This document shows, one piece after another, positions 1 to 57,652 of a stretch of DNA of 57,652 nucleotides. Where the stretch lies: NCBI GenBank assembly GCA_030148325.1, contig JASBTR010000109.1, positions 1 through 57,652 on the forward strand, read 5' to 3'. Source of the DNA: Gammaproteobacteria bacterium (GTDB taxonomy: Bacteria; Pseudomonadota; Gammaproteobacteria; UBA6429; Thiohalophilaceae). The translations under genes and the position numbers were made by a program. The notes under the pieces are model-generated. The model ran no database searches. It worked only from the letters and a program-made list of their open reading frames with translations, and had not been told where the DNA came from. Numbering within the stretch: the stretch's first letter is position 1; every line of letters starts with the position of its first letter.

Positions 1-11
1 TGAATAAACAA

Positions 12-145
12 CTCCGCCGCAGGCGGACGGGGTATCCAATCGTAGGAGCGAGCTTGCTCGCGAAAGCGGTTGGATGAACCTCAAACTATTCGCGGGCGAG
101 CCCGCTCCTACCGGTTTTCGCCGCAAGCAGCGGGGAATTTAACCC
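12..145. repeat. REP-like palindromic element, family B copy 1
   Basis: This copy runs from an end rich in CCGC/GCGG through two inner arms, GTAGGAGCGAGCTTGCTCGC and GCGGGCGAGCCCGCTCCTAC, to GCAAGCAGCGGGG. The same order returns in opposite orientation near 16.9, 49.8 and 56.5 kb. The inner arms resemble the REP sequences known from Pseudomonas. No REP-associated transposase is visible in the window. The element fills most of the space before the first gene; the rest (146-222) shows nothing recognisable. Confidence 0.8.
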
Positions 146-222
146 ATAGAGATTAAGGTAAAAACCGAATAGCAAGACACGTATAGTTTTTACGCTGACC
201 CCAGATACACACTCTGCCGGGC

Positions 223-2205
223 TTAAATCACCCGCTCATTGCCCCCGTCGATCGGGATCTGTGCGCCGGTGGTTTTGGCAAACGGTGGGCCGGCAAGGGC
301 GCAGGTCAGTTCGGCAACATCGCTTGAACATATTTCGGTTTTTAATAAATTTCGGGTTTTGTATTCCTTTATGCTGAGACCGTAGTGGCGGGCGCGTTTT
401 TCCAGTACTTCATCGGTCCAGATGGCGGTGTCGAAGACGGCGTCCGGGTGCAGGGTGTTGACGCGAATGCCATCGCCAGCCAGTTCCAGCGCAGCTATTC
501 GGGCAAGCTGGGTCATGCCTGCCTTGGCGACGGAATAGCTGGATGCGCCGACGCCGGGCGCGGGGACATTTTTTGAGGCGATAAAAATAACTGCGGGATC
601 CATGCCCTGCCTGAGAAAGGGAATGCAGGCGCTGAGTACGCGCTGGTGGCTGGTGAGGTTGATGGCCATGCTTTTGTCCCAGAGGGCTTCATCCATCTCC
701 TCGATGCGGGCGCTTGATGGGAACGTACCGGCATTGCTGATCAGAATATCCAGTCCACCAAAGTTTGTGACCAGCCTGCGAAGCGCGGAATGAATATCTG
801 AGGTATCGGTTACATCACAGCGTATGCCGATGACCGACTCTGTGGCAAAGCGGGTTTCGATAGCCGGATCGATGTCCACGGCGGCGACCACAGCACCCTG
901 TGCGATCAGGGCCTCGACGCAGGCCTTGCCGATGCCGCTGGCCGCTCCGGTGACCAGCGCGATTTTGCCCTGCAGATCAGCGCCCTGGGCGCCCTTTTTC
1001 AGCTTGGCCTGTTCCAGCTCCCAGTATTCCAGCTCGAAAATATCTTTTTCCGGTAAGGCGCACCAGCCCCCCAGTTTTTCCGCCTGCAGGATGCTTTTCA
1101 GGGTGTGCTGGTTGATGTCATCAATAATGCCGAGTTCCTTGCTGCTGCCGCCAAATTTGAGCGTGCCGATTCCTGGCCATACGGCCCAGCAGGGCGCGGG
1201 ATTCAGACAGGTCTGCCCTTCGCTTTTGTTTTTCTCGAAATAGTATTCATATTCACTGGTAAATTTATCGATGGCGGCAACAGGATCAGGATCAAGCAGC
1301 GCAGGAATGCGCTTGGTGCGAATAACGTGGTCAGGTGTCAGTGGCCCCTGGCTGGCGATGCGGGACAGGTTTTTCTGTTGCGCAAATAACTGTGACAGGG
1401 GATCCTGGGCGAGTCGGCAGAGACTGGCCTGGCTGCGAATACAGGAGACGCGGTGACGAATGGAAGCCAGGGTCAGCAGATCCTGTTCGCCACTGAGGGC
1501 CTCAATGGTTTCCCCGGGGCTGAGTGCTGCGCCCTGCTCTTCAATAAAGGCTTCGGCTTTGGCGACGATATCGATCATGTGCGCATAACTGATTTTTGCC
1601 TCATCGGCAAAGGTGAAGACACCGTGATGCAGCAAAATAATGCCGTCGTACTGCGACCAGTCGATATCCCGGGTGCGCTGGTGCACGTCTTTGGCAAGAA
1701 TGAAGCCGGGCATGACATAGGGAAAAATGAGCATGCGCTCGCCATAGAGTTCACGCAAAAGCTGTTCACCATGGGGCGTGTTGCTCAGGGTTACAACGGC
1801 ATCAGCATGGGTGTGATCGACGAAGCGAAAGGGAATCAGGGCGTGAAGTATGGCCTCGACCGAAGGGTTGGGCGCGCCGGGGTCGATCATGGCGCTGCGC
1901 TGCAGCCGCACCATGTCTGTATCGCTCAGGTGTTCGAGCCGCGCCATTTTCAGCAGGGTATCCATTTTCACAGCTGGAAAGCCGGGGGCCTCGATAGTGG
2001 CCAGATCCCAGCCGCTGCCTTTCACATAGAGCAGTGATTCGGTTTCACCGAAAAAGTTTTCCTGGGTGATTTTGACCGAGGTATTGCCGCCGCCATGCAG
2101 CACCAGGTCGGGATCCTGACCCAGCAGCCGAGAGGTATAGACCCTCAGTTGTAGCAAATCGTCTGCAAAGCTGGCCGCGTCCGCGTCACGCCATCGGTTT
2201 TCCAT
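223..2205 (-). CDS. Bifunctional class II aldolase / short-chain dehydrogenase
   Basis: A 660-residue cytoplasmic fusion. The N-terminal part is a class II aldolase/adducin domain with the metal-binding histidines in HTHAD (about 131-133) and a later HHGVF. The C-terminal part, from about residue 415, is an NAD(P)-dependent SDR with the Rossmann motif TGAASGIG and the catalytic YSVAK. The architecture is known from YuxG/RhaD-like proteins, where aldol cleavage of a sugar phosphate is coupled to oxidation of the aldehyde product. No sugar-pathway genes lie nearby, so the substrate cannot be named. It ends in TAA and is transcribed away from the gene before it. Confidence 0.9.
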   Translation of the reverse strand: MENRWRDADAASFADDLLQLRVYTSRLLGQDPDLVLHGGGNTSVKITQENFFGETESLLYVKGSGWDLATIEAPGFPAVKMDTLLKMARLEHLSDTDMVRLQRSAMIDPGAPNPSVEAILHALIPFRFVDHTHADAVVTLSNTPHGEQLLRELYGERMLIFPYVMPGFILAKDVHQRTRDIDWSQYDGIILLHHGVFTFADEAKISYAHMIDIVAKAEAFIEEQGAALSPGETIEALSGEQDLLTLASIRHRVSCIRSQASLCRLAQDPLSQLFAQQKNLSRIASQGPLTPDHVIRTKRIPALLDPDPVAAIDKFTSEYEYYFEKNKSEGQTCLNPAPCWAVWPGIGTLKFGGSSKELGIIDDINQHTLKSILQAEKLGGWCALPEKDIFELEYWELEQAKLKKGAQGADLQGKIALVTGAASGIGKACVEALIAQGAVVAAVDIDPAIETRFATESVIGIRCDVTDTSDIHSALRRLVTNFGGLDILISNAGTFPSSARIEEMDEALWDKSMAINLTSHQRVLSACIPFLRQGMDPAVIFIASKNVPAPGVGASSYSVAKAGMTQLARIAALELAGDGIRVNTLHPDAVFDTAIWTDEVLEKRARHYGLSIKEYKTRNLLKTEICSSDVAELTCALAGPPFAKTTGAQIPIDGGNERVI

Positions 2206-2270
2206 AATGCCCTCGGATAAAGTGGATAGTGGATAAGGGCGGGCATTATAGCGTGAGCAGGTCGATTCAG

Positions 2271-3122
2271 TCAGGCTTCGCTTGCCAGTTCCTGCTCCAG
2301 TTGAGTTCGCGCACGGATCATGAGCAGGCCGAGATCGTCACCTTTACGCCATTCCGCCACGCCAAAACCGGTGTCCAGCTGAAAATTTTCCAGCTCGGCG
2401 CTGGTTTCGAGTTCAGGGAGATCCAGTGCTTCGATGCGCCGGCTCACTTTTTGCGCCAGCATGACCGCGTCATTGGCATGGGTTTCCGGCAGCACCATGA
2501 GCAATTCGTTTTCGTCCAGGCGGCCGATGATGTCTGCCCAGCGTAACTGGTCATTGAGCATGTAGCGCAGGGAGATGAACAGAGAAGCCGGATTTTTGTT
2601 CTGCGTGGCGCCGATATAATCGTCGAGATTGTTCAGGCGCAGGATGATGATTGACAGTGGGTTATGATAGCGGCGACTGCGTGAGACCTGTGATTCCAGG
2701 CTCTGGCACAGCGCGCGGCGGTTGGGCATGCCGCTTTCCTTGTCCACCAGAATATATTCTTCGAGCTCATCAACCAGCCTGTCACGCTCCTGCATGAGCT
2801 GCTGGACGGCGCTGACATCGGTGAAAAACTGCATGAAGCCAGCGTTTTCTCCGAGTGGCCGCGTTGATGTGAGTAGCCACAGTTCCTCATGGTTCTCTCC
2901 GCCCGGCAGATGAATAGTCGAATTTTCAATGAACAGGCTTTGCAGTGGTTCGGGGACGTCACTGATGCAACGCCCGAGTACCAGCGCAGTCTGCTCACCG
3001 AGCATCTCCGCCAGCAGATCATTTACCCAGCGGGCGCGGCCGGTTTCATCGACCAGCAGCATACCCAGCGGCGAGGCCTGCATCATGGATTGAACTTGTG
3101 GCTGTGAAAGTTGTGTGAGCAT
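2271..3122 (-). CDS. PAS domain protein with degenerate GGDEF domain
   Basis: A 283-residue soluble protein. Residues 10-105 look like a PAS domain (ASPLGMLLVDETGRARWVND), followed by a short coiled linker (105-125) and a GGDEF fold starting at DKESGMPNRRAL. The signature loop reads RLDENE (about 201-206) instead of GGDEF, so diguanylate cyclase activity is doubtful. It may act as a nucleotide-responsive partner or sensor. The gene is divergent from cyaA across a roughly 160-bp spacer, which would allow shared control of a cAMP enzyme and a GGDEF-type protein. Assignment of the folds is firm; the inactive state is inferred from the motif alone. Confidence 0.8.
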   Translation of the reverse strand: MLTQLSQPQVQSMMQASPLGMLLVDETGRARWVNDLLAEMLGEQTALVLGRCISDVPEPLQSLFIENSTIHLPGGENHEELWLLTSTRPLGENAGFMQFFTDVSAVQQLMQERDRLVDELEEYILVDKESGMPNRRALCQSLESQVSRSRRYHNPLSIIILRLNNLDDYIGATQNKNPASLFISLRYMLNDQLRWADIIGRLDENELLMVLPETHANDAVMLAQKVSRRIEALDLPELETSAELENFQLDTGFGVAEWRKGDDLGLLMIRARTQLEQELASEA

Positions 3123-3281
3123 GGCGGGAAAGTCACCTTAACAATCAGTTATTTGATTTGTATAAGTATATCGGCAAATGGGTGGTTTTGATTAGCAAAA
3201 ATCCACTGTTCGGTAGAGAAATCATGTTCAGGTTGCACAAAAAAGTACAGAAACCTCCTCCGTCGCCGATACAGAGGGGGT

Positions 3282-6137
3282 ATGAATTCATTAGTTGTGC
3301 GAGAGAACAGGCAGGGAGGCGAGCTTGATTTTAAGCTCATCAAGCAGCGGTTTAGCAGGCTGAATCGGGCCAGATTGCAGCGTGTTAATTCAGATCTGCG
3401 TCCCAGTCAGCGCGACTTCATCCAGTTATTGCCCCTGCTGTTTCATGTTAACCATCCCATCCTGCCCGGCTACGTATCGAAGACCACGCCGGTTGGCCTG
3501 CCTGAATACCTGCCCAGCAAGGAAACACTGGCCGCCGCGCGGCGCCTGTCGAAAAGTTTCGCCTGGAAAAAACGCGCCTACCGCAAGTTCAATATTCACG
3601 GGCTTTACCTCATGGGCAGCACCGGTACGATTGCATACAGTGAGAAAAGTGACTTTGATATCTGGGTGGTGCATGACAGCGATCTGGATGGTGGGCAGAT
3701 AGAAGAGCTGCAGGCCAGGGCCAGTGCAATTGAGGCGTGGGCGTCCAGCATGGAGGTGGAGGCTAACGTGTTTCTGGTGGATGCGCGCCAGTTTAAACGG
3801 GGCGAGCATGGTCACCTGAGCAGTGAGAGCAGCGGTAGCGCTCTGCACTATCTTCTGCTGGAAGAATTTTACCGCACCAGTGTCCTGCTGGCCGGACGCT
3901 ACCCGCTATGGTGGCTGGTGCCTCCGGATCAGGAGGCCAACTATGACGCCTTTGTCGAAGATATCAAACGTAAACGGTATATCCACAGTCGTGAGCATAT
4001 TGATTTCGGCGGGCTGGCCGATATTCGCGCGGAAGAGTTTTATGGCGCGACCCTCTGGCTGCTCTACAAGGGCATCAATTCGCCCTACAAGTCGATTCTG
4101 AAGATCCTGCTTATGGAGGCCTACGCCAGTGAATATCCGCAGATTGATTTGCTCGGTGTACGTTTCAAGCGTGCGGTTTATGAAGGTGAGGATGATATCA
4201 ATGCACTGGATCCCTACCTGATGATGATGGCTAAGGTGGATGAATACCTGCTGCAGTACAATCAGGAAAAGCGCCTGGATCTGGTGCGTCGCAGTTTTTA
4301 TTTCAAGGTCGGCGAACAATTGAGCGAAGATAATGGCAGCAGCAAAAACAGCTGGCGGCGTGAGCGGATGGCCGAGCTGGTAAACCGCTGGGGCTGGAAC
4401 AGTGGGCAGATTCAGCGCCTGGATTCAAGGCAGGAGTGGAAAATCAGCAGTGTTCTGGAAGAGCGCAAGGCACTGATACGAGAGTTCACCGGCAGCTACC
4501 GTTTTCTTTCGCTGTTTACCCGCTCGCGTGCGGAAACCAGCAACCTCATCAGCCAGACTGATCTCAATGTGCTGGGGCGTAAACTCTACGCTGCCTTTGA
4601 GCGCAAGGCGGGCAAGATCGATATCGTCTACAAGGGTATCACCAGTGATCTGCGTGAAAGCCACCTGTCTTTTCATCAGCTGCTCAGTGACAGCGGACAG
4701 GAATACTGGATGGTATACAGCGGTGTGGTGAATGAGGAAGAGATCTACGCCGCCACACCCATGAAGCGTGGTTATAGCCTGATAGAAATCATGGCCTGGT
4801 GTTATTTCAATAAAATCATCAACCGTCAGACCATCCTCGCCCTTTATGCTCGAGATAGTGATTTGACCGAAAAGGAACTCTATTTGCTGGTGGAAAACAT
4901 GTCGCGCCTGTTCCCGGAAGACGTGTTGGCGACCAGCTCGATTTACGATATGCGCCAGCCGGCCAGGATCAATGCGGTTGCCACATTTATTAATGTTGGA
5001 CTGGATCCGTTTTCTGCACAGACGCGCAAAGGTAAACATATCAGCAGCAGCCGCACCGATGCGCTGAAGTATGGCGGCAAGAAAGAAAACCTGACCCTGA
5101 GCATTGATCAGATCATTGTCACCAGCTGGAATGAAGTGCTGACCTTCAAGTTTTATGATATTGAAGGCCTGTTGAAATGTATCCAGGGTTATATGAAATG
5201 GTCATCAGCGGGGAAAGACAAAAATCTGCCGCCCATCAACGCCTTCAGTTTTTCCTCATATCGTGGCACTTCGATAGCACGGCGTATCGAGAGCCTGTTT
5301 GCGGAAATCATCAACACTTTTTACAGTGGCGCTTACCCCGGAGGAACACGCTATATTCTGGGCGTTGAGTGGGAATACTATGTGCTGAGTATGGAGGATG
5401 GCGTACTCCAGTATGAAAAAGCAGGTAATATTGATGATTTATATCGTTACCTTTCCCTGCCGGTAGATTGCTTCCGTCCGCTGATTTTTGATTCCCAGAC
5501 CCTGACTGATGATGTGCTTTCCCTGGTTTATAGAAACAATCGCCAGGCGGATGTGCAGTGTTTTTTCGAAGTACGCAACGGCGAAGTCGATGTCTATGTG
5601 CTGGATGAGCGGGGCTCATTGTGTCGCCAGAGCCGACCTTTTTATGATGTGGCGGGTCTGGTCAGGCATTTCCAGGAGTACTTTGAATCAGTGCGGGAGC
5701 GAATGGCCTATTCGATACAGGCCGGTTCCGGTTTTCAGGACGTATTGTTTTATCGGATCGACCGAGGGCTAAACGGGCGGCGGGAAATCTATCGCTATGG
5801 AGAAAATAATTTTATTCGCACGGCGTCCTATATAAAGTTGCAGGTGATGGTGGATCGCAGCGATGACAATATAATTTTCACATTGTATTGTGAGGACAGG
5901 GAGTTTTCCAATCTTGAGTTCGGAGAGCTGATCTATCGGGAGGCGGCGCGACATATTCTTTCCCTGCGGGGGAGTGGTGAAGCCTATCCCATCTATATTA
6001 CTGATCTGGATCTATCTAACGGCATGCTGCTGGATGCGGGTGTCGAACAGGTGCAGACGGTACATTATCTGCATTACAAGAAAATCATTGAAGAACGGCT
6101 GTTGGAAGAAATAAAACGGATTACTGAAAGTGGCTAA
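3282..6137 (+). CDS. cyaA: Class I adenylate cyclase
   Basis: A 951-residue protein of the enterobacterial-type (class I) adenylate cyclases, which convert ATP to cAMP. The catalytic nucleotidyltransferase signature is near the N-terminus: MGSTGTIAYS with SDFDIWVV (GS at 112-113, acidic residues D124 and D126). The long C-terminal part matches the regulatory region of the family, and the protein is somewhat longer than the E. coli enzyme of about 850 residues. A purine-rich GAGGGGG ends two bases before the ATG and supports this start. The gene stands alone, divergent from the PAS/GGDEF gene and convergent with the DUF302 gene. Confidence 0.95.
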   Translation: MNSLVVRENRQGGELDFKLIKQRFSRLNRARLQRVNSDLRPSQRDFIQLLPLLFHVNHPILPGYVSKTTPVGLPEYLPSKETLAAARRLSKSFAWKKRAYRKFNIHGLYLMGSTGTIAYSEKSDFDIWVVHDSDLDGGQIEELQARASAIEAWASSMEVEANVFLVDARQFKRGEHGHLSSESSGSALHYLLLEEFYRTSVLLAGRYPLWWLVPPDQEANYDAFVEDIKRKRYIHSREHIDFGGLADIRAEEFYGATLWLLYKGINSPYKSILKILLMEAYASEYPQIDLLGVRFKRAVYEGEDDINALDPYLMMMAKVDEYLLQYNQEKRLDLVRRSFYFKVGEQLSEDNGSSKNSWRRERMAELVNRWGWNSGQIQRLDSRQEWKISSVLEERKALIREFTGSYRFLSLFTRSRAETSNLISQTDLNVLGRKLYAAFERKAGKIDIVYKGITSDLRESHLSFHQLLSDSGQEYWMVYSGVVNEEEIYAATPMKRGYSLIEIMAWCYFNKIINRQTILALYARDSDLTEKELYLLVENMSRLFPEDVLATSSIYDMRQPARINAVATFINVGLDPFSAQTRKGKHISSSRTDALKYGGKKENLTLSIDQIIVTSWNEVLTFKFYDIEGLLKCIQGYMKWSSAGKDKNLPPINAFSFSSYRGTSIARRIESLFAEIINTFYSGAYPGGTRYILGVEWEYYVLSMEDGVLQYEKAGNIDDLYRYLSLPVDCFRPLIFDSQTLTDDVLSLVYRNNRQADVQCFFEVRNGEVDVYVLDERGSLCRQSRPFYDVAGLVRHFQEYFESVRERMAYSIQAGSGFQDVLFYRIDRGLNGRREIYRYGENNFIRTASYIKLQVMVDRSDDNIIFTLYCEDREFSNLEFGELIYREAARHILSLRGSGEAYPIYITDLDLSNGMLLDAGVEQVQTVHYLHYKKIIEERLLEEIKRITESG

Positions 6138-6188
6138 TCCGGCAAGCCGCTGCTTCTATAATCTGCAGCTGCATGTCGCATTTACCGA

Positions 6189-6641
6189 TCAGCCGTCATT
6201 GCGCATTAGCTGAAAAATTTCGAGCATGTCTTTTTCCACTTTCCTCATCACCGGTTCGAGGACGGGATAGGTTTTGTCGGTGAGTTCTCTGGGGTTAGCC
6301 GCCACGATCAGTGTTTCCTCGCCTTCGGCAAAAATAGCAATCTTGAATGGCAGGTAGGGAATAAGCTGTGGGTACTCGTCGCTCAGGCGCCTGACCAGAT
6401 CCGCTTTGCCGAAAAAGACCACGCGGTATTTGTCGGTGGTATAGCCGCTTTTGGTCAGGCCAATATCTACCCGCTGTACACGGCTAACGGTATAGCCATG
6501 ATTACGAATGCTGTCCTGCAGTTTGAGCATGGCTTCGGGAAAGCTGAGACTGGTGCGCGCCATCAGCAGGTTATCAGCCCGGCTCTGGCTGCTGAGAGAC
6601 AGGCTTAAAACAAGAATGAGGAAGGGCAGGATCTTTTTCAT
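6189..6641 (-). CDS. Secreted DUF302 protein
   Basis: A 150-residue protein with a clear signal peptide (MKKILPFLILVLSLSLSSQSRA). The rest is a single DUF302 domain; the same fold ends the neighbouring cytochrome gene. The family's function is not established. Its start overlaps the stop of the cytochrome gene (ATGA), so the two are translationally coupled and their products probably work together in the periplasm. Two DUF302 domains, one free and one tied to haem domains, suggest a heteromeric complex. Confidence 0.8.
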   Translation of the reverse strand: MKKILPFLILVLSLSLSSQSRADNLLMARTSLSFPEAMLKLQDSIRNHGYTVSRVQRVDIGLTKSGYTTDKYRVVFFGKADLVRRLSDEYPQLIPYLPFKIAIFAEGEETLIVAANPRELTDKTYPVLEPVMRKVEKDMLEIFQLMRNDG

Positions 6642-7693
6642 AATGTGGCTTCCTCGATAATGGAGATATAGACTTCACTCATGTTATCGCAGAGTTTATT
6701 GAGCTCGGCGTTGTTGAACAGATAACTCAGGCGTTTGGGATTCAGGGCATAGACCAGCACCTTGCCCTGGCGTTCAACCACCGTCACCCGGCAGGGTAGA
6801 AACAGACCGATGCGGGGATCGACCGCGAGCGCATCGTTGAGCAGCTGGAAGTTGCAGAAATAGATAATAACTTTGTGGGGATCTTCCTGAGATTTTTCGA
6901 CCAGGCCGCTGTCGAGAGTCTGGACCCGGATAATGCGAAAATTCTCGCCGATAATCGCACGCTTCAGCGCCGCAATGGTTTCCTTCATATCATAGGGTGA
7001 TTCATAGACTACAGCCAGGTTGTCATGATCGGGTTTATGCGGGATATTGACCGGTGCCTGTTTTTCAAAGCTGCGCACAAAACTGACAATGTCGTTAATA
7101 TCCTGTTCGCTCAGGCCCTGTTTGAGATAGGACATCATGGGTGTGCCTTCTCGCCCGTTCATCAGGGTAGCCTTGATCATCTGATCAGAGGCGGCATAGA
7201 GGAAACCCTGGTTGTTCAGCGCCGGTGCAATAATGGGTAGATCCCGTGGGCGGGAAAAGGTTACGCCGGTCCCCTTGCCGCCTTCGCCTTTTTCGCCGTG
7301 GCAACCGGCGCAGTTTTTCATATATAGCGCGCGGCCTTTGACCGGATCGCCGCTAACCTTGATGCTGGGATGGCGGATAGGTTTACCCGGCGCCCAGCTG
7401 CGGATATGCCTGATAATGGCCCTGACCTGTGCATCACTGAGGTTCTTAAACGCGGGCATGACCCGTCCCGGACGGCCGTGGCGAATGCTGCGTTCAAGAA
7501 ACTGGTCGCTGATGGCATACTGGAAATCGGGCAGCGCCAGTGGCACACCCACACCACCCTTGCCCTGATTGCCATGGCAGACGGCGCAATTTTCTGCGTA
7601 GAGGGCGGCGCCATTGTCGTCTGCAGAGGCAGGCGGGCTGATAAAAAATACCAGAATCAGCGCAAAGGACAGGCCGGAGGAATTCAGTCGCAT
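6638..7693 (-). CDS. Dihaem cytochrome c with C-terminal DUF302 domain
   Basis: A 351-residue periplasmic protein when started at the ATG at 7693, which has AAGGTG about eight bases upstream and opens a good signal peptide (MRLNSSGLSFALILVFF ending near ASA). An upstream start at 7762 would add 23 residues that spoil it. Two cytochrome c domains follow, each with a CXXCH haem site (CAVCH near residue 36, CAGCH near 128) and methionine candidates for the sixth ligand. The last 120 or so residues are DUF302. It probably passes electrons in the periplasm; the partner is unknown. It is the first gene of a two-gene unit with the free DUF302 protein. Confidence 0.85.
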   Translation of the reverse strand: MRLNSSGLSFALILVFFISPPASADDNGAALYAENCAVCHGNQGKGGVGVPLALPDFQYAISDQFLERSIRHGRPGRVMPAFKNLSDAQVRAIIRHIRSWAPGKPIRHPSIKVSGDPVKGRALYMKNCAGCHGEKGEGGKGTGVTFSRPRDLPIIAPALNNQGFLYAASDQMIKATLMNGREGTPMMSYLKQGLSEQDINDIVSFVRSFEKQAPVNIPHKPDHDNLAVVYESPYDMKETIAALKRAIIGENFRIIRVQTLDSGLVEKSQEDPHKVIIYFCNFQLLNDALAVDPRIGLFLPCRVTVVERQGKVLVYALNPKRLSYLFNNAELNKLCDNMSEVYISIIEEATL

Positions 7694-7709
7694 AGAGAAA
7701 ACACCTTGT

Positions 7710-7738
7710 TTGACTGTGATAATTACAGGAATAATTAT
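7710..7738 (+). promoter_or_regulatory. Putative promoter and palindrome for the methyltransferase gene
   Basis: TTGACT (7710-7715), a 16-base spacer and TAATTA (7732-7737) make a reasonable sigma-70 promoter reading toward the DUF938 gene. The -10 region is one half of a perfect inverted repeat, ATAATTA (7719-7725) and TAATTAT (7732-7738), in a very AT-rich divergent spacer. This could be an operator acting on both directions. Evidence is sequence match only. Confidence 0.4.
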
Positions 7739-7834
7739 AGAGAAATGGTGACAAATCGCCATAAATTGTAATTATTTCAATATATACAATACTATAACCC
7801 AAGCATAAATAATCACAATCATGACACCGATGAC

Positions 7835-8440
7835 ATGAAGCCGTTTGCCGAATCTTGTGAACAGAACAAGGATCCAATTCTGGATGTGCTCAGCGAGCAA
7901 TTTGCACACGTGAAAAGCGTACTGGAGATTGGCAGCGGTACCGGCCAGCATGCGGTGTATTTTGCACGCCACCTTCCCCATCTGCACTGGCAGACCAGCG
8001 ATGTCCCTGATCAGCATGCTGGTATTCAGCAATGGATCGATGAAACCGGTCTTGAGAATATTGCTTCGCCGCTTGCACTGGACGTCAGCCAGCCTGAATG
8101 GCCGGTGCTGGAAGTGGAGGCGGTATTCAGTGCCAATAGTGTGCATATCATGGCCTGGGACTACGTGGAAAAAATGTTTGCCGGCGTTGCCCGGGTATTA
8201 AAGACCCAGGGTTTGTTGTGCCTGTATGGGCCGTTCAACTATGCTGGCCGCTATACCAGCAAGAGTAACGAGGAATTCGATCGCTGGCTCAGGGCGCGGG
8301 ATCCGCAAAGCGGTATTCGCGATTATGAAAAACTGGTCGAGCTGGGACGCCGGCATGAGTTACGCCTGGTGCATGACTATGAAATGCCGGTGAATAACCA
8401 TATTCTGATCTGGCAGAAAACCCGGGTGGTGGAATTCTGA
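7835..8440 (+). CDS. DUF938 SAM-dependent methyltransferase
   Basis: A 201-residue protein of the DUF938 family, a class I Rossmann methyltransferase group. The SAM-binding motif I is LEIGSGTGQH near residue 30, followed by the acidic SDVPDQH loop and the later NSVHIMAWD. The substrate is not known for the family. The gene is divergent from the cytochrome gene and followed by a family A palindrome, so it is probably monocistronic. It ends in TGA. Confidence 0.85.
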   Translation: MKPFAESCEQNKDPILDVLSEQFAHVKSVLEIGSGTGQHAVYFARHLPHLHWQTSDVPDQHAGIQQWIDETGLENIASPLALDVSQPEWPVLEVEAVFSANSVHIMAWDYVEKMFAGVARVLKTQGLLCLYGPFNYAGRYTSKSNEEFDRWLRARDPQSGIRDYEKLVELGRRHELRLVHDYEMPVNNHILIWQKTRVVEF

Positions 8441-8466
8441 GTCATTTGTTAAGTATTGTGAGTTAA

Positions 8467-8633
8467 ACGCAGAGGACGCGGAGACGCTGAGGCGCAGAGA
8501 TTATTATTTCGAAATATCTTGTGATATTTTGTTAATCATGAGCTGCGTTGCAAAAAATAGTATCAATAGAGAAATTAATCAGAGGCTGCCTTAATAAAAA
8601 CTCTGCGCCTCAGCGTCTCCGCGTCCTCTGCGT
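8467..8633. repeat. Family A palindromic element, perfect 33-bp arms
   Basis: Arms at 8467-8499 and 8601-8633 are exact inverted copies over 33 bases; each is built from ACGCAGAGG/ACGCGGAGA/CGCTGAGGCGCAGAG-like units. The 101-base loop is AT-rich. The element lies between convergent genes and could form a long hairpin in RNA from either side. Other members lie at 13.9, 20.4, 21.7, 23.9, 26.2, 48.4, 54.2 and 56.7 kb. Confidence 0.85.
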
Positions 8634-8667
8634 TATTAAATCAATGTACGGGCGGAGTACCATACAT

Positions 8668-9342
8668 CTAGCACAGTCGCTGTTTCAGCCAGGTCGCAAT
8701 ATCCCGGATTTCTTCTTCACAGACGCTGTGCTGCATGGGGTAGCTGTGCCATTCGGGCTTATAGCCCAGTTGTTGCAGATAACGCTTTGAGTTTTCACCC
8801 ATCGCACAGGCTACGACCGGATCCTGCAGGCCGTGGGCCTGAAAAATGGGCAGGCTGCGGGGTGCGAGGTCGCCCTGCTCTGCTTCGGCCCTGAGTGAGG
8901 CAGCCAGCGGCAGGTAGCAGGATAGCGCCAGAATGCCGCTCAGTTTTTCTGTAAAACGCAGGCCGGTGTAGAGCGCGATGACGCCGCCCTGAGAAAAGCC
9001 GGCAAGAACGATGTTTTCCGCTTTCACTCCGCGTCGCAATTCTTCTTCAATGAGTTTTTGAATCAGCTGTTCCGCGTGTTTAATGCCGGCTTCGTCTTCC
9101 GCTGCATCGGCCTGCAGCGCGTAGATGTCATACCAGGCCGGCATCACCATACCGCCATTGATGGTCACCGGCCGGCGCGGCGCATGAGGAAAAACAAAAT
9201 GAATGCCGTGGTTTTGTGGCAAATCCAGTTCCGGCACGATGGGTTCAAAGTCATGGCCGCTGGCGCCCAGACCATGCAGCCAGATGACGGCCCTGTCGCC
9301 CGCGGGATTACCCGCATGAATACAATCCAGTGTTTCGCTCAT
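8668..9342 (-). CDS. Alpha/beta-hydrolase, phospholipase/carboxylesterase family
   Basis: A 224-residue cytoplasmic serine hydrolase close to Pseudomonas-type carboxylesterase II and YpfH. The oxyanion region is WLHGLGASGHDF; the nucleophile is Ser117 in GFSQGG; Asp174 (QDPVV) and His205 (MQHSV) complete the triad. It is expected to hydrolyse short-chain esters or lysophospholipids. The length is normal. It ends in TAG, and readthrough would add only nine codons before TGA, so this TAG looks like a true stop. Confidence 0.9.
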   Translation of the reverse strand: MSETLDCIHAGNPAGDRAVIWLHGLGASGHDFEPIVPELDLPQNHGIHFVFPHAPRRPVTINGGMVMPAWYDIYALQADAAEDEAGIKHAEQLIQKLIEEELRRGVKAENIVLAGFSQGGVIALYTGLRFTEKLSGILALSCYLPLAASLRAEAEQGDLAPRSLPIFQAHGLQDPVVACAMGENSKRYLQQLGYKPEWHSYPMQHSVCEEEIRDIATWLKQRLC

Positions 9343-9497
9343 GCTTCAGGGACCACATCTTTGATGGCCATGAGCAGTTTATCAACCTTCCGGTTAAATT
9401 CGCATTTATTCATATTGATATAGCGCCCTGTAAATTTAACAGCGATGATTCTACTGTAAATGACGGATATTAAAAAAGTGGAGACTTTTCATTTTGT

Positions 9498-9644
9498 GTA
9501 GGATGTGCTGAGTAAAACGAAGCGCATCGTTCGCGTGTCTAGCCTGAAATGATGCGCTTCGTTTTCCATAAAATTCCTTCGGGCTTCATTATGGATTTCC
9601 TGATCCTGCTTCACAGAGTTCTGGTCTCACTCAGCACATCCTAC
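9498..9644. repeat. Family D palindromic element with an asymmetric insertion
   Basis: Outer arms GTAGGATGTGCTGAGT (9498-9513) and its exact complement (9629-9644) enclose inner arms AAAACGAAGCGCATC (9514-9528) and its complement (9551-9565). A 63-base stretch separates the inner and outer arms on the right side only. The motif is related to the GGATGGGTAGAGCGAAGCGAAACC palindromes at 32.5 and 55.0 kb. It is the only structure seen in the 500-base gap 9343-9842; no small gene or RNA is recognised there. Confidence 0.75.
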
Positions 9645-9842
9645 TTTATAATATCTGGCGTCCCCTTTTGGAACTTTTATTTAGATGAACTCGATCCGTA
9701 TGCCGAGAGTCAGGGCTGTCTGCATTCTGTTTTTTCCATGAAATTGTAGCAGTAATTAATAGCAATGACCGTAGCGGTGAGAATCCGGCGGGGAAAAGGT
9801 ATAATATTAATTTACGAAGCGGGTAACGGCTGGGACACGGGC

Positions 9843-10064
9843 ATGAAACAGACAGGTAGATTGGTGAGTATATGTTTACTGGTATTGCTGGGCAGCCTCA
9901 TCTCAGGCTGCGGGAAAAAAGGCCCCCTGTATCTGCCGCCCGGCATGAAACCAGCAACAACGCCGGTGCCGGAAACGATCGCGGAACCGGCGATTAAACC
10001 AGAAACTGAAAATACCGATAAGCCTCGGCCCGCTGCCACGCCGACCGACAGGCCCCAACCCTGA
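9843..10064 (+). CDS. lptM: LptM-type small lipoprotein
   Basis: A 73-residue lipoprotein starting at the ATG at 9843. The signal peptide MKQTGRLVSICLLVLLG ends in the lipobox LISGC, followed by GKKGPLYLPP, the conserved start of the mature LptM/YifL family. In E. coli this protein helps the LptD-LptE lipopolysaccharide translocon form its disulfides. The tail is proline/alanine-rich. Its place directly before lysA is the usual one in Gammaproteobacteria. An in-frame start at 9765 would put 26 unlikely residues before the signal peptide. Confidence 0.85.
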   Translation: MKQTGRLVSICLLVLLGSLISGCGKKGPLYLPPGMKPATTPVPETIAEPAIKPETENTDKPRPAATPTDRPQP

Positions 10065-10073
10065 AGAAATTTT

Positions 10074-11318
10074 ATGGACTACTTTACCTATCGCGACGGG
10101 CATCTGTATGCCGAAGATGTGGCGGTCGCTGAGATTGCCGAGGCCTACGGTACGCCCTGTTATATCTATTCCCGCGCTACCCTGGAACGGCACTGGCGCG
10201 CCTTTGAGGGTGCTTTTGCCGGTCATGATCATCTGATTTGTTATGCGGTCAAGGCCAATTCCAATCTGGCCATTCTCAATCTGTTTGCGCGCATGGGCTC
10301 CGGTTTCGATATTGTTTCTGTCGGTGAACTGGAGCGGGTGCTGGCGGCGGGCGGTGATCCTGCCAAAGTCGTGTTTTCCGGGGTTGGCAAAAGCGCCGCT
10401 GAAATGCGCCGTGCGCTGGAAGTCGGGATTCATTGCTTTAACGTGGAATCTGAAGCCGAACTCGCGCGTCTCAACGTAGTGGCCGGGGAGCTGGGCCTGC
10501 GCGCGCCGGTATCGCTGCGTGTCAATCCGGATGTGGACGCCAATACCCACCCCTATATTTCTACCGGCCTGAAGGAGAACAAGTTCGGTGTTGATATCGA
10601 GCTGGCGGCTGGTATCTATGCTCAGGCGGCAGCGATGGCGCATATTGATATTCGCGGCGTGGACTGTCACATCGGTTCCCAGCTTACCGAGACGCGCCCG
10701 TTTCTGGATGCGCTGGATCGGGTGCTGGCGTTGGTGGACAGGCTGGCACAGCAGGGTATTGAACTGACGCATCTGGATCTGGGCGGCGGTCTGGGCATTC
10801 AGTACCGTGATGAAACGCCACCCCTGCCAGCCGATTACATGGCCGAGGTGATGGCGCGCCTTGAAGGTCGTGCACTGAAAATTCTGATCGAGCCCGGTCG
10901 TGCGATTGCCGGCAATGCGGGTATTTTGCTGACCAGGGTGGAATACCTGAAGCATACTGAGCACAGGGATTTTGCCATCATCGATGCGGCCATGAATGAT
11001 CTGATTCGGCCCACGCTTTATCATGCCTGGCAGGAGATCGTGCTGGTTAGCCCGCGCGAGGGGGCGGCGCGCAACTATGATCTGGTTGGTCCCATCTGTG
11101 AGACCGGGGATTTTCTCGGCAAGGATCGCGCGTTGGTGCTGGCCGAAGGTGATCTGCTGGCGGTGCGCTCGTCCGGCGCCTATGGTTTTACAATGAGTTC
11201 CAACTACAATTCCCGCCCACGGGTGGCTGAGATTATGGTGGATGGCGAACGGACGCACCTCATCCGTGAACGCGAGACTATCGAGTCCCTGTTCGAGCGG
11301 GAGCGGCTATTGCCCTGA
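10074..11318 (+). CDS. lysA: Diaminopimelate decarboxylase
   Basis: A 414-residue PLP enzyme of the alanine-racemase fold that decarboxylates meso-diaminopimelate to lysine, the last step of lysine synthesis. The PLP-lysine is Lys60 in CYAVKANSN. HIGSQ, GGGLG and the glycine-rich EPGR segment form the phosphate site, and the substrate-binding CETGD motif is near residue 343. It follows lptM by nine bases and precedes dapF by under 30 bases, so the lysine and peptidoglycan precursor genes form one operon. Confidence 0.97.
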   Translation: MDYFTYRDGHLYAEDVAVAEIAEAYGTPCYIYSRATLERHWRAFEGAFAGHDHLICYAVKANSNLAILNLFARMGSGFDIVSVGELERVLAAGGDPAKVVFSGVGKSAAEMRRALEVGIHCFNVESEAELARLNVVAGELGLRAPVSLRVNPDVDANTHPYISTGLKENKFGVDIELAAGIYAQAAAMAHIDIRGVDCHIGSQLTETRPFLDALDRVLALVDRLAQQGIELTHLDLGGGLGIQYRDETPPLPADYMAEVMARLEGRALKILIEPGRAIAGNAGILLTRVEYLKHTEHRDFAIIDAAMNDLIRPTLYHAWQEIVLVSPREGAARNYDLVGPICETGDFLGKDRALVLAEGDLLAVRSSGAYGFTMSSNYNSRPRVAEIMVDGERTHLIRERETIESLFERERLLP

Positions 11319-11347
11319 GGACGGGCTAAACACATACTTTGGTTGAT

Positions 11348-12178
11348 ATGAACATTCATTTTACAAAAATGCAGGGCATGGGCAATGACTTCGTGGTCAT
11401 CGATGCCATCAGTCAGTCGATTGCTCTGGATGCCGCCCAGTTGCGCCGGATTGCCGATCGTCATTTTGGCGTAGGCTGTGATCAGATCCTGCTGGTGGAA
11501 TCACCACAACAGCCGCAGGTGGATTTTACCTACCGCATCTTCAATGCCGATGGCGGTGAGGTCGAACAATGTGGCAACGGCGCTCGCTGTTTCGCCCGTT
11601 TTGTACGTGATCGGGGCATGACGACAAAATCGGAAATTTCCGTGGCCACCGCTTCCGGCATCATTCATCTGCATCTGGAAGATGATGGTCAGGTGACGGT
11701 AAACATGGGCGCACCGGTATTTGCGCCGGCTCGTATTCCTTTTGTTGCGGAGGCTGAGGCCGGCGCTTATACGCTGGCGGTGGCCGATGAAACGCTGGAT
11801 ATCAGCGTGGTCTCCATGGGGAATCCGCATGCCGTGCTGCGGGTCGAGGATGTCGATGCAGCGTCGGTTGTGCAACTGGGCGCGCAAATCGAGTCACATC
11901 CCCGTTTTCCGCAGCGGGTCAATGCCGGTTTTATGCAGGTGCTGGACAGGCAGCATATTCGCCTGCGCGTTTTCGAGCGTGGCAGCGGTGAAACCCTGGC
12001 CTGTGGCAGCGGCGCCTGCGCCGCCGCGGTTGTGGGTCGCCAACGGGGCTGGCTGGATGATAAGGTGAGCGTTATGTTACCCGGCGGTGAGTTGCAGATT
12101 CACTGGCCGGGCGGTGAAGCGCCGGTGATGATGACCGGGCCGGCAGTCAGTGTTTTTGAAGGTGAACTGAATTTATGA
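11348..12178 (+). CDS. dapF: Diaminopimelate epimerase
   Basis: A 276-residue enzyme that converts LL- to meso-diaminopimelate. The two catalytic cysteines lie in CGNGARC (Cys75) and ACGSGACAA (near 218). The ATG at 11348 gives the family's usual start [17 protein letters not shown]; an upstream TTG at 11339 adds only three residues. Its stop overlaps the DUF484 start (ATGA), indicating translational coupling. The lysA-dapF-DUF484-xerC order is conserved in the class. Confidence 0.97.
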
Positions 12179-12882
12179 GTATCCAGCAAGAGAACAGCAT
12201 GGACGACAAGGATCTGGAGCGCACTATTGTGCGTTACCTGCGAGACCATCCCGGGTTTTTTGAACAGCATCTGGATCTACTGGCGGATATGATTCTGCCG
12301 CATGTGCATGGCGGCACGGTGTCGTTGGTGGAGCGGCAGGTGTCGGTGCTGCGGGATCAGAAAGAACAATATCGCCAGCAGTTACAGCGACTCCTTAGTC
12401 ACGCGGAAAAAAATGAAAAGCTCAGTGGGCATTTCAATGAGTTGATTCTGGCGCTGCTGGATACGCGCGACCTTGCCCAGGTCATCGACATTATCAATAT
12501 GCGTTTGCGCCAGGACTTTGAGGCTGAAGCCGTATCGCTACGTTTGTTCAATACCGATCATCCCCAGTTGCGCTCACGACCGGAAATGGTGGACTGGAGT
12601 GAACCGGCGCTGGGTGTTTTTGAAAAAGTCATCAGCGGCCGGCGCCCGGTTTGCGGCAGTCTGCCGCCGGTACAGGTTGAGGCGTTATTCGGCGATGCTG
12701 CCGAAGGTATCCACTCTGCAGCACTGATCCCGTTGCTTCTCAATGAACAGAGCAAAAAATGCTATGGCCTGCTGGCCATCGGCAGTCATGATGCCGGGCG
12801 CTTTCGCGCCGACATGGGCACCCTGTTCCTGTCGCATCTCGGCAAGGTATTATCCCGCGTGTTAAGTCAGCATCTTGAATAA
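12175..12882 (+). CDS. DUF484 family GAF-like protein
   Basis: A 235-residue soluble protein of the DUF484 (YigA) family. It opens with an acidic helical region ([19 protein letters not shown]) and a coiled-coil-like stretch ([19 protein letters not shown]), then a GAF-like domain up to the C-terminus. Its biochemical role is not established. The start overlaps the dapF stop and it is followed by xerC after 28 bases, so it belongs to the same operon. Confidence 0.9.
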
Positions 12883-12910
12883 ACGCTATCGGGAATAAAC
12901 ACTTATCCTC

Positions 12911-13834
12911 ATGGACAAGCGTGCGCAAAGCCTGATCGGGAAATTTATCCGCAAGCTGCGAACGGAACGTCGTTATTCACCCCGGACACTGGATGCCTAT
13001 CAACGTGATCTACAGAAGCTTGCCCGTTTCTGTGAGCAGGCCGGGATTAAAAACTGGGGGATGCTGGAGCAAACACATATCCGCCGCTATGTTGCGGGCC
13101 GCCACCGTCAGGGCCTCAGTAGTAAAACACTGCAGCGGGAACTGTCCGCCTGCCGTAGTTTTTTTGCCTGGTTGCTGAAAAACGGACAACTGGAATACAA
13201 CCCGGCCATCGATGTGCGTGCGCCCAAAGCGGCGCGTAAATTGCCCGAGACACTGGATGCTGATCAGGCTATGCAACTGCTGGATACAGATCAGGCTGAT
13301 CTGCTGCTGGTGCGCGATCACGCCATACTGGAACTGCTTTATTCTTCTGGCCTGCGGCTGTCGGAACTGGCCGCACTGAATGTGACTGATCTGGACATGC
13401 AGGAGTCGATGGTCGATGTCATCGGCGGCAAGGGTGGTAAAGATCGGCGCCTGCCTGTTGGTCGCAAGGCGCAGGCGGCGCTGAAACGCTGGCTGCATCG
13501 GCGCAATGAACTGGCGCCTGCAGAAAAAGCTGCGCCAGCGGAGTCGGCCCTGTTCCTGAACAGTCGGGGAACACGCATGGGCGCGCGCAATATTCAGCTG
13601 AGGGTGAAAGACTGGGCGCGCAGGCAGGGGCTGGACAAGAACCTGCATCCACACATGCTGCGCCACTCCTTCGCCAGTCACATGCTGGAGTCGAGCCATG
13701 ACCTGCGTGCGGTGCAGGAACTACTCGGACATGAAGATATCGCCACCACCCAGATCTATACCCATCTTGATTTCCAGCACCTGGCCGAGGTGTACGACAA
13801 GGCCCATCCGCGTGCGCGCAAGAAAAAAAGTTGA
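12911..13834 (+). CDS. xerC: Tyrosine site-specific recombinase XerC
   Basis: A 307-residue recombinase that acts with XerD at dif to resolve chromosome dimers. An N-terminal SAM-like DNA-binding domain (1-100) is followed by the catalytic domain with the full set of active residues: Arg149 (SGLRLSE), Lys177 (GGKGGK), His248 and Arg251 (HMLRHSF), His274 (LLGHED) and the nucleophile Tyr283 (QIYTHL). Its place after dapF-DUF484 separates it from integrases of mobile elements. The stop codon overlaps the TTG start used by the histidine kinase. Confidence 0.96.
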   Translation: MDKRAQSLIGKFIRKLRTERRYSPRTLDAYQRDLQKLARFCEQAGIKNWGMLEQTHIRRYVAGRHRQGLSSKTLQRELSACRSFFAWLLKNGQLEYNPAIDVRAPKAARKLPETLDADQAMQLLDTDQADLLLVRDHAILELLYSSGLRLSELAALNVTDLDMQESMVDVIGGKGGKDRRLPVGRKAQAALKRWLHRRNELAPAEKAAPAESALFLNSRGTRMGARNIQLRVKDWARRQGLDKNLHPHMLRHSFASHMLESSHDLRAVQELLGHEDIATTQIYTHLDFQHLAEVYDKAHPRARKKKS

Positions 13835-15594
13835 AGGCGAGGGTGAAACAGAAAAAACCATCAACGCAAAGACGCGAAGACGCCAGGAAACCCTTTGCGA
13901 CCTTTGCGTCTCTGCGACTTTGCGTTGAAAAAATCTGTTCGCCGGTTTCTGGATTGATGTTGTTAGCCTGTCTGTTCAGCCATTTTGCCCATGCGGATCT
14001 TCTTCTAAACGAGCAGGAACAGGCCTGGCTAAAGGCGCATCCGGTGATTCGATTTGCAATCGATCCTGATTTTGCCCCCTTTGAATGGTTGACGGAAGAT
14101 GGCGAGTACCGGGGTATGGCGGCAGACTATATGGCACTGGTGGAAAAAAAACTCGGGATTCGTTTCCAGCGGGTGCCTGCAGACAGCTGGTTAGACGTCA
14201 TGGCCATGATTCGCAGGCATGAAATAGATATGCTGCCGGCGCTGGCGCGCTCGCCACAGCGGGAAAAATACCTGCTCTTCACCCCACCCCATATCATTGT
14301 GCCCGGGGTGCTGATTTCGGCGAAGGACTATGACAGCATCGAACAGTTGCAGGGAAAAAAGGTCGTCGTCGTGGCCGGTTATGTCTGGGATGATCTGATC
14401 GGCCACCACAGGACGGATGTGCGCCTGATACGGGTGGAAAATATGCGCGATGGAATGGAGTTAACGGCGCTGGGTGCGGTGGATGCCATGGTTAGTGACA
14501 TGGCTTCGGTGACGTACGCCCTGCGCGAAAATGCGTACAGCAATTTGCGCATTGTCAGTTATCTGCCGCAAAGGCTGGAGCTGGGTTTTGCCCTGCGCGG
14601 TGACTGGGGCATGTTGCGTAATATCCTGGCGAAAACACTGGCCAGCCTGACCGTGAAAGAGAAAGAAACCATAACAGGAAAATGGCTGACGCTGGAAGAA
14701 ACCGGTTTCTGGCACAGGCCAACCTTCTGGTACGGTATTTTATCCGGCATGGCCGTATTGTTGTTGATCCTGAGCGTGATGTTGATCTGGAATCGGGTGC
14801 TCAAACATCAGGTGGTCCTGCGTACCCGGGCACTGGAGAATGCGCAGTTGCAGCTGATTCACGCAGAAAAAATGGAATCGATTGGCCGCCTGGCTGCCGG
14901 TGTCGCCCATGAAGTCAAGAACCCGCTGGCGATTATCCAGATGGCATCGGATTTTCTTGCCAAAGAAGTTGCCGACAACAGGCAGGCCCACGAGGTTGTT
15001 CGAGATATTGATAATGCCGTCGAGCGGGCTAATACGGTGATACGGGGATTGCTTGATTTTTCCCGGGACGAGAAACTCGATATGCGCTCAGCGGACATCA
15101 ACGAGGTCATTGAGCGCGCCCTGCAACTGGTGGCCTATGAATTGCGCCAGCATCATATTGAGGTTGTGACCACACTGGGGACGGCCTTACCCCCCATGCA
15201 AATTGATTCGGGCAAGCTGCAACAGGTGTTTGTCAACCTGTTCATGAATGCGGCGCAGGCGATAAAAGCGCATGGTCGCCTGCAGATCAGCAGCGGTTTA
15301 CACCGTATCGCCGGAGTGCATGACTTACGGCGGGATCGCGATCGTCGCTTCCGCCTGGGTGAGGAGGTTATCCTGGTGGAGGTAGCTGACACCGGTCCGG
15401 GCATTCCTGAGGCTTCCCAGGAAAAGATATTTGATCCGTTTTTTACCAGTAAGCCAGTGGGTGAAGGAACGGGGATCGGCTTGTCCGTATCGCAGAACAT
15501 CGTCAACCTGCATCATGGTATTCTGGATGTCCACAACGGGACGGACGGGGGCGCGGTATTCACAATGTTGTTTAAAATAAACAGGGAGCTGTAA
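13831..15594 (+). CDS. Histidine kinase with periplasmic SBP_bac_3 sensor domain
   Basis: A 587-residue membrane kinase if started at the TTG overlapping the xerC stop. Residues 58-290 form a solute-binding-protein family 3 domain, followed by a transmembrane helix (299-321), HisKA with the phosphorylated His360 in AHEVKNP, and HATPase_c (NLFMNAAQA, DTGPGIPE, GTGIGLS). The sensor probably binds an amino-acid-like ligand in the periplasm. A signal peptide ends at about HFAHA (55). The region before it is encoded by a family A repeat (13863-13926). The ATG at 13957 (codon 43) gives a leader with no basic residues, so the true start is uncertain. A receiver gene follows two bases later. Confidence 0.85.
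   Translation: MKARVKQKKPSTQRREDARKPFATFASLRLCVEKICSPVSGLMLLACLFSHFAHADLLLNEQEQAWLKAHPVIRFAIDPDFAPFEWLTEDGEYRGMAADYMALVEKKLGIRFQRVPADSWLDVMAMIRRHEIDMLPALARSPQREKYLLFTPPHIIVPGVLISAKDYDSIEQLQGKKVVVVAGYVWDDLIGHHRTDVRLIRVENMRDGMELTALGAVDAMVSDMASVTYALRENAYSNLRIVSYLPQRLELGFALRGDWGMLRNILAKTLASLTVKEKETITGKWLTLEETGFWHRPTFWYGILSGMAVLLLILSVMLIWNRVLKHQVVLRTRALENAQLQLIHAEKMESIGRLAAGVAHEVKNPLAIIQMASDFLAKEVADNRQAHEVVRDIDNAVERANTVIRGLLDFSRDEKLDMRSADINEVIERALQLVAYELRQHHIEVVTTLGTALPPMQIDSGKLQQVFVNLFMNAAQAIKAHGRLQISSGLHRIAGVHDLRRDRDRRFRLGEEVILVEVADTGPGIPEASQEKIFDPFFTSKPVGEGTGIGLSVSQNIVNLHHGILDVHNGTDGGAVFTMLFKINREL
13863..13926. repeat. Family A palindrome inside the 5' part of the kinase gene
   Basis: AACGCAAAGACGCGAAGACG (from 13863) pairs imperfectly with GCGTCTCTGCGACTTTGCGTT (ending 13926). 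Unlike most family members, this one overlaps an open reading frame. On the plus strand it reads SLRLCV just before the signal-peptide core of the kinase. Confidence 0.7.
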
Positions 15595-15596
15595 TA

Positions 15597-15980
15597 ATGA
15601 AAAAACGTATTCTGGTGGTGGATGACGAACCTGCCCTGACGCGCATGGTAAAAATGAACCTGGAGCGCACCGGTGATTACGAAGTTCGCACCGAAAATCA
15701 GGGTGCGAAGGTCGTCACTGCGGTACGCGAGTTCTGGCCCGATCTGATTCTTCTGGATGTAATGATGCCGGACATGTCCGGTGATGAAGTTTCCCAGCAA
15801 TTACGAGAGGATCCTGTTCTGGCTGGAATCAAGGTCGTATTTATGACCGCGATAGTTACCAAAGAAGAAACCAGTGAAATGGGCGGTAACATTGGCGGCA
15901 ACGAGTTTCTGGCCAAGCCGGTGAAGACTGAGGAGCTGATCGCCACCATCGAAAGGCTGCTGGGGGCAGGATCATCATAA
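15597..15980 (+). CDS. Stand-alone response-regulator receiver protein
   Basis: A 127-residue protein with only a CheY-like receiver domain. The acidic pair D9-D10, the phospho-acceptor Asp54 (LILLDVMMP), a Thr in FMTA and the conserved Lys in LAKPVK are present. It has no output domain, so it either passes phosphate on or acts through protein contacts. It starts two bases after the kinase stop and is almost certainly its partner. It ends in TAA and is followed by repeats. Confidence 0.92.
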   Translation: MKKRILVVDDEPALTRMVKMNLERTGDYEVRTENQGAKVVTAVREFWPDLILLDVMMPDMSGDEVSQQLREDPVLAGIKVVFMTAIVTKEETSEMGGNIGGNEFLAKPVKTEELIATIERLLGAGSS

Positions 15981-15989
15981 ATGGTTTGT

Positions 15990-16208
15990 ATTAAACGCAA
16001 AGAACGCGGAGGCGCAAAGAAAAAAAGTTAATAAACCACCCCACCGCAAGCAGCGGGAAGTTCTATTGTAGGTGGGCTTCTACCCTTCGGGCACAGGTGA
16101 GCCGCACAGGACGCCAGGTTTTAGCCAAACAATCCCAGGCGTCCTTTGCGTCCTGGCGGTTCAGATTGTTCCTTCGACTAATGCCCCGTAGCTTGCTGCG
16201 GGGTGGTT
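15990..16208. repeat. Mosaic of family A and family B repeat fragments
   Basis: The stretch starts with AACGCAAAGAACGCGGAGG (family A unit), then a CCACCCCACCGCAAGCAGCGGG end, a GGACGCCAGG/CCTGGCG pair (16116-16164), and a closing GCTTGCTGCGGGGTGG that complements the CCACCCC end. It looks like one element nested inside another. No gene is seen between 15981 and the tetR operator. Confidence 0.7.
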
Positions 16209-16225
16209 TATTTAACAAATAAATA

Positions 16226-16249
16226 CTGAATATTTTATTGAATATTCAG
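16226..16249. promoter_or_regulatory. Inverted-repeat operator upstream of tetR
   Basis: CTGAATAT (16226-16233), an 8-base spacer and ATATTCAG (16242-16249) form a perfect inverted repeat just before the tetR coding region, overlapping the predicted -35 box. A 24-base relative with the same half-sites lies at 17067-17090, in front of the RND gene. TetR repressors bind such symmetric sites and commonly repress their own gene. That this TetR binds here is inference. Confidence 0.65.
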
Positions 16250-16266
16250 CAATGCTGGGCTATAAA
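16238..16266 (+). promoter_or_regulatory. Putative tetR promoter
   Basis: TTGAAT (16238-16243), a 17-base spacer and TATAAA (16261-16266) closely match the sigma-70 consensus. The -35 box lies within the operator. Initiation would be expected at about 16273, next to the ATG codons at 16268 and 16274, so the message could be leaderless. Confidence 0.5.
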
Positions 16267-16267
16267 T

Positions 16268-16882
16268 ATGGCCATGCAGCCAAAACCCATTGAAACCACC
16301 CCGCAGGACATTCGTGCTGGCATTCTTGATGCGGCGGAAGCCCGTTTCCGTATCTATGGTGTGAACAAGACCACGATGGCGGAAATTGCTCGTGACATGG
16401 GTATGTCGGCCGCGAATCTTTATCGTTATTTCAGGAACAAGCAGGATATCGCTGCGGCCTGTGCCCAGCGCTGTATCAGTACCCAGGTGGATCTGCTGCG
16501 TGAGGTGGTGCGCACGCCCGGGCTTTCAGCGGCGGAAAAGCTGGAACGCTGCGCCCTGGAGATGCTGCGTTTTACCTGGGAAACGGCGCATGATCAGCCC
16601 CGGATCAACGAACTTGTCAACCATGTCATTCTGGAACACAGCAACATCGTGCATGAAAAGACGCAGGAATCCTGCTCCCTGCTGGCGGAGGTGCTGGCTC
16701 AGGGCAATGAATCGGGCGAATTTAAGGTGGCGGACGTGGTGAAAACGGCGGAAACCGTGTATGCCGCGCTGAAAATGTTTCACGTACCGATATTCATGAG
16801 TCTCTATGAGCTTGATGAACTCATGTTGCGAGCGCGGGACGTGGTTGCCCTGCTTATCGCTGGTCTGCACGGGCGGGCCTGA
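16268..16882 (+). CDS. TetR/AcrR family transcriptional regulator
   Basis: A regulator of about 204 residues. The N-terminal helix-turn-helix is typical of TetR (ILDAAEARFRIYGVNKTTMAEIARDMG, then AANLYRYFRNK); the C-terminal ligand domain is all helical. ATG codons at 16268 and 16274 are possible starts, and no Shine-Dalgarno sequence is visible. A TTG at 16238 is rejected because it lies inside the operator. Matching operator half-sites upstream of this gene and of the RND gene suggest that it controls itself and the export operon. Confidence 0.9.
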   Translation: MAMQPKPIETTPQDIRAGILDAAEARFRIYGVNKTTMAEIARDMGMSAANLYRYFRNKQDIAAACAQRCISTQVDLLREVVRTPGLSAAEKLERCALEMLRFTWETAHDQPRINELVNHVILEHSNIVHEKTQESCSLLAEVLAQGNESGEFKVADVVKTAETVYAALKMFHVPIFMSLYELDELMLRARDVVALLIAGLHGRA

Positions 16883-16927
16883 ACCGGCGCTAAGCAGTGC
16901 AAAATTTTAATCTCTGTGGGTTAAATT

Positions 16928-17052
16928 CCCCGCTGCTTGCAGCGAAAATCAGTAGGGGCGGGTTCGCCCGCGAATAGTTTGAGGTTTGACCAACCGTTTT
17001 CGCGAGCGAGCCCGTTCCTACGATTTAGTACCCTGTTCGCTTGCGGCGGGGT
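16928..17052. repeat. REP-like palindromic element, family B copy 2
   Basis: CCCCGCTGCTTGCAGCG opens and CTTGCGGCGGGG closes the element; between them lie GCGGGTTCGCCCGCG and TCGCGAGCGAGCCCG palindromic cores. It separates tetR from the RND operator and promoter and may also end tetR transcripts. Confidence 0.8.
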
Positions 17053-17066
17053 TGTTTATTTGGAGC

Positions 17067-17090
17067 CTGAATATTAATCATATTATTCAT
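17067..17090. promoter_or_regulatory. Second TetR-type operator, upstream of the RND operon
   Basis: The 24-base site starts CTGAATATT and ends ATTATTCAT. It has the same length and the same half-sites, apart from two positions on the right, as the perfect inverted repeat at 16226-16249. It lies 43 bases before the RND start codon, where a bound repressor would block initiation. Confidence 0.6.
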
Positions 17091-17132
17091 CCTTCATTGC
17101 CTAAGAATAAATAATAAAGGGGAGAGATGATC

Positions 17133-19568
17133 ATGCGGCGACTGGAAGAGCACTTTGGTGAATGGGTGTTGAAATATCGCTGGCCGGTAATTATCGTTTG
17201 TCTGATTCTGGTATTCCTTTGCGCTTCGGGCATGAAGAATCTCGCCATGTCGACCAACTACCGCGTGTTTTTCAGCGCCGACAATCCCCAGCTGCTGGCC
17301 TTCGATGCGCTGGAAAATACCTATACCAAGAATGACAACGTGATGTTCGTGCTGACCCCGAAAAACGGGGATGTCTTCAGCCGTGATGCGCTGGAGGCGG
17401 TGGAGACGCTGACCAGCAAAGCCTGGCAGCTACCCTATTCTATCCGTGTGGATTCCATCAGCAATTTCCAGCACACCGAGGCAGAAGGTGATGATCTGGT
17501 TGTGCGTGACCTGTATGAAAATGCACAGCAGCTCAGTGATGCAGAACTGAAAAAAATCCGGCAGGTGGCGCTGGCCGAACCCCTGCTGGTGGGAAGGCTG
17601 ATTTCACCGGATGCGCGGGTGACAGCGGTCAACGCCACGATTCAGCTTCCCGGTAAAAATGAAATGACCGAGGTGCCGGAAGTGACCGCCGCAGCACGCC
17701 AGATGGCGGAGGAAATTCGTACGGCCTACCCGGATATGGAGGTCAGACTGACGGGCATGGTGCTAATGAACAATGCCTTCTCGGAAGCCTCCATGGGCGA
17801 CATGCAGAGTCTGGTGCCACTGAGTTTTCTTTTTATGATGGTGTTTCTCGCCGTGCTGTTGCGCGATTTTCAGCGCGGTCTGCCGGCGTTCATTCTGGTT
17901 GCGGGCGCGCTGGCGGGGATCGGGGTGCTGCTAAGCATGGGCGGCCTGCCACCGCCGGCGGTGGCGGTCTTGCTCCTGGTTGGGTTTGGCCTGCTGCTGT
18001 GGTCGTTTCCGGCAACCATGTCGACCCTGCTGGTGATCATGTTGTCCATCATTGCGGCGATGGGTATCGGTGGGCATATCGGCTTTCCGATCACGCCGCC
18101 ATCAGCTTCGGCGCCGACCATTATTCTCACCGTCGCGATCGCCAGTTCGGTGCATATCCTGATTACGCTGTTATTTGAGATGCATCATGGCAAGGACAAG
18201 CGTGCTGCTATTAATGAAAGCCTGCGGATTAATCTGCAGCCGGTGTTTCTCGCCAGTGTCACCACCGTGATTGGTTTTCTGAGCATGAACTTTTCTGAAG
18301 TGCCGCCTTTCCGACATCTGGGAAATTTTGTCGCGTTTGGGGTGGTGGCTTCCTTTATTCTCTCGGTTAGCTTCCTGCCTGCGCTGATGTCCCTGCTGCC
18401 AATTAAGGTGCGTACAATCGAACATGGCAAGGATACCCTGATGATCCAGCTGGGTGATTTTGTCGTACGCCAGCGCAGTCGCCTGTTAGTCGGGATGTCT
18501 GCGCTGGTGATTACCCTGGTGCTCTTTATTCCTCGCAATGAACTGAATGACGTCTTCGTGCATTACTTTGATGAAACGGTGCCCTTTCGTGTGGATGCCG
18601 ACTACACCACCAGCCATCTTACCGGCCTGTATCTGGCCGACTATTCGCTGCCTGCGGGTGAAAGCGGCGGGATTAGCAATCCGGCGTTTCTGCGTGAGGT
18701 GGCTGACTTCGCCGAATGGTGGCGACAGCAGACGGAAACCCTGCACGTTAATGCGTTTACGGACACCATGAAACGCCTGAACATGAACATGCACGGTGAT
18801 GATCCGGCCTGGTATCGGCTGCCGGATGAGCGAAATCTGGCTGCACAGTACCTGCTGCTGTATGAAATGTCCCTGCCCTACGGACTGGATCTCAACAACC
18901 AGATCAGCGTGGACAAGGCCAAAACTCGGCTCACGGTTTCCCTGAAAACACTGTCGAGTAATGAAGTTCTCGGACTGGATGAGCGTGCGCAGGAATGGCT
19001 GGAAAAGAATACCCGCATCATCAAACACACGCTGGGCAGTGGTCCAACCCTGATGTTCGCGCACATCGGCCAGCGCAATATCATCAGCATGCTGGGTGGC
19101 ACTACGGTTGCGCTGATCATGATCTCCATGATTCTGATCTTCGCCCTGCGCTCACTCAAGATTGGCCTGATAAGTATGCTCCCCAATCTTGTCCCGGCGG
19201 CGATGGGGTTTGGACTCTGGGGCCTGCTGGTGGGTGAGGTCGGGCTGGCATTGTCGATCGTCACCGGCATGACGCTGGGTATCGTAGTGGATGATACGGT
19301 GCACTTTCTCAGCAAGTATCTGCGCGCCCGGCGAGAAAACGGGCTGAACAGTGAAGACGCTGTGCGCTACGCGTTTAGTCATGTCGGTCGGGCGCTGATT
19401 ACCACCTCGATCGTGCTGGTGGCCGGGTTCATCGTACTGGCCTTTTCCAGCTTCAAGCTGAACGCCGGCATGGGTATGTTGACAGCCATTGTTATTACCT
19501 TTGCGCTGCTGGCAGATTTATTTCTGTTGCCACCGCTGTTAATGAAACTGGATGGGGAAAAAGCATGA
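17133..19568 (+). CDS. RND-superfamily (MMPL-type) exporter
   Basis: An inner-membrane protein of 811 residues built from two repeats, each with one helix, a large periplasmic domain and a bundle of helices. The second-half helix contains GMTLGIVVDDTVHF, the proton-relay acidic pair typical of the group; the matching first-half helix (AIASSVHILI) lacks acids. This subgroup is predicted to move lipids or other hydrophobic compounds out of the inner membrane. GGGGAG at 17119-17124 sits eight bases before the ATG at 17133 and directly abuts the ATG at 17127, so 17133 is preferred. Its stop overlaps the start of the LolA-like gene. Confidence 0.9.
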   Translation: MRRLEEHFGEWVLKYRWPVIIVCLILVFLCASGMKNLAMSTNYRVFFSADNPQLLAFDALENTYTKNDNVMFVLTPKNGDVFSRDALEAVETLTSKAWQLPYSIRVDSISNFQHTEAEGDDLVVRDLYENAQQLSDAELKKIRQVALAEPLLVGRLISPDARVTAVNATIQLPGKNEMTEVPEVTAAARQMAEEIRTAYPDMEVRLTGMVLMNNAFSEASMGDMQSLVPLSFLFMMVFLAVLLRDFQRGLPAFILVAGALAGIGVLLSMGGLPPPAVAVLLLVGFGLLLWSFPATMSTLLVIMLSIIAAMGIGGHIGFPITPPSASAPTIILTVAIASSVHILITLLFEMHHGKDKRAAINESLRINLQPVFLASVTTVIGFLSMNFSEVPPFRHLGNFVAFGVVASFILSVSFLPALMSLLPIKVRTIEHGKDTLMIQLGDFVVRQRSRLLVGMSALVITLVLFIPRNELNDVFVHYFDETVPFRVDADYTTSHLTGLYLADYSLPAGESGGISNPAFLREVADFAEWWRQQTETLHVNAFTDTMKRLNMNMHGDDPAWYRLPDERNLAAQYLLLYEMSLPYGLDLNNQISVDKAKTRLTVSLKTLSSNEVLGLDERAQEWLEKNTRIIKHTLGSGPTLMFAHIGQRNIISMLGGTTVALIMISMILIFALRSLKIGLISMLPNLVPAAMGFGLWGLLVGEVGLALSIVTGMTLGIVVDDTVHFLSKYLRARRENGLNSEDAVRYAFSHVGRALITTSIVLVAGFIVLAFSSFKLNAGMGMLTAIVITFALLADLFLLPPLLMKLDGEKA

Positions 19569-20344
19569 AAACGATTACAGGTATTCTCATACTCTTAATG
19601 TTGTCGAATTATATTCAGGCTGAAACAGCCGAAGAAAAGGGGTTGGCGATTGCTGTGGAAGCAGACAAACGTGATAGCGGCTGGGGCGATCAAAAAGCGT
19701 CTATGCAGATGATACTGCGAAATCGTCACGGCGATAAAAGCATTCGCGAGATGCACACCAAATCTCTGGAAGTCGAGGGCGATGGCGATAAAACGCTGAT
19801 AGTCTTTGATCGCCCGCGTGATGTGAAAGGCACTGCCTTTCTCAGCTTTACCCATGCGATAAAACCGGATGATCAATGGATCTATCTACCGGCCTTAAAA
19901 CGAGTCAAACGCATTTCATCCAGCAACAAGTCCGGTCCTTTCATGGGCAGTGAGTTTGCCTATGAAGACATCTCTTCCCAGGAAATTGAAAAATACAGCT
20001 ATAAGTTCATCAAGGATGATGTTTATGAAGGGCGGCCGGTTTTTGTTATGGAACGTTTTCCACAATACAAAAACTCGGGCTACACACGCATGATCACCTG
20101 GCTGGACAAGGAGACCTACAGTCCGCTTAAAATTGATTTTTACGATCGCAAGAACAGCCTGCTGAAAACGCTGACCTACCATGATTATAAACAGTACCTG
20201 GGCAAGTACTGGCGCGCGGACCGTATGGAAATGGTCAACCATATCACCGGCAAGAGCACGACCCTGCTGTGGAAAGATTATAAGTTCAATAACGGCTTAA
20301 CAGATCGCGACTTCGACAAGAACAGCCTGAAGCGCGCGCGATAA
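19565..20344 (+). CDS. LolA-like outer-membrane lipoprotein-sorting family protein
   Basis: A 259-residue exported protein with signal peptide MKTITGILILLMLSNYIQA. The sequence around WIYLPALKRVKRISSSNKSGPF is typical of the LolA-like group annotated as outer membrane lipoprotein-sorting protein, whose half-barrel fold carries acyl chains across the periplasm. It overlaps the exporter gene by four bases (ATGA). Next to an MMPL-type exporter and an outer-membrane barrel, it is a good candidate for the periplasmic shuttle of a lipid or lipid-like cargo. The cargo cannot be read from the sequence. Confidence 0.88.
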   Translation: MKTITGILILLMLSNYIQAETAEEKGLAIAVEADKRDSGWGDQKASMQMILRNRHGDKSIREMHTKSLEVEGDGDKTLIVFDRPRDVKGTAFLSFTHAIKPDDQWIYLPALKRVKRISSSNKSGPFMGSEFAYEDISSQEIEKYSYKFIKDDVYEGRPVFVMERFPQYKNSGYTRMITWLDKETYSPLKIDFYDRKNSLLKTLTYHDYKQYLGKYWRADRMEMVNHITGKSTTLLWKDYKFNNGLTDRDFDKNSLKRAR

Positions 20345-20388
20345 TAGCGGGCATAACAAATGCTTGTCTGGATGGGACTGATATTGAT

Positions 20389-20539
20389 CGCAGAGAACGC
20401 AAAGGCGCAGAGACGCAGAGACGCAGAGCAATGAAATTGTTGTTTTTCTCTGCGCCTCTGCACCGTGAGAATCTCGCTTCGCGAGCTTTATTCGGTACTT
20501 CTTACGCTTTGCTCCGGTCGCGCCTTTGCGTTCTCTGCG
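20389..20539. repeat. Family A palindrome overlapping the 5' end of the barrel gene
   Basis: CGCAGAGAACGCAAAGGCGC (20389-20408) and its exact 20-base complement (20520-20539) flank an interior with further CGCAGAGA units and a GCTTCGCGAGC hairpin. The start codon of the outer-membrane protein lies inside the element, and the right arm is translated as RLCVLCV. Confidence 0.85.
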
Positions 20540-21717
20540 TTAATTACGTGCTGCTTGCTGCTGTCGCGCCATTGTCGGCTGTGGCGCTGGAGCAGGATTT
20601 CTCCGGTTATGTAGGGCTGGAATATCGAAATTTTCTCTCTCAACCTTCCGACCCTCGCCAGCAGGGCGATAATCTTTCCCTCTCTATCGAGCCGGAATAT
20701 TATTCTGAATGGGATAACGGCCGCCAGAGTTTTACTTTCAAACCCTTTGCCCGTCTGGATCAGGGCGATGCTGAACGCAGTCATTGGGATATTCGTGAAA
20801 TGATGTGGGTGAAGGCGGCCAATGACTGGGAACTGCATGCCGGTGTTGGCAAGGTATTCTGGGGTGTCACCGAAGTGGTGCATCTGGTGGATATTGTCAA
20901 CCAGACTGATCTGGTGGAAGATTTTTATCTTAATGAGCGGCTGGGACAGCCGATGCTCAACCTGATTCTGATAAGAGACTGGGGCACACTGGATCTGTTT
21001 GTGTTACCGGGATTCCGTGAGCGTACCTTTCCCGGTGTCAAAGGGCGACCGCGCAGCATTCCCTGGGTGGATACGTCACAGGCCGTTTATGAATCCTCGC
21101 AGGGTAAGCGGCATGTGGATTATGCGGCACGCTGGTCGCAGACGCTGGGTGACTGGGATCTGGGTGTAAGTTATTTCAACGGCACCAGCCGTGAACCGCG
21201 TTTCACCCTCGGCAGCAGCGGGGGGGAAGCCGTCTATATTCCGAATTACGATTTGATCCGACAGTATTCCACCGATATACAGGCTACTCTGGATGCCTGG
21301 TTGCTGAAATTCGAGGCATACTATCGCCGCGGTCAGGGGCCGGCCTATTACGCCTCGACCGGTGGCATTGAATACAGTTTTTACGGCGTGTTTGAAAGTA
21401 ATGCAGATTTAGGTATCCTGGTCGAATATATGTATGATGAACGGGGAGACAGGGCACCTACACCGTTTCAGAATGATTATTTCATCGGCACGCGCCTGAC
21501 ACTGAACGATGAACAGAGCAGCGAGCTGCTGGGTGGGATCGTGCGTGATTTCAGGTATAACCGCTATTATTTTCTGCTCGAAGCCAGCCGCCGGCTCGGT
21601 GATGACTGGAAACTATCTGTAAATGCGCTGAGCTTTGCCAGGCCGCCGATTACCGATCCGGGCTATTCATTTCGCAACGATAATTACCTGCAACTGGAAC
21701 TGCAGTATTATTTCTAG
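20431..21717 (+). CDS. Outer-membrane beta-barrel protein of the export module
   Basis: A 428-residue protein that I do not assign to a named family. After the leader it alternates aromatic and polar residues as in outer-membrane strands, and it ends in LQLELQYYF with the terminal phenylalanine that marks BAM substrates. The first 40 or so residues (up to RLCVLCV) come from a family A repeat; the hydrophobic core of the signal peptide (YVLLAAVAPLSAVA) follows. No internal ATG gives a better leader; a GTG at codon 40 would leave it without basic residues. It lies 86 bases after the LolA-like gene and probably forms the outer-membrane step of the same pathway. It ends in TAG. Confidence 0.75.
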   Translation: MKLLFFSAPLHRENLASRALFGTSYALLRSRLCVLCVNYVLLAAVAPLSAVALEQDFSGYVGLEYRNFLSQPSDPRQQGDNLSLSIEPEYYSEWDNGRQSFTFKPFARLDQGDAERSHWDIREMMWVKAANDWELHAGVGKVFWGVTEVVHLVDIVNQTDLVEDFYLNERLGQPMLNLILIRDWGTLDLFVLPGFRERTFPGVKGRPRSIPWVDTSQAVYESSQGKRHVDYAARWSQTLGDWDLGVSYFNGTSREPRFTLGSSGGEAVYIPNYDLIRQYSTDIQATLDAWLLKFEAYYRRGQGPAYYASTGGIEYSFYGVFESNADLGILVEYMYDERGDRAPTPFQNDYFIGTRLTLNDEQSSELLGGIVRDFRYNRYYFLLEASRRLGDDWKLSVNALSFARPPITDPGYSFRNDNYLQLELQYYF

Positions 21718-21741
21718 GATTTAGATGGAGATGTAATCCTC

Positions 21742-21927
21742 GCGGAGGACGCAGAGGCGCAAAGACGCGGAGTTCTCAATATTGCCTCGATACTGTAAGT
21801 TCGCGTCCGGCTTCCTTGCAGGTCGATAGGTTTTGCCTTTCAGGCTTTATTCGTCCTACGGGGGTGGATGAAGCTAAAAAATAAAAACCCTGCGCCTCCG
21901 CGTCTTTGCGTTCTCTGCGTTTTTAAC
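21742..21927. repeat. Family A element between convergent genes
   Basis: GCGGAGGACGCAGAGGCGC (from 21742) and CTGCGCCTCCGCGTCTTTGCG (from 21890) are inverted, imperfect copies. The right arm ends a few bases from the stop codon of the 637-residue protein on the other strand. A TAGGTTTTGCCTTTCAGGC segment fills the loop; no gene is seen in it. Confidence 0.75.
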
Positions 21928-21935
21928 TCCTGCTT

Positions 21936-23849
21936 TCAGATCAACTGCAGTCGCAAAATCCCTTCCATTTTCTCTGCGGTTTCCGATTTACCGGTACGGC
22001 TGTCGCCGACCAGAGCAACGGTCACACTGACCTCGCCGGTATCTTCCGTTTGACGTTTACGTTTTTCCATTGCCTGTGTTTTGATCAGGCCGATCAAATC
22101 TCTGGCCAGTTGTACCGGGCCCTCCTGTTCTACATCCTCGCGGCTATTAAAGCCACAGCGTTTGATGTCATCATCGTTGTTGCCTTCATAGGCGCCGGCC
22201 ATTAACTGGCTGTGGGCGACGCCGACCTTGAGTTCGCCACGTGAGATGAGGATGTTCATGTCGCCGATGAAACCTTTTTCATTCTCGGAAAATTTTTCGT
22301 ACAGATCCGGATGCAGGACCGTGCCATCGCTGTCCTTGAGCAGGGGGAAGGGGTTGGCCCAGTAACTGCTCTCCTTGGCACCACGATGGGTCTGGGTAGA
22401 ACCGGCGGCCACTCGTTCACCGAGGCGGAAATGCTGCAGGGCATCCTCGATATGCATATCAGCCTGGATGGTGGATTCACCCGGCTCAATCAGAGAGAAG
22501 TTATTCATGTAGAGCAGCACGTCCAGCGGGTCGCCGCGGAACAGTTCACCGATATCGGTGACCGGTACGATCTGGCGGGCATTGGAGCCGGTATCCTTGT
22601 TATAGCCGACCTCGCGTCCGGCCATCTGCATCTTGGCCTGATCGCTAAAACCATCGAGACAGGCGAAGGCGCCGGTTTCGGTGCCATAGAAAACCGGACG
22701 GGTGATCCTGTCTTCACCCTTACGCAGACTGATTTTTCCCATGTCGTCTGCCTTGATCAGCATCTCGGCAATATACGGTTCGTCGTTTTCATCAAAGCGC
22801 ACCACGTAGCGGGTACAGCCGCAATGCAGGGGCAGGTCGCCATCGAGAATGGCGAGTACGTTGTGCAGGGTCAGCACCGGCTTTTTTGCGTAACCGAAAT
22901 ATTTCAGCTCATCGATATTAGGCACCACGCCGATCAGCACATTGTTTTTCCGATCGTGGTAATAGCCCAGGTCCTTTTCATGGGCATTGGGATCGCCAAA
23001 GAAAAACAGACCGTCGGCCCGGCGCTCATCGGTGATGTCACTGATGCGGGTAAAGGGGAACAGATTAAGCAGGCCCGGCTCCATTTCGATACAGCCGCGT
23101 GACTTGTGAATATAGGCAATGATCAGTGAGGTGCCGACCTGCAGGGGAACCGAGACCCAGTCCTTGCTGATGAAATTATCCAGATCCAGGGGGTTATGTG
23201 CCAGCTCATAAAAAGGTCTGGCGCGCTTGTTCGACGGGGTGGAATAGTCCACCCCGGTCTGGATGTCGGCAGCGATGGTCAGCGGCACATGGGCCAGTTG
23301 CACATAGTCGGCCGGGTAGTTGAAATAGTGGCCGGAAATTTCACCGGCGGTGACATTGGGTGAGGCATCCATGCCCGAGCTGCGGCGCACGCCCTGATCC
23401 AGGCCGACATTGTTGAGTAGCTGCCGGCGGGTTTCCAGGATCAGATCAGAGAGGGTGCCGGCCTTGTCGGTGACCTTGTCCTTGACTGTGTCGGGGGTTT
23501 CCAGTCCGGTAGAAACCACGTCGTTTTGCAGGCGCACCAGACGCGAATAACCGCTGCCGCGGTAATGGTGAAAAGCGCCATCCATGAATTTGATCAGTTC
23601 GCGCGCACGTTCTTTTTCTTTCGCACTATCAAAACCGTGGGATTCGAGAATCTTGATCAGGTCGCGCACCTTGACCGAGTGGATGTAATCGATCTTCTGT
23701 TTTGCCTCGTGTTTCTGCACATCGGCACGCTGCTGCAGATCCTCGATGAACTGGGTTTTGTAGATTTTCAGGAAGCGGGCAAAGGCCAGACTGCGCAGCA
23801 ACTGGCCGGGCGTACTGCAACCATCGCGAATTTCAAGGATCTTTTCCAT
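21936..23849 (-). CDS. Unrecognised 637-residue protein ending in an HPr-kinase-like P-loop
   Basis: I do not recognise the family with confidence. The N-terminal 130 residues are helical and charged; the middle part is rich in beta-type segments with a notable PLHCGCTRYVVRFDENDEP stretch. The last 23 residues hold VALVGDSRTGKSETAE, which matches Walker A and in particular the GDSGIGKSE pattern of HPr kinase and PEPCK-like kinases. Only 15 residues follow the P-loop, whereas such domains normally continue for 100 or more. The stop lies nine bases before a family A repeat arm, so loss of the 3' end by repeat invasion is possible. DUF2797 is upstream on the same strand. Confidence 0.7.
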   Translation of the reverse strand: MEKILEIRDGCSTPGQLLRSLAFARFLKIYKTQFIEDLQQRADVQKHEAKQKIDYIHSVKVRDLIKILESHGFDSAKEKERARELIKFMDGAFHHYRGSGYSRLVRLQNDVVSTGLETPDTVKDKVTDKAGTLSDLILETRRQLLNNVGLDQGVRRSSGMDASPNVTAGEISGHYFNYPADYVQLAHVPLTIAADIQTGVDYSTPSNKRARPFYELAHNPLDLDNFISKDWVSVPLQVGTSLIIAYIHKSRGCIEMEPGLLNLFPFTRISDITDERRADGLFFFGDPNAHEKDLGYYHDRKNNVLIGVVPNIDELKYFGYAKKPVLTLHNVLAILDGDLPLHCGCTRYVVRFDENDEPYIAEMLIKADDMGKISLRKGEDRITRPVFYGTETGAFACLDGFSDQAKMQMAGREVGYNKDTGSNARQIVPVTDIGELFRGDPLDVLLYMNNFSLIEPGESTIQADMHIEDALQHFRLGERVAAGSTQTHRGAKESSYWANPFPLLKDSDGTVLHPDLYEKFSENEKGFIGDMNILISRGELKVGVAHSQLMAGAYEGNNDDDIKRCGFNSREDVEQEGPVQLARDLIGLIKTQAMEKRKRQTEDTGEVSVTVALVGDSRTGKSETAEKMEGILRLQLI

Positions 23850-23892
23850 AGTATTACCTTCAAAAAATATAGAGTTCGAATTATTTTCTTTT

Positions 23893-24081
23893 AACGCAAA
23901 GACGCTAAGGCGCAGAGAACGAAAAAAAATATTGTAGCTTCGCCTTCAGGCGAACAGTACGCCTGAAGGCGTACCTACAAATAATTTTACCGGACTGACA
24001 GAAATACATATTCAGGCCCGATTATGGCAAAAGCTATTCATAAAAAACTTTGCGTTCTCTGCGCCTTAGCGTCTTTGCGTT
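23893..24081. repeat. Family A palindrome with nested family E hairpin
   Basis: Perfect 29-base inverted arms at 23893-23921 and 24053-24081. Inside lies a second palindrome, CGCCTTCAGGCG (23941-23952) with CGCCTGAAGGCG (23960-23971), related to the element at 46.3 kb. The whole gap between DUF2797 and the 637-residue protein is occupied by these two elements. Confidence 0.85.
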
Positions 24082-24087
24082 GAAACT

Positions 24088-24915
24088 TTATCCATCGACC
24101 TGTAATTGCACCCGATAGCCGCCGAACTTGCGTATATTCAGCACGCCGCTATCGAGAATCAGGTACTGGCCTTTGATGCCGTTAAGTACGCCTTCAATTT
24201 CAGGAGTTTTGTCAAAATTAAACGAGCTTACTTTGGCAGGATAGGCACTTACCGGAAATTCAACATTAACAGTCTTTTCCGATTCCAGATAAGTCACTGC
24301 CTCTGTGCCGGATTCGGCGATCACTTCATCGATTTCTTTTTTACAGGTTTCGAATAATTCATCGCGTTTGTCGGCCAGGTCGATATGGTTTGGTGTTCCC
24401 CTGAGCATCTTGCGCCAGTCGGTGCGATCAGAAATATGCTGTTTCATGATTACCTCGATGCGACCGGAGAGCAGGCGGTTCTTTACCCTGAATATCGGCA
24501 GGGCAGCACTGGCGCCCTGATCGATCCAGCGTGTGGGGATCTGGGAGCCGCGGGTAATGCCAACCTTGATGGCGGAGGAATTGGCGAGATAAACAATGTG
24601 ATCCTGGAGACAGTGTTGTTCTCCCCACTCGGGTTCACGGCAGCTGCCTTCATTATAATGGCAGAGTTCCGGCTTGATGATACAGCTGTCGCACTGGGCG
24701 AGGCTTTTGAAACAGGGGTAGCAGTAACCCTGGTTGAAGCTTTTATTTGTTTTGCGGCCGCAGGCGACGCAGTGAATTTCACCGCGATAGGCCAGCTGGA
24801 TGTGCCGGCCTATGAGTGTATTCATGGCTACCCGTTCGTTATCCAGCGGCAGATGGTACTGAACGGGCGCGCCCAGCGTGGTAATCATTTTACGCAGGTG
24901 GCCCGTTATCCGCAT
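24088..24915 (-). CDS. DUF2797 zinc-ribbon protein
   Basis: A 275-residue protein of the DUF2797 family. It has a cysteine-rich block with probable zinc ligands (CVACGRKT, GYCYPCF, CDSC, CHYNEGSC, EQHC), followed by HIVYLANSSAIKVGITR, a segment reminiscent of the GIY-YIG fold core. The function is unknown; nucleic-acid binding is plausible from the fold. It is upstream of the 637-residue protein on the same strand, separated by repeats, so a shared transcript is possible but not shown. Confidence 0.85.
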   Translation of the reverse strand: MRITGHLRKMITTLGAPVQYHLPLDNERVAMNTLIGRHIQLAYRGEIHCVACGRKTNKSFNQGYCYPCFKSLAQCDSCIIKPELCHYNEGSCREPEWGEQHCLQDHIVYLANSSAIKVGITRGSQIPTRWIDQGASAALPIFRVKNRLLSGRIEVIMKQHISDRTDWRKMLRGTPNHIDLADKRDELFETCKKEIDEVIAESGTEAVTYLESEKTVNVEFPVSAYPAKVSSFNFDKTPEIEGVLNGIKGQYLILDSGVLNIRKFGGYRVQLQVDG

Positions 24916-24984
24916 TTACTTATCTGCAAGCGAGTTCAGAGCCGTGGGGCGGGCATGATTTTTTATGCCCACCGATATTCCGCG

Positions 24985-25007
24985 TGGGCACAAAACTCGT
25001 GCCCACC
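24985..25007. repeat. Short hairpin repeat between hemE and DUF2797
   Basis: GTGGGCAC (24985-24992), a seven-base loop and GTGCCCAC (25000-25007), with a GGGCA/TGCCC pair just to the left. It lies downstream of hemE in the direction of transcription and lacks a T-run, so it is more likely a dispersed repeat than an intrinsic terminator. Confidence 0.55.
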
Positions 25008-25089
25008 CTGCATGAGTAGATTGTGCCGGGAGGGGTACAGAATAATTATCTTTACCTTGATCTGTTTGCATCAGTCAATCTATACGTTC

Positions 25090-26154
25090 TTACTTATGGT
25101 AAGGCGCGCTGAGTTCATGCACCGCATCAACAAAGGCTCGAGCATGTTCGGGATTTACATGCTGGTGGATGCCGTGGCCGAGATTGAAAACATGGCCGCT
25201 GCCTGCGCCGTAACTTTCGAGAATGCCGGCCACTTCCTGACGAATGCGTTCCGGTGAGGCATAGAGCACGCAGGGATCCATATTGCCCTGCAGTGCGACC
25301 TTGTCACCTACGCGTGCGCGGGCCAGGCCGATATCAAGCGTCCAGTCCAGGCCCAGCGCATCGGCGCCGGTTTCGGCCTGGGCTTCCAGCCACTGAGAGC
25401 CGCCCTTGCTGAACATGACCAGCGGGATACGTCGGCCTTCATGTTCGCGTTTTACGCCGTCGATGATCTGCTGCATATAACGCAGGGAAAATTCCTTGTA
25501 GTCACGGGTGGTGAGGACGCCGCCCCAGGTATCGAAGATCATTACCGCCTGCGCACCGGCTTCGATCTGCGCATTGAGGTATTCAATAATAGTGCGCGCC
25601 AGTACGTCCAGCAGGGCATGCATCTGTTCAGGCTGATCGTAGAGCATGCCCTTGACCTTTGCGTAGTCCTTGCTGCTGCTGCCTTCGACCATGTAGGTCG
25701 CCAGTGTCCAGGGACTGCCGGTAAAACCGATCAGGGGCACGCGACCATCCAGCTCTTTTCGGATCATGCTCACCGCATCCATCACATAACCGAGTTCAGC
25801 GCCGATATCCGGTACGCTCAGTTTGTCGATCGCGGCCTTGTCCTGTACCGGGTTTTTGAAACGCGGGCCTTCGCCTTCGGAAAAATACAGCCCCAGTCCC
25901 ATCGCGTCGGGAATGGTAAGAATATCCGAAAATAGAATCGCGGCATCCAGCTCGAAACGATCCAGCGGCTGAATAGTAACTTCGGTAGCGTACTCGGGGT
26001 TTTTGCAGAGCGCCATAAAGTCACCGGCCTTCTGCCGCGTGGCACGGTATTCAGGCAGATAGCGACCCGCCTGGCGCATCATCCACACCGGCGTGACATC
26101 GACGGGCTGTTTTAACAAAGCCCGCAGGAAACGATCATTTTTCAATTTTGTCAT
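25090..26154 (-). CDS. hemE: Uroporphyrinogen decarboxylase
   Basis: A 354-residue cytosolic haem-synthesis enzyme that removes four carboxyl groups from uroporphyrinogen III. The signature [13 protein letters not shown] is near the N-terminus; [12 protein letters not shown] and GFD-type substrate residues around the cleft follow, and HGIHQHV is at the end. The length is standard. It lies downstream of gltB-gltD, an order seen in many Gammaproteobacteria, but a family A repeat separates them. Confidence 0.97.
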
Positions 26155-26166
26155 TCAGTTGTTTAT

Positions 26167-26312
26167 CGCGGAGAACGCAAAGTCGCAGAGGTGCAAAGAT
26201 TATTATTGCGATTAGTGCAAGCTGCAGACAAGTGAATGTCATATTCACAAATACAAAGAAACACTAAGTGGTTTTCCTCTGCGCCTCCGCGCCTCCGCGT
26301 CCTCTGCGTTAA
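26167..26312. repeat. Family A element between gltD and hemE
   Basis: Left arm CGCGGAGAACGCAAAGTCGC (from 26167) and right arm GCGCCTCCGCGTCCTCTGCG (ending near 26309) are inverted, partly diverged copies. Its place inside a same-strand gene series means that its hairpin would be transcribed and could affect message stability. Confidence 0.75.
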
Positions 26313-26316
26313 ATTA

Positions 26317-27729
<1,413 letters not shown>

Positions 27730-27742
27730 TCAGTTTCTAGTT

Positions 27743-27887
27743 GCCAGGGACGAGTGACGAGGATCAAGATCTTCGCACCTGTCCGCTAATTAAATAATGT
27801 ATCCGAATATCGAGCTTTTAAAAAAATCATGGAGCTGGTTTTCCTCGTCCCTCGCTCCTCGTCCCTCGCTCCTCGTCCCTCGTCACT
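27743..27887. repeat. Family C heptamer arrays (GTCCCTC) in inverted pair
   Basis: The left side reads AGGGACGAGTGACGAGGA (27743-27760) and the right side has degenerate CTCGTCCCTCG/CTCCTCGTCCC units (27844-27886), inverted relative to the left. They fill the gltB-gltD spacer and would be transcribed as a hairpin. A cleaner pair lies at 35205-35483. Confidence 0.75.
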
Positions 27888-27889
27888 GG

Positions 27890-30800
27890 CTACGCCGCTG
27901 CCCGTTGCAAATCTTCGAGCAGATCATCCAGCGAGGCGGCTTTCGGTGTGACCAGCCAGAATTTGCCCGCGGCATCGGCAAAGTTGTTGAGGATGGTCTG
28001 GCCATGCTGGCTACCGGTTTCCCGGACAAATTCTTCCAGCACATCACGCAGGTGGTTGCGATAGGCTTCCATATGTTCAGAGGCGATACGCTGGATGTTG
28101 ATGTCCTGATTGATGCAGTCGAAAAACTTGCCGGCTTCATCATAGACATAGGCGAAGCCACCGGTCATGCCGGCGCCGAAATTGCTGCCGGTAACGCCGA
28201 GTACGGTGACCGTGCCACCGGTCATGTATTCACAGCCGTGATCACCGATGCTTTCTACGACTGCATTGCAGCCGGAGTTGCGCACGGCAAAACGTTCACC
28301 GGCCGCCCCCGCAGCGAATAACTTGCCGCCGGTTGCGCCGTAGAGACAGGTATTGCCCATGATCGGGGTGCTGGCGGAATCAAATTCGCTGCCCGCGGGG
28401 TGGCGCAACACCAGCTTGCCGCCCGCCATGCCTTTGCCGACATAGTCGTTGGCGTCGCCCTCGAGGTACATGTGCAGGCCACCCGCGTTCCAGACGCCGA
28501 AACTCTGGCCGGCGGTGCCGGTCAGTTTCAGTGTGATGGGCGCCTCTTCCATGCCGGTGTTACTGTGGCGCAATGCGATTTCACCAGACAGGCGAGCGCC
28601 GATAGAGCGATGAATATTCTGCACACTATAGCTGAATTCGCCGCCGGACATGCTTTCAATTGCAGGTAAGGCATCGGCCACCATTTGTTCGGCCAGCTCG
28701 CCCCGGTCGAAGGGTTCGTTGCGGGGTTCGGTGCAGAACTGGGGTTTGTCCTGGGGAACGCCGCCGTCACTGAGCAGCGGCCCCAGATCCAGATGACGCT
28801 GTTTGGTGGTGTTGCCTTCAAGCAGTTCCAGCAGGTCAGTGCGGCCGATGAGATCGGTAAGCTTGCGGCAGCCCAGCGTGGCCAGCAGTTCGCGTACTTC
28901 GCGGGTGATAAAACGGAAATAGTTCATCACCATTTCCACCTGGCCGATGAAGTGTTCGCCGCGCAGGACATTGTCCTGGGTGGCGATGCCGGTGGCACAG
29001 TTATTGAGGTGGCAGATGCGCAGGTATTTACAGCCCATGGCGACCATCGGCCCGGTGCCGAAGCCGAAACTCTCCGCACCGAGGATGGCGGCCTTGACCA
29101 CGTCCAGCCCGGTTTTCAGGCCGCCGTCGGTCTGCAGGCGGACCTTGTTACGCAGGTCGTTGGCGCGCAGTAACTGGTGGGTCTCGGACAGCCCCAGCTC
29201 CCAGGGGCCACCGGCGTATTTGACCGAGGTCAGGGGTGAAGCGCCGGTGCCGCCGTCATAACCGGAAATAGTGATGAGATCCGCATAGGCTTTGGCTACG
29301 CCGGCGGCAATGGTGCCCACGCCGGCTTCAGCCACCAGCTTCACGGAGACCAGCGCTTGTGGATTGACCTGCTTGAGATCGAAAATAAGCTGAGACAGAT
29401 CTTCAATCGAGTAAATATCATGATGTGGCGGAGGTGAGATCAGCGCCACGCCGGGCTTGCAGTAGCGCAGTTCGGCGATCAGTTCATTGACCTTATGGCC
29501 GGGAAGCTGGCCGCCCTCGCCGGGTTTGGCGCCCTGGGCAACCTTGATCTGCAGCACCTCGGCCGAGCGCAGATAGGCCGGGGTGACGCCAAAGCGACCG
29601 GAGGCCACCTGCTTGATCTTGGAGCGTTTTTCCGTGCCGTAGCGGGCTGGATCCTCACCGCCTTCGCCGGAGTTGGAGCGCCCACCGAGGCGGTTCATGG
29701 CTTCGGCCAGGGTTTCATGGGCTTCCGGCGACAGCGCACCGAGGCTCATGGCGGCTGAGTCGAAGCGCATGAGGATGTCTTCTTCCGCCTCGACTTCATC
29801 CAGCGCAATAGCGGTGACGTCGTCACGCAGTTTGAGCAGATCACGCAGGGACAGGGCCGGGCGCTCATTCACCTGTGCGGCGTAGTCTTTGTAGGTGCCA
29901 TAGTCGCCGGTTTTGACGGCCCTTTGCAGGGTATGCACTACGTCCGGGTTATAGGCATGGTCTTCGCTGCCGTGGATAAATTTCAGCAGACCACCTTGAT
30001 CGATGGGCTTGCGCCTGTTCCAGGCCAGTTTGTGCAGGCTGCGTTGTTCGGTTTCCAGATCCTCGAAGCGTGCACCCTGCACCCGGTTGGTGGTGCCGCG
30101 GAAACAGATCTCCACGACATCCTGATGCAGGCCGACGGATTCGAACAGTTGCGCGCCGCGGTAACTGGAGATGGTGGAAATGCCCATTTTCGAGGTGATT
30201 TTGTACAGCCCCTTGTTGATGCCCTTGCGGTACTGGGCATCCAGTTTACAGGCGTCTTTTTCAGTGATTTCCCCTGAGCGCACCAGATCACGGATCACTT
30301 CATAGGCCAGGTAGGGATGCACGGCGGTGGCGCCGTAGCCGATGAGGGTGGCGAAATGATGAGGATCGCGTACGGTGCCGGATTCCACTACGATGTTGGC
30401 GTCACAGCGCAGGCCTTCGCCAATCAGGTGATGATGGATGGCGCCGGTGGCAAGCAGCGCATGTACGGGCAGGCTGTCCGGCTCAATGCAAAAGTCGCTG
30501 ATGACCAGGATTACCGCGCCATCTTTCACAGCGGTTACGGCTTCATCGCATATTGCCTGCAGGGCGTCTTCAAGGCTTTGTTGCAGCGGTCGGTTGAGAT
30601 TGATGCGACAGTGACGGTAGTCGGGGTTTTCTTCGCCCAGGGTGAGCAGCTGGTGGAACTTGCTGCTGGAGAGCACCGGTGAGTCTACCAGCAGGCGGTC
30701 GGCATGTTCCCGGGTCTCTTCGAACATGTTGCGTTCACGACCGAAACAGGTTTCCAGCGACATGACTATCTGCTCACGAATGGGATCGATGGGCGGGTTG

Positions 30801-32359
30801 GTAACCTGGGCGAACTGCTGGCGGAAATAATCGTAAAGCGAGCGCAGCCTGCGCGAGAGGACAGGGAAAGGCGTATCGTCGCCCATGGAGCCGATGGCTT
30901 CCATTCCGTTTTCCGCCAGGGGTCGAATCACCTGATCGCGCTCCTCGAAGCTGACCTGAAACAGCTTTTGATATATTTCGGCCTGTTCGGAGGAAAGCAG
31001 GCTGTCGCAGGTTTCTTCAGACAGCTTCGATTTCAGGCGTAGCGAACGGCTGACGATCCAGTCCTTGTAAGGCTGGGCGGTTTTCAGGCGGGTGTCGATA
31101 TCTTCCGGCATCAATAACTTGCCAGTCTGGGTGTCCACGGCGACCATCTGCCCGGGTTTCAGGCGCCCCTTGCTGAGCACGTCTTCCGGGGCGTAGTCAT
31201 AGACGCCGATTTCAGAAGCCAGGGTGATATGTCGGTCCCTGGTGATCACCCAGCGTGCCGGGCGCAGGCCGTTTCTGTCCATGGAGCAGGCGGCGTAGCG
31301 GCCATCGGTCAGGACGATCCCGGCAGGGCCGTCCCAGGACTCCATGTGCATGGAGTTGTACTCGTAGAAGGCGCGCAGATCAGCGTCCATGGTTTCCACG
31401 TTCTGCCAGGCCGGTGGAATCAGCAGGCGCATGGCGCGGAAAATATTCATGCCGCCGGCGAGCAGGGCTTCGAGCATATTGTCCAGACTGTTGGAGTCGG
31501 AGCCGCTCATGGAGACCAGTGGGCGCACATCTTCCATGGGGATATGTGGAGACTCGAACTTGTGGCCGCGTGCGACCGACCAGTTGCGATTACCCTGGAT
31601 GGTGTTGATTTCGCCGTTGTGGGCCAGATAGCGGAAGGGCTGAGACAGACGCCACTGGGGCCAGGTATTGGTGGAGAAACGCTGGTGAAAAATGGCGGTA
31701 GCCGATTCCATTTTCGGATTATTGAGATCCTGATAGAACACCGGCAGATTTTCCGGCATCACCAGGCCCTTGTAAGAGATTACCGATGAGGACAGACTGG
31801 GGATGTAGAATACTTCGTCGTTCTGTTCGATGATCTTTTCGCTGCGGCGGCGGGCGATATAGAGATGGCGCTCAAACGCGACTTCATCCATGCCTTCGGC
31901 GGCATTGACGAAAATCTGCTCAATCTGGGGCAGGGTTTTCAGCGCTTCCTCACCACAGGCGCGGGTATCGGTAGGCACGACGCGCCAGCCCAGTACGTCC
32001 AGGCCTTCTTTTTCCAGTTCTGTTGCCAGGATCTGACGGGCGCTGTCAGCCAGATCGGATTCCATATTGAGGAATACCATACCCACGGCGTAGAGGGATT
32101 TCAGGGCGAAGCCCTGTTCTTTGGCTATAGATTGCAGAAAGCTGTCGGGTTTTTTCAGCAGCAGGCCACAACCATCGCCGGTTTTACCGTCAGCGGCGAC
32201 GGCGCCGCGGTGAGTGAGACGCGCCAGTGCGCCAATCGCGGTTTCCAGTAACCAGTGACTGGGTTTGCCGTCCATTTGGGCGATCAGGCCAAAACCGCAA
32301 TTATCTCGTTCAAATTCAGGACGATACAGGCTGTTTTCTAGCTTGGTCTGTGTACTCAC
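27890..32359 (-). CDS. gltB: Glutamate synthase large subunit
   Basis: A 1489-residue enzyme that makes two glutamates from glutamine and 2-oxoglutarate with GltD. The class II amidotransferase nucleophile is Cys21 in RDNCGFG after a short propeptide that must be removed. The central and FMN-binding synthase domains follow ([12 protein letters not shown]), then the 3Fe-4S cysteines in [12 protein letters not shown] and the C-terminal beta-helix domain. Translation starts at GTG (32357-32359). It ends in TAG followed by CCA. Confidence 0.97.
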
Positions 32360-32540
32360 TCTGATTCCAATACCTTGCTTAAATGATCTTCTGGTGTTTG
32401 CCTGGCACGCATTTCTTACCAGGGGCTAGTGCGGGCAAAATGGCCAAGCAGTATACCGATCTGGCCGCCATGCTTCAATCTTCCCCTGGCCCTGAACCTT
32501 ACGGAAATAAGGTGAATTACCGGCTCTTAATCCAGAGATT

Positions 32541-32624
32541 GATGGGTTTCGCTTTGCTCTACCCATCCTGCTCTATGCTCTTTTTTACTCCTTGCAGGAT
32601 GGGTAGAGCGAAGCGAAACCCATC
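32541..32624. repeat. Family D palindrome, nearly perfect 30-bp arms
   Basis: GATGGGTTTCGCTTTGCTCT (from 32541) pairs with AGAGCGAAGCGAAACCCATC (ending 32624); the 30-base arms differ at one position. The loop is 24 bases. It lies in the 297-base gap between the DamX-like gene and gltB; nothing else is recognised there. Confidence 0.85.
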
Positions 32625-32656
32625 GTTTACTCTCAAATAGTTACATCTGGAGAAAC

Positions 32657-34945
32657 TTACTGAAGCTCAGCATGAATGCCGGCGAAACTGCGCGGCCAGG
32701 GTTGGGTTTTACGCAGGCTGGTGGGCAGGGTGGTGATAGCGGCTTTGGCGCTGGCGTAGTTGGGATAGCTGTTATAGACCAGCACATACCAGGGACGGTT
32801 GTTGCGGATGGTGCGGTAATAGACCGCTTTGCCTGTGAGTTTATGCTGGTGAATGAAGCGCAGGATGCCGTCCTCGGTCTGGCCACCCAGTAGTTGCAGG
32901 GTGTAATGGCTGGGATCCTGGCTCCAGAGCCAGGCGGCGCTGGTGGTTTTGTCGCTGGCCGGTGGTGGCGTTGGGGCGGCGGCGATAGCGGCTGGCGGTG
33001 GTGTGACAGCCTGCTGTTTGAGCGTTTTCTGAATATCGGCGAAGGGGCGGATCCAGGGTTTGATGCCGCGTATATTTTTCACCAGCGTACGGGCCGCGTC
33101 CTGCGCCTGCGCGCGGCTGGTATAGCGACCCTGAATCAGCACATACCAGGGTTGCCTGTTACGCAGGCCGGCAAACCAGGCGACATCGCCTGCCAGCTGG
33201 TGTCGTTTGGCAAATTTTTTCAGGCTGTCTTTGCGTTGGCTACCCAGCAATTGCAGGGTAAAGTACTGCGGATTCTGCGTTCTAATCCAGTCCTCGCCAT
33301 TGAGTCCCGTGCCCTGAACCGGCCTGGCGGTTTTTGTTGTAGCGGCAACAACTTTAAAATGAGCCTCAGTTTGCTGTTTGCTGAGGGGATCCTGCAGGCG
33401 AATTTTCCAGCTGTCCGGCTGGCGGCCAACGGTGATCTTTAGTTCCATTTCATTCGGGCTGATGATGTTGATCTGCCGGGCCGAGAGGGTCTTGTGGCCG
33501 CCTGACCAGAACACGGTAACGTTCATATCCTTGCTGAAGTGTTCGCCGAGGATGGCGAGTGTCTGCGGCTTACGGCTGGTGCGGATGGGATTCGGACTGA
33601 TGTCGGTAATCACTGGAGCCGGCGCTGCTGGCGGTGTCGGTTCTGGTTCAGGGCTGGCTGTGGGGGGCTGTTTTTCGGTTTTACTGCCAGTGGATGAGGG
33701 CGGATCCGCTGCGGTGACAGGCGTATTTATTTTTTTCTGCGAGGGTGTGGGTGATGTTACTGTTTCGGCAGCCGTGGCGGCCTGTGGTGGCGCTGGAATT
33801 GGCTCTGGTTTTGCCGTTGGTGTTTCCAGTGCGGACGTTTGCGGCAATGCAGGCTCCGGTGCTGTTGTGCGGGTAACCGTGTTAGTGAGCGGGGGGGCCG
33901 GTTTTTCAGCAGGCGACGCAGGTATTTTAACGGTGTTGTCTGTTTGCTGGTGTTGCGTGCTGTCAGCTTCGAACAGGGCATTGATAGCATCCTGGTAAAC
34001 AAGGACAAGTCCAACGGACAGCACGGCCACGATGGCAGCGGCAAGCTGCCAGGAAGGCATGAATCGCAACAGTGCGGCGGGAAGTTTAAGGTTAGGACGA
34101 ACATTGATCCGGGGCGTGTGAAAATCCTTGATCGCCTGATCCAGTTTATCGCCGTTAAGAATGAGATGGGCGCACTCATTGATACGTGCAGGAATGCCGC
34201 CGGAATTGCGGAAGATCTTGTGCAGCTCTTTGCTGCTAAAAGGCAGCTTGCCCTGCAGGCCGGCGACGCTCAGGCGATGGCGGATATAGCCAACGGTCTG
34301 TTCCTCATCAAACGGCGGAATATTCATGCTATGGGTTACGCGTTCACGCAGATCCTGTATGGCTGGACTTTGCAGCATGGTTTCAATCTGGGGATCGCTG
34401 AACAGAATGATGCGCAGCAGGTTGCCGTCACTGACTTCGGCCTCGGCCAGGTTAAACAGGGCCTCCAGCGCATCCTGTGGCAGGACATGGGCATCGTCTA
34501 TGATCAGTAGCGGCGTTTTTTCCTGGTGGTGCAGTGCGGCAAGGTGATGATAGAGTGCGTCCTGCAGGGCAACGGGATCATCGTCAGGTCTGTGCAGGCC
34601 GAAACCGGTGGTGATGGCCTGCAACAGTTTGTTGGCGTCCATCATGGGATTGGCGTTGATCTGACCGACGATGGTGTCTTCGTCGATGTTGAGTACGAAA
34701 CGTTGCAGCAGGCTGGTCTTGCCAATGCCCTTTTGCCCGGTAATGATTAGCAGTAGTTCACTGTAACGGGTGAGATGCTCGAGCATGTTGAGCCGTTGCA
34801 GGCGCTCGGCATCGAGGTAGACAAAACGATCTTCATGCTGGCTTGAGAAGGGTGCGCTGGTGAGGCCGTAGCGTTCAACATAGTGTGGCACCGGATTGCT
34901 GAAGCTGTCCTCATCGGTGGCTTGCGTAGGGTCGTAAGCGTTCAT
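32657..34945 (-). CDS. damX: DamX-like AAA ATPase with IPT/TIG and two SPOR domains
   Basis: A 762-residue bitopic inner-membrane protein. Residues 25-275 are an ExeA-type AAA domain (Walker A GQKGIGKTS near 70-78, Walker B LLIIDDAH near 146-153). A single membrane helix (299-317) leads to a long Pro/Ala/Thr-rich periplasmic stretch, an IPT/TIG-like domain (about 443-530) and two SPOR domains (about 558-640 and 680-760). SPOR domains bind denuded glycan at division sites, so a septal role is likely. E. coli DamX has one SPOR domain. The ATG overlaps the stop of the WGR gene. The gene symbol rests on architecture and on the aroK-aroB context. Confidence 0.85.
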   Translation of the reverse strand: MNAYDPTQATDEDSFSNPVPHYVERYGLTSAPFSSQHEDRFVYLDAERLQRLNMLEHLTRYSELLLIITGQKGIGKTSLLQRFVLNIDEDTIVGQINANPMMDANKLLQAITTGFGLHRPDDDPVALQDALYHHLAALHHQEKTPLLIIDDAHVLPQDALEALFNLAEAEVSDGNLLRIILFSDPQIETMLQSPAIQDLRERVTHSMNIPPFDEEQTVGYIRHRLSVAGLQGKLPFSSKELHKIFRNSGGIPARINECAHLILNGDKLDQAIKDFHTPRINVRPNLKLPAALLRFMPSWQLAAAIVAVLSVGLVLVYQDAINALFEADSTQHQQTDNTVKIPASPAEKPAPPLTNTVTRTTAPEPALPQTSALETPTAKPEPIPAPPQAATAAETVTSPTPSQKKINTPVTAADPPSSTGSKTEKQPPTASPEPEPTPPAAPAPVITDISPNPIRTSRKPQTLAILGEHFSKDMNVTVFWSGGHKTLSARQINIISPNEMELKITVGRQPDSWKIRLQDPLSKQQTEAHFKVVAATTKTARPVQGTGLNGEDWIRTQNPQYFTLQLLGSQRKDSLKKFAKRHQLAGDVAWFAGLRNRQPWYVLIQGRYTSRAQAQDAARTLVKNIRGIKPWIRPFADIQKTLKQQAVTPPPAAIAAAPTPPPASDKTTSAAWLWSQDPSHYTLQLLGGQTEDGILRFIHQHKLTGKAVYYRTIRNNRPWYVLVYNSYPNYASAKAAITTLPTSLRKTQPWPRSFAGIHAELQ

Positions 34946-35196
34946 GTCAGGTGTTCCTGTCCCTGTATGAAGACTACTTTATACCCGCGTGCGAGCTGCT
35001 TGTCACGTATTTGCATGAGCGCATATTGCGCAGTTTCCTGATCAGCAAAATGCTCACGTTTGATCCGCCCCGCCGCACCCTGTTGTCCCCATTCACGCAC
35101 CACCCGCCAGCCGCCAAGCAGATCCTTTTCCAGGATCAACTGGTAATAGCGGGGAGGCCTGTTCTCCATAAAATCTGTTTGCATGTAGATGCGCAT
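34942..35196 (-). CDS. Small WGR-domain protein
   Basis: An 84-residue protein that is almost entirely a WGR domain (YYQLILEKDLLGGWRVVREWGQQGAAGR). In other proteins WGR binds DNA ends or accompanies PARP and ligase domains; the solo form has no assigned role. Starts at 35196, 35184 (MQTDFMEN) and 35169 (MENRPP) are possible; the later ones lose no domain residues. Its stop overlaps the DamX-like start, so the two are translated together. Confidence 0.8.
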   Translation of the reverse strand: MRIYMQTDFMENRPPRYYQLILEKDLLGGWRVVREWGQQGAAGRIKREHFADQETAQYALMQIRDKQLARGYKVVFIQGQEHLT

Positions 35197-35204
35197 CGTA
35201 TTAA

Positions 35205-35483
35205 GGGACGAGGGACGAGGGACGAGGGACGAGGAAAAGCGGGTAAGGCATAATCTATAATTTCCATAGCTATTTCATGATGGCTTGTGAATATACATAC
35301 GTAGGTACTTAAGGATATTGTTTGTCTGTAGGCCACCTACAATTGTTCGCATGCTTAAGTACCTACTTATGTGTGAATATAAGTTTCGGCTGTTCGTTGT
35401 TTGTTGACTGGTTTTGAAGTACCTGAAAAAATGTTGTCCCTCGTCCCTCGTCCCTCGTCCCTCGTCCCTCGTCCCTCGTCCCT
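35205..35483. repeat. Nested element: heptamer arrays around a GTAGGTACTTAAG palindrome
   Basis: Four copies of GGGACGA (35205-35232) face six full copies and one partial copy of GTCCCTC (35436-35483). Between them lie exact 13-base arms, GTAGGTACTTAAG (35301-35313) and its complement (35354-35366), with a smaller GTAGG/CCTAC hairpin in the loop. The whole stretch fills the gap between the dGTPase and WGR genes. The heptamer unit is a seven-base tandem repeat, not a CRISPR array. Confidence 0.85.
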
Positions 35484-35487
35484 GTTT

Positions 35488-36639
35488 CTATGTTAATTCT
35501 TCCGGATCAAAAATACGCTGATACTCGCTGATCGCATAGCGGTCAGTCATGCCGGCCACGTAATCGGCGACGGTGCGCGCACGGCCGTGTTCGCCGTCTT
35601 CCCGTTCAGCCTTTGCTATGTTCTGCTGATGTTCCGGTTTAAGCAGCAGGGGATCATCCATGAAAGCAGAGAACAGCGACTGGATAATGCGGGCGGCCTT
35701 GGCGGACATGCGATGCACGCGGTAATGCTGATAGAGTTGCCTGCGTAGAAACTGCTTCAGTTGCAGGTTGGCCGTCTGCATCTCATCACTGAAATTGATC
35801 AGCATGCGAGGATGCCGGCGCACGGCTTCTATGTCTGCTGGTGAATGATTATTTAACTCGGCCTCACTGGTTTCCACCAGATCGACCACCTGTCGGTTGA
35901 TCATGCGGCGGATGATTTCATAGATCAGCTGGCGACCATTCAGCCGGCTGTAACGGGCGTTGACTTCATCATATTGATCGCGAAACAGACGAATCTCGAG
36001 CAGTTGTTCAATCTGAATCAGACCGGAGCGCAGGCCATCATCGACGTCATGATTGTTGTAGGCAATTTCATCGGCGAGATTAACGGCCTGGGCTTCAAGG
36101 CTGGGCTGGGTTTTATCTATAAAGCGCTGACCGACATCGCCAAGTTGTTCGGCATTTTTCAGTGAGCAGTGTTTGAGGATGCCTTCGCGTGATTCGAAGG
36201 TAAGATTAAGGCCGCGAAAATCCGCATAGCGTTCTTCCAGTTCATCCACGGTGCGCAATGATTGCAGGTTGTGTTCAAAACCACCGTAGTTGCGCATGCA
36301 ATGGTTCAGGGCTTCCTGACCAGCGTGGCCGAAAGGCGTGTGACCAAGATCATGCGCCAGGGCAATGGTTTCACACAGTTCTTCATTGAGACTGAGAATA
36401 CGGGCGATAGTGCGGGAGAGCTGGGCGACTTCGATGGAATGGGTCAGGCGGGTGCGGAACATATCACCTTCGTGATTAACGAAGACCTGGGTTTTATATT
36501 CGAGTCGCCGAAAGGCGGCGGAATGAATGATGCGATCCCGATCCCGTTGAAACTGGCTGCGGTAGGCGGGGGTGGTTTCAGGGTGGCGGCGCCCGCGTGA
36601 GTTTTTATCGTTGGCAGCATAGGACGCGAGTTTCAGCAT
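35488..36639 (-). CDS. dgt: dGTPase-like HD-domain triphosphohydrolase
   Basis: A 383-residue protein of the dGTPase-like family. The HD-domain metal ligands are visible: the HSIEVAQL histidine (about residue 68), the [10 protein letters not shown] cluster (about 111-120) and a later conserved Asp in [12 protein letters not shown]. It hydrolyses dNTPs to nucleosides and triphosphate. It starts three bases after the aroB stop, as in many Gammaproteobacteria, so it is cotranscribed with aroK-aroB. It ends in TAG. Confidence 0.93.
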
Positions 36640-36642
36640 GAA

Positions 36643-37740
36643 CTATTCCTGATCGTTGCTAATGGCGCGGTGGGCTTCAATGGTCTGTTCTAGTTTGGCG
36701 GGGTCGAATTCATCTGTAACAAAGGCGTCGCCCAGCGCTCGGTACAGCACCAGGTTGATCTTTCCGGCGCGAACCTTTTTATCCACCGCCATCAGCTCCA
36801 TGAAGCGCTTATAGTGCATGCTGGCCGGCGCGCGGGTGGGCAGGTTGGCGCGATCGATGAGATCTTCAACCCGTTTCACGTCGTTCGGTGTGAGCCAGCC
36901 TTCACGCATGGACAGATCGGCCGCCATGAGCATGCCGACGGCAACGGCTTCGCCGTGCAGCCAGTTGCCGTAGCCGGTGCCGGTTTCAATCGCGTGGCCG
37001 AAGGTATGGCCAAGGTTGAGCAGAGCGCGGACGCCGGCTTCCTTCTCGTCGGCAGCAACCACATCGGCCTTGCACTGGCAGGATGTTTCAATCGCCTCGG
37101 CAATGTAGTCAGGATCACGCGCCAGCAGTTTGTCCATGTTCTGTTCCAGCCAGCAACTGAAGTCGTCTTTCTGGATCAGGCCGTATTTGATGACTTCGGC
37201 CAGTCCGGCACTGAGCTGCCGATCATCGAGGGTGTTCAGGGTATCGGTGTCGATGATCACGGCGCGTGGCTGGTGGAAGGCGCCGATCATGTTTTTACCC
37301 AGGGGGTGGTTGACGCCGGTCTTGCCACCAACGGAAGAATCCACCTGGGCCAGCAGGGTGGTCGGGATCTGGATAAAAGGCACGCCGCGCTGGTAACAGG
37401 CGGCGGCAAAACCGGTCATGTCGCCAACCACGCCGCCGCCAAGAGCGACCAGAGTACAGTGACGATCGAAATGATGACTCAGCAGTGTCTCGAAAATGCT
37501 GTCCAGCGTTGGCAGGTTTTTATACTGCTCGCCGTCCGGCAGAATAACCGATTCGCACTGATAATCACTGAAGGCGGCCTGTGTTTTTGCCAGATACAGA
37601 GGGGCAACAGTTTCATTGCTGACAATCATGACCTGAGTGCCGGAAACGGCGGGTGCGATCAAATCATTCCGGCCCAGCAGGTCGCGGCCGATATGGATGG
37701 GATAACTGCGCTCGCCCAGATCAAGGTGGAGGGTTTTCAT
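36643..37740 (-). CDS. aroB: 3-dehydroquinate synthase
   Basis: A 365-residue NAD- and metal-dependent enzyme of the shikimate pathway that cyclises DAHP to 3-dehydroquinate. The NAD-binding [11 protein letters not shown] motif and the metal-site residues in [12 protein letters not shown] and [10 protein letters not shown] are present. It follows aroK after 186 bases and is directly followed by the dGTPase gene. It ends in TAG. Confidence 0.97.
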
Positions 37741-37926
37741 TGTTTGCCTGTAATCGTTTGCCGATGAGACAAGTATAAAAGATTATACTTAACTATTCAG
37801 CTGATCCGGTTGAATGGTGTTCTCGCGGTAAGGGTCGGGTTGACGGGGTAAAACAATATTCCAGGAGACAGGCAGGATGGGCGCAGTTTTGCGGCTACCT
37901 GGAAGCCCGGCCAGTTGCAGGCTGGT

Positions 37927-38451
37927 TTAATCCTGCAATTTTTCAAGTGCAGAGATGATTTTGTTTATGGTGTGGTTGATGCTTTGCTGGCTGGTATTGA
38001 TAACGATGTGTGCCGTTTCACGATAGAGTGGCTCGCGGATGGCCATCAGCTCCTCGAATTTTTTGCGCGGATTCTCGGTTTGAAGCAGGGGCCGGTTGCG
38101 GTCATGGCGAGTGCGGTTCAACAGTTGATCGATGTCGGTCTGCAGGTAGATAACCTTGCCACGTTCGCGTAGATACTGGCGGTTTTCAGGCTTGAGAACG
38201 GCCCCGCCGCCGGTGGCCAGCACCAGCCGATCGCGCTGGCTGAGCTCATCAATGATGGCCGTTTCGCGCTGGCGGAAACCTTCTTCCCCTTCGAGGTCAA
38301 AAATAAGCGGGATGTTGGCGCCGGTGCGGGTCTCGATTTCATGGTCACTATCGATAAAGTCCATCTCCAGCGTTTTGGCAAGCTGGCGGCCGATGGTGGT
38401 TTTGCCGGCGCCCATGGGGCCAATAAGAAAAATTCGTTGTACCGGTTGCAT
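37927..38451 (-). CDS. aroK: Shikimate kinase
   Basis: A 174-residue enzyme that phosphorylates shikimate. The P-loop is GPMGAGKTT (11-19); the shikimate-binding DSDHEIE (35-41) and GGGAVL, and the lid-region RTRHDRNRPLL follow. It lies downstream of pilQ beyond a strong terminator, so it probably has its own promoter near 38452-38466 or is reached by readthrough. Confidence 0.96.
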   Translation of the reverse strand: MQPVQRIFLIGPMGAGKTTIGRQLAKTLEMDFIDSDHEIETRTGANIPLIFDLEGEEGFRQRETAIIDELSQRDRLVLATGGGAVLKPENRQYLRERGKVIYLQTDIDQLLNRTRHDRNRPLLQTENPRKKFEELMAIREPLYRETAHIVINTSQQSINHTINKIISALEKLQD

Positions 38452-38466
38452 GAGAAAAGCGGTGGG

Positions 38467-38498
38467 AAAAGCTGCCCCGGCACAATAGCCGGGGCAGC
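38467..38498 (-). terminator. Intrinsic terminator after pilQ
   Basis: On the minus strand a perfect 10-base stem, GCTGCCCCGG and CCGGGGCAGC (38471-38498), with an 8-base loop is followed by TTTT. It begins seven bases after the pilQ stop and ends the pilMNOPQ transcript. Confidence 0.85.
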
Positions 38499-38504
38499 AT
38501 ATGG

Positions 38505-39749
38505 CTAGAGAGAAATATTGTCCTGCAGGATTTTCGGGGTAATGAAAATCAGCAGTTCCTTCTTGTCGTCCACATCGACCGTGTTGCGGAACAGGACGCC
38601 AACAATGGGCAGATCGCCAAAGAAGGGAATGCGGTTAATCGTTTTACTCTTGGTCTGCTCATAGATGCCGCCGAGGACCACGGTTTCGCCATTGTTGACC
38701 AGTACTTCGGTCTGCACGCTCTGGGTGTTGATGGGCGGGACGCCATCGACCAGATTACCGAAGTCCGGTTGATCCTTGCGCACATCCAGGGTCATGATAA
38801 TACGGCTATCAGGGGTAATTTGCGGCGTGACCTTCAGTTCCAGTACGGCTTTTTTGAAGGCTACGGTGGCGGCGCCACTGGAGCTGGCCTGTCGATAGGG
38901 AATTTCCTGACCGGCGGTGATGGTCGCTTCCTGTTGATTCGAAGTAATTACTCGGGGACTGGAGACGGTTTCCGAAGAACCTTCCAGCTGGGCGGCGGAA
39001 AGCTCCAGATTGACCAGGGTGCCAAAAGGCAGCCGCGCCATCGCCAGGCCGATACTGCCGGCGCTTCTGCTGGTAACGGGCAGGTCGACATTCCACTGGT
39101 CGGTTAGTTCGAGAGAATCCCCGTTGATGAGTTGCCGGGTTGCTTCACTGGAACCGGACAGGACCTTTCTGCGGCCGTCAGTGCCGGTATAATTACGGGT
39201 CACGCCGAAACGCACCCCTAGCTCCAGCTTGAAGTTGGTGCTGGCCAGAACGATGCGTGATTCGATTAATACCTGGCGCACAGGCACGTCGAGTTCTTCC
39301 ACCATGTCCAGAATAGCGTCAATATGTTCGGCTGTATCCTGAACCAGCAACTTGTTGGTGCGGTTGTCAACGGTTACTGTGCCCCGGGTGGAAAGCAGGG
39401 ATGTCTCTTTCTGGCTGAACAGTTCGGCAAGTTCGGCTGCTTTGGCGTAGTTGATCTGGATGGTTTCCGACTCAATCGGCGCCAGTTCGATAATCTGCTT
39501 ATTGGCTTCCAGTTCCAGTTTTTCGCGCGCGGTAATTTCTTCGGAAGGCGCCACCAGCATGACATTACCGGTCAGACGCTTGGCCAGACCTTTGGTTTTG
39601 AGGACGATGTCCAGAGCCTGGTCCCAGGGCACATTTTTCAGGCGCAGGGTGAGGTTGCCGGAAACGGTGTCACTGGTAACCATGTTGATGCCGGTAAATT
39701 CGGCCAGCAGTTGCAGCACAGCGCGTACTTCGATGTTCTGGAAATTGAG
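38505..39749 (-). CDS. pilQ: PilQ secretin, C-terminal part after an in-frame amber codon
   Basis: The frame that continues directly after the TAG at 39750-39752, reading LNFQNIEVRAVLQLLAEFTG without any further stop. It holds the STN/secretin N1 region and the full secretin channel domain (VLVNNGETVVLGGIYEQ, VGVLFRNTVDVDDKKELLIFITP). The first possible independent start is GTG at 39719, but such a product would lack a signal peptide and could not reach the periplasm. The sequence is well preserved, which argues against old decay. With the upstream part it makes a normal-length PilQ of 706 residues. It ends in TAG. Confidence 0.88.
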   Translation of the reverse strand, partial: LNFQNIEVRAVLQLLAEFTGINMVTSDTVSGNLTLRLKNVPWDQALDIVLKTKGLAKRLTGNVMLVAPSEEITAREKLELEANKQIIELAPIESETIQINYAKAAELAELFSQKETSLLSTRGTVTVDNRTNKLLVQDTAEHIDAILDMVEELDVPVRQVLIESRIVLASTNFKLELGVRFGVTRNYTGTDGRRKVLSGSSEATRQLINGDSLELTDQWNVDLPVTSRSAGSIGLAMARLPFGTLVNLELSAAQLEGSSETVSSPRVITSNQQEATITAGQEIPYRQASSSGAATVAFKKAVLELKVTPQITPDSRIIMTLDVRKDQPDFGNLVDGVPPINTQSVQTEVLVNNGETVVLGGIYEQTKSKTINRIPFFGDLPIVGVLFRNTVDVDDKKELLIFITPKILQDNISL

Positions 39750-39752
39750 CTA
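39750..39752 (-). other. In-frame TAG codon 292 of pilQ
   Basis: The reading frame is GGT GAA CGC CTG TAG CTC AAT TTC. PilQ proteins normally read GERLSLNFQNI here, so TAG occupies a serine position and differs from TCG by one base. The frame is unbroken on both sides. The octamer CTGTAGCT is the same as at the mrcA amber. It could be a recent mutation, an assembly error or a decoded codon. Confidence 0.85.
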
Positions 39753-40625
39753 CAGGCGTTCACCGGTATAACCAAACTGGCGTTTCTTTTTCTTCGCGTC
39801 AGTAACTTTGACGACAGGTTTAATATCAATAGTCAGCTTCTCGTCAGCCTGATAGGCAATATGATCAAACTGGCCGGTGGCGGTAATGATCAGGCGTACA
39901 TCGTTACCATGGTTAAACGCATCGACAGTTTTTACCGGTGTAGCAAAGTCCAGCACGTCCATGCGTCGTTCCAGATCTTCAGACAGGGCGCTGTTTTTGA
40001 AGGTGACCTGAACCTCTGAGCCAAGTTTTTTCATGTCCACAGTGGTATTGGGATCGGAAAGGGTTACTACAATACGGCCTTCACCTTTCTCACCACGACG
40101 GAAATCCACGTTGAGAATATTGTTGGCCTGTGCTCCTGCTTGCGATGCCTGGGTCAGGCCGCCAGCGTTCGCCTTACTGCTGCTAAAAGAGGAAAAGGAG
40201 TTGTCGTTCAGGGTGATGATGACCGTGTTGCCGTCCACCGCTGTGTTATAGCCTACCAGTTTGGAGAGATTTACGACCACGCGAGTACGATTGCCCGCTT
40301 CTACGGCGGTAATGCTGCGGGCGACGCCAACCCCAATCGGGGTAGTTTTAGCTGGCAGGTTGATACTGGTTGAGGGGAAGTCAAAGGCAATACGCGCAGG
40401 ATCGTCAATGGTGAAACTGGCCGGTTCTTCCACATCCTGGGTCATGGACAGACGAATCTGGATTTTGTCACCGGGCAGCGTGGTATAGGTAATGTTATTA
40501 AGCTCGTTGCCTGCCGCCTGTGACAGGCCGGAGGACAGGGATGCCAGCAGAAGCAGAAGCATGAACAGCCAGCGGGAATGGCTCTTGCTGGTATGTGTGG
40601 TTTTATTTCTCATTGCTAAAGTCAT
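39750..40625 (-). CDS. pilQ: PilQ secretin, N-terminal part with AMIN domain
   Basis: 291 residues up to the TAG. A signal peptide (WLFMLLLLLASLSSGLSQA) is followed by two AMIN-type peptidoglycan-binding modules (about 40-150 and 170-275). Without readthrough it would be a secreted fragment without channel. GGGG lies about nine bases before the ATG at 40625; a second ATG at 40613 is possible. It follows pilP by 21 bases as the last gene of the pilMNOPQ operon, which builds the type IV pilus alignment complex and outer-membrane pore. Confidence 0.88.
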   Translation of the reverse strand: MTLAMRNKTTHTSKSHSRWLFMLLLLLASLSSGLSQAAGNELNNITYTTLPGDKIQIRLSMTQDVEEPASFTIDDPARIAFDFPSTSINLPAKTTPIGVGVARSITAVEAGNRTRVVVNLSKLVGYNTAVDGNTVIITLNDNSFSSFSSSKANAGGLTQASQAGAQANNILNVDFRRGEKGEGRIVVTLSDPNTTVDMKKLGSEVQVTFKNSALSEDLERRMDVLDFATPVKTVDAFNHGNDVRLIITATGQFDHIAYQADEKLTIDIKPVVKVTDAKKKKRQFGYTGERL

Positions 40626-40646
40626 GTGTTGCTACCCCATCAGGCA

Positions 40647-41195
40647 TCATTCAGTCAGTTGCAGGGAGACTTCGCGATCAACCCAGCCCCCTGTCCCATT
40701 CGGTATGATTTCTTTAATTTTAATTGTGGTTTCTGAAATCGAAAGGATTTCGCCAAAATTCTGTCCCAGGTAATTGCCGGGCTGTACGCGGTAAACTGTA
40801 TCGTCCGGGGCAGCGATCAGCGCCCAGCGTTTACCATTGCGTTCAAGATTGCCAACAAAGACGAGTGAGTCCAGCGGGAATTGCTCCAGTGCTTCGCGTT
40901 TGCGATTGCTGTTCGGGCGCAGGCCATCATTAACAATGGCTGCCTGCTCTTCCTCGAGGACAAAGGGGGAAAAGGGATCGCGCAGGCTGGCTGGATCGTA
41001 GGTAAAGGACTCATAGGGTTTGATTTCAGGCAGGCCCTTGATGCGCCCCTGTTTGCGTGATTTCACATCATTAATATATGAAGTGAGATCCTGGTGCTGG
41101 TCTCCGCTACAGGCGCTCAGCGACAGCAGCGCACAAATCTGCAATGTGCTGATAACGCCTTTCGCCCGTTTTTGTAAATTATTCAGTATGTTCAT
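40647..41195 (-). CDS. pilP: Type IV pilus lipoprotein PilP
   Basis: A 182-residue inner-membrane lipoprotein with lipobox LSAC near residue 29. The C-terminal half is the PilP beta-sandwich domain (DSLVFVGNLERNGKRWALI) that contacts the PilQ N0 domain, linking the PilMNO platform to the secretin. Its N-terminal stretch (KGLPEIKPYESFTYDP) is the PilNO-binding tail. Confidence 0.94.
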   Translation of the reverse strand: MNILNNLQKRAKGVISTLQICALLSLSACSGDQHQDLTSYINDVKSRKQGRIKGLPEIKPYESFTYDPASLRDPFSPFVLEEEQAAIVNDGLRPNSNRKREALEQFPLDSLVFVGNLERNGKRWALIAAPDDTVYRVQPGNYLGQNFGEILSISETTIKIKEIIPNGTGGWVDREVSLQLTE

Positions 41196-41217
41196 GCGAT
41201 CCTGTCAGATAATGCGC

Positions 41218-41868
41218 TTATCTTCTCCGCCCTTTACGTTTTTTATTGTTTGCGGCACGGAGTTGTGCAATTTCATTTTCATCCAGATAGCGGTAAGTTT
41301 TGGCAATTACGCGCATAGTCATATTATTGCTGTTTTCACCCTGGCTGTTTTCCTTGATGGAAATATCGTGCAGTGTCACGATGCGCGGCAGGGCGGCAAT
41401 ACCGCTGACAAAACGGCCAAAACGGTGATAATCGCCGGTCATTTCCATTTCAATTGGGAACTCAGCATAGAAATCTTTCTGTATTTCCTTGCCGGGCTTG
41501 AACAGTTTAAAATTGATTCCGCTGGCCAGGCCGGTCTGGGAAATATCCACCAGCAAATCATCGATTTCGGTTTTGCTGGGCAGTTGTCGCAGCATGGTGC
41601 CGAAGGACTGTTCCATCTCCTTCATTTGCAGTTTGTAGGCGTCCAGGTTGGCGGCTTTTTTCCACTTGCTTTCAAAGTCCTGTTTAAGCTGTAGTTCTCT
41701 CGCCTCAGCCTGGCCCAGTTTCTGCTGCTGGTCTTTGATGTCGAGGAAATAACCCAGCACCAGCGTCAGTACGCAGGCCACGATAACCACGCCGGCTTTA
41801 AGCGGCATGGGCCAGCTGCCAATGGTGTTGAGGTCAAGATCATTCAGATCAATGCTGATATCTTTCAT
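41218..41868 (-). CDS. pilO: Type IV pilus assembly protein PilO
   Basis: A 216-residue bitopic membrane protein: a short cytoplasmic N-terminus, a helix around 25-45 (AGVVIVACVLTLVLGYFL), a coiled coil and a periplasmic ferredoxin-like domain. It pairs with PilN. The start overlaps the pilN stop by four bases. It ends with a very basic tail (NNKKRKGRRR). Confidence 0.94.
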   Translation of the reverse strand: MKDISIDLNDLDLNTIGSWPMPLKAGVVIVACVLTLVLGYFLDIKDQQQKLGQAEARELQLKQDFESKWKKAANLDAYKLQMKEMEQSFGTMLRQLPSKTEIDDLLVDISQTGLASGINFKLFKPGKEIQKDFYAEFPIEMEMTGDYHRFGRFVSGIAALPRIVTLHDISIKENSQGENSNNMTMRVIAKTYRYLDENEIAQLRAANNKKRKGRRR

Positions 41869-42424
41869 GACTTGTTCCCGGCAGATTTGTTGACCTGCAC
41901 GCAGCGCAGGCTGAATTCACGTGAATCATTTTCGTCCTTGTTGGCCAGCTTGATAACATCGAGAACCGGTTTGTCCAGCCAGTCAGACGCCTCGATATTA
42001 CGCATGAAAGCGGAAACCCGGGCGTTAGACTGGGCATAGCCGACGATAGTGATGGTCTTGCCTTTCTGTTCGATGCTTTTCAGGTACAGTCCCTGAGGCA
42101 GGATGCGGGCAATTTCATCAAACAGATGCACGATTTCAGGTCGATTACCCTGCAACTGCTGAATAACAGAGATACGCGCCTGCAGGCTTTGCTTGTCACG
42201 CTCGAGTTTTTCGATTTCCTTGATCTGGGCGTCCACTTCGGCTATTTGTGCAGTGAGGAACTGGTTACGTTGATTCTGGATGTTGATCAGGTTGGCATAC
42301 TGGATATGTACGGCCAGAATAATCAGAATCATCAGGACGGCAGACAGGCCCATGATAGTGAGGAACTGTCGCTGCTGTTCCTTGCGCAGTTCCTCGCGCC
42401 AGGGCAGGAGATTAATGCGCGCCA

Positions 42425-42425
<1 letters not shown>
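41865..42425 (-). CDS. pilN: Type IV pilus assembly protein PilN
   Basis: A 186-residue bitopic protein that starts with the conserved cytoplasmic motif INLLPWREE, which docks into PilM. A helix (20-42) and a coiled coil lead to a periplasmic domain. The ATG overlaps the pilM stop (TGATG), so translation is coupled. Confidence 0.95.
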
Positions 42426-43543
<1,118 letters not shown>

Positions 43544-43702
43544 TTAGGTTTTAGAGTCAACTATAGGACAACGCACCAAAAATTACAAACACAAAAAAAC
43601 AGTAGCTATGTTTGTGGTGACTTCCATCGTAGTGTTCCCGGTGTTGAAGCGATATACTCCCTATCGGGCAAGCTCACAGGAATCTTTACTTTTATCAATC
43701 AT

Positions 43703-45406
43703 ATGAGACCGATTATTAAGAAATTTGTCACATTTTGCCTTGCATCGGTTCTCACTCTGACGCTTCTGGGGGCGATTGGGGGCATTGGCGCCTATGTCTA
43801 CATCACACCCCGGCTGCCCGAAATCAGCACGCTGAAGGACGTGCAATTGCAGGTCCCGCTGCGGGTTTATGCCCGCGGGGGTGAGTTGATGGCTGAATTT
43901 GGTGAGATGAAGCGTACCCCACTCAAGTATGAAGAATTTCCCAAAGCGCTGATTCATGCGGTGCTGGCAGCTGAAGACGATCGTTTTTTCGAGCATCCCG
44001 GTGTGGATTACCAGGGCATTTTGCGTGCGGCCTGGCAGTTGGTGCGTACCGGTGAGCGGGTCCAGGGTGGCAGTACCATTACTATGCAGGTGGCGCGCAA
44101 CTTTTTTCTCAGCCGAGAGAAAACGTTTTTGCGTAAGATTAATGAGATCTTTCTGGCGCTGAAAATCGAGGGCGAACTGAGCAAGGAAGATATCCTGGCT
44201 CTGTATCTGAACAAGATCTATCTGGGCAAGCGGGCCTACGGTTTTGCCGCCGCCGCCCAGGTTTATTATGGCAAACCGCTGGCTGAACTGGATTTGTCTG
44301 AAATTGCCATGATTGCCGGTCTGCCCAAGGCGCCCTCCAGTTATAACCCGGTGGTGGCGCCCGAGCGCGCCCGTATTCGTCGGAATTATGTTCTCGGCCG
44401 CATGCGGGCGCTGGGCTATATTACTGAGGCCGATGATGAAAGGGCCAGGCAGGTGCCGGTGCATGCCGGCGTACATGGGCAGAACATAGCGGTGGAAGCT
44501 CCCTATATTTCCGAAATGGTGCGCAATGAAATGCTAGGTCGTTACGGCGATGCCGCCTATACCGATGGTTATGAGGTCTATACCACGATTGATGCGCGCC
44601 TGCAGAAAGCCGCCAACCGGGCGCTACGGGATGATTTGCTGGCCTATGAACGGCGCCATGGTTATCGTGGCATTATAAAACATGTGGATCTGTTTGAGCT
44701 TGATGACGAGGGCGATGAGCTTTCGGTATGGTCTGCACTGTTGCGGGAGGTAAAGCCCGTTGGACATTTGCTGCCCGCCCTGATCGTCAGCGTTGGGGAT
44801 GAAAGCGCGTACGCCTTTACCCGGGACGGGCGCCTGGCCTATCTGGGCTGGGAGCAGATCAAGTGGGCGCGACGCATCATCGATGAGAACCATCTGGGAC
44901 CGGAGCTTGCTCATGCGAGTGAGGTGCTAAAAACGGGCGATGTGGTCTATTTGGCGGTCGCCGGGACGGGCTGTCACTGGCTGGCGCAGATCCCTCGCGT
45001 GGCGGGAGCGCTGGTTTCGCTACGCCCGGGGGATGGCGCTACGGATGTGCTGGTAGGTGGTTTTGATTACTACCAGAGCAAGTTCAATCGGGTTGTCCAG
45101 GCGCAACGCCAGCCGGGTTCCAGCTTTAAGCCGTTTGTTTATACGGCGGCGCTGGACAAAGGCTACACCGCAGCCAGCATAATCAATGATGCCCCGGTGG
45201 TGTTCGATGCTCCCGGCCTGGAGGACACCTGGCGGCCTGAAAACTACAGCGGCCGTTTCTATGGTCCTACCCGCCTGCGCCAGGCGCTGATCAAGTCGCG
45301 CAACCTGGTTTCCATTCGCCTGCTGCGCGACATTGGCATCGGTTATACCGTGCGTTATGTGACTCGCTTCGGCTTTAAGTCGAAGAACCTGCCGCGCGAT
45401 CTGTAG
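43703..45406 (+). CDS. mrcA: PBP1A, N-terminal part up to an in-frame amber codon
   Basis: 567 residues of a class A penicillin-binding protein. The ATG at 43703 opens a typical start, MRPIIKKF followed by a membrane anchor (FCLASVLTLTLLGAIGGIGAYVYI); an open frame further upstream is not needed. The glycosyltransferase domain has EDDRFFEHPGVD and QGGSTITMQ. The transpeptidase SXXK (SSFK) and SRN motifs are present, but the KTG box lies beyond the TAG, so this fragment alone could polymerise but not cross-link glycan strands. It diverges from pilM. Confidence 0.9.
   Translation: MRPIIKKFVTFCLASVLTLTLLGAIGGIGAYVYITPRLPEISTLKDVQLQVPLRVYARGGELMAEFGEMKRTPLKYEEFPKALIHAVLAAEDDRFFEHPGVDYQGILRAAWQLVRTGERVQGGSTITMQVARNFFLSREKTFLRKINEIFLALKIEGELSKEDILALYLNKIYLGKRAYGFAAAAQVYYGKPLAELDLSEIAMIAGLPKAPSSYNPVVAPERARIRRNYVLGRMRALGYITEADDERARQVPVHAGVHGQNIAVEAPYISEMVRNEMLGRYGDAAYTDGYEVYTTIDARLQKAANRALRDDLLAYERRHGYRGIIKHVDLFELDDEGDELSVWSALLREVKPVGHLLPALIVSVGDESAYAFTRDGRLAYLGWEQIKWARRIIDENHLGPELAHASEVLKTGDVVYLAVAGTGCHWLAQIPRVAGALVSLRPGDGATDVLVGGFDYYQSKFNRVVQAQRQPGSSFKPFVYTAALDKGYTAASIINDAPVVFDAPGLEDTWRPENYSGRFYGPTRLRQALIKSRNLVSIRLLRDIGIGYTVRYVTRFGFKSKNLPRDL
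45404..45406 (+). other. In-frame TAG codon 568 of mrcA
   Basis: The frame reads CTG CCG CGC GAT CTG TAG CTG GCG CTG GGC. PBP1A proteins read LPRNLSLALG here, so TAG sits at a serine position one base away from TCG. The following 285 codons are open and well conserved. It shares CTGTAGCT with the pilQ amber. Confidence 0.85.
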
Positions 45407-46261
45407 CTGGCGCTGGGCAGTGGTGCGGTTACACCTTATGATCTGGCCACTGCCTATACGGTTTTTGCCAATGGCGGCTATAAGGTCGAGCCCTATTTTA
45501 TTGATTATATTCGTGTCGATGGCAGCATCATTGAGATGACGCGTCCGTTGCAGGTTTGTCAGGAATGCGACGCGGCGGCTGAAGCCGAGACCAAAGCGGA
45601 GGCGGACAAAAAGACGGCGCAAAAAGTGACGATACAGGCGAGTGAGGCGGCAGCAGAAACTGAGACGAAGTTAGCGGTAACGCCCTGGCAGTTGCCGGCG
45701 CAGTATGCCGAACTGGATGAACGGGAGTGGCTGCAGATCCGGCAGGGACCGCAGTTGCCGCATCTGGCGAAGCGGGTGTTGAGTCCGCAGACGGCTTTTT
45801 TGATCAACACCATGTTACGGGATGTGATTCGCAAGGGCACAGGGCGGCGGGCGCTGGTGCTCAAGCGGAAAGATCTGGGTGGCAAGACCGGCACTACCAA
45901 TGATCAGCGTGACGCCTGGTTTACGGGCTTTAACGGTGATGTGGCGACCATAGCCTGGGTAGGTTTCGATACGCCACAGCCGCTGGGCGATCATGAAACC
46001 GGTGCGCGGGCGGCCTTGCCTATGTGGATAAGCTATATGCATGCCGCCCTGCAGGGGAAGCCGGAAACGCCACTGGAGCAGCCGGCGGGTGTTGTTTCTG
46101 TACGTATCGATCCAGAAACCGGTGAACTGGCCGATGCTAACCAGGCAGATGCGATTTTTGAATATTTCCGTAGTGGGAATGTCCCAAAACGACAGGCGGA
46201 AGAACGATCTGTGGATAGCCCGACACAAAGTGGTTCGGATATTACCGAACAGCTGTTTTAA
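45407..46261 (+). CDS. mrcA: PBP1A, C-terminal part after the amber codon
   Basis: Continues in the same frame for 284 residues: LALGSGAVTPYDLATAYTVF, then an Ala/Glu/Lys-rich insert (about 45574-45668), then the transpeptidase KTGTTNDQRDAWF box and the rest of the fold. The first ATG is at 45536; a product from it would lack anchor and active-site serine. Conservation of the KTG region suggests that the full-length protein of 852 residues is, or was until recently, made. Confidence 0.88.
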   Translation: MALGSGAVTPYDLATAYTVFANGGYKVEPYFIDYIRVDGSIIEMTRPLQVCQECDAAAEAETKAEADKKTAQKVTIQASEAAAETETKLAVTPWQLPAQYAELDEREWLQIRQGPQLPHLAKRVLSPQTAFLINTMLRDVIRKGTGRRALVLKRKDLGGKTGTTNDQRDAWFTGFNGDVATIAWVGFDTPQPLGDHETGARAALPMWISYMHAALQGKPETPLEQPAGVVSVRIDPETGELADANQADAIFEYFRSGNVPKRQAEERSVDSPTQSGSDITEQLF

Positions 46262-46285
46262 CTTTTACAGGAATCGAGAGCCGGT

Positions 46286-46347
46286 CTGCAGGTGCGCCTT
46301 CAGGCGCACTTAAACGGGATTTTGTACGCCTGAAGGCGTACCTGCAG
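46286..46347. repeat. Family E palindrome
   Basis: CTGCAGGTGCGCCTTCAGGC (from 46286) and GCCTGAAGGCGTACCTGCAG (ending 46347) are near-perfect inverted copies with a short loop. It lies right after mrcA and may act as a transcript end; there is no T-run. A related hairpin is nested at 23941-23971. Confidence 0.8.
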
Positions 46348-46377
46348 GTTGATGGCAAACAGGACGCAGACAGGATC

Positions 46378-47004
46378 ATGAGCAACCGAAATATCAAAGC
46401 CCAGCAAATGCGTCTGCGCCTGGCGCAGGAAGCGGCACAGATTCTTTTGCAAAATGGAAGTCGTGATTATTATGCCGCCAAGCACAAGGCGGCCCTGCAT
46501 CTGGGTGCGGCGGACACGCGCAATATGCCCAGCAATACCGAAATCGAATCCGCGCTACAGGAATACCAGCGGATTTTTCGCGCCGATGTGCAACCCGCGG
46601 AGTTGAGACGTTTGCGCAGGGCGGCGTTGCAGGCCATGCGGTTTTTCAGGGACTTCAGGCCACGCCTGGTCGGTAGCGTGCTGCGAGGGACGGCGGATGA
46701 ACATTCGGTTGTGACCCTGCATGTTATCGCCTCTGCGGTGGAGGACCTCAATCTGTTTTTGCTGCAGAGCCAGATTCCCTTCGAAATAGGCGAGAAGCGG
46801 GTGCGCTTTCAGGCTGAACTTATGCAGAGCCTGCCGGTGTATCGGTTTGTTGCGGATGATGTGCCCATTGAAATGGTTATTTTTCCAGAGGATGGGCCGC
46901 GGCAGCCGCCCCTGAGTCCGCTGGACAGCAAGCCCATGCAACGCGCGGACATACGCGCGCTTGAAAAATTATTACAGGAAGATCTGTCGTCCCCCGAACT
47001 TTAA
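46378..47004 (+). CDS. Conserved hypothetical protein, possible degenerate nucleotidyltransferase
   Basis: A 208-residue soluble protein I can only place tentatively. Residues 1-85 are helical. RPRLVGSVLRGTADEHSVVTLHV (about 94-116) resembles the G-S and acidic-strand segment of polymerase-beta-type nucleotidyltransferases, but the expected aspartates are replaced by VVT, so catalysis is doubtful. The rest (FLLQSQIPFEIGEKRVRF) continues as a mixed fold. It lies between mrcA and maeB, convergent with the latter, nine bases apart. Confidence 0.7.
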   Translation: MSNRNIKAQQMRLRLAQEAAQILLQNGSRDYYAAKHKAALHLGAADTRNMPSNTEIESALQEYQRIFRADVQPAELRRLRRAALQAMRFFRDFRPRLVGSVLRGTADEHSVVTLHVIASAVEDLNLFLLQSQIPFEIGEKRVRFQAELMQSLPVYRFVADDVPIEMVIFPEDGPRQPPLSPLDSKPMQRADIRALEKLLQEDLSSPEL

Positions 47005-47013
47005 GGCGGCTAA

Positions 47014-48252
47014 CTACTTTTTCAGCCGCGCAACCCCGGTATCGATAGCCGCCTGGGCTACGGCGCCGGCCACGGTTTCTCGCAGGCGCGGATCAAAGGG
47101 TTTGGGAATAATATACTGTGGACCAAAGCTCAGTGATTCATCGCGATAGACTGCGATGACTTCCTTCGGTACAGGTTCACGGGCCAGTTCGGAGAGGGCC
47201 TTGACTGCGGCAATTTTCATTGCGGTGTTGATACAGGTAGCGCGTACGTCCAGTGCACCGCGGAAAATAAACGGAAAGCCCAGCACGTTGTTCACCTGGT
47301 TGGGGTAGTCACTGCGGCCGGTGGCGAGAATAAGATCATCGCGTGTGGCATGGGCCAGGGCCGGATCGATTTCCGGATCAGGATTGGAGAGGGCGAAAAC
47401 CATCGGCCTGTCGGCCATGCTGCGCAGCATGTCAGCTGTGACCAGGTTGGGGCCGGAGACGCCGATGAAAACGTCCGCGCCGTCGAAGGCGTCAGCGATG
47501 CTGCGGCGTTCGGTTTCGCGGGAAAACTCATGTTTGTACTGATTCACTCCATCGCGACCGTGGTGTACTACGCCCTTGCGATCCACCAGATAGATGCGTC
47601 GTGCGCCGAGGCTCTTGAGCACGCGCATGGCGGCAATGCCGGCAGCGCCGGCCCCCAGGCAGACGATATGGGCGGATTCCATATCCTTGCCCGCGATCTC
47701 CAGGGCATTGAGCAGGCCGGCGGCGATGATGATAGCCGTACCGTGCTGATCGTCGTGGAAGACCGGAATATCAAGCTGGTTGCTCAGGGTATGTTCGATT
47801 TCAAAACAGGCCGGGGCGGCGATATCCTCCAGGTTGATGCCGCCAAAGGTTGGAGCGATACGGCGCACGGTATCGATGAAGTCTTCAGGCGTTTCGGCAT
47901 CGATTTCGATATCCATGGCGTCGATACCCGCAAAGCGCTTGAATAGCACGGCCTTGCCTTCCATAACCGGTTTACTGGCCAGTGCGCCCACCCGACCCAG
48001 CCCCAGTACGGCTGAGCCATCGGTGATCACGGCGACCAGATTGCCCTTGCCGGTATAGTGGTACGCATCCTCAGGGCTCTCAGCAATAGCGCGTACCGGC
48101 GCCGCCACGCCGGGCGTATAGGCCAGGCTGAGCTCTTCCTGGGTTTCGCAGGATATGGTTAACTCGGTGGCGGTTTTACCCGGCCGCGGTTCGGCATGGT
48201 AGCGAAGCGCATCAGTGGCGAGTTTTTTCTGTTCGGGTGTGTCGGTACTCAT
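47014..48252 (-). CDS. maeB: NAD(P)-dependent malic enzyme
   Basis: A 412-residue oxaloacetate-decarboxylating malate dehydrogenase that makes pyruvate and NAD(P)[12 protein letters not shown] and the catalytic [18 protein letters not shown] segment are at the N-terminus; metal-binding EDI and HDDQHGTA follow, then the Rossmann GAGAAGIA. It lacks the phosphotransacetylase-like extension of E. coli MaeB and matches the short form. It ends in TAG. Confidence 0.94.
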
Positions 48253-48367
48253 GCAAGGGTTTCCTGGAAAATAAGAGCGGGTTATCTGTTAAGTTAGATT
48301 GGTAGTTTAGCCCTATCCCGGCATAGTCGGAAACCTTTGCCGTGATTAATCTTCATTGTTTGCATTA

Positions 48368-48556
48368 AACGCAGAGAACGCGGAGGCGCAGAGACGCGGA
48401 GATTATATAATTTATTTCTGTTCCTACATCCTCTGTGTGGTAATGCATATGGATGGTAGACAAGATCTGAGACAGGGTTTCCTACGGAGAACCGTGGGTG
48501 CCCGGGCCAATAAATTTTGTTTCTCTGCGTCTCTGCGCCTCCGCGTCCTCTGCGTT
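48368..48556. repeat. Family A palindrome, 35-bp arms
   Basis: Arms at 48368-48402 and 48522-48556 match as inverted copies at 33 of 35 positions. The loop holds about 120 bases without a recognisable gene. It separates maeB from the nuclease gene. Confidence 0.85.
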
Positions 48557-48574
48557 ATTCACAAAATATAGCTA

Positions 48575-49378
48575 TTAGCGCGCCGCAGTGATCTCCAGTG
48601 AGGCGGGGTGATGCAGGTTCATGCGCCACTGCCCTTTGTAGGCATAGATCCAGCCACGGGCGGTAAGCTCTTTGCCGATAAGTTGATTGAAATTGAGTTG
48701 TCTGAAATAGGGCAGGTCTTTTTTACGAATGCGCAGGGCGAAGTGGTTGCCGAGGTTTAACCAGAGGGCGGTTTTGCTGTTTCCAATACGGCTCAGGCGA
48801 CCACGGATAAAATGAAAGCCCTGAACGTTAGTATTAAGTTGATCGGCCTCAAGCGGGGCAAAATAAGGCCGCTTCCAGATCCCCCGCCGTTGTTTGCGGG
48901 CGGTTTTTTCGGCCTTGATATAGCAGTCCCAGGCCCAGAGATTGGGTGGCACCTGGATCGCAGCGCCCATCCCGGCGCGAAGCAGGTGGGTAGTGATGTT
49001 GCGGCCATCGGCGGTGAATACGTGGGCGAGCAGGCGCCCGTACCGATCTTTTTTTTCCTTTCCCCAACGCAGTTTGAGAGGGCTACCGGTATTGACCAGC
49101 TTCTGCAACATACCTCGGGCCTCATTGGCCAGGGGCTCGGCTGTCCGCTCACGGTTAGCGCGTTCAGGCGTATTCAGACCAATCAGACGTAGCCGGCGGC
49201 CATCGGCAAGTAGCAGGGTGTCACCATCAAACACGCGTTTGACGGATACTCGCTCATCATAGCGGGGGCTGGGACAGTCAGATGCCGGTGCGGACGCGGC
49301 GAACAGGCACAGGCTGATGGCCAGAAACAGACAGGGCGCTCGATTGAGCGCCCGGGGTGAAACGGGAAAGCGTGAAAT
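48575..49378 (-). CDS. Secreted thermonuclease (SNase-like), probable ATT start
   Basis: A staphylococcal-nuclease-like protein. The metal and catalytic residues are present in VFDGDT, RLIGLNTPE and YGRLLAHV; an OB-like C-terminal domain follows (FIRGRLSRIGNSKTALWLNLG). The first standard start is GTG at 49234, which would cut into the fold's first strand. The frame stays open to the rpmE stop and encodes a good signal peptide (LNRAPCLFLAISLCLFAASA) but has no ATG, GTG or TTG. An ATT at 49376-49378 lies six bases after GGGAG and gives MSRFPVSPRALNR before it. Start is inferred; it may also be a mutated ATG. Confidence 0.7.
   Translation of the reverse strand: MSRFPVSPRALNRAPCLFLAISLCLFAASAPASDCPSPRYDERVSVKRVFDGDTLLLADGRRLRLIGLNTPERANRERTAEPLANEARGMLQKLVNTGSPLKLRWGKEKKDRYGRLLAHVFTADGRNITTHLLRAGMGAAIQVPPNLWAWDCYIKAEKTARKQRRGIWKRPYFAPLEADQLNTNVQGFHFIRGRLSRIGNSKTALWLNLGNHFALRIRKKDLPYFRQLNFNQLIGKELTARGWIYAYKGQWRMNLHHPASLEITAAR
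49334..49353 (-). terminator. Hairpin after rpmE, weak terminator
   Basis: A perfect 8-base stem GGGCGCTC and GAGCGCCC with a 4-base loop, followed on the minus strand by TGTCTGTTTC. It lies about 40 bases after the rpmE stop. It is also inside the coding frame of the nuclease's signal peptide, so it may reduce transcription into that gene rather than end it. Confidence 0.5.
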
Positions 49379-49393
49379 GAAAGGCTCCCGGCC

Positions 49394-49597
49394 TTATTTC
49401 ATACCGTATTTCTGGCGGAACTTGTCAACGCGCCCGGCAGTGTCAACCAGCTTCTGTTTGCCGGTATAAAAAGGATGGCACTGTGAACAGACTTCGATGT
49501 TGATGTCCTTGCCGCTGGTGGAGCGAGTGTTAAAGGTATTGCCACAACTGCAGGTGACGCTGACATCGCCGTAGGCGGGGTGGATTTCTGCTTTCAT
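49394..49597 (-). CDS. rpmE: Ribosomal protein L31, zinc-binding form
   Basis: A 67-residue 50S subunit protein with the full zinc-ribbon set: CSCG (16, 18) and [10 protein letters not shown] (37, 40). It begins [16 protein letters not shown] as usual. This is the C+ type rather than the zinc-independent paralogue. The nuclease frame follows its stop in the same frame. Confidence 0.97.
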
Positions 49598-49758
49598 TTG
49601 TCCTTGACCTCATATATTTACGCATGTCGCCACACCGTTCTGATTTGTAACGGGCACCACATGACTGGAAGGCGGCCGATCATACGGAAAACCTCGCCCA
49701 ACAGCAAGTCGGCCGATTTTATTTAAGCTCTCCGGGTTTAATCGCTATGGGTTAAATT

Positions 49759-49883
49759 CCCCGCTGCTTGCGGCGAAAACCGGTAGGAGCGGGCTCACCC
49801 GCGAATAGTTTGAGGTTCACCCAACCGCTTTCGCGAGCAAGCTCGCTCCTGCGATTTAATACCCGGTCCGCTTGCTGCGGGGT
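49759..49883. repeat. REP-like palindromic element, family B copy 3
   Basis: CCCCGCTGCTTGCGGCG (from 49759) closes with CGCTTGCTGCGGGG (ending 49883); the inner cores GTAGGAGCGGGCTCACCCGC and GCGAGCAAGCTCGCTCCT are present. It ends nine bases before the DUF3135 stop codon. Confidence 0.85.
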
Positions 49884-49892
49884 GGGGGCTGT

Positions 49893-50270
49893 TTATCTTT
49901 TACGCTGTTTTTTTACCGGAGCAAAGGACAGGATGGTGGCTTCGGCTGGTTTGCTTTCACCTTTGGCCTGTTCGGGGCCGCCCAGATCCCGGGATACGTT
50001 GCCCAGTTGTTGCAGGGTGTCCCACATCATCTGGGAAATCTTGATGCAGGCGGATAGCGGGTTGCTGGACTGGGCGCGCAGGCAGTCGATTTGCCATTGC
50101 AGGCCGCGCAGGCGTTGCTGACGATTCCGGGGGGCATTGTCGATACAGTCATTAATCACTTCTATGCGCATGGCCTCGAATGTCTCTGGATCGGTTCTGG
50201 CGATTTCGGACCAGTGGTCAAAATCGATATTATTGAGTTTTTCTTTTAGTTGTAACTGTATTTTGCTCAT
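49893..50270 (-). CDS. DUF3135 family protein
   Basis: A 125-residue protein. The core DFDHWSEIARTDPETFEAMR, then RNRQQRLRGLQWQID, is characteristic of DUF3135, a small helical family of unknown function in Gammaproteobacteria. The C-terminal 35 residues are basic and disordered (FAPVKKQRKR). It stands alone between two repeats. Confidence 0.8.
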   Translation of the reverse strand: MSKIQLQLKEKLNNIDFDHWSEIARTDPETFEAMRIEVINDCIDNAPRNRQQRLRGLQWQIDCLRAQSSNPLSACIKISQMMWDTLQQLGNVSRDLGGPEQAKGESKPAEATILSFAPVKKQRKR

Positions 50271-50292
50271 ATCCCCGTACCTTCTTGTTACT

Positions 50293-50454
50293 TAGGGTCT
50301 GTTGAACTTTCATCTATTGTCTGATTTTGGCTAATTTTGCCCTGCCTGCGTTATTTTTTACTATCAATGGAGTGCATTGATACGTAAAAAATGCCTTGTC
50401 AGGACTAAAATTTCCTCAAAATCAGCCTAACATCTGAAAGATCAACAGACCCTA
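50293..50454. repeat. 162-bp MITE-like palindromic element, family F
   Basis: The ends are TAGGGTCTGTTGAACTTTCA and, inverted, TAGGGTCTGTTGATCTTTCA; the similarity continues inward for about 40 bases. The centre is a separate hairpin, TACTATCAATG with CATTGATACGTA, flanked by T6 and A6. No coding capacity is seen. The size and terminal repeats fit a non-autonomous mobile element. Confidence 0.8.
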
Positions 50455-50720
50455 GGGACGCCAGTGCGTCGCGTGTTTTTTAGCCATCTTGCCACATTGT
50501 CATTTGCCGGGGCATAGGTAAAACCGCATAGGAAGTGCGGTCTAGCAGGCAATGATGCGGTGAGAATAAATTTTCATTGATAATCAAGAGCTTGTCAAAG
50601 CAACTTAGGGGGGGATACTCAGGTGAAGTCTGCGTTTACGGTGCTATGCGCTTGTATTTCAGTATATTTATAGATAATAAAAAAAGCTGAGATCTGGTGG
50701 AAATTTGTACAGCGTAGCGG

Positions 50721-50760
50721 GTTGCCGGCGTCATGCGGTCGATGCGCCGGCCCCGGCAAC
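50721..50760 (-). terminator. GC-rich hairpin after rho
   Basis: GTTGCCGG (50721-50728) and CCGGCAAC (50753-50760) form an 8-base stem with a further GCCGGC pair inside, nine bases from the rho stop. It lacks a T-run, so intrinsic termination is uncertain. The remainder of the gap (50455-50720) shows no gene or RNA I recognise. Confidence 0.4.
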
Positions 50761-50768
50761 ATGCCCTG

Positions 50769-52025
50769 TTAGCGTTTCATGGAATCGAAGAAATCGGCGT
50801 TGGTCTTAGCGGCCTTGAGTTTGTCATGAATGAATTCCATGGCGGCGATTTCATCCATGTCATGCACAACCTTGCGCAGGATCCACATCATCTGCAGTTC
50901 GTCAGGTTTGGTCAGCAGTTCTTCGCGGCGAGTGCCGGAGCGATTGATGTTGATGGCCGGATACAGGCGTTTTTCCGCAATCCGGCGATCCAGATGGATT
51001 TCCATATTGCCGGTGCCCTTGAATTCTTCGTAAATCACGTCGTCCATGCGCGAACCGGTTTCTACCAGTGCGGTGGCGATGATGGTGAGGCTGCCGCCTT
51101 CCTCAATGTTGCGTGCGGCGCCGAAGAAGCGCTTGGGCCGATGCAGGGCATTGGCGTCCACGCCGCCAGTGAGTACCTTGCCGGAGGACGGGATTACCGT
51201 GTTATAGGCGCGCGCCAGACGGGTAATGGAGTCCAGCAGAATGACCACGTCTTTCTTGTGTTCAACCAGCCGTTTGGCTTTTTCAATCACCATTTCAGCC
51301 ACCTGAACATGGCGGCTGGCGGGCTCATCGAAGGTCGAAGAGACCACTTCGCCGCGCACCGAGCGGGCCATTTCCGTTACCTCCTCGGGCCGCTCGTCAA
51401 TGAGCAGGACGATAAGGTGGACTTCTGGGTGGTTATGGGTGATGGAGTGGGCGATGTCGTGCAGCATCATGGTCTTACCGGCTTTGGGCGGGGAAACGAT
51501 GAGACCGCGTTGACCCTTGCCGATGGGGGCCACCATGTCGATGACCCGGGCGGTCATGTCTTCGGTAGAGCCGTTGCCGATTTCAAGTGCCAGGCGTTTG
51601 TTTGGGTGCAGGGGTGTCAGGTTTTCAAACAGGACTTTATTCCTGGCGTTCTCCGGTGAATCGAAATTGATTTCACTGACTTTGAGCAGGGCGAAATAAC
51701 GCTCGCTGTCCTTTGGCGGGCGAATCTTGCCGGAAATGGTATCGCCGGTGCGCAGATTGAAGCGACGGATCTGACTGGGTGAGACATAGATATCATCAGG
51801 TCCGGCCAGGTAGGAACTTTCGGCGGAGCGCAGGAAACCAAAGCCGTCCTGCAGGATTTCCAGTACGCCGTCACCGTAGATATCCTCGCCACTTTTGGCG
51901 TGCGCCTTGAGGATGGCAAAAATAATATCCTGTTTTCTTGAGCGGGAGGTACCCTCAATGCCGCTTTTACTGGCCAGGGTGATGAGATCGGAGACGGGGG
52001 TTTGTTTTAGTTCAGTCAGATTCAT
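50769..52025 (-). CDS. rho: Transcription termination factor Rho
   Basis: A 418-residue hexameric RNA helicase. The N-terminal Rho-N and cold-shock-like RNA-binding domain contains GFGFLRS and [10 protein letters not shown] (60-90); the ATPase has the P-loop SPPKAGKT near 178-185, the Walker [10 protein letters not shown] and the Q-loop/R-loop region. Length and sequence are normal. It lies downstream of trxA on the same strand, the classic trxA-rho order. Confidence 0.98.
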
Positions 52026-52232
52026 TGCGGTTTATCTTCAAAAGAATTGTAAATATTTAAAGGTATTGGTTTTGACTTTGTGGGCGCTACGACGAACAGG
52101 CGCAACGCCACGATGTCGGGAAATCACTGGATTTCTGGATATGTTTTGAGATTTGCCGGCAAGGGCAGCGTGTTAATGGTTTCGATTGTTACGAAATGCT
52201 TGTTGTTTTATAAAACTAACACCAAATCATGG

Positions 52233-52278
52233 ATTCGTCCAGCCCGTATTCAAAGTTGCCTGAACAGGCCGGACGAAT
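52233..52278 (-). promoter_or_regulatory. Hairpin in the trxA-rho spacer
   Basis: ATTCGTCCAGCC (52233-52244) and GGCCGGACGAAT (52267-52278) form a 12-base stem with one mismatch and a 22-base loop. It lies just after the trxA stop within the 268-base leader of rho. It may end trxA transcripts or act in rho autoregulation, which is known for the long rho leader of E. coli. No T-run follows directly. Confidence 0.4.
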
Positions 52279-52293
52279 TCTGTGCTGAATTGT

Positions 52294-52620
52294 TTAAAGG
52301 TTGCTGTCGATGAAGGCGGTTAACTGTGATTTGGATACAGCGCCCACCTTGGTGGCTTCAACGTTGCCGCTTTTGAACAGCATCAGGGTAGGGATGCCAC
52401 GAATGCCGAATTTGGGCGGCGTCGCGGGATTTTCATCGATGTTCAGCTTGACGACTTTTAACTTGCCATCATACTCGCTGGCAATTTCATCCAGGATGGG
52501 TGCAATCATTTTGCAGGGGCCGCACCAGTCTGCCCAGTAGTCAACCAGCACAGGTCCTTCGGCGTTTACAACCTCCTGCTCGAAAGTGTCATCGGTCGCA
52601 TAGACAATTTTATCACTCAA
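52294..52620 (-). CDS. trxA: Thioredoxin 1
   Basis: A 108-residue cytosolic disulfide reductase with the active site WCGPCK (Cys33, Cys36), the cis-proline in RGIPTLMLF and the usual length. It precedes rho and diverges from rhlB. Confidence 0.98.
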
Positions 52621-52893
52621 CGTTGTTTCTCCCGCTGTTTTGTATTAACTGTATTTGAGCCTATGCTGGGCCTTATTTCAAGCCCCATAATCCCGGAAAA
52701 ACCGCCGGATCACGAAAGTATACGCAAGTTCTTGATGCAACAGGCAAATTCAAAACCTGTTGATCACCAGCAGGTCGACCATGCACCGTTGAATTTACTA
52801 CACGCATCAATATCTTGCACGGCTTCTCCGGTCACGGCTGTTTTTCCGGATTATTATCTTCGTCAAGGACTTATCTGTTATGCTCCGAACACT

Positions 52894-54189
52894 ATGACAG
52901 ACAAACACATTACCGACACACCCTTCCAAAGTTTTGACCTGCCGGCCGAGTTACTGCAAGGCATTGAAGACGCAGGCTTTTCTTATTGTACTCCGATTCA
53001 GGCTGAAACCCTGCCCGTGGCATTGGCCGGCAGGGATGTCAGTGGCCAGGCGCAGACGGGCACAGGCAAGACGGCCGCTTTTTTAATCGCCCTGTTTGCG
53101 CAGTTGTTGCGCAGCCCCGCCGCATCGCAGGATGAACCTCGGCCCCTGCGCGCGATAATTCTGGCGCCAACGCGAGAGCTGGCGTTACAGATCCACCGCG
53201 ACGCGGAAAAAATAGGCGCGCATACCGGACTGAAACTGGGTCTGGCCTACGGTGGCACAGGCTATGAAAGTCAGCGCCGCACGCTGGAAGAAGGTGTGGA
53301 CGTGCTGATCGGCACACCGGGGCGGATTATCGATTATTTCAAGCAGGGCGTGTTTAAGCTCAATGCTATTCAGGTGATGGTGCTGGATGAAGCCGATCGC
53401 ATGTTTGATCTTGGCTTTATCAAGGATATCCGCTACCTGCTACGACGCATGCCCAAACCGGAACAGCGTCTGAGCCTGCTGTTTTCGGCGACTCTGTCTC
53501 ACCGTGTGGCGGAGCTGGCTTATGAACATATGAATAATCCCCAGCCGGTCAAGATTGAGTCGGAGAAAATTACCGCAGACAAGGTGACCGAGGTGGTTTA
53601 CTACCCGGCCAAGGAAGAAAAAATCCCGCTGCTGCTGGGCCTGCTGAATACCTGGGAAGTAAAATGCGCGCTGGTTTTCGTTAATACCAAGCGAGTGGCG
53701 GAAAGGGTCGCTGCCTACCTGGGCGGCAACGGCTATGAAACGGCCCTGTTAACCGGCGATGTGCCGCAGAAAAAGCGCCAGAGCCTGCTTAAGCGCTTTA
53801 CCGATGGTGAGTTAAAAATCATGGTGGCGACAGATGTGGCGGCGCGTGGTTTACATATTCCCGATGTCAGTCATGTGGTTAATTTCGATCTACCGCAGGA
53901 TGCGGAAGACTATGTACACCGTATCGGTCGTACCGCCCGCGCGGGCGCCAAAGGCGACGCCATCAGTTTCGCCTGCGATGAATATGTGTTTTCCATGCCG
54001 GAGATTGAGGAGTACGTCGGCCACAAGATCCCGGTCCAGCAGATTAGCGCCGAAATGCTGTTAAAACCACAGCCGCCGCTGAAGATCGAACGCAAACCAC
54101 GGCGTCAGGGCGGCGGTCGAGGATCGTCTAATCGGGGTGGTCGCTCGGGAAGTTCTTCACAACGGCATCGCTCGCGTAGGTCTGGCTAG
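52894..54189 (+). CDS. rhlB: DEAD-box RNA helicase RhlB
   Basis: A 431-residue ATP-dependent RNA helicase, in E. coli part of the RNA degradosome. The start at 52894 gives [17 protein letters not shown]; an upstream frame from 52663 codes for no family sequence. The Q-motif (YCTPIQ), Walker A AQTGTGKT (53-60), [13 protein letters not shown], and the second-domain [12 protein letters not shown] are intact. The tail is an RGG-type basic, glycine- and serine-rich stretch. It diverges from trxA, as in the enterics. It ends in TAG. Confidence 0.95.
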
Positions 54190-54216
54190 GTGCGCGTTTA
54201 TAAACCAGAATAAGAT

Positions 54217-54528
54217 TTCACCACAGAGGACACGGAGGTCACAGAGAAAGTTTTTTTAGTTTGAACACGCTCATTTGTTCAAACTTGATATTAAACCAGG
54301 TGTTCCAAATACTAGATCACTTGTGAATTTCCACGTTCGTGGTGAGCCCTGCCGAACCATGAGCGTGGAAATACTGTGAATAGAGTGCTTAATCTGCTTG
54401 TCCTTCGACAAGCTCAGGACGAACGGTAATACCTAAAGTACTGGCATTTGGAACAGCTATTTAGGCGGACTCAAGGCATTATATGTTGAATAAGCCACCT
54501 CTGTGACCTCCGTGTCCTCTGTGGTGAA
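54217..54528. repeat. Nested palindromic element, variant of family A
   Basis: Perfect 30-base outer arms, TTCACCACAGAGGACACGGA... at 54217-54246 and its complement at 54499-54528. Inside, TGTTCCAAAT (54301-54310) pairs with ATTTGGAACA (54446-54455), and inside that lie the CACGTTCGTGGTGAGC and CTTCGACAAGCTCAGGACG pieces common in dispersed bacterial repeats. This accounts for the 388-base gap after rhlB. Confidence 0.85.
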
Positions 54529-54577
54529 TAATGCTATCGAGTGCCTGCACGCTTACATTTTAGCTATGAAGACGTAA

Positions 54578-54895
54578 TCAGTCACTCTGATAGTTATGGG
54601 TGATTTCTTCGCCCGGGGCAATATCGCGCAAAGCGCAAACCTCGAGTGAATCATAGTAGGCCGCATTGGGTTGGTCGTCGTGGTTGATATAGCGCAGGTA
54701 ACAGCGCACTTCAAACCCCTGTTCATCACTTAGCCACAGCACATGCGGGCCATCGGTATCGGTGGGCCTGCCTCTGGCAACGCCGATCACCTGGCCGGCG
54801 TGGATGGGTTTTTTTGCGAACAGTCCCTTGCCGTGAATCGGGCTGCTTGAGACGGACACCAGCGGGTTGTTGCTGCGTTTCTGGATTTTAGGCAT
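54578..54895 (-). CDS. SET-domain protein
   Basis: A protein of about 105 residues that is essentially one minimal SET fold: GKGLFAKKPIHAGQVIG at the start, RYINHDDQPNA (the NHxxxPN motif) and GEEITHNYQSD at the end. SET domains transfer methyl groups from SAM to lysine. Such short bacterial forms have no assigned substrate. The frame is open upstream to 54946, but that part comes from a family D repeat; MPKIQKR at 54895 or METRMPK at 54907 is the likely start. Confidence 0.82.
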   Translation of the reverse strand: MPKIQKRSNNPLVSVSSSPIHGKGLFAKKPIHAGQVIGVARGRPTDTDGPHVLWLSDEQGFEVRCYLRYINHDDQPNAAYYDSLEVCALRDIAPGEEITHNYQSD

Positions 54896-54927
54896 ACGTG
54901 TTTCCATTGTTAGCATTGAATCAAAAT

Positions 54928-55006
54928 GATGGGTTTCGCGTAACACTAACCAACCAACAAAATTTAGGACAGCGGTAGGATGGGTAGAGTGAAGCGAAAC
55001 CCATCA
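54928..55006. repeat. Family D palindrome, partial left arm
   Basis: GATGGGTTTCGCG (54928-54940) matches only the distal part of the right arm, GTAGGATGGGTAGAGTGAAGC (from 54976) to 55006. The right arm ends five bases before the stop of the thioredoxin-like gene. Confidence 0.75.
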
Positions 55007-55010
55007 ACCT

Positions 55011-56042
55011 TCAGCGCCGTTGCTGCTGTCGCCAGTTCTGGAAATTGGGCTGGTTTCGGTAAGCCTTGTTGTCAACGTAGGTGAGTACGTTCTGCAGGCG
55101 GTAGAACCAGACCACGGAGTCGATACGGACGATTTCCTTGCCCCATTCATCAAAGAAGATCAGGGTGGGCGCATAGTCCAGATTCAGGACTTGCGCCCAT
55201 TGTCGGGTGCTGGTTTTTTTTCCGGCCGGTGTGACGAGGGGGACGTCGGTAGTCATGTCCAGTTGTACCACGTCGAAATTGTCCAGCAGTTTGCGAATGC
55301 GGGGGTCATTTAGCGGGCCGCCATGCAGGACATCACAGGCATGACAGCGGGGTCGTTCATAGGACACGAGCAGAGGACGTTCGGCGGGAATATGACTGCG
55401 ATCAAGCATGTAGGGCGGCGGCATAAAATGGCTGTATTTGTTGAGTCCGTCTTTGCCATAACGGAAGGCTTTTTCTGCTCGCGCCAGATAAAGGCGGAAG
55501 GGCTCTTTTAAATAATGACCATCTGCAACATATTCCAGCGCCGCGCGAAACTGGTAGGGCGGCCGGTAGCCACGCAGGCGTAGAGCTTCACGTCCCTGCG
55601 TATCGTAGAACACCAGCGATGGCGTGAAATGGGCATTCTGAGCACTGGAGTAGGTTTTTTCCGTCCAGGTTTTGCCGTTAAAATCGACGACCGGTTTCTG
55701 TCCGCGCACATTGATGGCGATGACGTCAAAATTTTTCAGGGTGTAGTTGAGGATGTCTTTTTTCCCCCAGTTATTTTTAAGCTGGGCTCTGCAATAGGGG
55801 CAGCGCTTCTGGCCGAAGTAGATGATCAGGCCTTTTTTTCCGTTTTCACGGGCGTCACTCAAATCTTCCTGCAGCTCAAGAAAACTCATCTTGAACCAGC
55901 TCGGCAGGACGATGTCATCTTTCAAGGGTTGATCGTCGAAGTTAAGATCATCATGGTCGGCGGCGATTGCTGCGCTGGAAAACAAAAGCAGGAGAGCAGA
56001 CAGGATGGAGGAAAAATGGATTTTTTCAATAAAATCGGGCAT
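55011..56042 (-). CDS. Periplasmic protein with two thioredoxin-like domains
   Basis: A 343-residue exported protein with signal peptide ending AAIAA (about 28). Domain 1 has the active site CPYC (81-84) in IIYFGQKRCPYC and a cis-Pro in FTPSLVFYD; domain 2 has CHAC (233-236) in YERPRCHAC and APTLIFFDEWG. The different dipeptides suggest different redox potentials, one domain perhaps reducing the other's substrate. It is SoxW/DsbD-gamma-like in style, but no partner gene is nearby. It diverges from DUF6165. Confidence 0.82.
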   Translation of the reverse strand: MPDFIEKIHFSSILSALLLLFSSAAIAADHDDLNFDDQPLKDDIVLPSWFKMSFLELQEDLSDARENGKKGLIIYFGQKRCPYCRAQLKNNWGKKDILNYTLKNFDVIAINVRGQKPVVDFNGKTWTEKTYSSAQNAHFTPSLVFYDTQGREALRLRGYRPPYQFRAALEYVADGHYLKEPFRLYLARAEKAFRYGKDGLNKYSHFMPPPYMLDRSHIPAERPLLVSYERPRCHACDVLHGGPLNDPRIRKLLDNFDVVQLDMTTDVPLVTPAGKKTSTRQWAQVLNLDYAPTLIFFDEWGKEIVRIDSVVWFYRLQNVLTYVDNKAYRNQPNFQNWRQQQRR

Positions 56043-56111
56043 GGTAACGGGCTTGTGCCAGCGTTTGCTGGCAGGTGTAATTTTTATCGTGAGCTTAAGT
56101 ATTGCATAGAT

Positions 56112-56498
56112 ATGACTATCAAAGTAGAGATATCCTACGGTGAATTTCTCGACAAGTTGTCGATTCTGGAAATTAAAAGCGAGCGCATTCGCGATCCCGC
56201 CAAGCTTGAGAACATCAATCGGGAGCTCGGGCTATTGCGGGATTTGTGGGCGGCCGAGCCCAAAGCCGCTATCGACATTCAGACAGAATGGATGCAGATG
56301 AAGTCTATCAACGAGAAGCTCTGGGATATTGAAGATGATATCCGTGACCGGGAACGGGCGCGCTGTTTTGATGAGGAATTTATCCGTCTTGCCCGCGCCG
56401 TGTACTACACCAATGACGAGCGGGCCGAGGTCAAACGACGGCTGAATGAAAAGCTGGGCTCGACGCTGGTCGAGGAAAAATCTTACGCCGATTATTAA
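56112..56498 (+). CDS. DUF6165 family protein
   Basis: A 128-residue, strongly charged helical protein (MTIKVEISYGEFLDKLSILEIKSERI...). The opening YGEFLDKLSILEIKSERI and the NEKLWDIEDDIRDRE segment match DUF6165, a family often found near glycan-related genes but without a known role. No glycan genes are nearby here. Start at ATG 56112; the longer frame upstream is not supported. Confidence 0.75.
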   Translation: MTIKVEISYGEFLDKLSILEIKSERIRDPAKLENINRELGLLRDLWAAEPKAAIDIQTEWMQMKSINEKLWDIEDDIRDRERARCFDEEFIRLARAVYYTNDERAEVKRRLNEKLGSTLVEEKSYADY

Positions 56499-56515
56499 TC
56501 TCTATGGGTTAAATT

Positions 56516-56656
56516 CCCCGCTACTTGCAGCGAAAACCCGTGGGAGCGGGCTCGCCCGCGAATATTTTGAGGTTCAAGCAACCGCTTTCGCGAGCAAGCT
56601 CGCTCCTACCCTACGATTTAATCGCTGAGGGTTTAATTCCCCACAGCTTGCTGTGA
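56516..56656. repeat. REP-like palindromic element, family B copy 4
   Basis: CCCCGCTACTTGCAGCG opens the element (56516) and CCCCACAGCTTGCTGTG closes it; inner cores GAGCGGGCTCGCCCGC and GCGAGCAAGCTCGCTCC are intact. It follows the DUF6165 stop and runs into a family A-type palindrome. Confidence 0.85.
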
Positions 56657-56664
56657 TTAATATT

Positions 56665-56734
56665 AACCGCCAAGACGCAAAGGATGCCAAGTTTTAGCCA
56701 AACAATTCCTGGCGTCCTTTGCGTCTTGGCGGTT
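56665..56734. repeat. Family A-type palindrome, perfect 20-bp arms
   Basis: AACCGCCAAGACGCAAAGGA (56665-56684) and its exact complement (56715-56734) with a 30-base loop. The loop sequence GTTTTAGCCAAACAATTCC also occurs near 16.12 kb. GCTTGCTGCGGGGT follows at 56764. Confidence 0.85.
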
Positions 56735-56805
56735 CAGATTGTTCCTTCACTAATACCCCGTAGCTTGCTGCGGGGTCATTTATTCAGGGCTCCCCGTGTT
56801 GATAG

Positions 56806-57591
56806 TCAGGAGGCGTTGCTGGATGAGTCGCCCTTCTTTTCGTTTTCAGCCGCGCCCAGATCGCCGCAACGGTTATGCAGGGCCTGCAGGCCAGCATAAT
56901 TCAGAATCTTGATATGCTTGCGTTCCACCTGTAACAGCCCCTGCTCCTGAAACTGGGTGAACAGGCGGCTGGCGGTTTCTACCGCCATGCCCAGCAGGTT
57001 GGCGATGTCGTTGCGTGACATGCTGAGGTTGAATTCGGTTGAGGAAAAGCCCCGCGCCTGGTAACGCTCCGAGAGGTTGACCAGAAAACTGGCCAGTCGG
57101 CTTTCCACCGGCAGGCGAGCAAGAATGGTCATGTGGCACTGATCATGGCGGATTTCCTCACTCATCAGTGATAACAGATGATGCTGCAGGCCGGGAATTT
57201 CCATGCTCAGGGCTTCGAGCCGTTCATAGGGCAGTTCACAGACGCTGGTGGTTTCAAGCGCCATAGCTGAGCAGATATGCTGGTTGCTGCTGATGGCGTC
57301 CATGCCCATGAGCTCACCGGGCAGGTGCAGGCTGATGATCTGATCCCGGCCATCGCGGGTGCTGGTGAAGGTTTTCAGGCTGCCCGAGCGCACTGCATAG
57401 ACTGAAATAAAGGGGTCACCAATGCGATAGAGGTATTCACCTTTTTCGACCGGGCGGCGGCGTTTAATGATGCTGTCGAGTTTATCCAGATCGCCTTCAG
57501 CGAGGCCCATGGGCATACACAGCTCAAACAGGCTGCAGCTCTGGCAGCGGGAGCGGATTTCATCGAGTTTTACAATTCTGTCTTTTGGCAT
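56806..57591 (-). CDS. fnr: Fnr-type oxygen-sensing transcription regulator
   Basis: A 261-residue Crp/Fnr regulator. The four cluster cysteines are present: C-x2-C-x5-C in RCQSCSLFELC and the distal one in TSVCELPYE, 93 residues after the third as in E. coli Fnr. The cyclic-nucleotide-like fold, dimer helix and HTH (MSRNDIANLLGMAVETASRL with the E-SR recognition pattern) follow. It should bind a 4Fe-4S cluster and switch genes between aerobic and anaerobic growth. ATG at 57591 has AGGT seven bases upstream; TTG at 57609 adds six residues. The tail is polar (KKGDSSSNAS). Confidence 0.93.
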   Translation of the reverse strand: MPKDRIVKLDEIRSRCQSCSLFELCMPMGLAEGDLDKLDSIIKRRRPVEKGEYLYRIGDPFISVYAVRSGSLKTFTSTRDGRDQIISLHLPGELMGMDAISSNQHICSAMALETTSVCELPYERLEALSMEIPGLQHHLLSLMSEEIRHDQCHMTILARLPVESRLASFLVNLSERYQARGFSSTEFNLSMSRNDIANLLGMAVETASRLFTQFQEQGLLQVERKHIKILNYAGLQALHNRCGDLGAAENEKKGDSSSNAS

Positions 57592-57652
57592 TCGGTCTAC
57601 CTGTGGCAAGATCAGGAATATTTGCGAGAAGACCTCCTGTCGCGCCCGCGCG

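Follow-up and report, generated by a model that had tools for sequence, protein, structure and literature searches.

The locus lies in a window of 57,652 nucleotides (the whole stretch of DNA analysed) and comprises a repressor gene, hereafter tetR, followed in the same direction by the genes of a putative export operon. The genes were as follows:

16274 to 16882, plus strand: TetR/AcrR-family repressor gene with TetR_N and TetR_C_27 domains (alternative ATG at 16268).
17127 to 19568, plus strand: RND/MMPL-type inner-membrane transporter of 813 aa, with an SD-like gggagag ahead of it (alternative ATG at 17133).
19565 to 20344, plus strand: LolA-like periplasmic protein (PF17131, also DUF1329), overlapping the RND stop.
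20431 to 21717, plus strand: possible, presumptive outer-membrane protein of the same operon.

The TetR protein matched PF00440, the N-terminal TetR HTH (48.6 bits for a cut-off of 24), and PF17935 TetR_C_27, an all-helical ligand-binding C-terminal domain (54.1 bits for a cut-off of 26.1). Its predicted model (pLDDT 88.2) had ten helices and a fold like that of QacR, EthR, and FadR; QacR was among the top, tied matches (Z 18.5), with EthR and FadR within the tied rows or slightly lower. The RND protein was recognised by Pfam MMPL (102.2 bits, cut-off 20.5), and its score of 139.4 bits against TIGR00921 HAE3 lay below the cut-off of 351.9. The 20431-21717 product had no Pfam match at E ≤ 0.001 and no NCBIfam match.

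The candidate regulatory features around tetR were located as follows:

16220 to 16225, no strand: left outer half-site of O1, TAAATA, 5 of 6 positions identical to TGAATA.
16226 to 16249, no strand: candidate operator O1, a perfect CTGAATAT-N8-ATATTCAG with 0 mismatches.
16238 to 16243, plus strand: -35-like box TTGAAT of the tetR promoter, inside O1, in its N8 and its right half.
16261 to 16266, plus strand: -10-like box TATAAA of the tetR promoter, at a 17-bp spacing from the -35-like box.
16925 to 17060, plus strand: REP/MITE-like repeat of about 136 bp, between tetR and O2.
17030 to 17052, plus strand: terminator-like hairpin, T-rich in its tail, at the repeat's end and just before O2.
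17067 to 17090, no strand: candidate operator O2, CTGAATATTAATCATATTATTCAT, the O1 pattern with 2 mismatches at the same length.
17079 to 17084, plus strand: possible -10 CATATT of an RND promoter, inside O2, weak and picked out by eye.
17091 to 17096: right outer half-site of O2, CCTTCA, 4 of 6 positions.

The original prediction had described two matching 24-bp operators with the same half-sites. The existence of two matching sites was confirmed: O1 and O2 were the sole places in the window with three mismatches or fewer to CTGAATAT-N8-ATATTCAG, and dinucleotide shuffles of the window (n = 100) contained a mean of 0.08 such sites, none of the 100 containing two. The equal length held and O1 was perfect, but the wording on the half-sites was slightly too strong because both mismatches of O2 fell in its right half. 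O2 ended 36 bp ahead of the RND ATG at 17127 and was thus, as described, just before that gene. The 2.99 Mb genome contained nine places with at most two mismatches, O1 and O2 included, and O1 was the sole exact one; the pattern written backwards, used as a control, gave 0 matches in the same 2.99 Mb. A palindromic site of this kind near the promoter of a tetR gene would be bound by one or more dimers of its own product.

A consensus of O1, TGAATATT-N3-TTGAWTATTCA, was drawn from loci of the order. In a sample of 40 genomes of the order, 21 possessed a tetR ortholog at E ≤ 1e-20, and in 20 of these an O1 that differed from the consensus at no more than one position lay upstream of the protein match, at a distance of 100 bp or less; in the 21st, the contig edge was inside tetR. 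No such site was present in the 19 genomes without the ortholog. This count is partly circular because the consensus came from the loci of that order, and the independent test was the count in the class, the window genome and G037 excepted. Among 369 gammaproteobacterial genomes, 43 had a tetR ortholog. The exact consensus was found in 16 of the 369, all with the ortholog and each time just upstream of the orthologous tetR, and in 0 of the 326 genomes without it. When one mismatch was allowed, the site was present in 28 of the 43 genomes with the ortholog versus 12 of the 326 without (Fisher 6e-22). In 27 of these 28 it was upstream of tetR, with an additional one elsewhere in G091, and in G197 it was at the O2 position. 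Most of the 12 matches in genomes lacking the ortholog were inside an ORF and two were beside one; the stretches around them contained no TetR homologue at E ≤ 0.01.

For a comparison of the surroundings, 63 loci were placed side by side, 62 of them with upstream DNA (all but L049). This set leaves out L054 (a TetR fragment of 29% identity, located at the end of a contig of G030), L062 (degraded O1), L064 (a 32-residue match), and weaker TetR matches, L026-L034 among them. O1 reached a score of at least 12 out of 14 in 57 of the 62 loci, and a good O1 was missing in the other five; shuffled sequence gave mean scores of 7.8-9.7. For 9 of the 57 sites, however, at least one of 200 shuffles of the region around the site scored as high or higher. 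Even orthologs with a protein identity as low as about 38% had the site upstream of their tetR, and matching operators were kept in many gammaproteobacterial families. The half-sites, whose loss from orthologous loci would have spoken against the original prediction, were thus retained at O1.

In 60 of the 63 loci an RND gene followed tetR on the same strand; of the three exceptions, two were on contigs that ended first. In L171 (genome G120), a tetR gene with a perfect O1 was followed by the LolA-like gene and, after it, by an ORF that looked similar by eye to the possible outer-membrane gene; an intervening RND gene was lacking. L046 and L047 had two consecutive RND homologues downstream of tetR. 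Within the order, 29 of the 40 genomes encoded an ortholog of the LolA-like protein (E ≤ 1e-30), and some of these genomes lacked this TetR.

The description of a 24-bp palindrome was borne out for the core, but the operator is often larger. In relatives, O1 was frequently accompanied by two further half-sites, a left-hand TGAATA and a right-hand TATTCA, each placed 7 bp outside, with mean matches of 4.96 and 4.05 out of 6, respectively, versus about 1.7 out of 6 at other offsets. The left outer half-site matched at 5-6 of 6 positions in 38 of 57 loci, the right one in 29, and both in 20. In the window, the right one was not recognisable at O1 (16250-16255, only 2 of 6). At O2, the right outer half-site matched at 4-6 of 6 positions in 16 of the 22 loci, and the left one was not kept in these 22. 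By analogy with QacR, the extra half-sites of O1 in many relatives may be enough for more than one dimer.

The predicted overlap of O1 with the -35 of tetR corresponds to the -35-like TTGAAT at 16238-16243, a consensus guess. The boxes of this promoter were missing from the output of a strict sigma-70 scan, which demands a T at the last -10 position. In the loci compared, a -35-like TTGAWT filled the N8 and the right half of O1, and a -10-like box usually followed 17 bp further on; the -10 was chosen as the best box over spacers of 15-19, and all these promoter boxes are consensus guesses, that of O2 above all. An ATG was found in 54 loci (ATG starts only), and in 41 of them the first one was 5-9 nt past the -10-like box. 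The window tetR was outside these 41, with its first ATG (16268) at 1 nt and its second (16274) at 7 nt. Leaders of 19-64 nt in eleven loci and of 13 nt in one indicate that the trait is not universal. An SD-like motif was found near 3 of 62 tetR starts versus 47 of 60 RND starts. The spacing of the ATG from the -10-like box and the scarcity of SD-like motifs suggest that the tetR mRNA is probably leaderless. Leaderless genes of the TetR family are known, including AcuR and the tetR of Tn1721.

A REP element had been predicted between the two sites, and the segment 16925-17060 is indeed repeated in the genome, with at least 42 matches, its own included (a lower bound, as 40 of 144 candidates were scored). 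The gap between tetR and the RND gene was 244 bp in the window versus 76-91 bp in three congeners, and the repeat was therefore probably inserted in the window lineage. As it ends in the hairpin 17030-17052, it may replace a tetR terminator of the kind found in several relatives. Six terminator-like sites were counted in the region, against a shuffle mean of 1.6. A separate terminator script gave rough counts, as it missed the window's own 17030-17052: it reported a hairpin for 11 of 29 loci with middle gaps, 0 of 23 with short gaps, and 1 of 8 with long gaps. A second repeat family occupied 16100-16212, just upstream of O1, contained a terminator-like hairpin at 16182-16205, and was 90% identical to 56673-56784 near the window end.

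The presence of O2 followed the size of the tetR-RND gap. With O2 counted as a score of at least 11 out of 14 within 130 bp of the RND gene, it was found in 22 of the 29 loci whose gap was 53-260 bp; among loci with shorter gaps the figure was 2 of 23, and none of the 8 loci with longer gaps had it. The difference between middle and short gaps was marked (Fisher 1e-6, a test that leaves out loci with a gap above 260 bp or without RND). The expectation that both sites would be conserved therefore stood for O1 and for O2 at middle gaps, but O2 is not universal: it was missing in 36 of the 60 loci with RND (21 of 23 short, 7 of 29 middle, and 8 of 8 long gaps). One long-gap locus, L187, had a score-12 site 313 bp ahead of RND. 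A GNAT-like acetyltransferase gene, recognised by eye, lay between tetR and RND in L046, L047, L049, and L051, which are four of the eight long-gap loci. The loci behind the association between gap and O2 are related by descent and so are not independent: nine or more changes of gap/O2 state were placed on the tree, and a phylogenetically independent test had no power because just two independent pairs on well-supported branches were usable. The simplest reading is that close tetR-RND pairs would be read from O1 alone, and that in spaced pairs RND would be served by a second promoter under a separate operator.

A search for further sites, suggested by the original prediction, bore on the size of the regulon. 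The best of the seven other near-matches in the window genome (C67:22194, 1 mismatch) overlapped the start codon of a gene named hisC-like by eye, and it was not found in the three congeneric genomes searched (66-92% complete). With a wider pattern applied to the window genome and these three congeners, O1 and O2 alone recurred, and no further place with the same sequence did so, recurrence being judged by sequence in incomplete congeners. A wider regulon found no support in these four genomes.

These observations support, as far as DNA comparison can, the earlier reading of two-site control by TetR; what the comparison itself establishes is the sites, their link with this tetR, the outer half-sites, and the association of O2 with gap size. 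We propose that the export operon (RND/LolA-like/outer-membrane) is very probably under the control of an autorepressing TetR that a ligand would release, forming a local, self-limiting efflux switch. In this model, TetR dimers on O1, at the -35 of tetR, and on O2, before RND, would keep both promoters shut. A ligand, probably hydrophobic or lipid-like, would enter the C-terminal pocket and release the repressor, and the RND, LolA-like, and outer-membrane proteins would then be made together with more repressor. A leaderless tetR mRNA would keep the amount of repressor low. Such an arrangement fits an ordinary self-regulating control circuit for an export pump.

It is also possible, but unlikely, that O1 is the true autoregulatory operator and that O2 in the window is a weak or decaying site, the RND operon being expressed mainly by tetR read-through or from a different promoter. 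The two mismatches of O2 and the 36 RND loci without a site of score 11 or more agree with this. Against it, O2 was kept in the four congeners at 12-13 of 14 positions, beginning 52-59 bp ahead of RND, despite the insertion beside it in the window lineage, and a terminator-like hairpin lies between tetR and O2. Certain members of the TetR family act as activators. That this TetR activates the RND operon, or regulates it in both directions, seems improbable to a greater degree still: such members exist and the RND promoter has only a tentative position relative to O2, but O1 sits on a -35-like box, the usual place for repression, and the closest folds include repressors such as QacR and EthR. 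Finally, that O1 and O2 are chance or repeat-borne palindromes can practically be dismissed, for although repeats lie just upstream of both sites, nine places at two mismatches or fewer stand against at least 42 repeat copies in the same genome, and the conservation, with the exact consensus in the class sample solely beside this tetR, contradicts it.

Two-site autorepression with ligand release, the preferred reading, can be compared with known systems. QacR represses an efflux gene, and its operator has room for two dimers; it is not known to regulate an RND/LolA operon. The predicted TetR model aligned with QacR over 180 residues (Z 18.5, rmsd 2.4) at 17% identity, and with the cooperative QacR-DNA complex 1jt0 at Z 16.2. 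The candidate parallel to the two-dimer operator of QacR lies in the 20 of 57 loci, counted above, with both outer half-sites at 5-6 of 6. The best-scoring NCBIfam model for the window TetR was the acyl-CoA-responsive, TetR-type FadR, at 33.8 bits, far below the cut-off of 200, and SaFadR with lauroyl-CoA was among the fold matches of the predicted model (Z 16.9). Unlike the FadR setting, no fatty-acid gene was recognised in the window operon.

AcuR of Rhodobacter sphaeroides is a TetR-family repressor with a leaderless mRNA starting from its AUG, determined by 5' RACE, an inverted repeat over its own promoter with the operator TAATAGAC-N6-GTCTATTA, and an operon for DMSP/acrylate catabolism (PMC3017554). 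The window system shares the TetR-family regulator and the promoter-overlapping inverted repeat; the leaderless start, established by 5' RACE for AcuR, is here a prediction, and the operon presumably serves export instead of DMSP/acrylate catabolism. For the export genes, the nearest parallel is AmeABCD of Castellaniella defragrans, an HAE3-type RND protein with LolA-superfamily and outer-membrane partners, AmeA being DUF1302 and AmeB DUF1329, for which monoterpene export has been suggested (PMC6394551). The two systems are alike in combining an RND protein, a LolA-like protein, and a candidate outer-membrane partner. They differ in that the LolA-like protein here was best matched by PF17131 and that DUF1302 was not found, the outer-membrane candidate having no Pfam match.

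We further suggest, tentatively and at slightly less than even confidence, that the locus belongs to a widespread and apparently undescribed gammaproteobacterial regulon. This regulon would combine a leaderless TetR repressor, a four-half-site operator stepped by 7 bp (TGAATA-N-TGAATATT-N3-TTGAWTATTCA-N-TATTCA), a conserved RND/LolA-like/outer-membrane exporter of lipids or hydrophobes, and repeated changes between a single common promoter and a pair of promoters, each having its own operator. A literature search of titles and abstract beginnings, with partial coverage, found no description of this regulator. A clean, conserved operator would give a direct handle on the pump and would identify members of the system by sequence alone; a ligand that releases TetR from O1 would in turn be a clue to the exported cargo.

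Upstream of tetR, positions 13831-15980 encode a sensor kinase with an SBP_bac_3 domain and a response regulator. This pair, absent from L037, was also found upstream of tetR in L035 and L036, which are two of the three congeners, and in L040.

Follow-up and report, generated by a model that had tools for sequence, protein, structure and literature searches.

A palindromic repeat at the start of a porin-like gene probably supplies its start codon and part of its signal peptide

The window, by which we mean the whole stretch of 57,652 nucleotides that was analysed, is a contig of a draft MAG (211 contigs, 5.45% contamination) from an uncultured gammaproteobacterium. It carries, in operon order, the genes for an MMPL transporter, a LolA-like protein and a predicted outer-membrane β-barrel protein. 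A family A palindromic element lies across the start of the third gene, and the features around this junction are as follows:

17127–19568 (+), MMPL/RND-family transporter
19565–20344 (+), LolA-like outer membrane lipoprotein-sorting protein (PF17131)
20360–20434 (+), 24-codon upstream ORF MLVWMGLILIAENAKAQRRRDAEQ, 15 nt past the LolA-like stop codon, its TGA overlapping ATG 20431 (ATGA)
20381–20547 (+), family A palindromic element, delimited by the drop in arm conservation, ends uncertain by 1–2 nt
20389–20408 (+), left arm, perfect 20 bp, CGCAGAGAACGCAAAGGCGC
20399–20461 (+), nested inverted pair (20399–20413 and 20447–20461), an inner hairpin containing ATG 20431
20431–21717 (+), predicted outer-membrane β-barrel protein, 428 aa, open ORF
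20431–20433 (+), ATG, first start codon of the barrel frame, 52-residue leader
20509–20511 (+), TTG codon 27, inside the repeat, giving an ordinary 26-residue signal peptide, MLRSRLCVLCVNYVLLAAVAPLSAVA
20520–20539 (+), right arm, perfect 20 bp, GCGCCTTTGCGTTCTCTGCG, read in the barrel frame as RLCVLC of RLCVLCV
20548–20550 (+), GTG codon 40, first codon past the repeat, 13-residue uncharged leader
21739–21921 (+), second paired copy of the same family, just past the barrel stop codon

The AlphaFold model of the barrel protein is a β-barrel of about 20 strands (pTM 0.69), in which the first strand begins at residue 54, directly past the leader, and residues 1–50 are unstructured (pLDDT about 23). 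A Foldseek search returned porins (OpdQ/OccK/AlgE) with E-values of about 1e-9, TM-scores of about 0.5 and a sequence identity of ~12%, and no Pfam family was matched by the barrel protein. The model thus points to a porin-like outer-membrane protein, with an antiparallel barrel following the signal peptide. Further downstream, an intact ORF of 637 residues (21936–23849, −) has a Walker-like GDSRTGKSE motif near its C-terminus and no match in Pfam or NCBIfam.

The original prediction had placed ATG 20431 between perfect 20-bp arms of a family A palindrome, and the segments 20389–20408 and 20520–20539 are indeed perfect complements, with imperfect pairing that reaches 27 bp. The ends of the element were set from the information content of 83 aligned arms, which is at background level past +7/+8 from the CGCAGAG foot. 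By these ends the element measures ~167 bp, and codons 1–39 of the barrel gene consist of repeat DNA. ATG 20431 itself lies in the copy-variable part of the element and is not conserved in the family. The predicted fold of 20381–20547 has an energy of −80.8 kcal/mol and leaves the ATG paired, so that the hairpin proposed to hide the start region is present in prediction. An Rfam search with the element returned nothing meaningful, no promoter was found on the + strand within 20200–20700, and a literature search for the arm sequence found no paper that prints it.

The repeat is not a chance feature, as the genome contains 86 blast matches to the element stretch, and the arm pattern is matched 196 times in 2.99 Mb against five times for a reversed control pattern. 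We put the copy number of the family at roughly a hundred in this genome. Only three of 150 genomes of the phylum contain the arm pattern; each of the three congeners has related repeats (48, 58 and 7 matches), which indicates that the family is older than the insertion at the barrel gene. Paired elements (n = 33) have a median length of 179 bp, ranging from 96 to 378 bp, and are built of heptad-like CTCTGCG units, with conserved ends that read CGTTWAWTA outward and carry neither a GTAG nor a CGTC tag. Placement was assessed for 32 paired elements in the stretches examined, a subset of all copies, with long ORFs as gene proxies. The elements lay at a median distance of 29 nt from the 3' end of a gene and of 68 nt from a 5' end, two of them were between divergent genes, and the copy at the barrel start was the only one to overlap a gene-like ORF. 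No target-site duplication is evident in the flanks read, where the ends are uncertain by 1–2 nt and there is no close empty site for comparison.

About nine family A copies (for example L040, L041 and L044) have in common a 60-bp inner block, CACCGTGAGAACCTCGCTTCGCGAGTTTCATTCGGTACTTCCTACGCTTCGCTCCGGTCGCG, which is absent from the others and could mark either a subfamily or a second element nested within these copies. Seven matches to RAYT-type transposases (PF01797) were found in the genome. Two Y1 transposase halves on G000:C199, at 3164–3364 and 5229–5390 (PF01797 positions 55–121 and 2–55), lie ~1.9 kb apart and may be parts of a single gene that an insertion has interrupted. Three other ORFs that appeared to have repeat-encoded N-termini, which from reading their sequences we take to be argB (L051), an ArsC-like gene (L052) and purH (L095, in the congener G003), were rejected as artefacts, since they have their own downstream starts. 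At the last of these (L095:1-1590, −) a copy of the repeat continues in frame into the purH-like ORF, whose own ATG lies past the repeat, and an automatic annotation of this ORF would be too long.

Orthologues of the barrel gene are present in most searched genomes of the family, usually directly 3' of the LolA-like gene, with starts that fall mostly 0–40 nt past its stop codon. In the congeners G002 and G003 the contig breaks off within the LolA-like gene, and neither genome yielded a full-length barrel orthologue. For 22 orthologues both the start and the cleavage site could be assigned by eye; in all of them the signal peptide comprises 17–28 residues with at least one K or R and is free of the repeat, signal peptides being judged by charge and hydropathy rather than with a trained predictor. 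Downstream of the repeat, the window gene retains only VLLAAVAPLSAVA before LEQDFSG, 13 residues of which none is basic, and such a remnant could hardly function alone as a signal peptide. With nothing more left after the repeat, the repeat must, on this comparison, be the source of the basic n-region and of part of the hydrophobic core (RSRLCVLCVNY), and normal synthesis and export of the remaining gene would be possible only if translation starts within the repeat. These orthologues and the uncharged remnant support the earlier proposal that a mobile palindrome was captured as coding sequence. The accompanying claim of about 40 repeat-coded residues ahead of the hydrophobic core holds for the extent of the repeat DNA, but not for its position, as RLCVLCV lies inside the hydrophobic stretch.

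None of the in-frame starts has a good Shine-Dalgarno sequence, and all of them lie in or beside the strong predicted hairpin. The Shine-Dalgarno energies are −2.9 kcal/mol for ATG 20431, −3.1 kcal/mol for TTG 20509 and −0.2 kcal/mol for GTG 20548, whereas the two preceding genes reach −6.6 and −7.8 kcal/mol. The cost of opening the structure is about 19 kcal/mol at ATG 20431 and 24 kcal/mol at GTG 20548. Three points make ATG 20431 somewhat more likely to be the start than TTG 20509, namely that it is an ATG, that no other start precedes it in the frame and that it overlaps the stop codon of the upstream ORF (ATGA). Such stop–start overlaps are typical of coupled genes, and the 24-codon ORF ending on ATG 20431 suggests coupled reinitiation. 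The leader would be unusually long, as predicted, if ATG 20431 is used; initiation at TTG 20509 would make it an ordinary one. By its position, the upstream ORF may be a remnant of the original barrel start. We do not claim ATG 20360 as the proven original start, since the 40 nt that precede the repeat align with the DNA of the congener G001 no better than shuffled sequences do, and joining the flanks without the repeat gives a signal peptide that lacks K and R, unlike that of every orthologue.

A start at GTG codon 40, which would make the repeat no more than a leader at the 5' end of the mRNA, a reading put forward for many N-terminal REPs, had been named as the case that would speak against capture. 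It is the first codon past the element, the argB, ArsC-like and purH genes beside repeats use downstream starts of their own, and a downstream start is the accepted reading for most 5'-end REPs elsewhere (PMC3733652). Here, however, the leader that it would give has no basic residue and is shorter than those of all 22 orthologues, and the codon lacks a Shine-Dalgarno sequence and is costlier to open than any of the other three sites computed. It is the least plausible of the starts, and we regard this explanation as very improbable.

The closest relative with the locus is G001, a gammaproteobacterial MAG (contig JAADGZ010000133.1), whose mature barrel is 84% identical to that of the window. 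Between the two mature sequences dN is 0.10 and dS about 1.3, and the resulting ratio of 0.07 indicates purifying selection on the gene across this pair of congeners. On contig C41 of G001, the LolA-like stop codon is followed by a different palindrome (GTAGGTTGGGC...GCCCAACCTAC) and then by the signal-peptide region, and a second contig overlaps C41 at 96% over 128 nt and runs on into the barrel. This junction repeat, GTAGGTTGGGC..., starts with GTAG and is of the GTAG type. Different palindromes at the same junction in two species indicate independent insertions, and the shared site may merely reflect that there is little other room for the family here. In G001, a GTG 18 nt past the LolA-like stop codon is open through the palindrome into the signal peptide (MKYLLKKHVGWAEQSEAQ...; L086 3' end, L079:1-200). 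The read-through leader would be MKYLLKKH-repeat-...RRNVRGIWYLCC...ANA, possibly a second repeat-extended leader, while an internal GTG would give MRGIWYLCCLLLTVLVLPLANA instead. Another repeat family of G001 (GGGTTTCGCTTTGCTCTACCCATCC...) also lies 3' of its barrel gene, and in both species repeats are thus found at both ends of the gene.

The G001 junction also bears on whether the window has been assembled correctly. The MAG is a draft in 211 contigs, with contamination of 5.45%, and harbours about a hundred similar repeats, so that a copy might have been pulled in from elsewhere to a locus that in truth has an ordinary start. We give this the least credence of all the explanations considered: the locus is interior to a 57.7-kb contig, the signal-peptide core runs on into the mature protein in a single frame, none of the other copies matches over the full length of the element (best 77%), and in G001 a single contig independently places a repeat at the corresponding junction.

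The explanation that we consider probable is that a palindrome inserted at the start of the barrel gene, which was kept alive by a start codon and part of a signal peptide encoded in the repeat. Comparison with the orthologues shows an insertion, a repeat-coded N-terminus and the loss of any ordinary downstream start, and from these we infer initiation inside the repeat. The element would have inserted just 3' of the LolA-like stop codon, a usual position for the family, and since the next gene of the operon begins almost at once past this codon (mostly 0–40 nt), the insertion would have fallen on the start and the signal-peptide n-region of the barrel gene. The right half of the palindrome would then supply, in frame, a start codon and behind it basic and hydrophobic residues, and this part, together with the remaining core VLLAAVAPLSAVA, could form a usable Sec signal peptide, whose cleavage would leave the mature barrel unchanged. 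Ribosomes probably arrive from the upstream gene or from the 24-codon ORF ending in ATGA; a ribosome translating this ORF would also open the hairpin by unpairing its left arm, and initiation may thus proceed by a reinitiation relay.

Survival of the gene must have needed luck or selection, as only 14 of 198 possible exits from family elements (element × orientation × phase), ~7%, carry an in-frame start, a basic residue and an apolar end. Donation of a start and signal peptide by the repeat is therefore possible but not automatic. The most credible of the rival explanations, though still unlikely, is that the insertion broke the gene, leaving a recent pseudogene that is untranslated or unexported and whose open frame through the repeat is a matter of luck. 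The absence of a start with a good Shine-Dalgarno sequence, the strong predicted hairpin and the perfect arms, which fit a recent insertion, would agree with this, as would the family as a whole, whose arms are largely stop-free and in which some start stands in an open frame at 71 of the 198 exits. An intact frame downstream is no proof of a functional gene if the insertion happened recently. Set against a broken gene are a frame that is intact over 376 codons with a dN/dS of 0.07 relative to the congener, a signal that may mostly predate the insertion, and an exit phase that happens to yield the basic and hydrophobic stretch.

An extension of the preferred explanation is that the barrel start is a recurrent landing site where unrelated palindromes give rise to new leaders, by a relay here and by read-through from the GTG in G001, with the hairpin setting the amount of porin relative to the transporter. 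This is speculative, and we think it improbable.

Most REP-like repeats at the 5' ends of ORFs are dismissed as non-coding, the true start being downstream, and many N-terminal cases are probably extragenic in this way (PMC3733652; PMC10969869). By comparison with its orthologues the barrel gene appears to pass this downstream-start test: having no usable downstream start, it offers a clear case, open to testing, in which repeat DNA would have become indispensable for the start and the signal peptide, and would illustrate how little sequence constraint signal peptides impose. For gene finding, the warning runs both ways, as N-termini of the RLCVLCV type are usually spurious, but not always.

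Repeats within coding sequences, including N-termini, are already known from REPs and RPEs; the barrel gene is a rare but well-supported further case, its special point being that the repeat would carry the start codon and the n-region of a signal peptide. REPs lie occasionally within ORFs or supply stop codons (PMC3733652). Like the GTAG/CGTC-tagged, RAYT-mobilised REP/REPIN elements, family A is palindromic, present in many copies and found near gene 3' ends in a genome with RAYT-type matches, and it shares the extragenic, gene-downstream preference of REPs (29 nt against 68 nt; 2 of 32 divergent). Its elements of ~100–380 bp, with arms of 20–30 bp, CTCTGCG units and no GTAG/CGTC tag, differ from the REP unit of 20–40 bp. 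With ~167 bp, perfect 20-bp arms and no coding capacity, the element at the barrel start resembles MITEs in size and terminal inverted repeats (70–300 bp, repeats of 15–30 bp), for which in-frame fusions are known (PMC10969869). The long signal sequences of autotransporters have an N-extension before an ordinary Sec core and at least 50 residues in all (PMC2805444). The barrel leader resembles them only if ATG 20431 is used, and whereas the extension of the ESPR type recurs across its family, that of the barrel is repeat-derived and absent from the 22 orthologues. The Rickettsia palindromic elements (RPEs) are ~150 bp long and lie in frame within protein-coding genes, some of them decorating the N-termini of expressed proteins (PMC10969869; PMC3733652). 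The family A element is likewise palindromic and apparently coding in frame at an N-terminus, but is unrelated to them in sequence and lacks a terminal CGTC. RPEs are often found in genes, whereas only one of 32 paired family A elements overlaps a gene-like ORF, and the additions that RPEs make stay in the protein, whereas the family A leader would be cleaved off.
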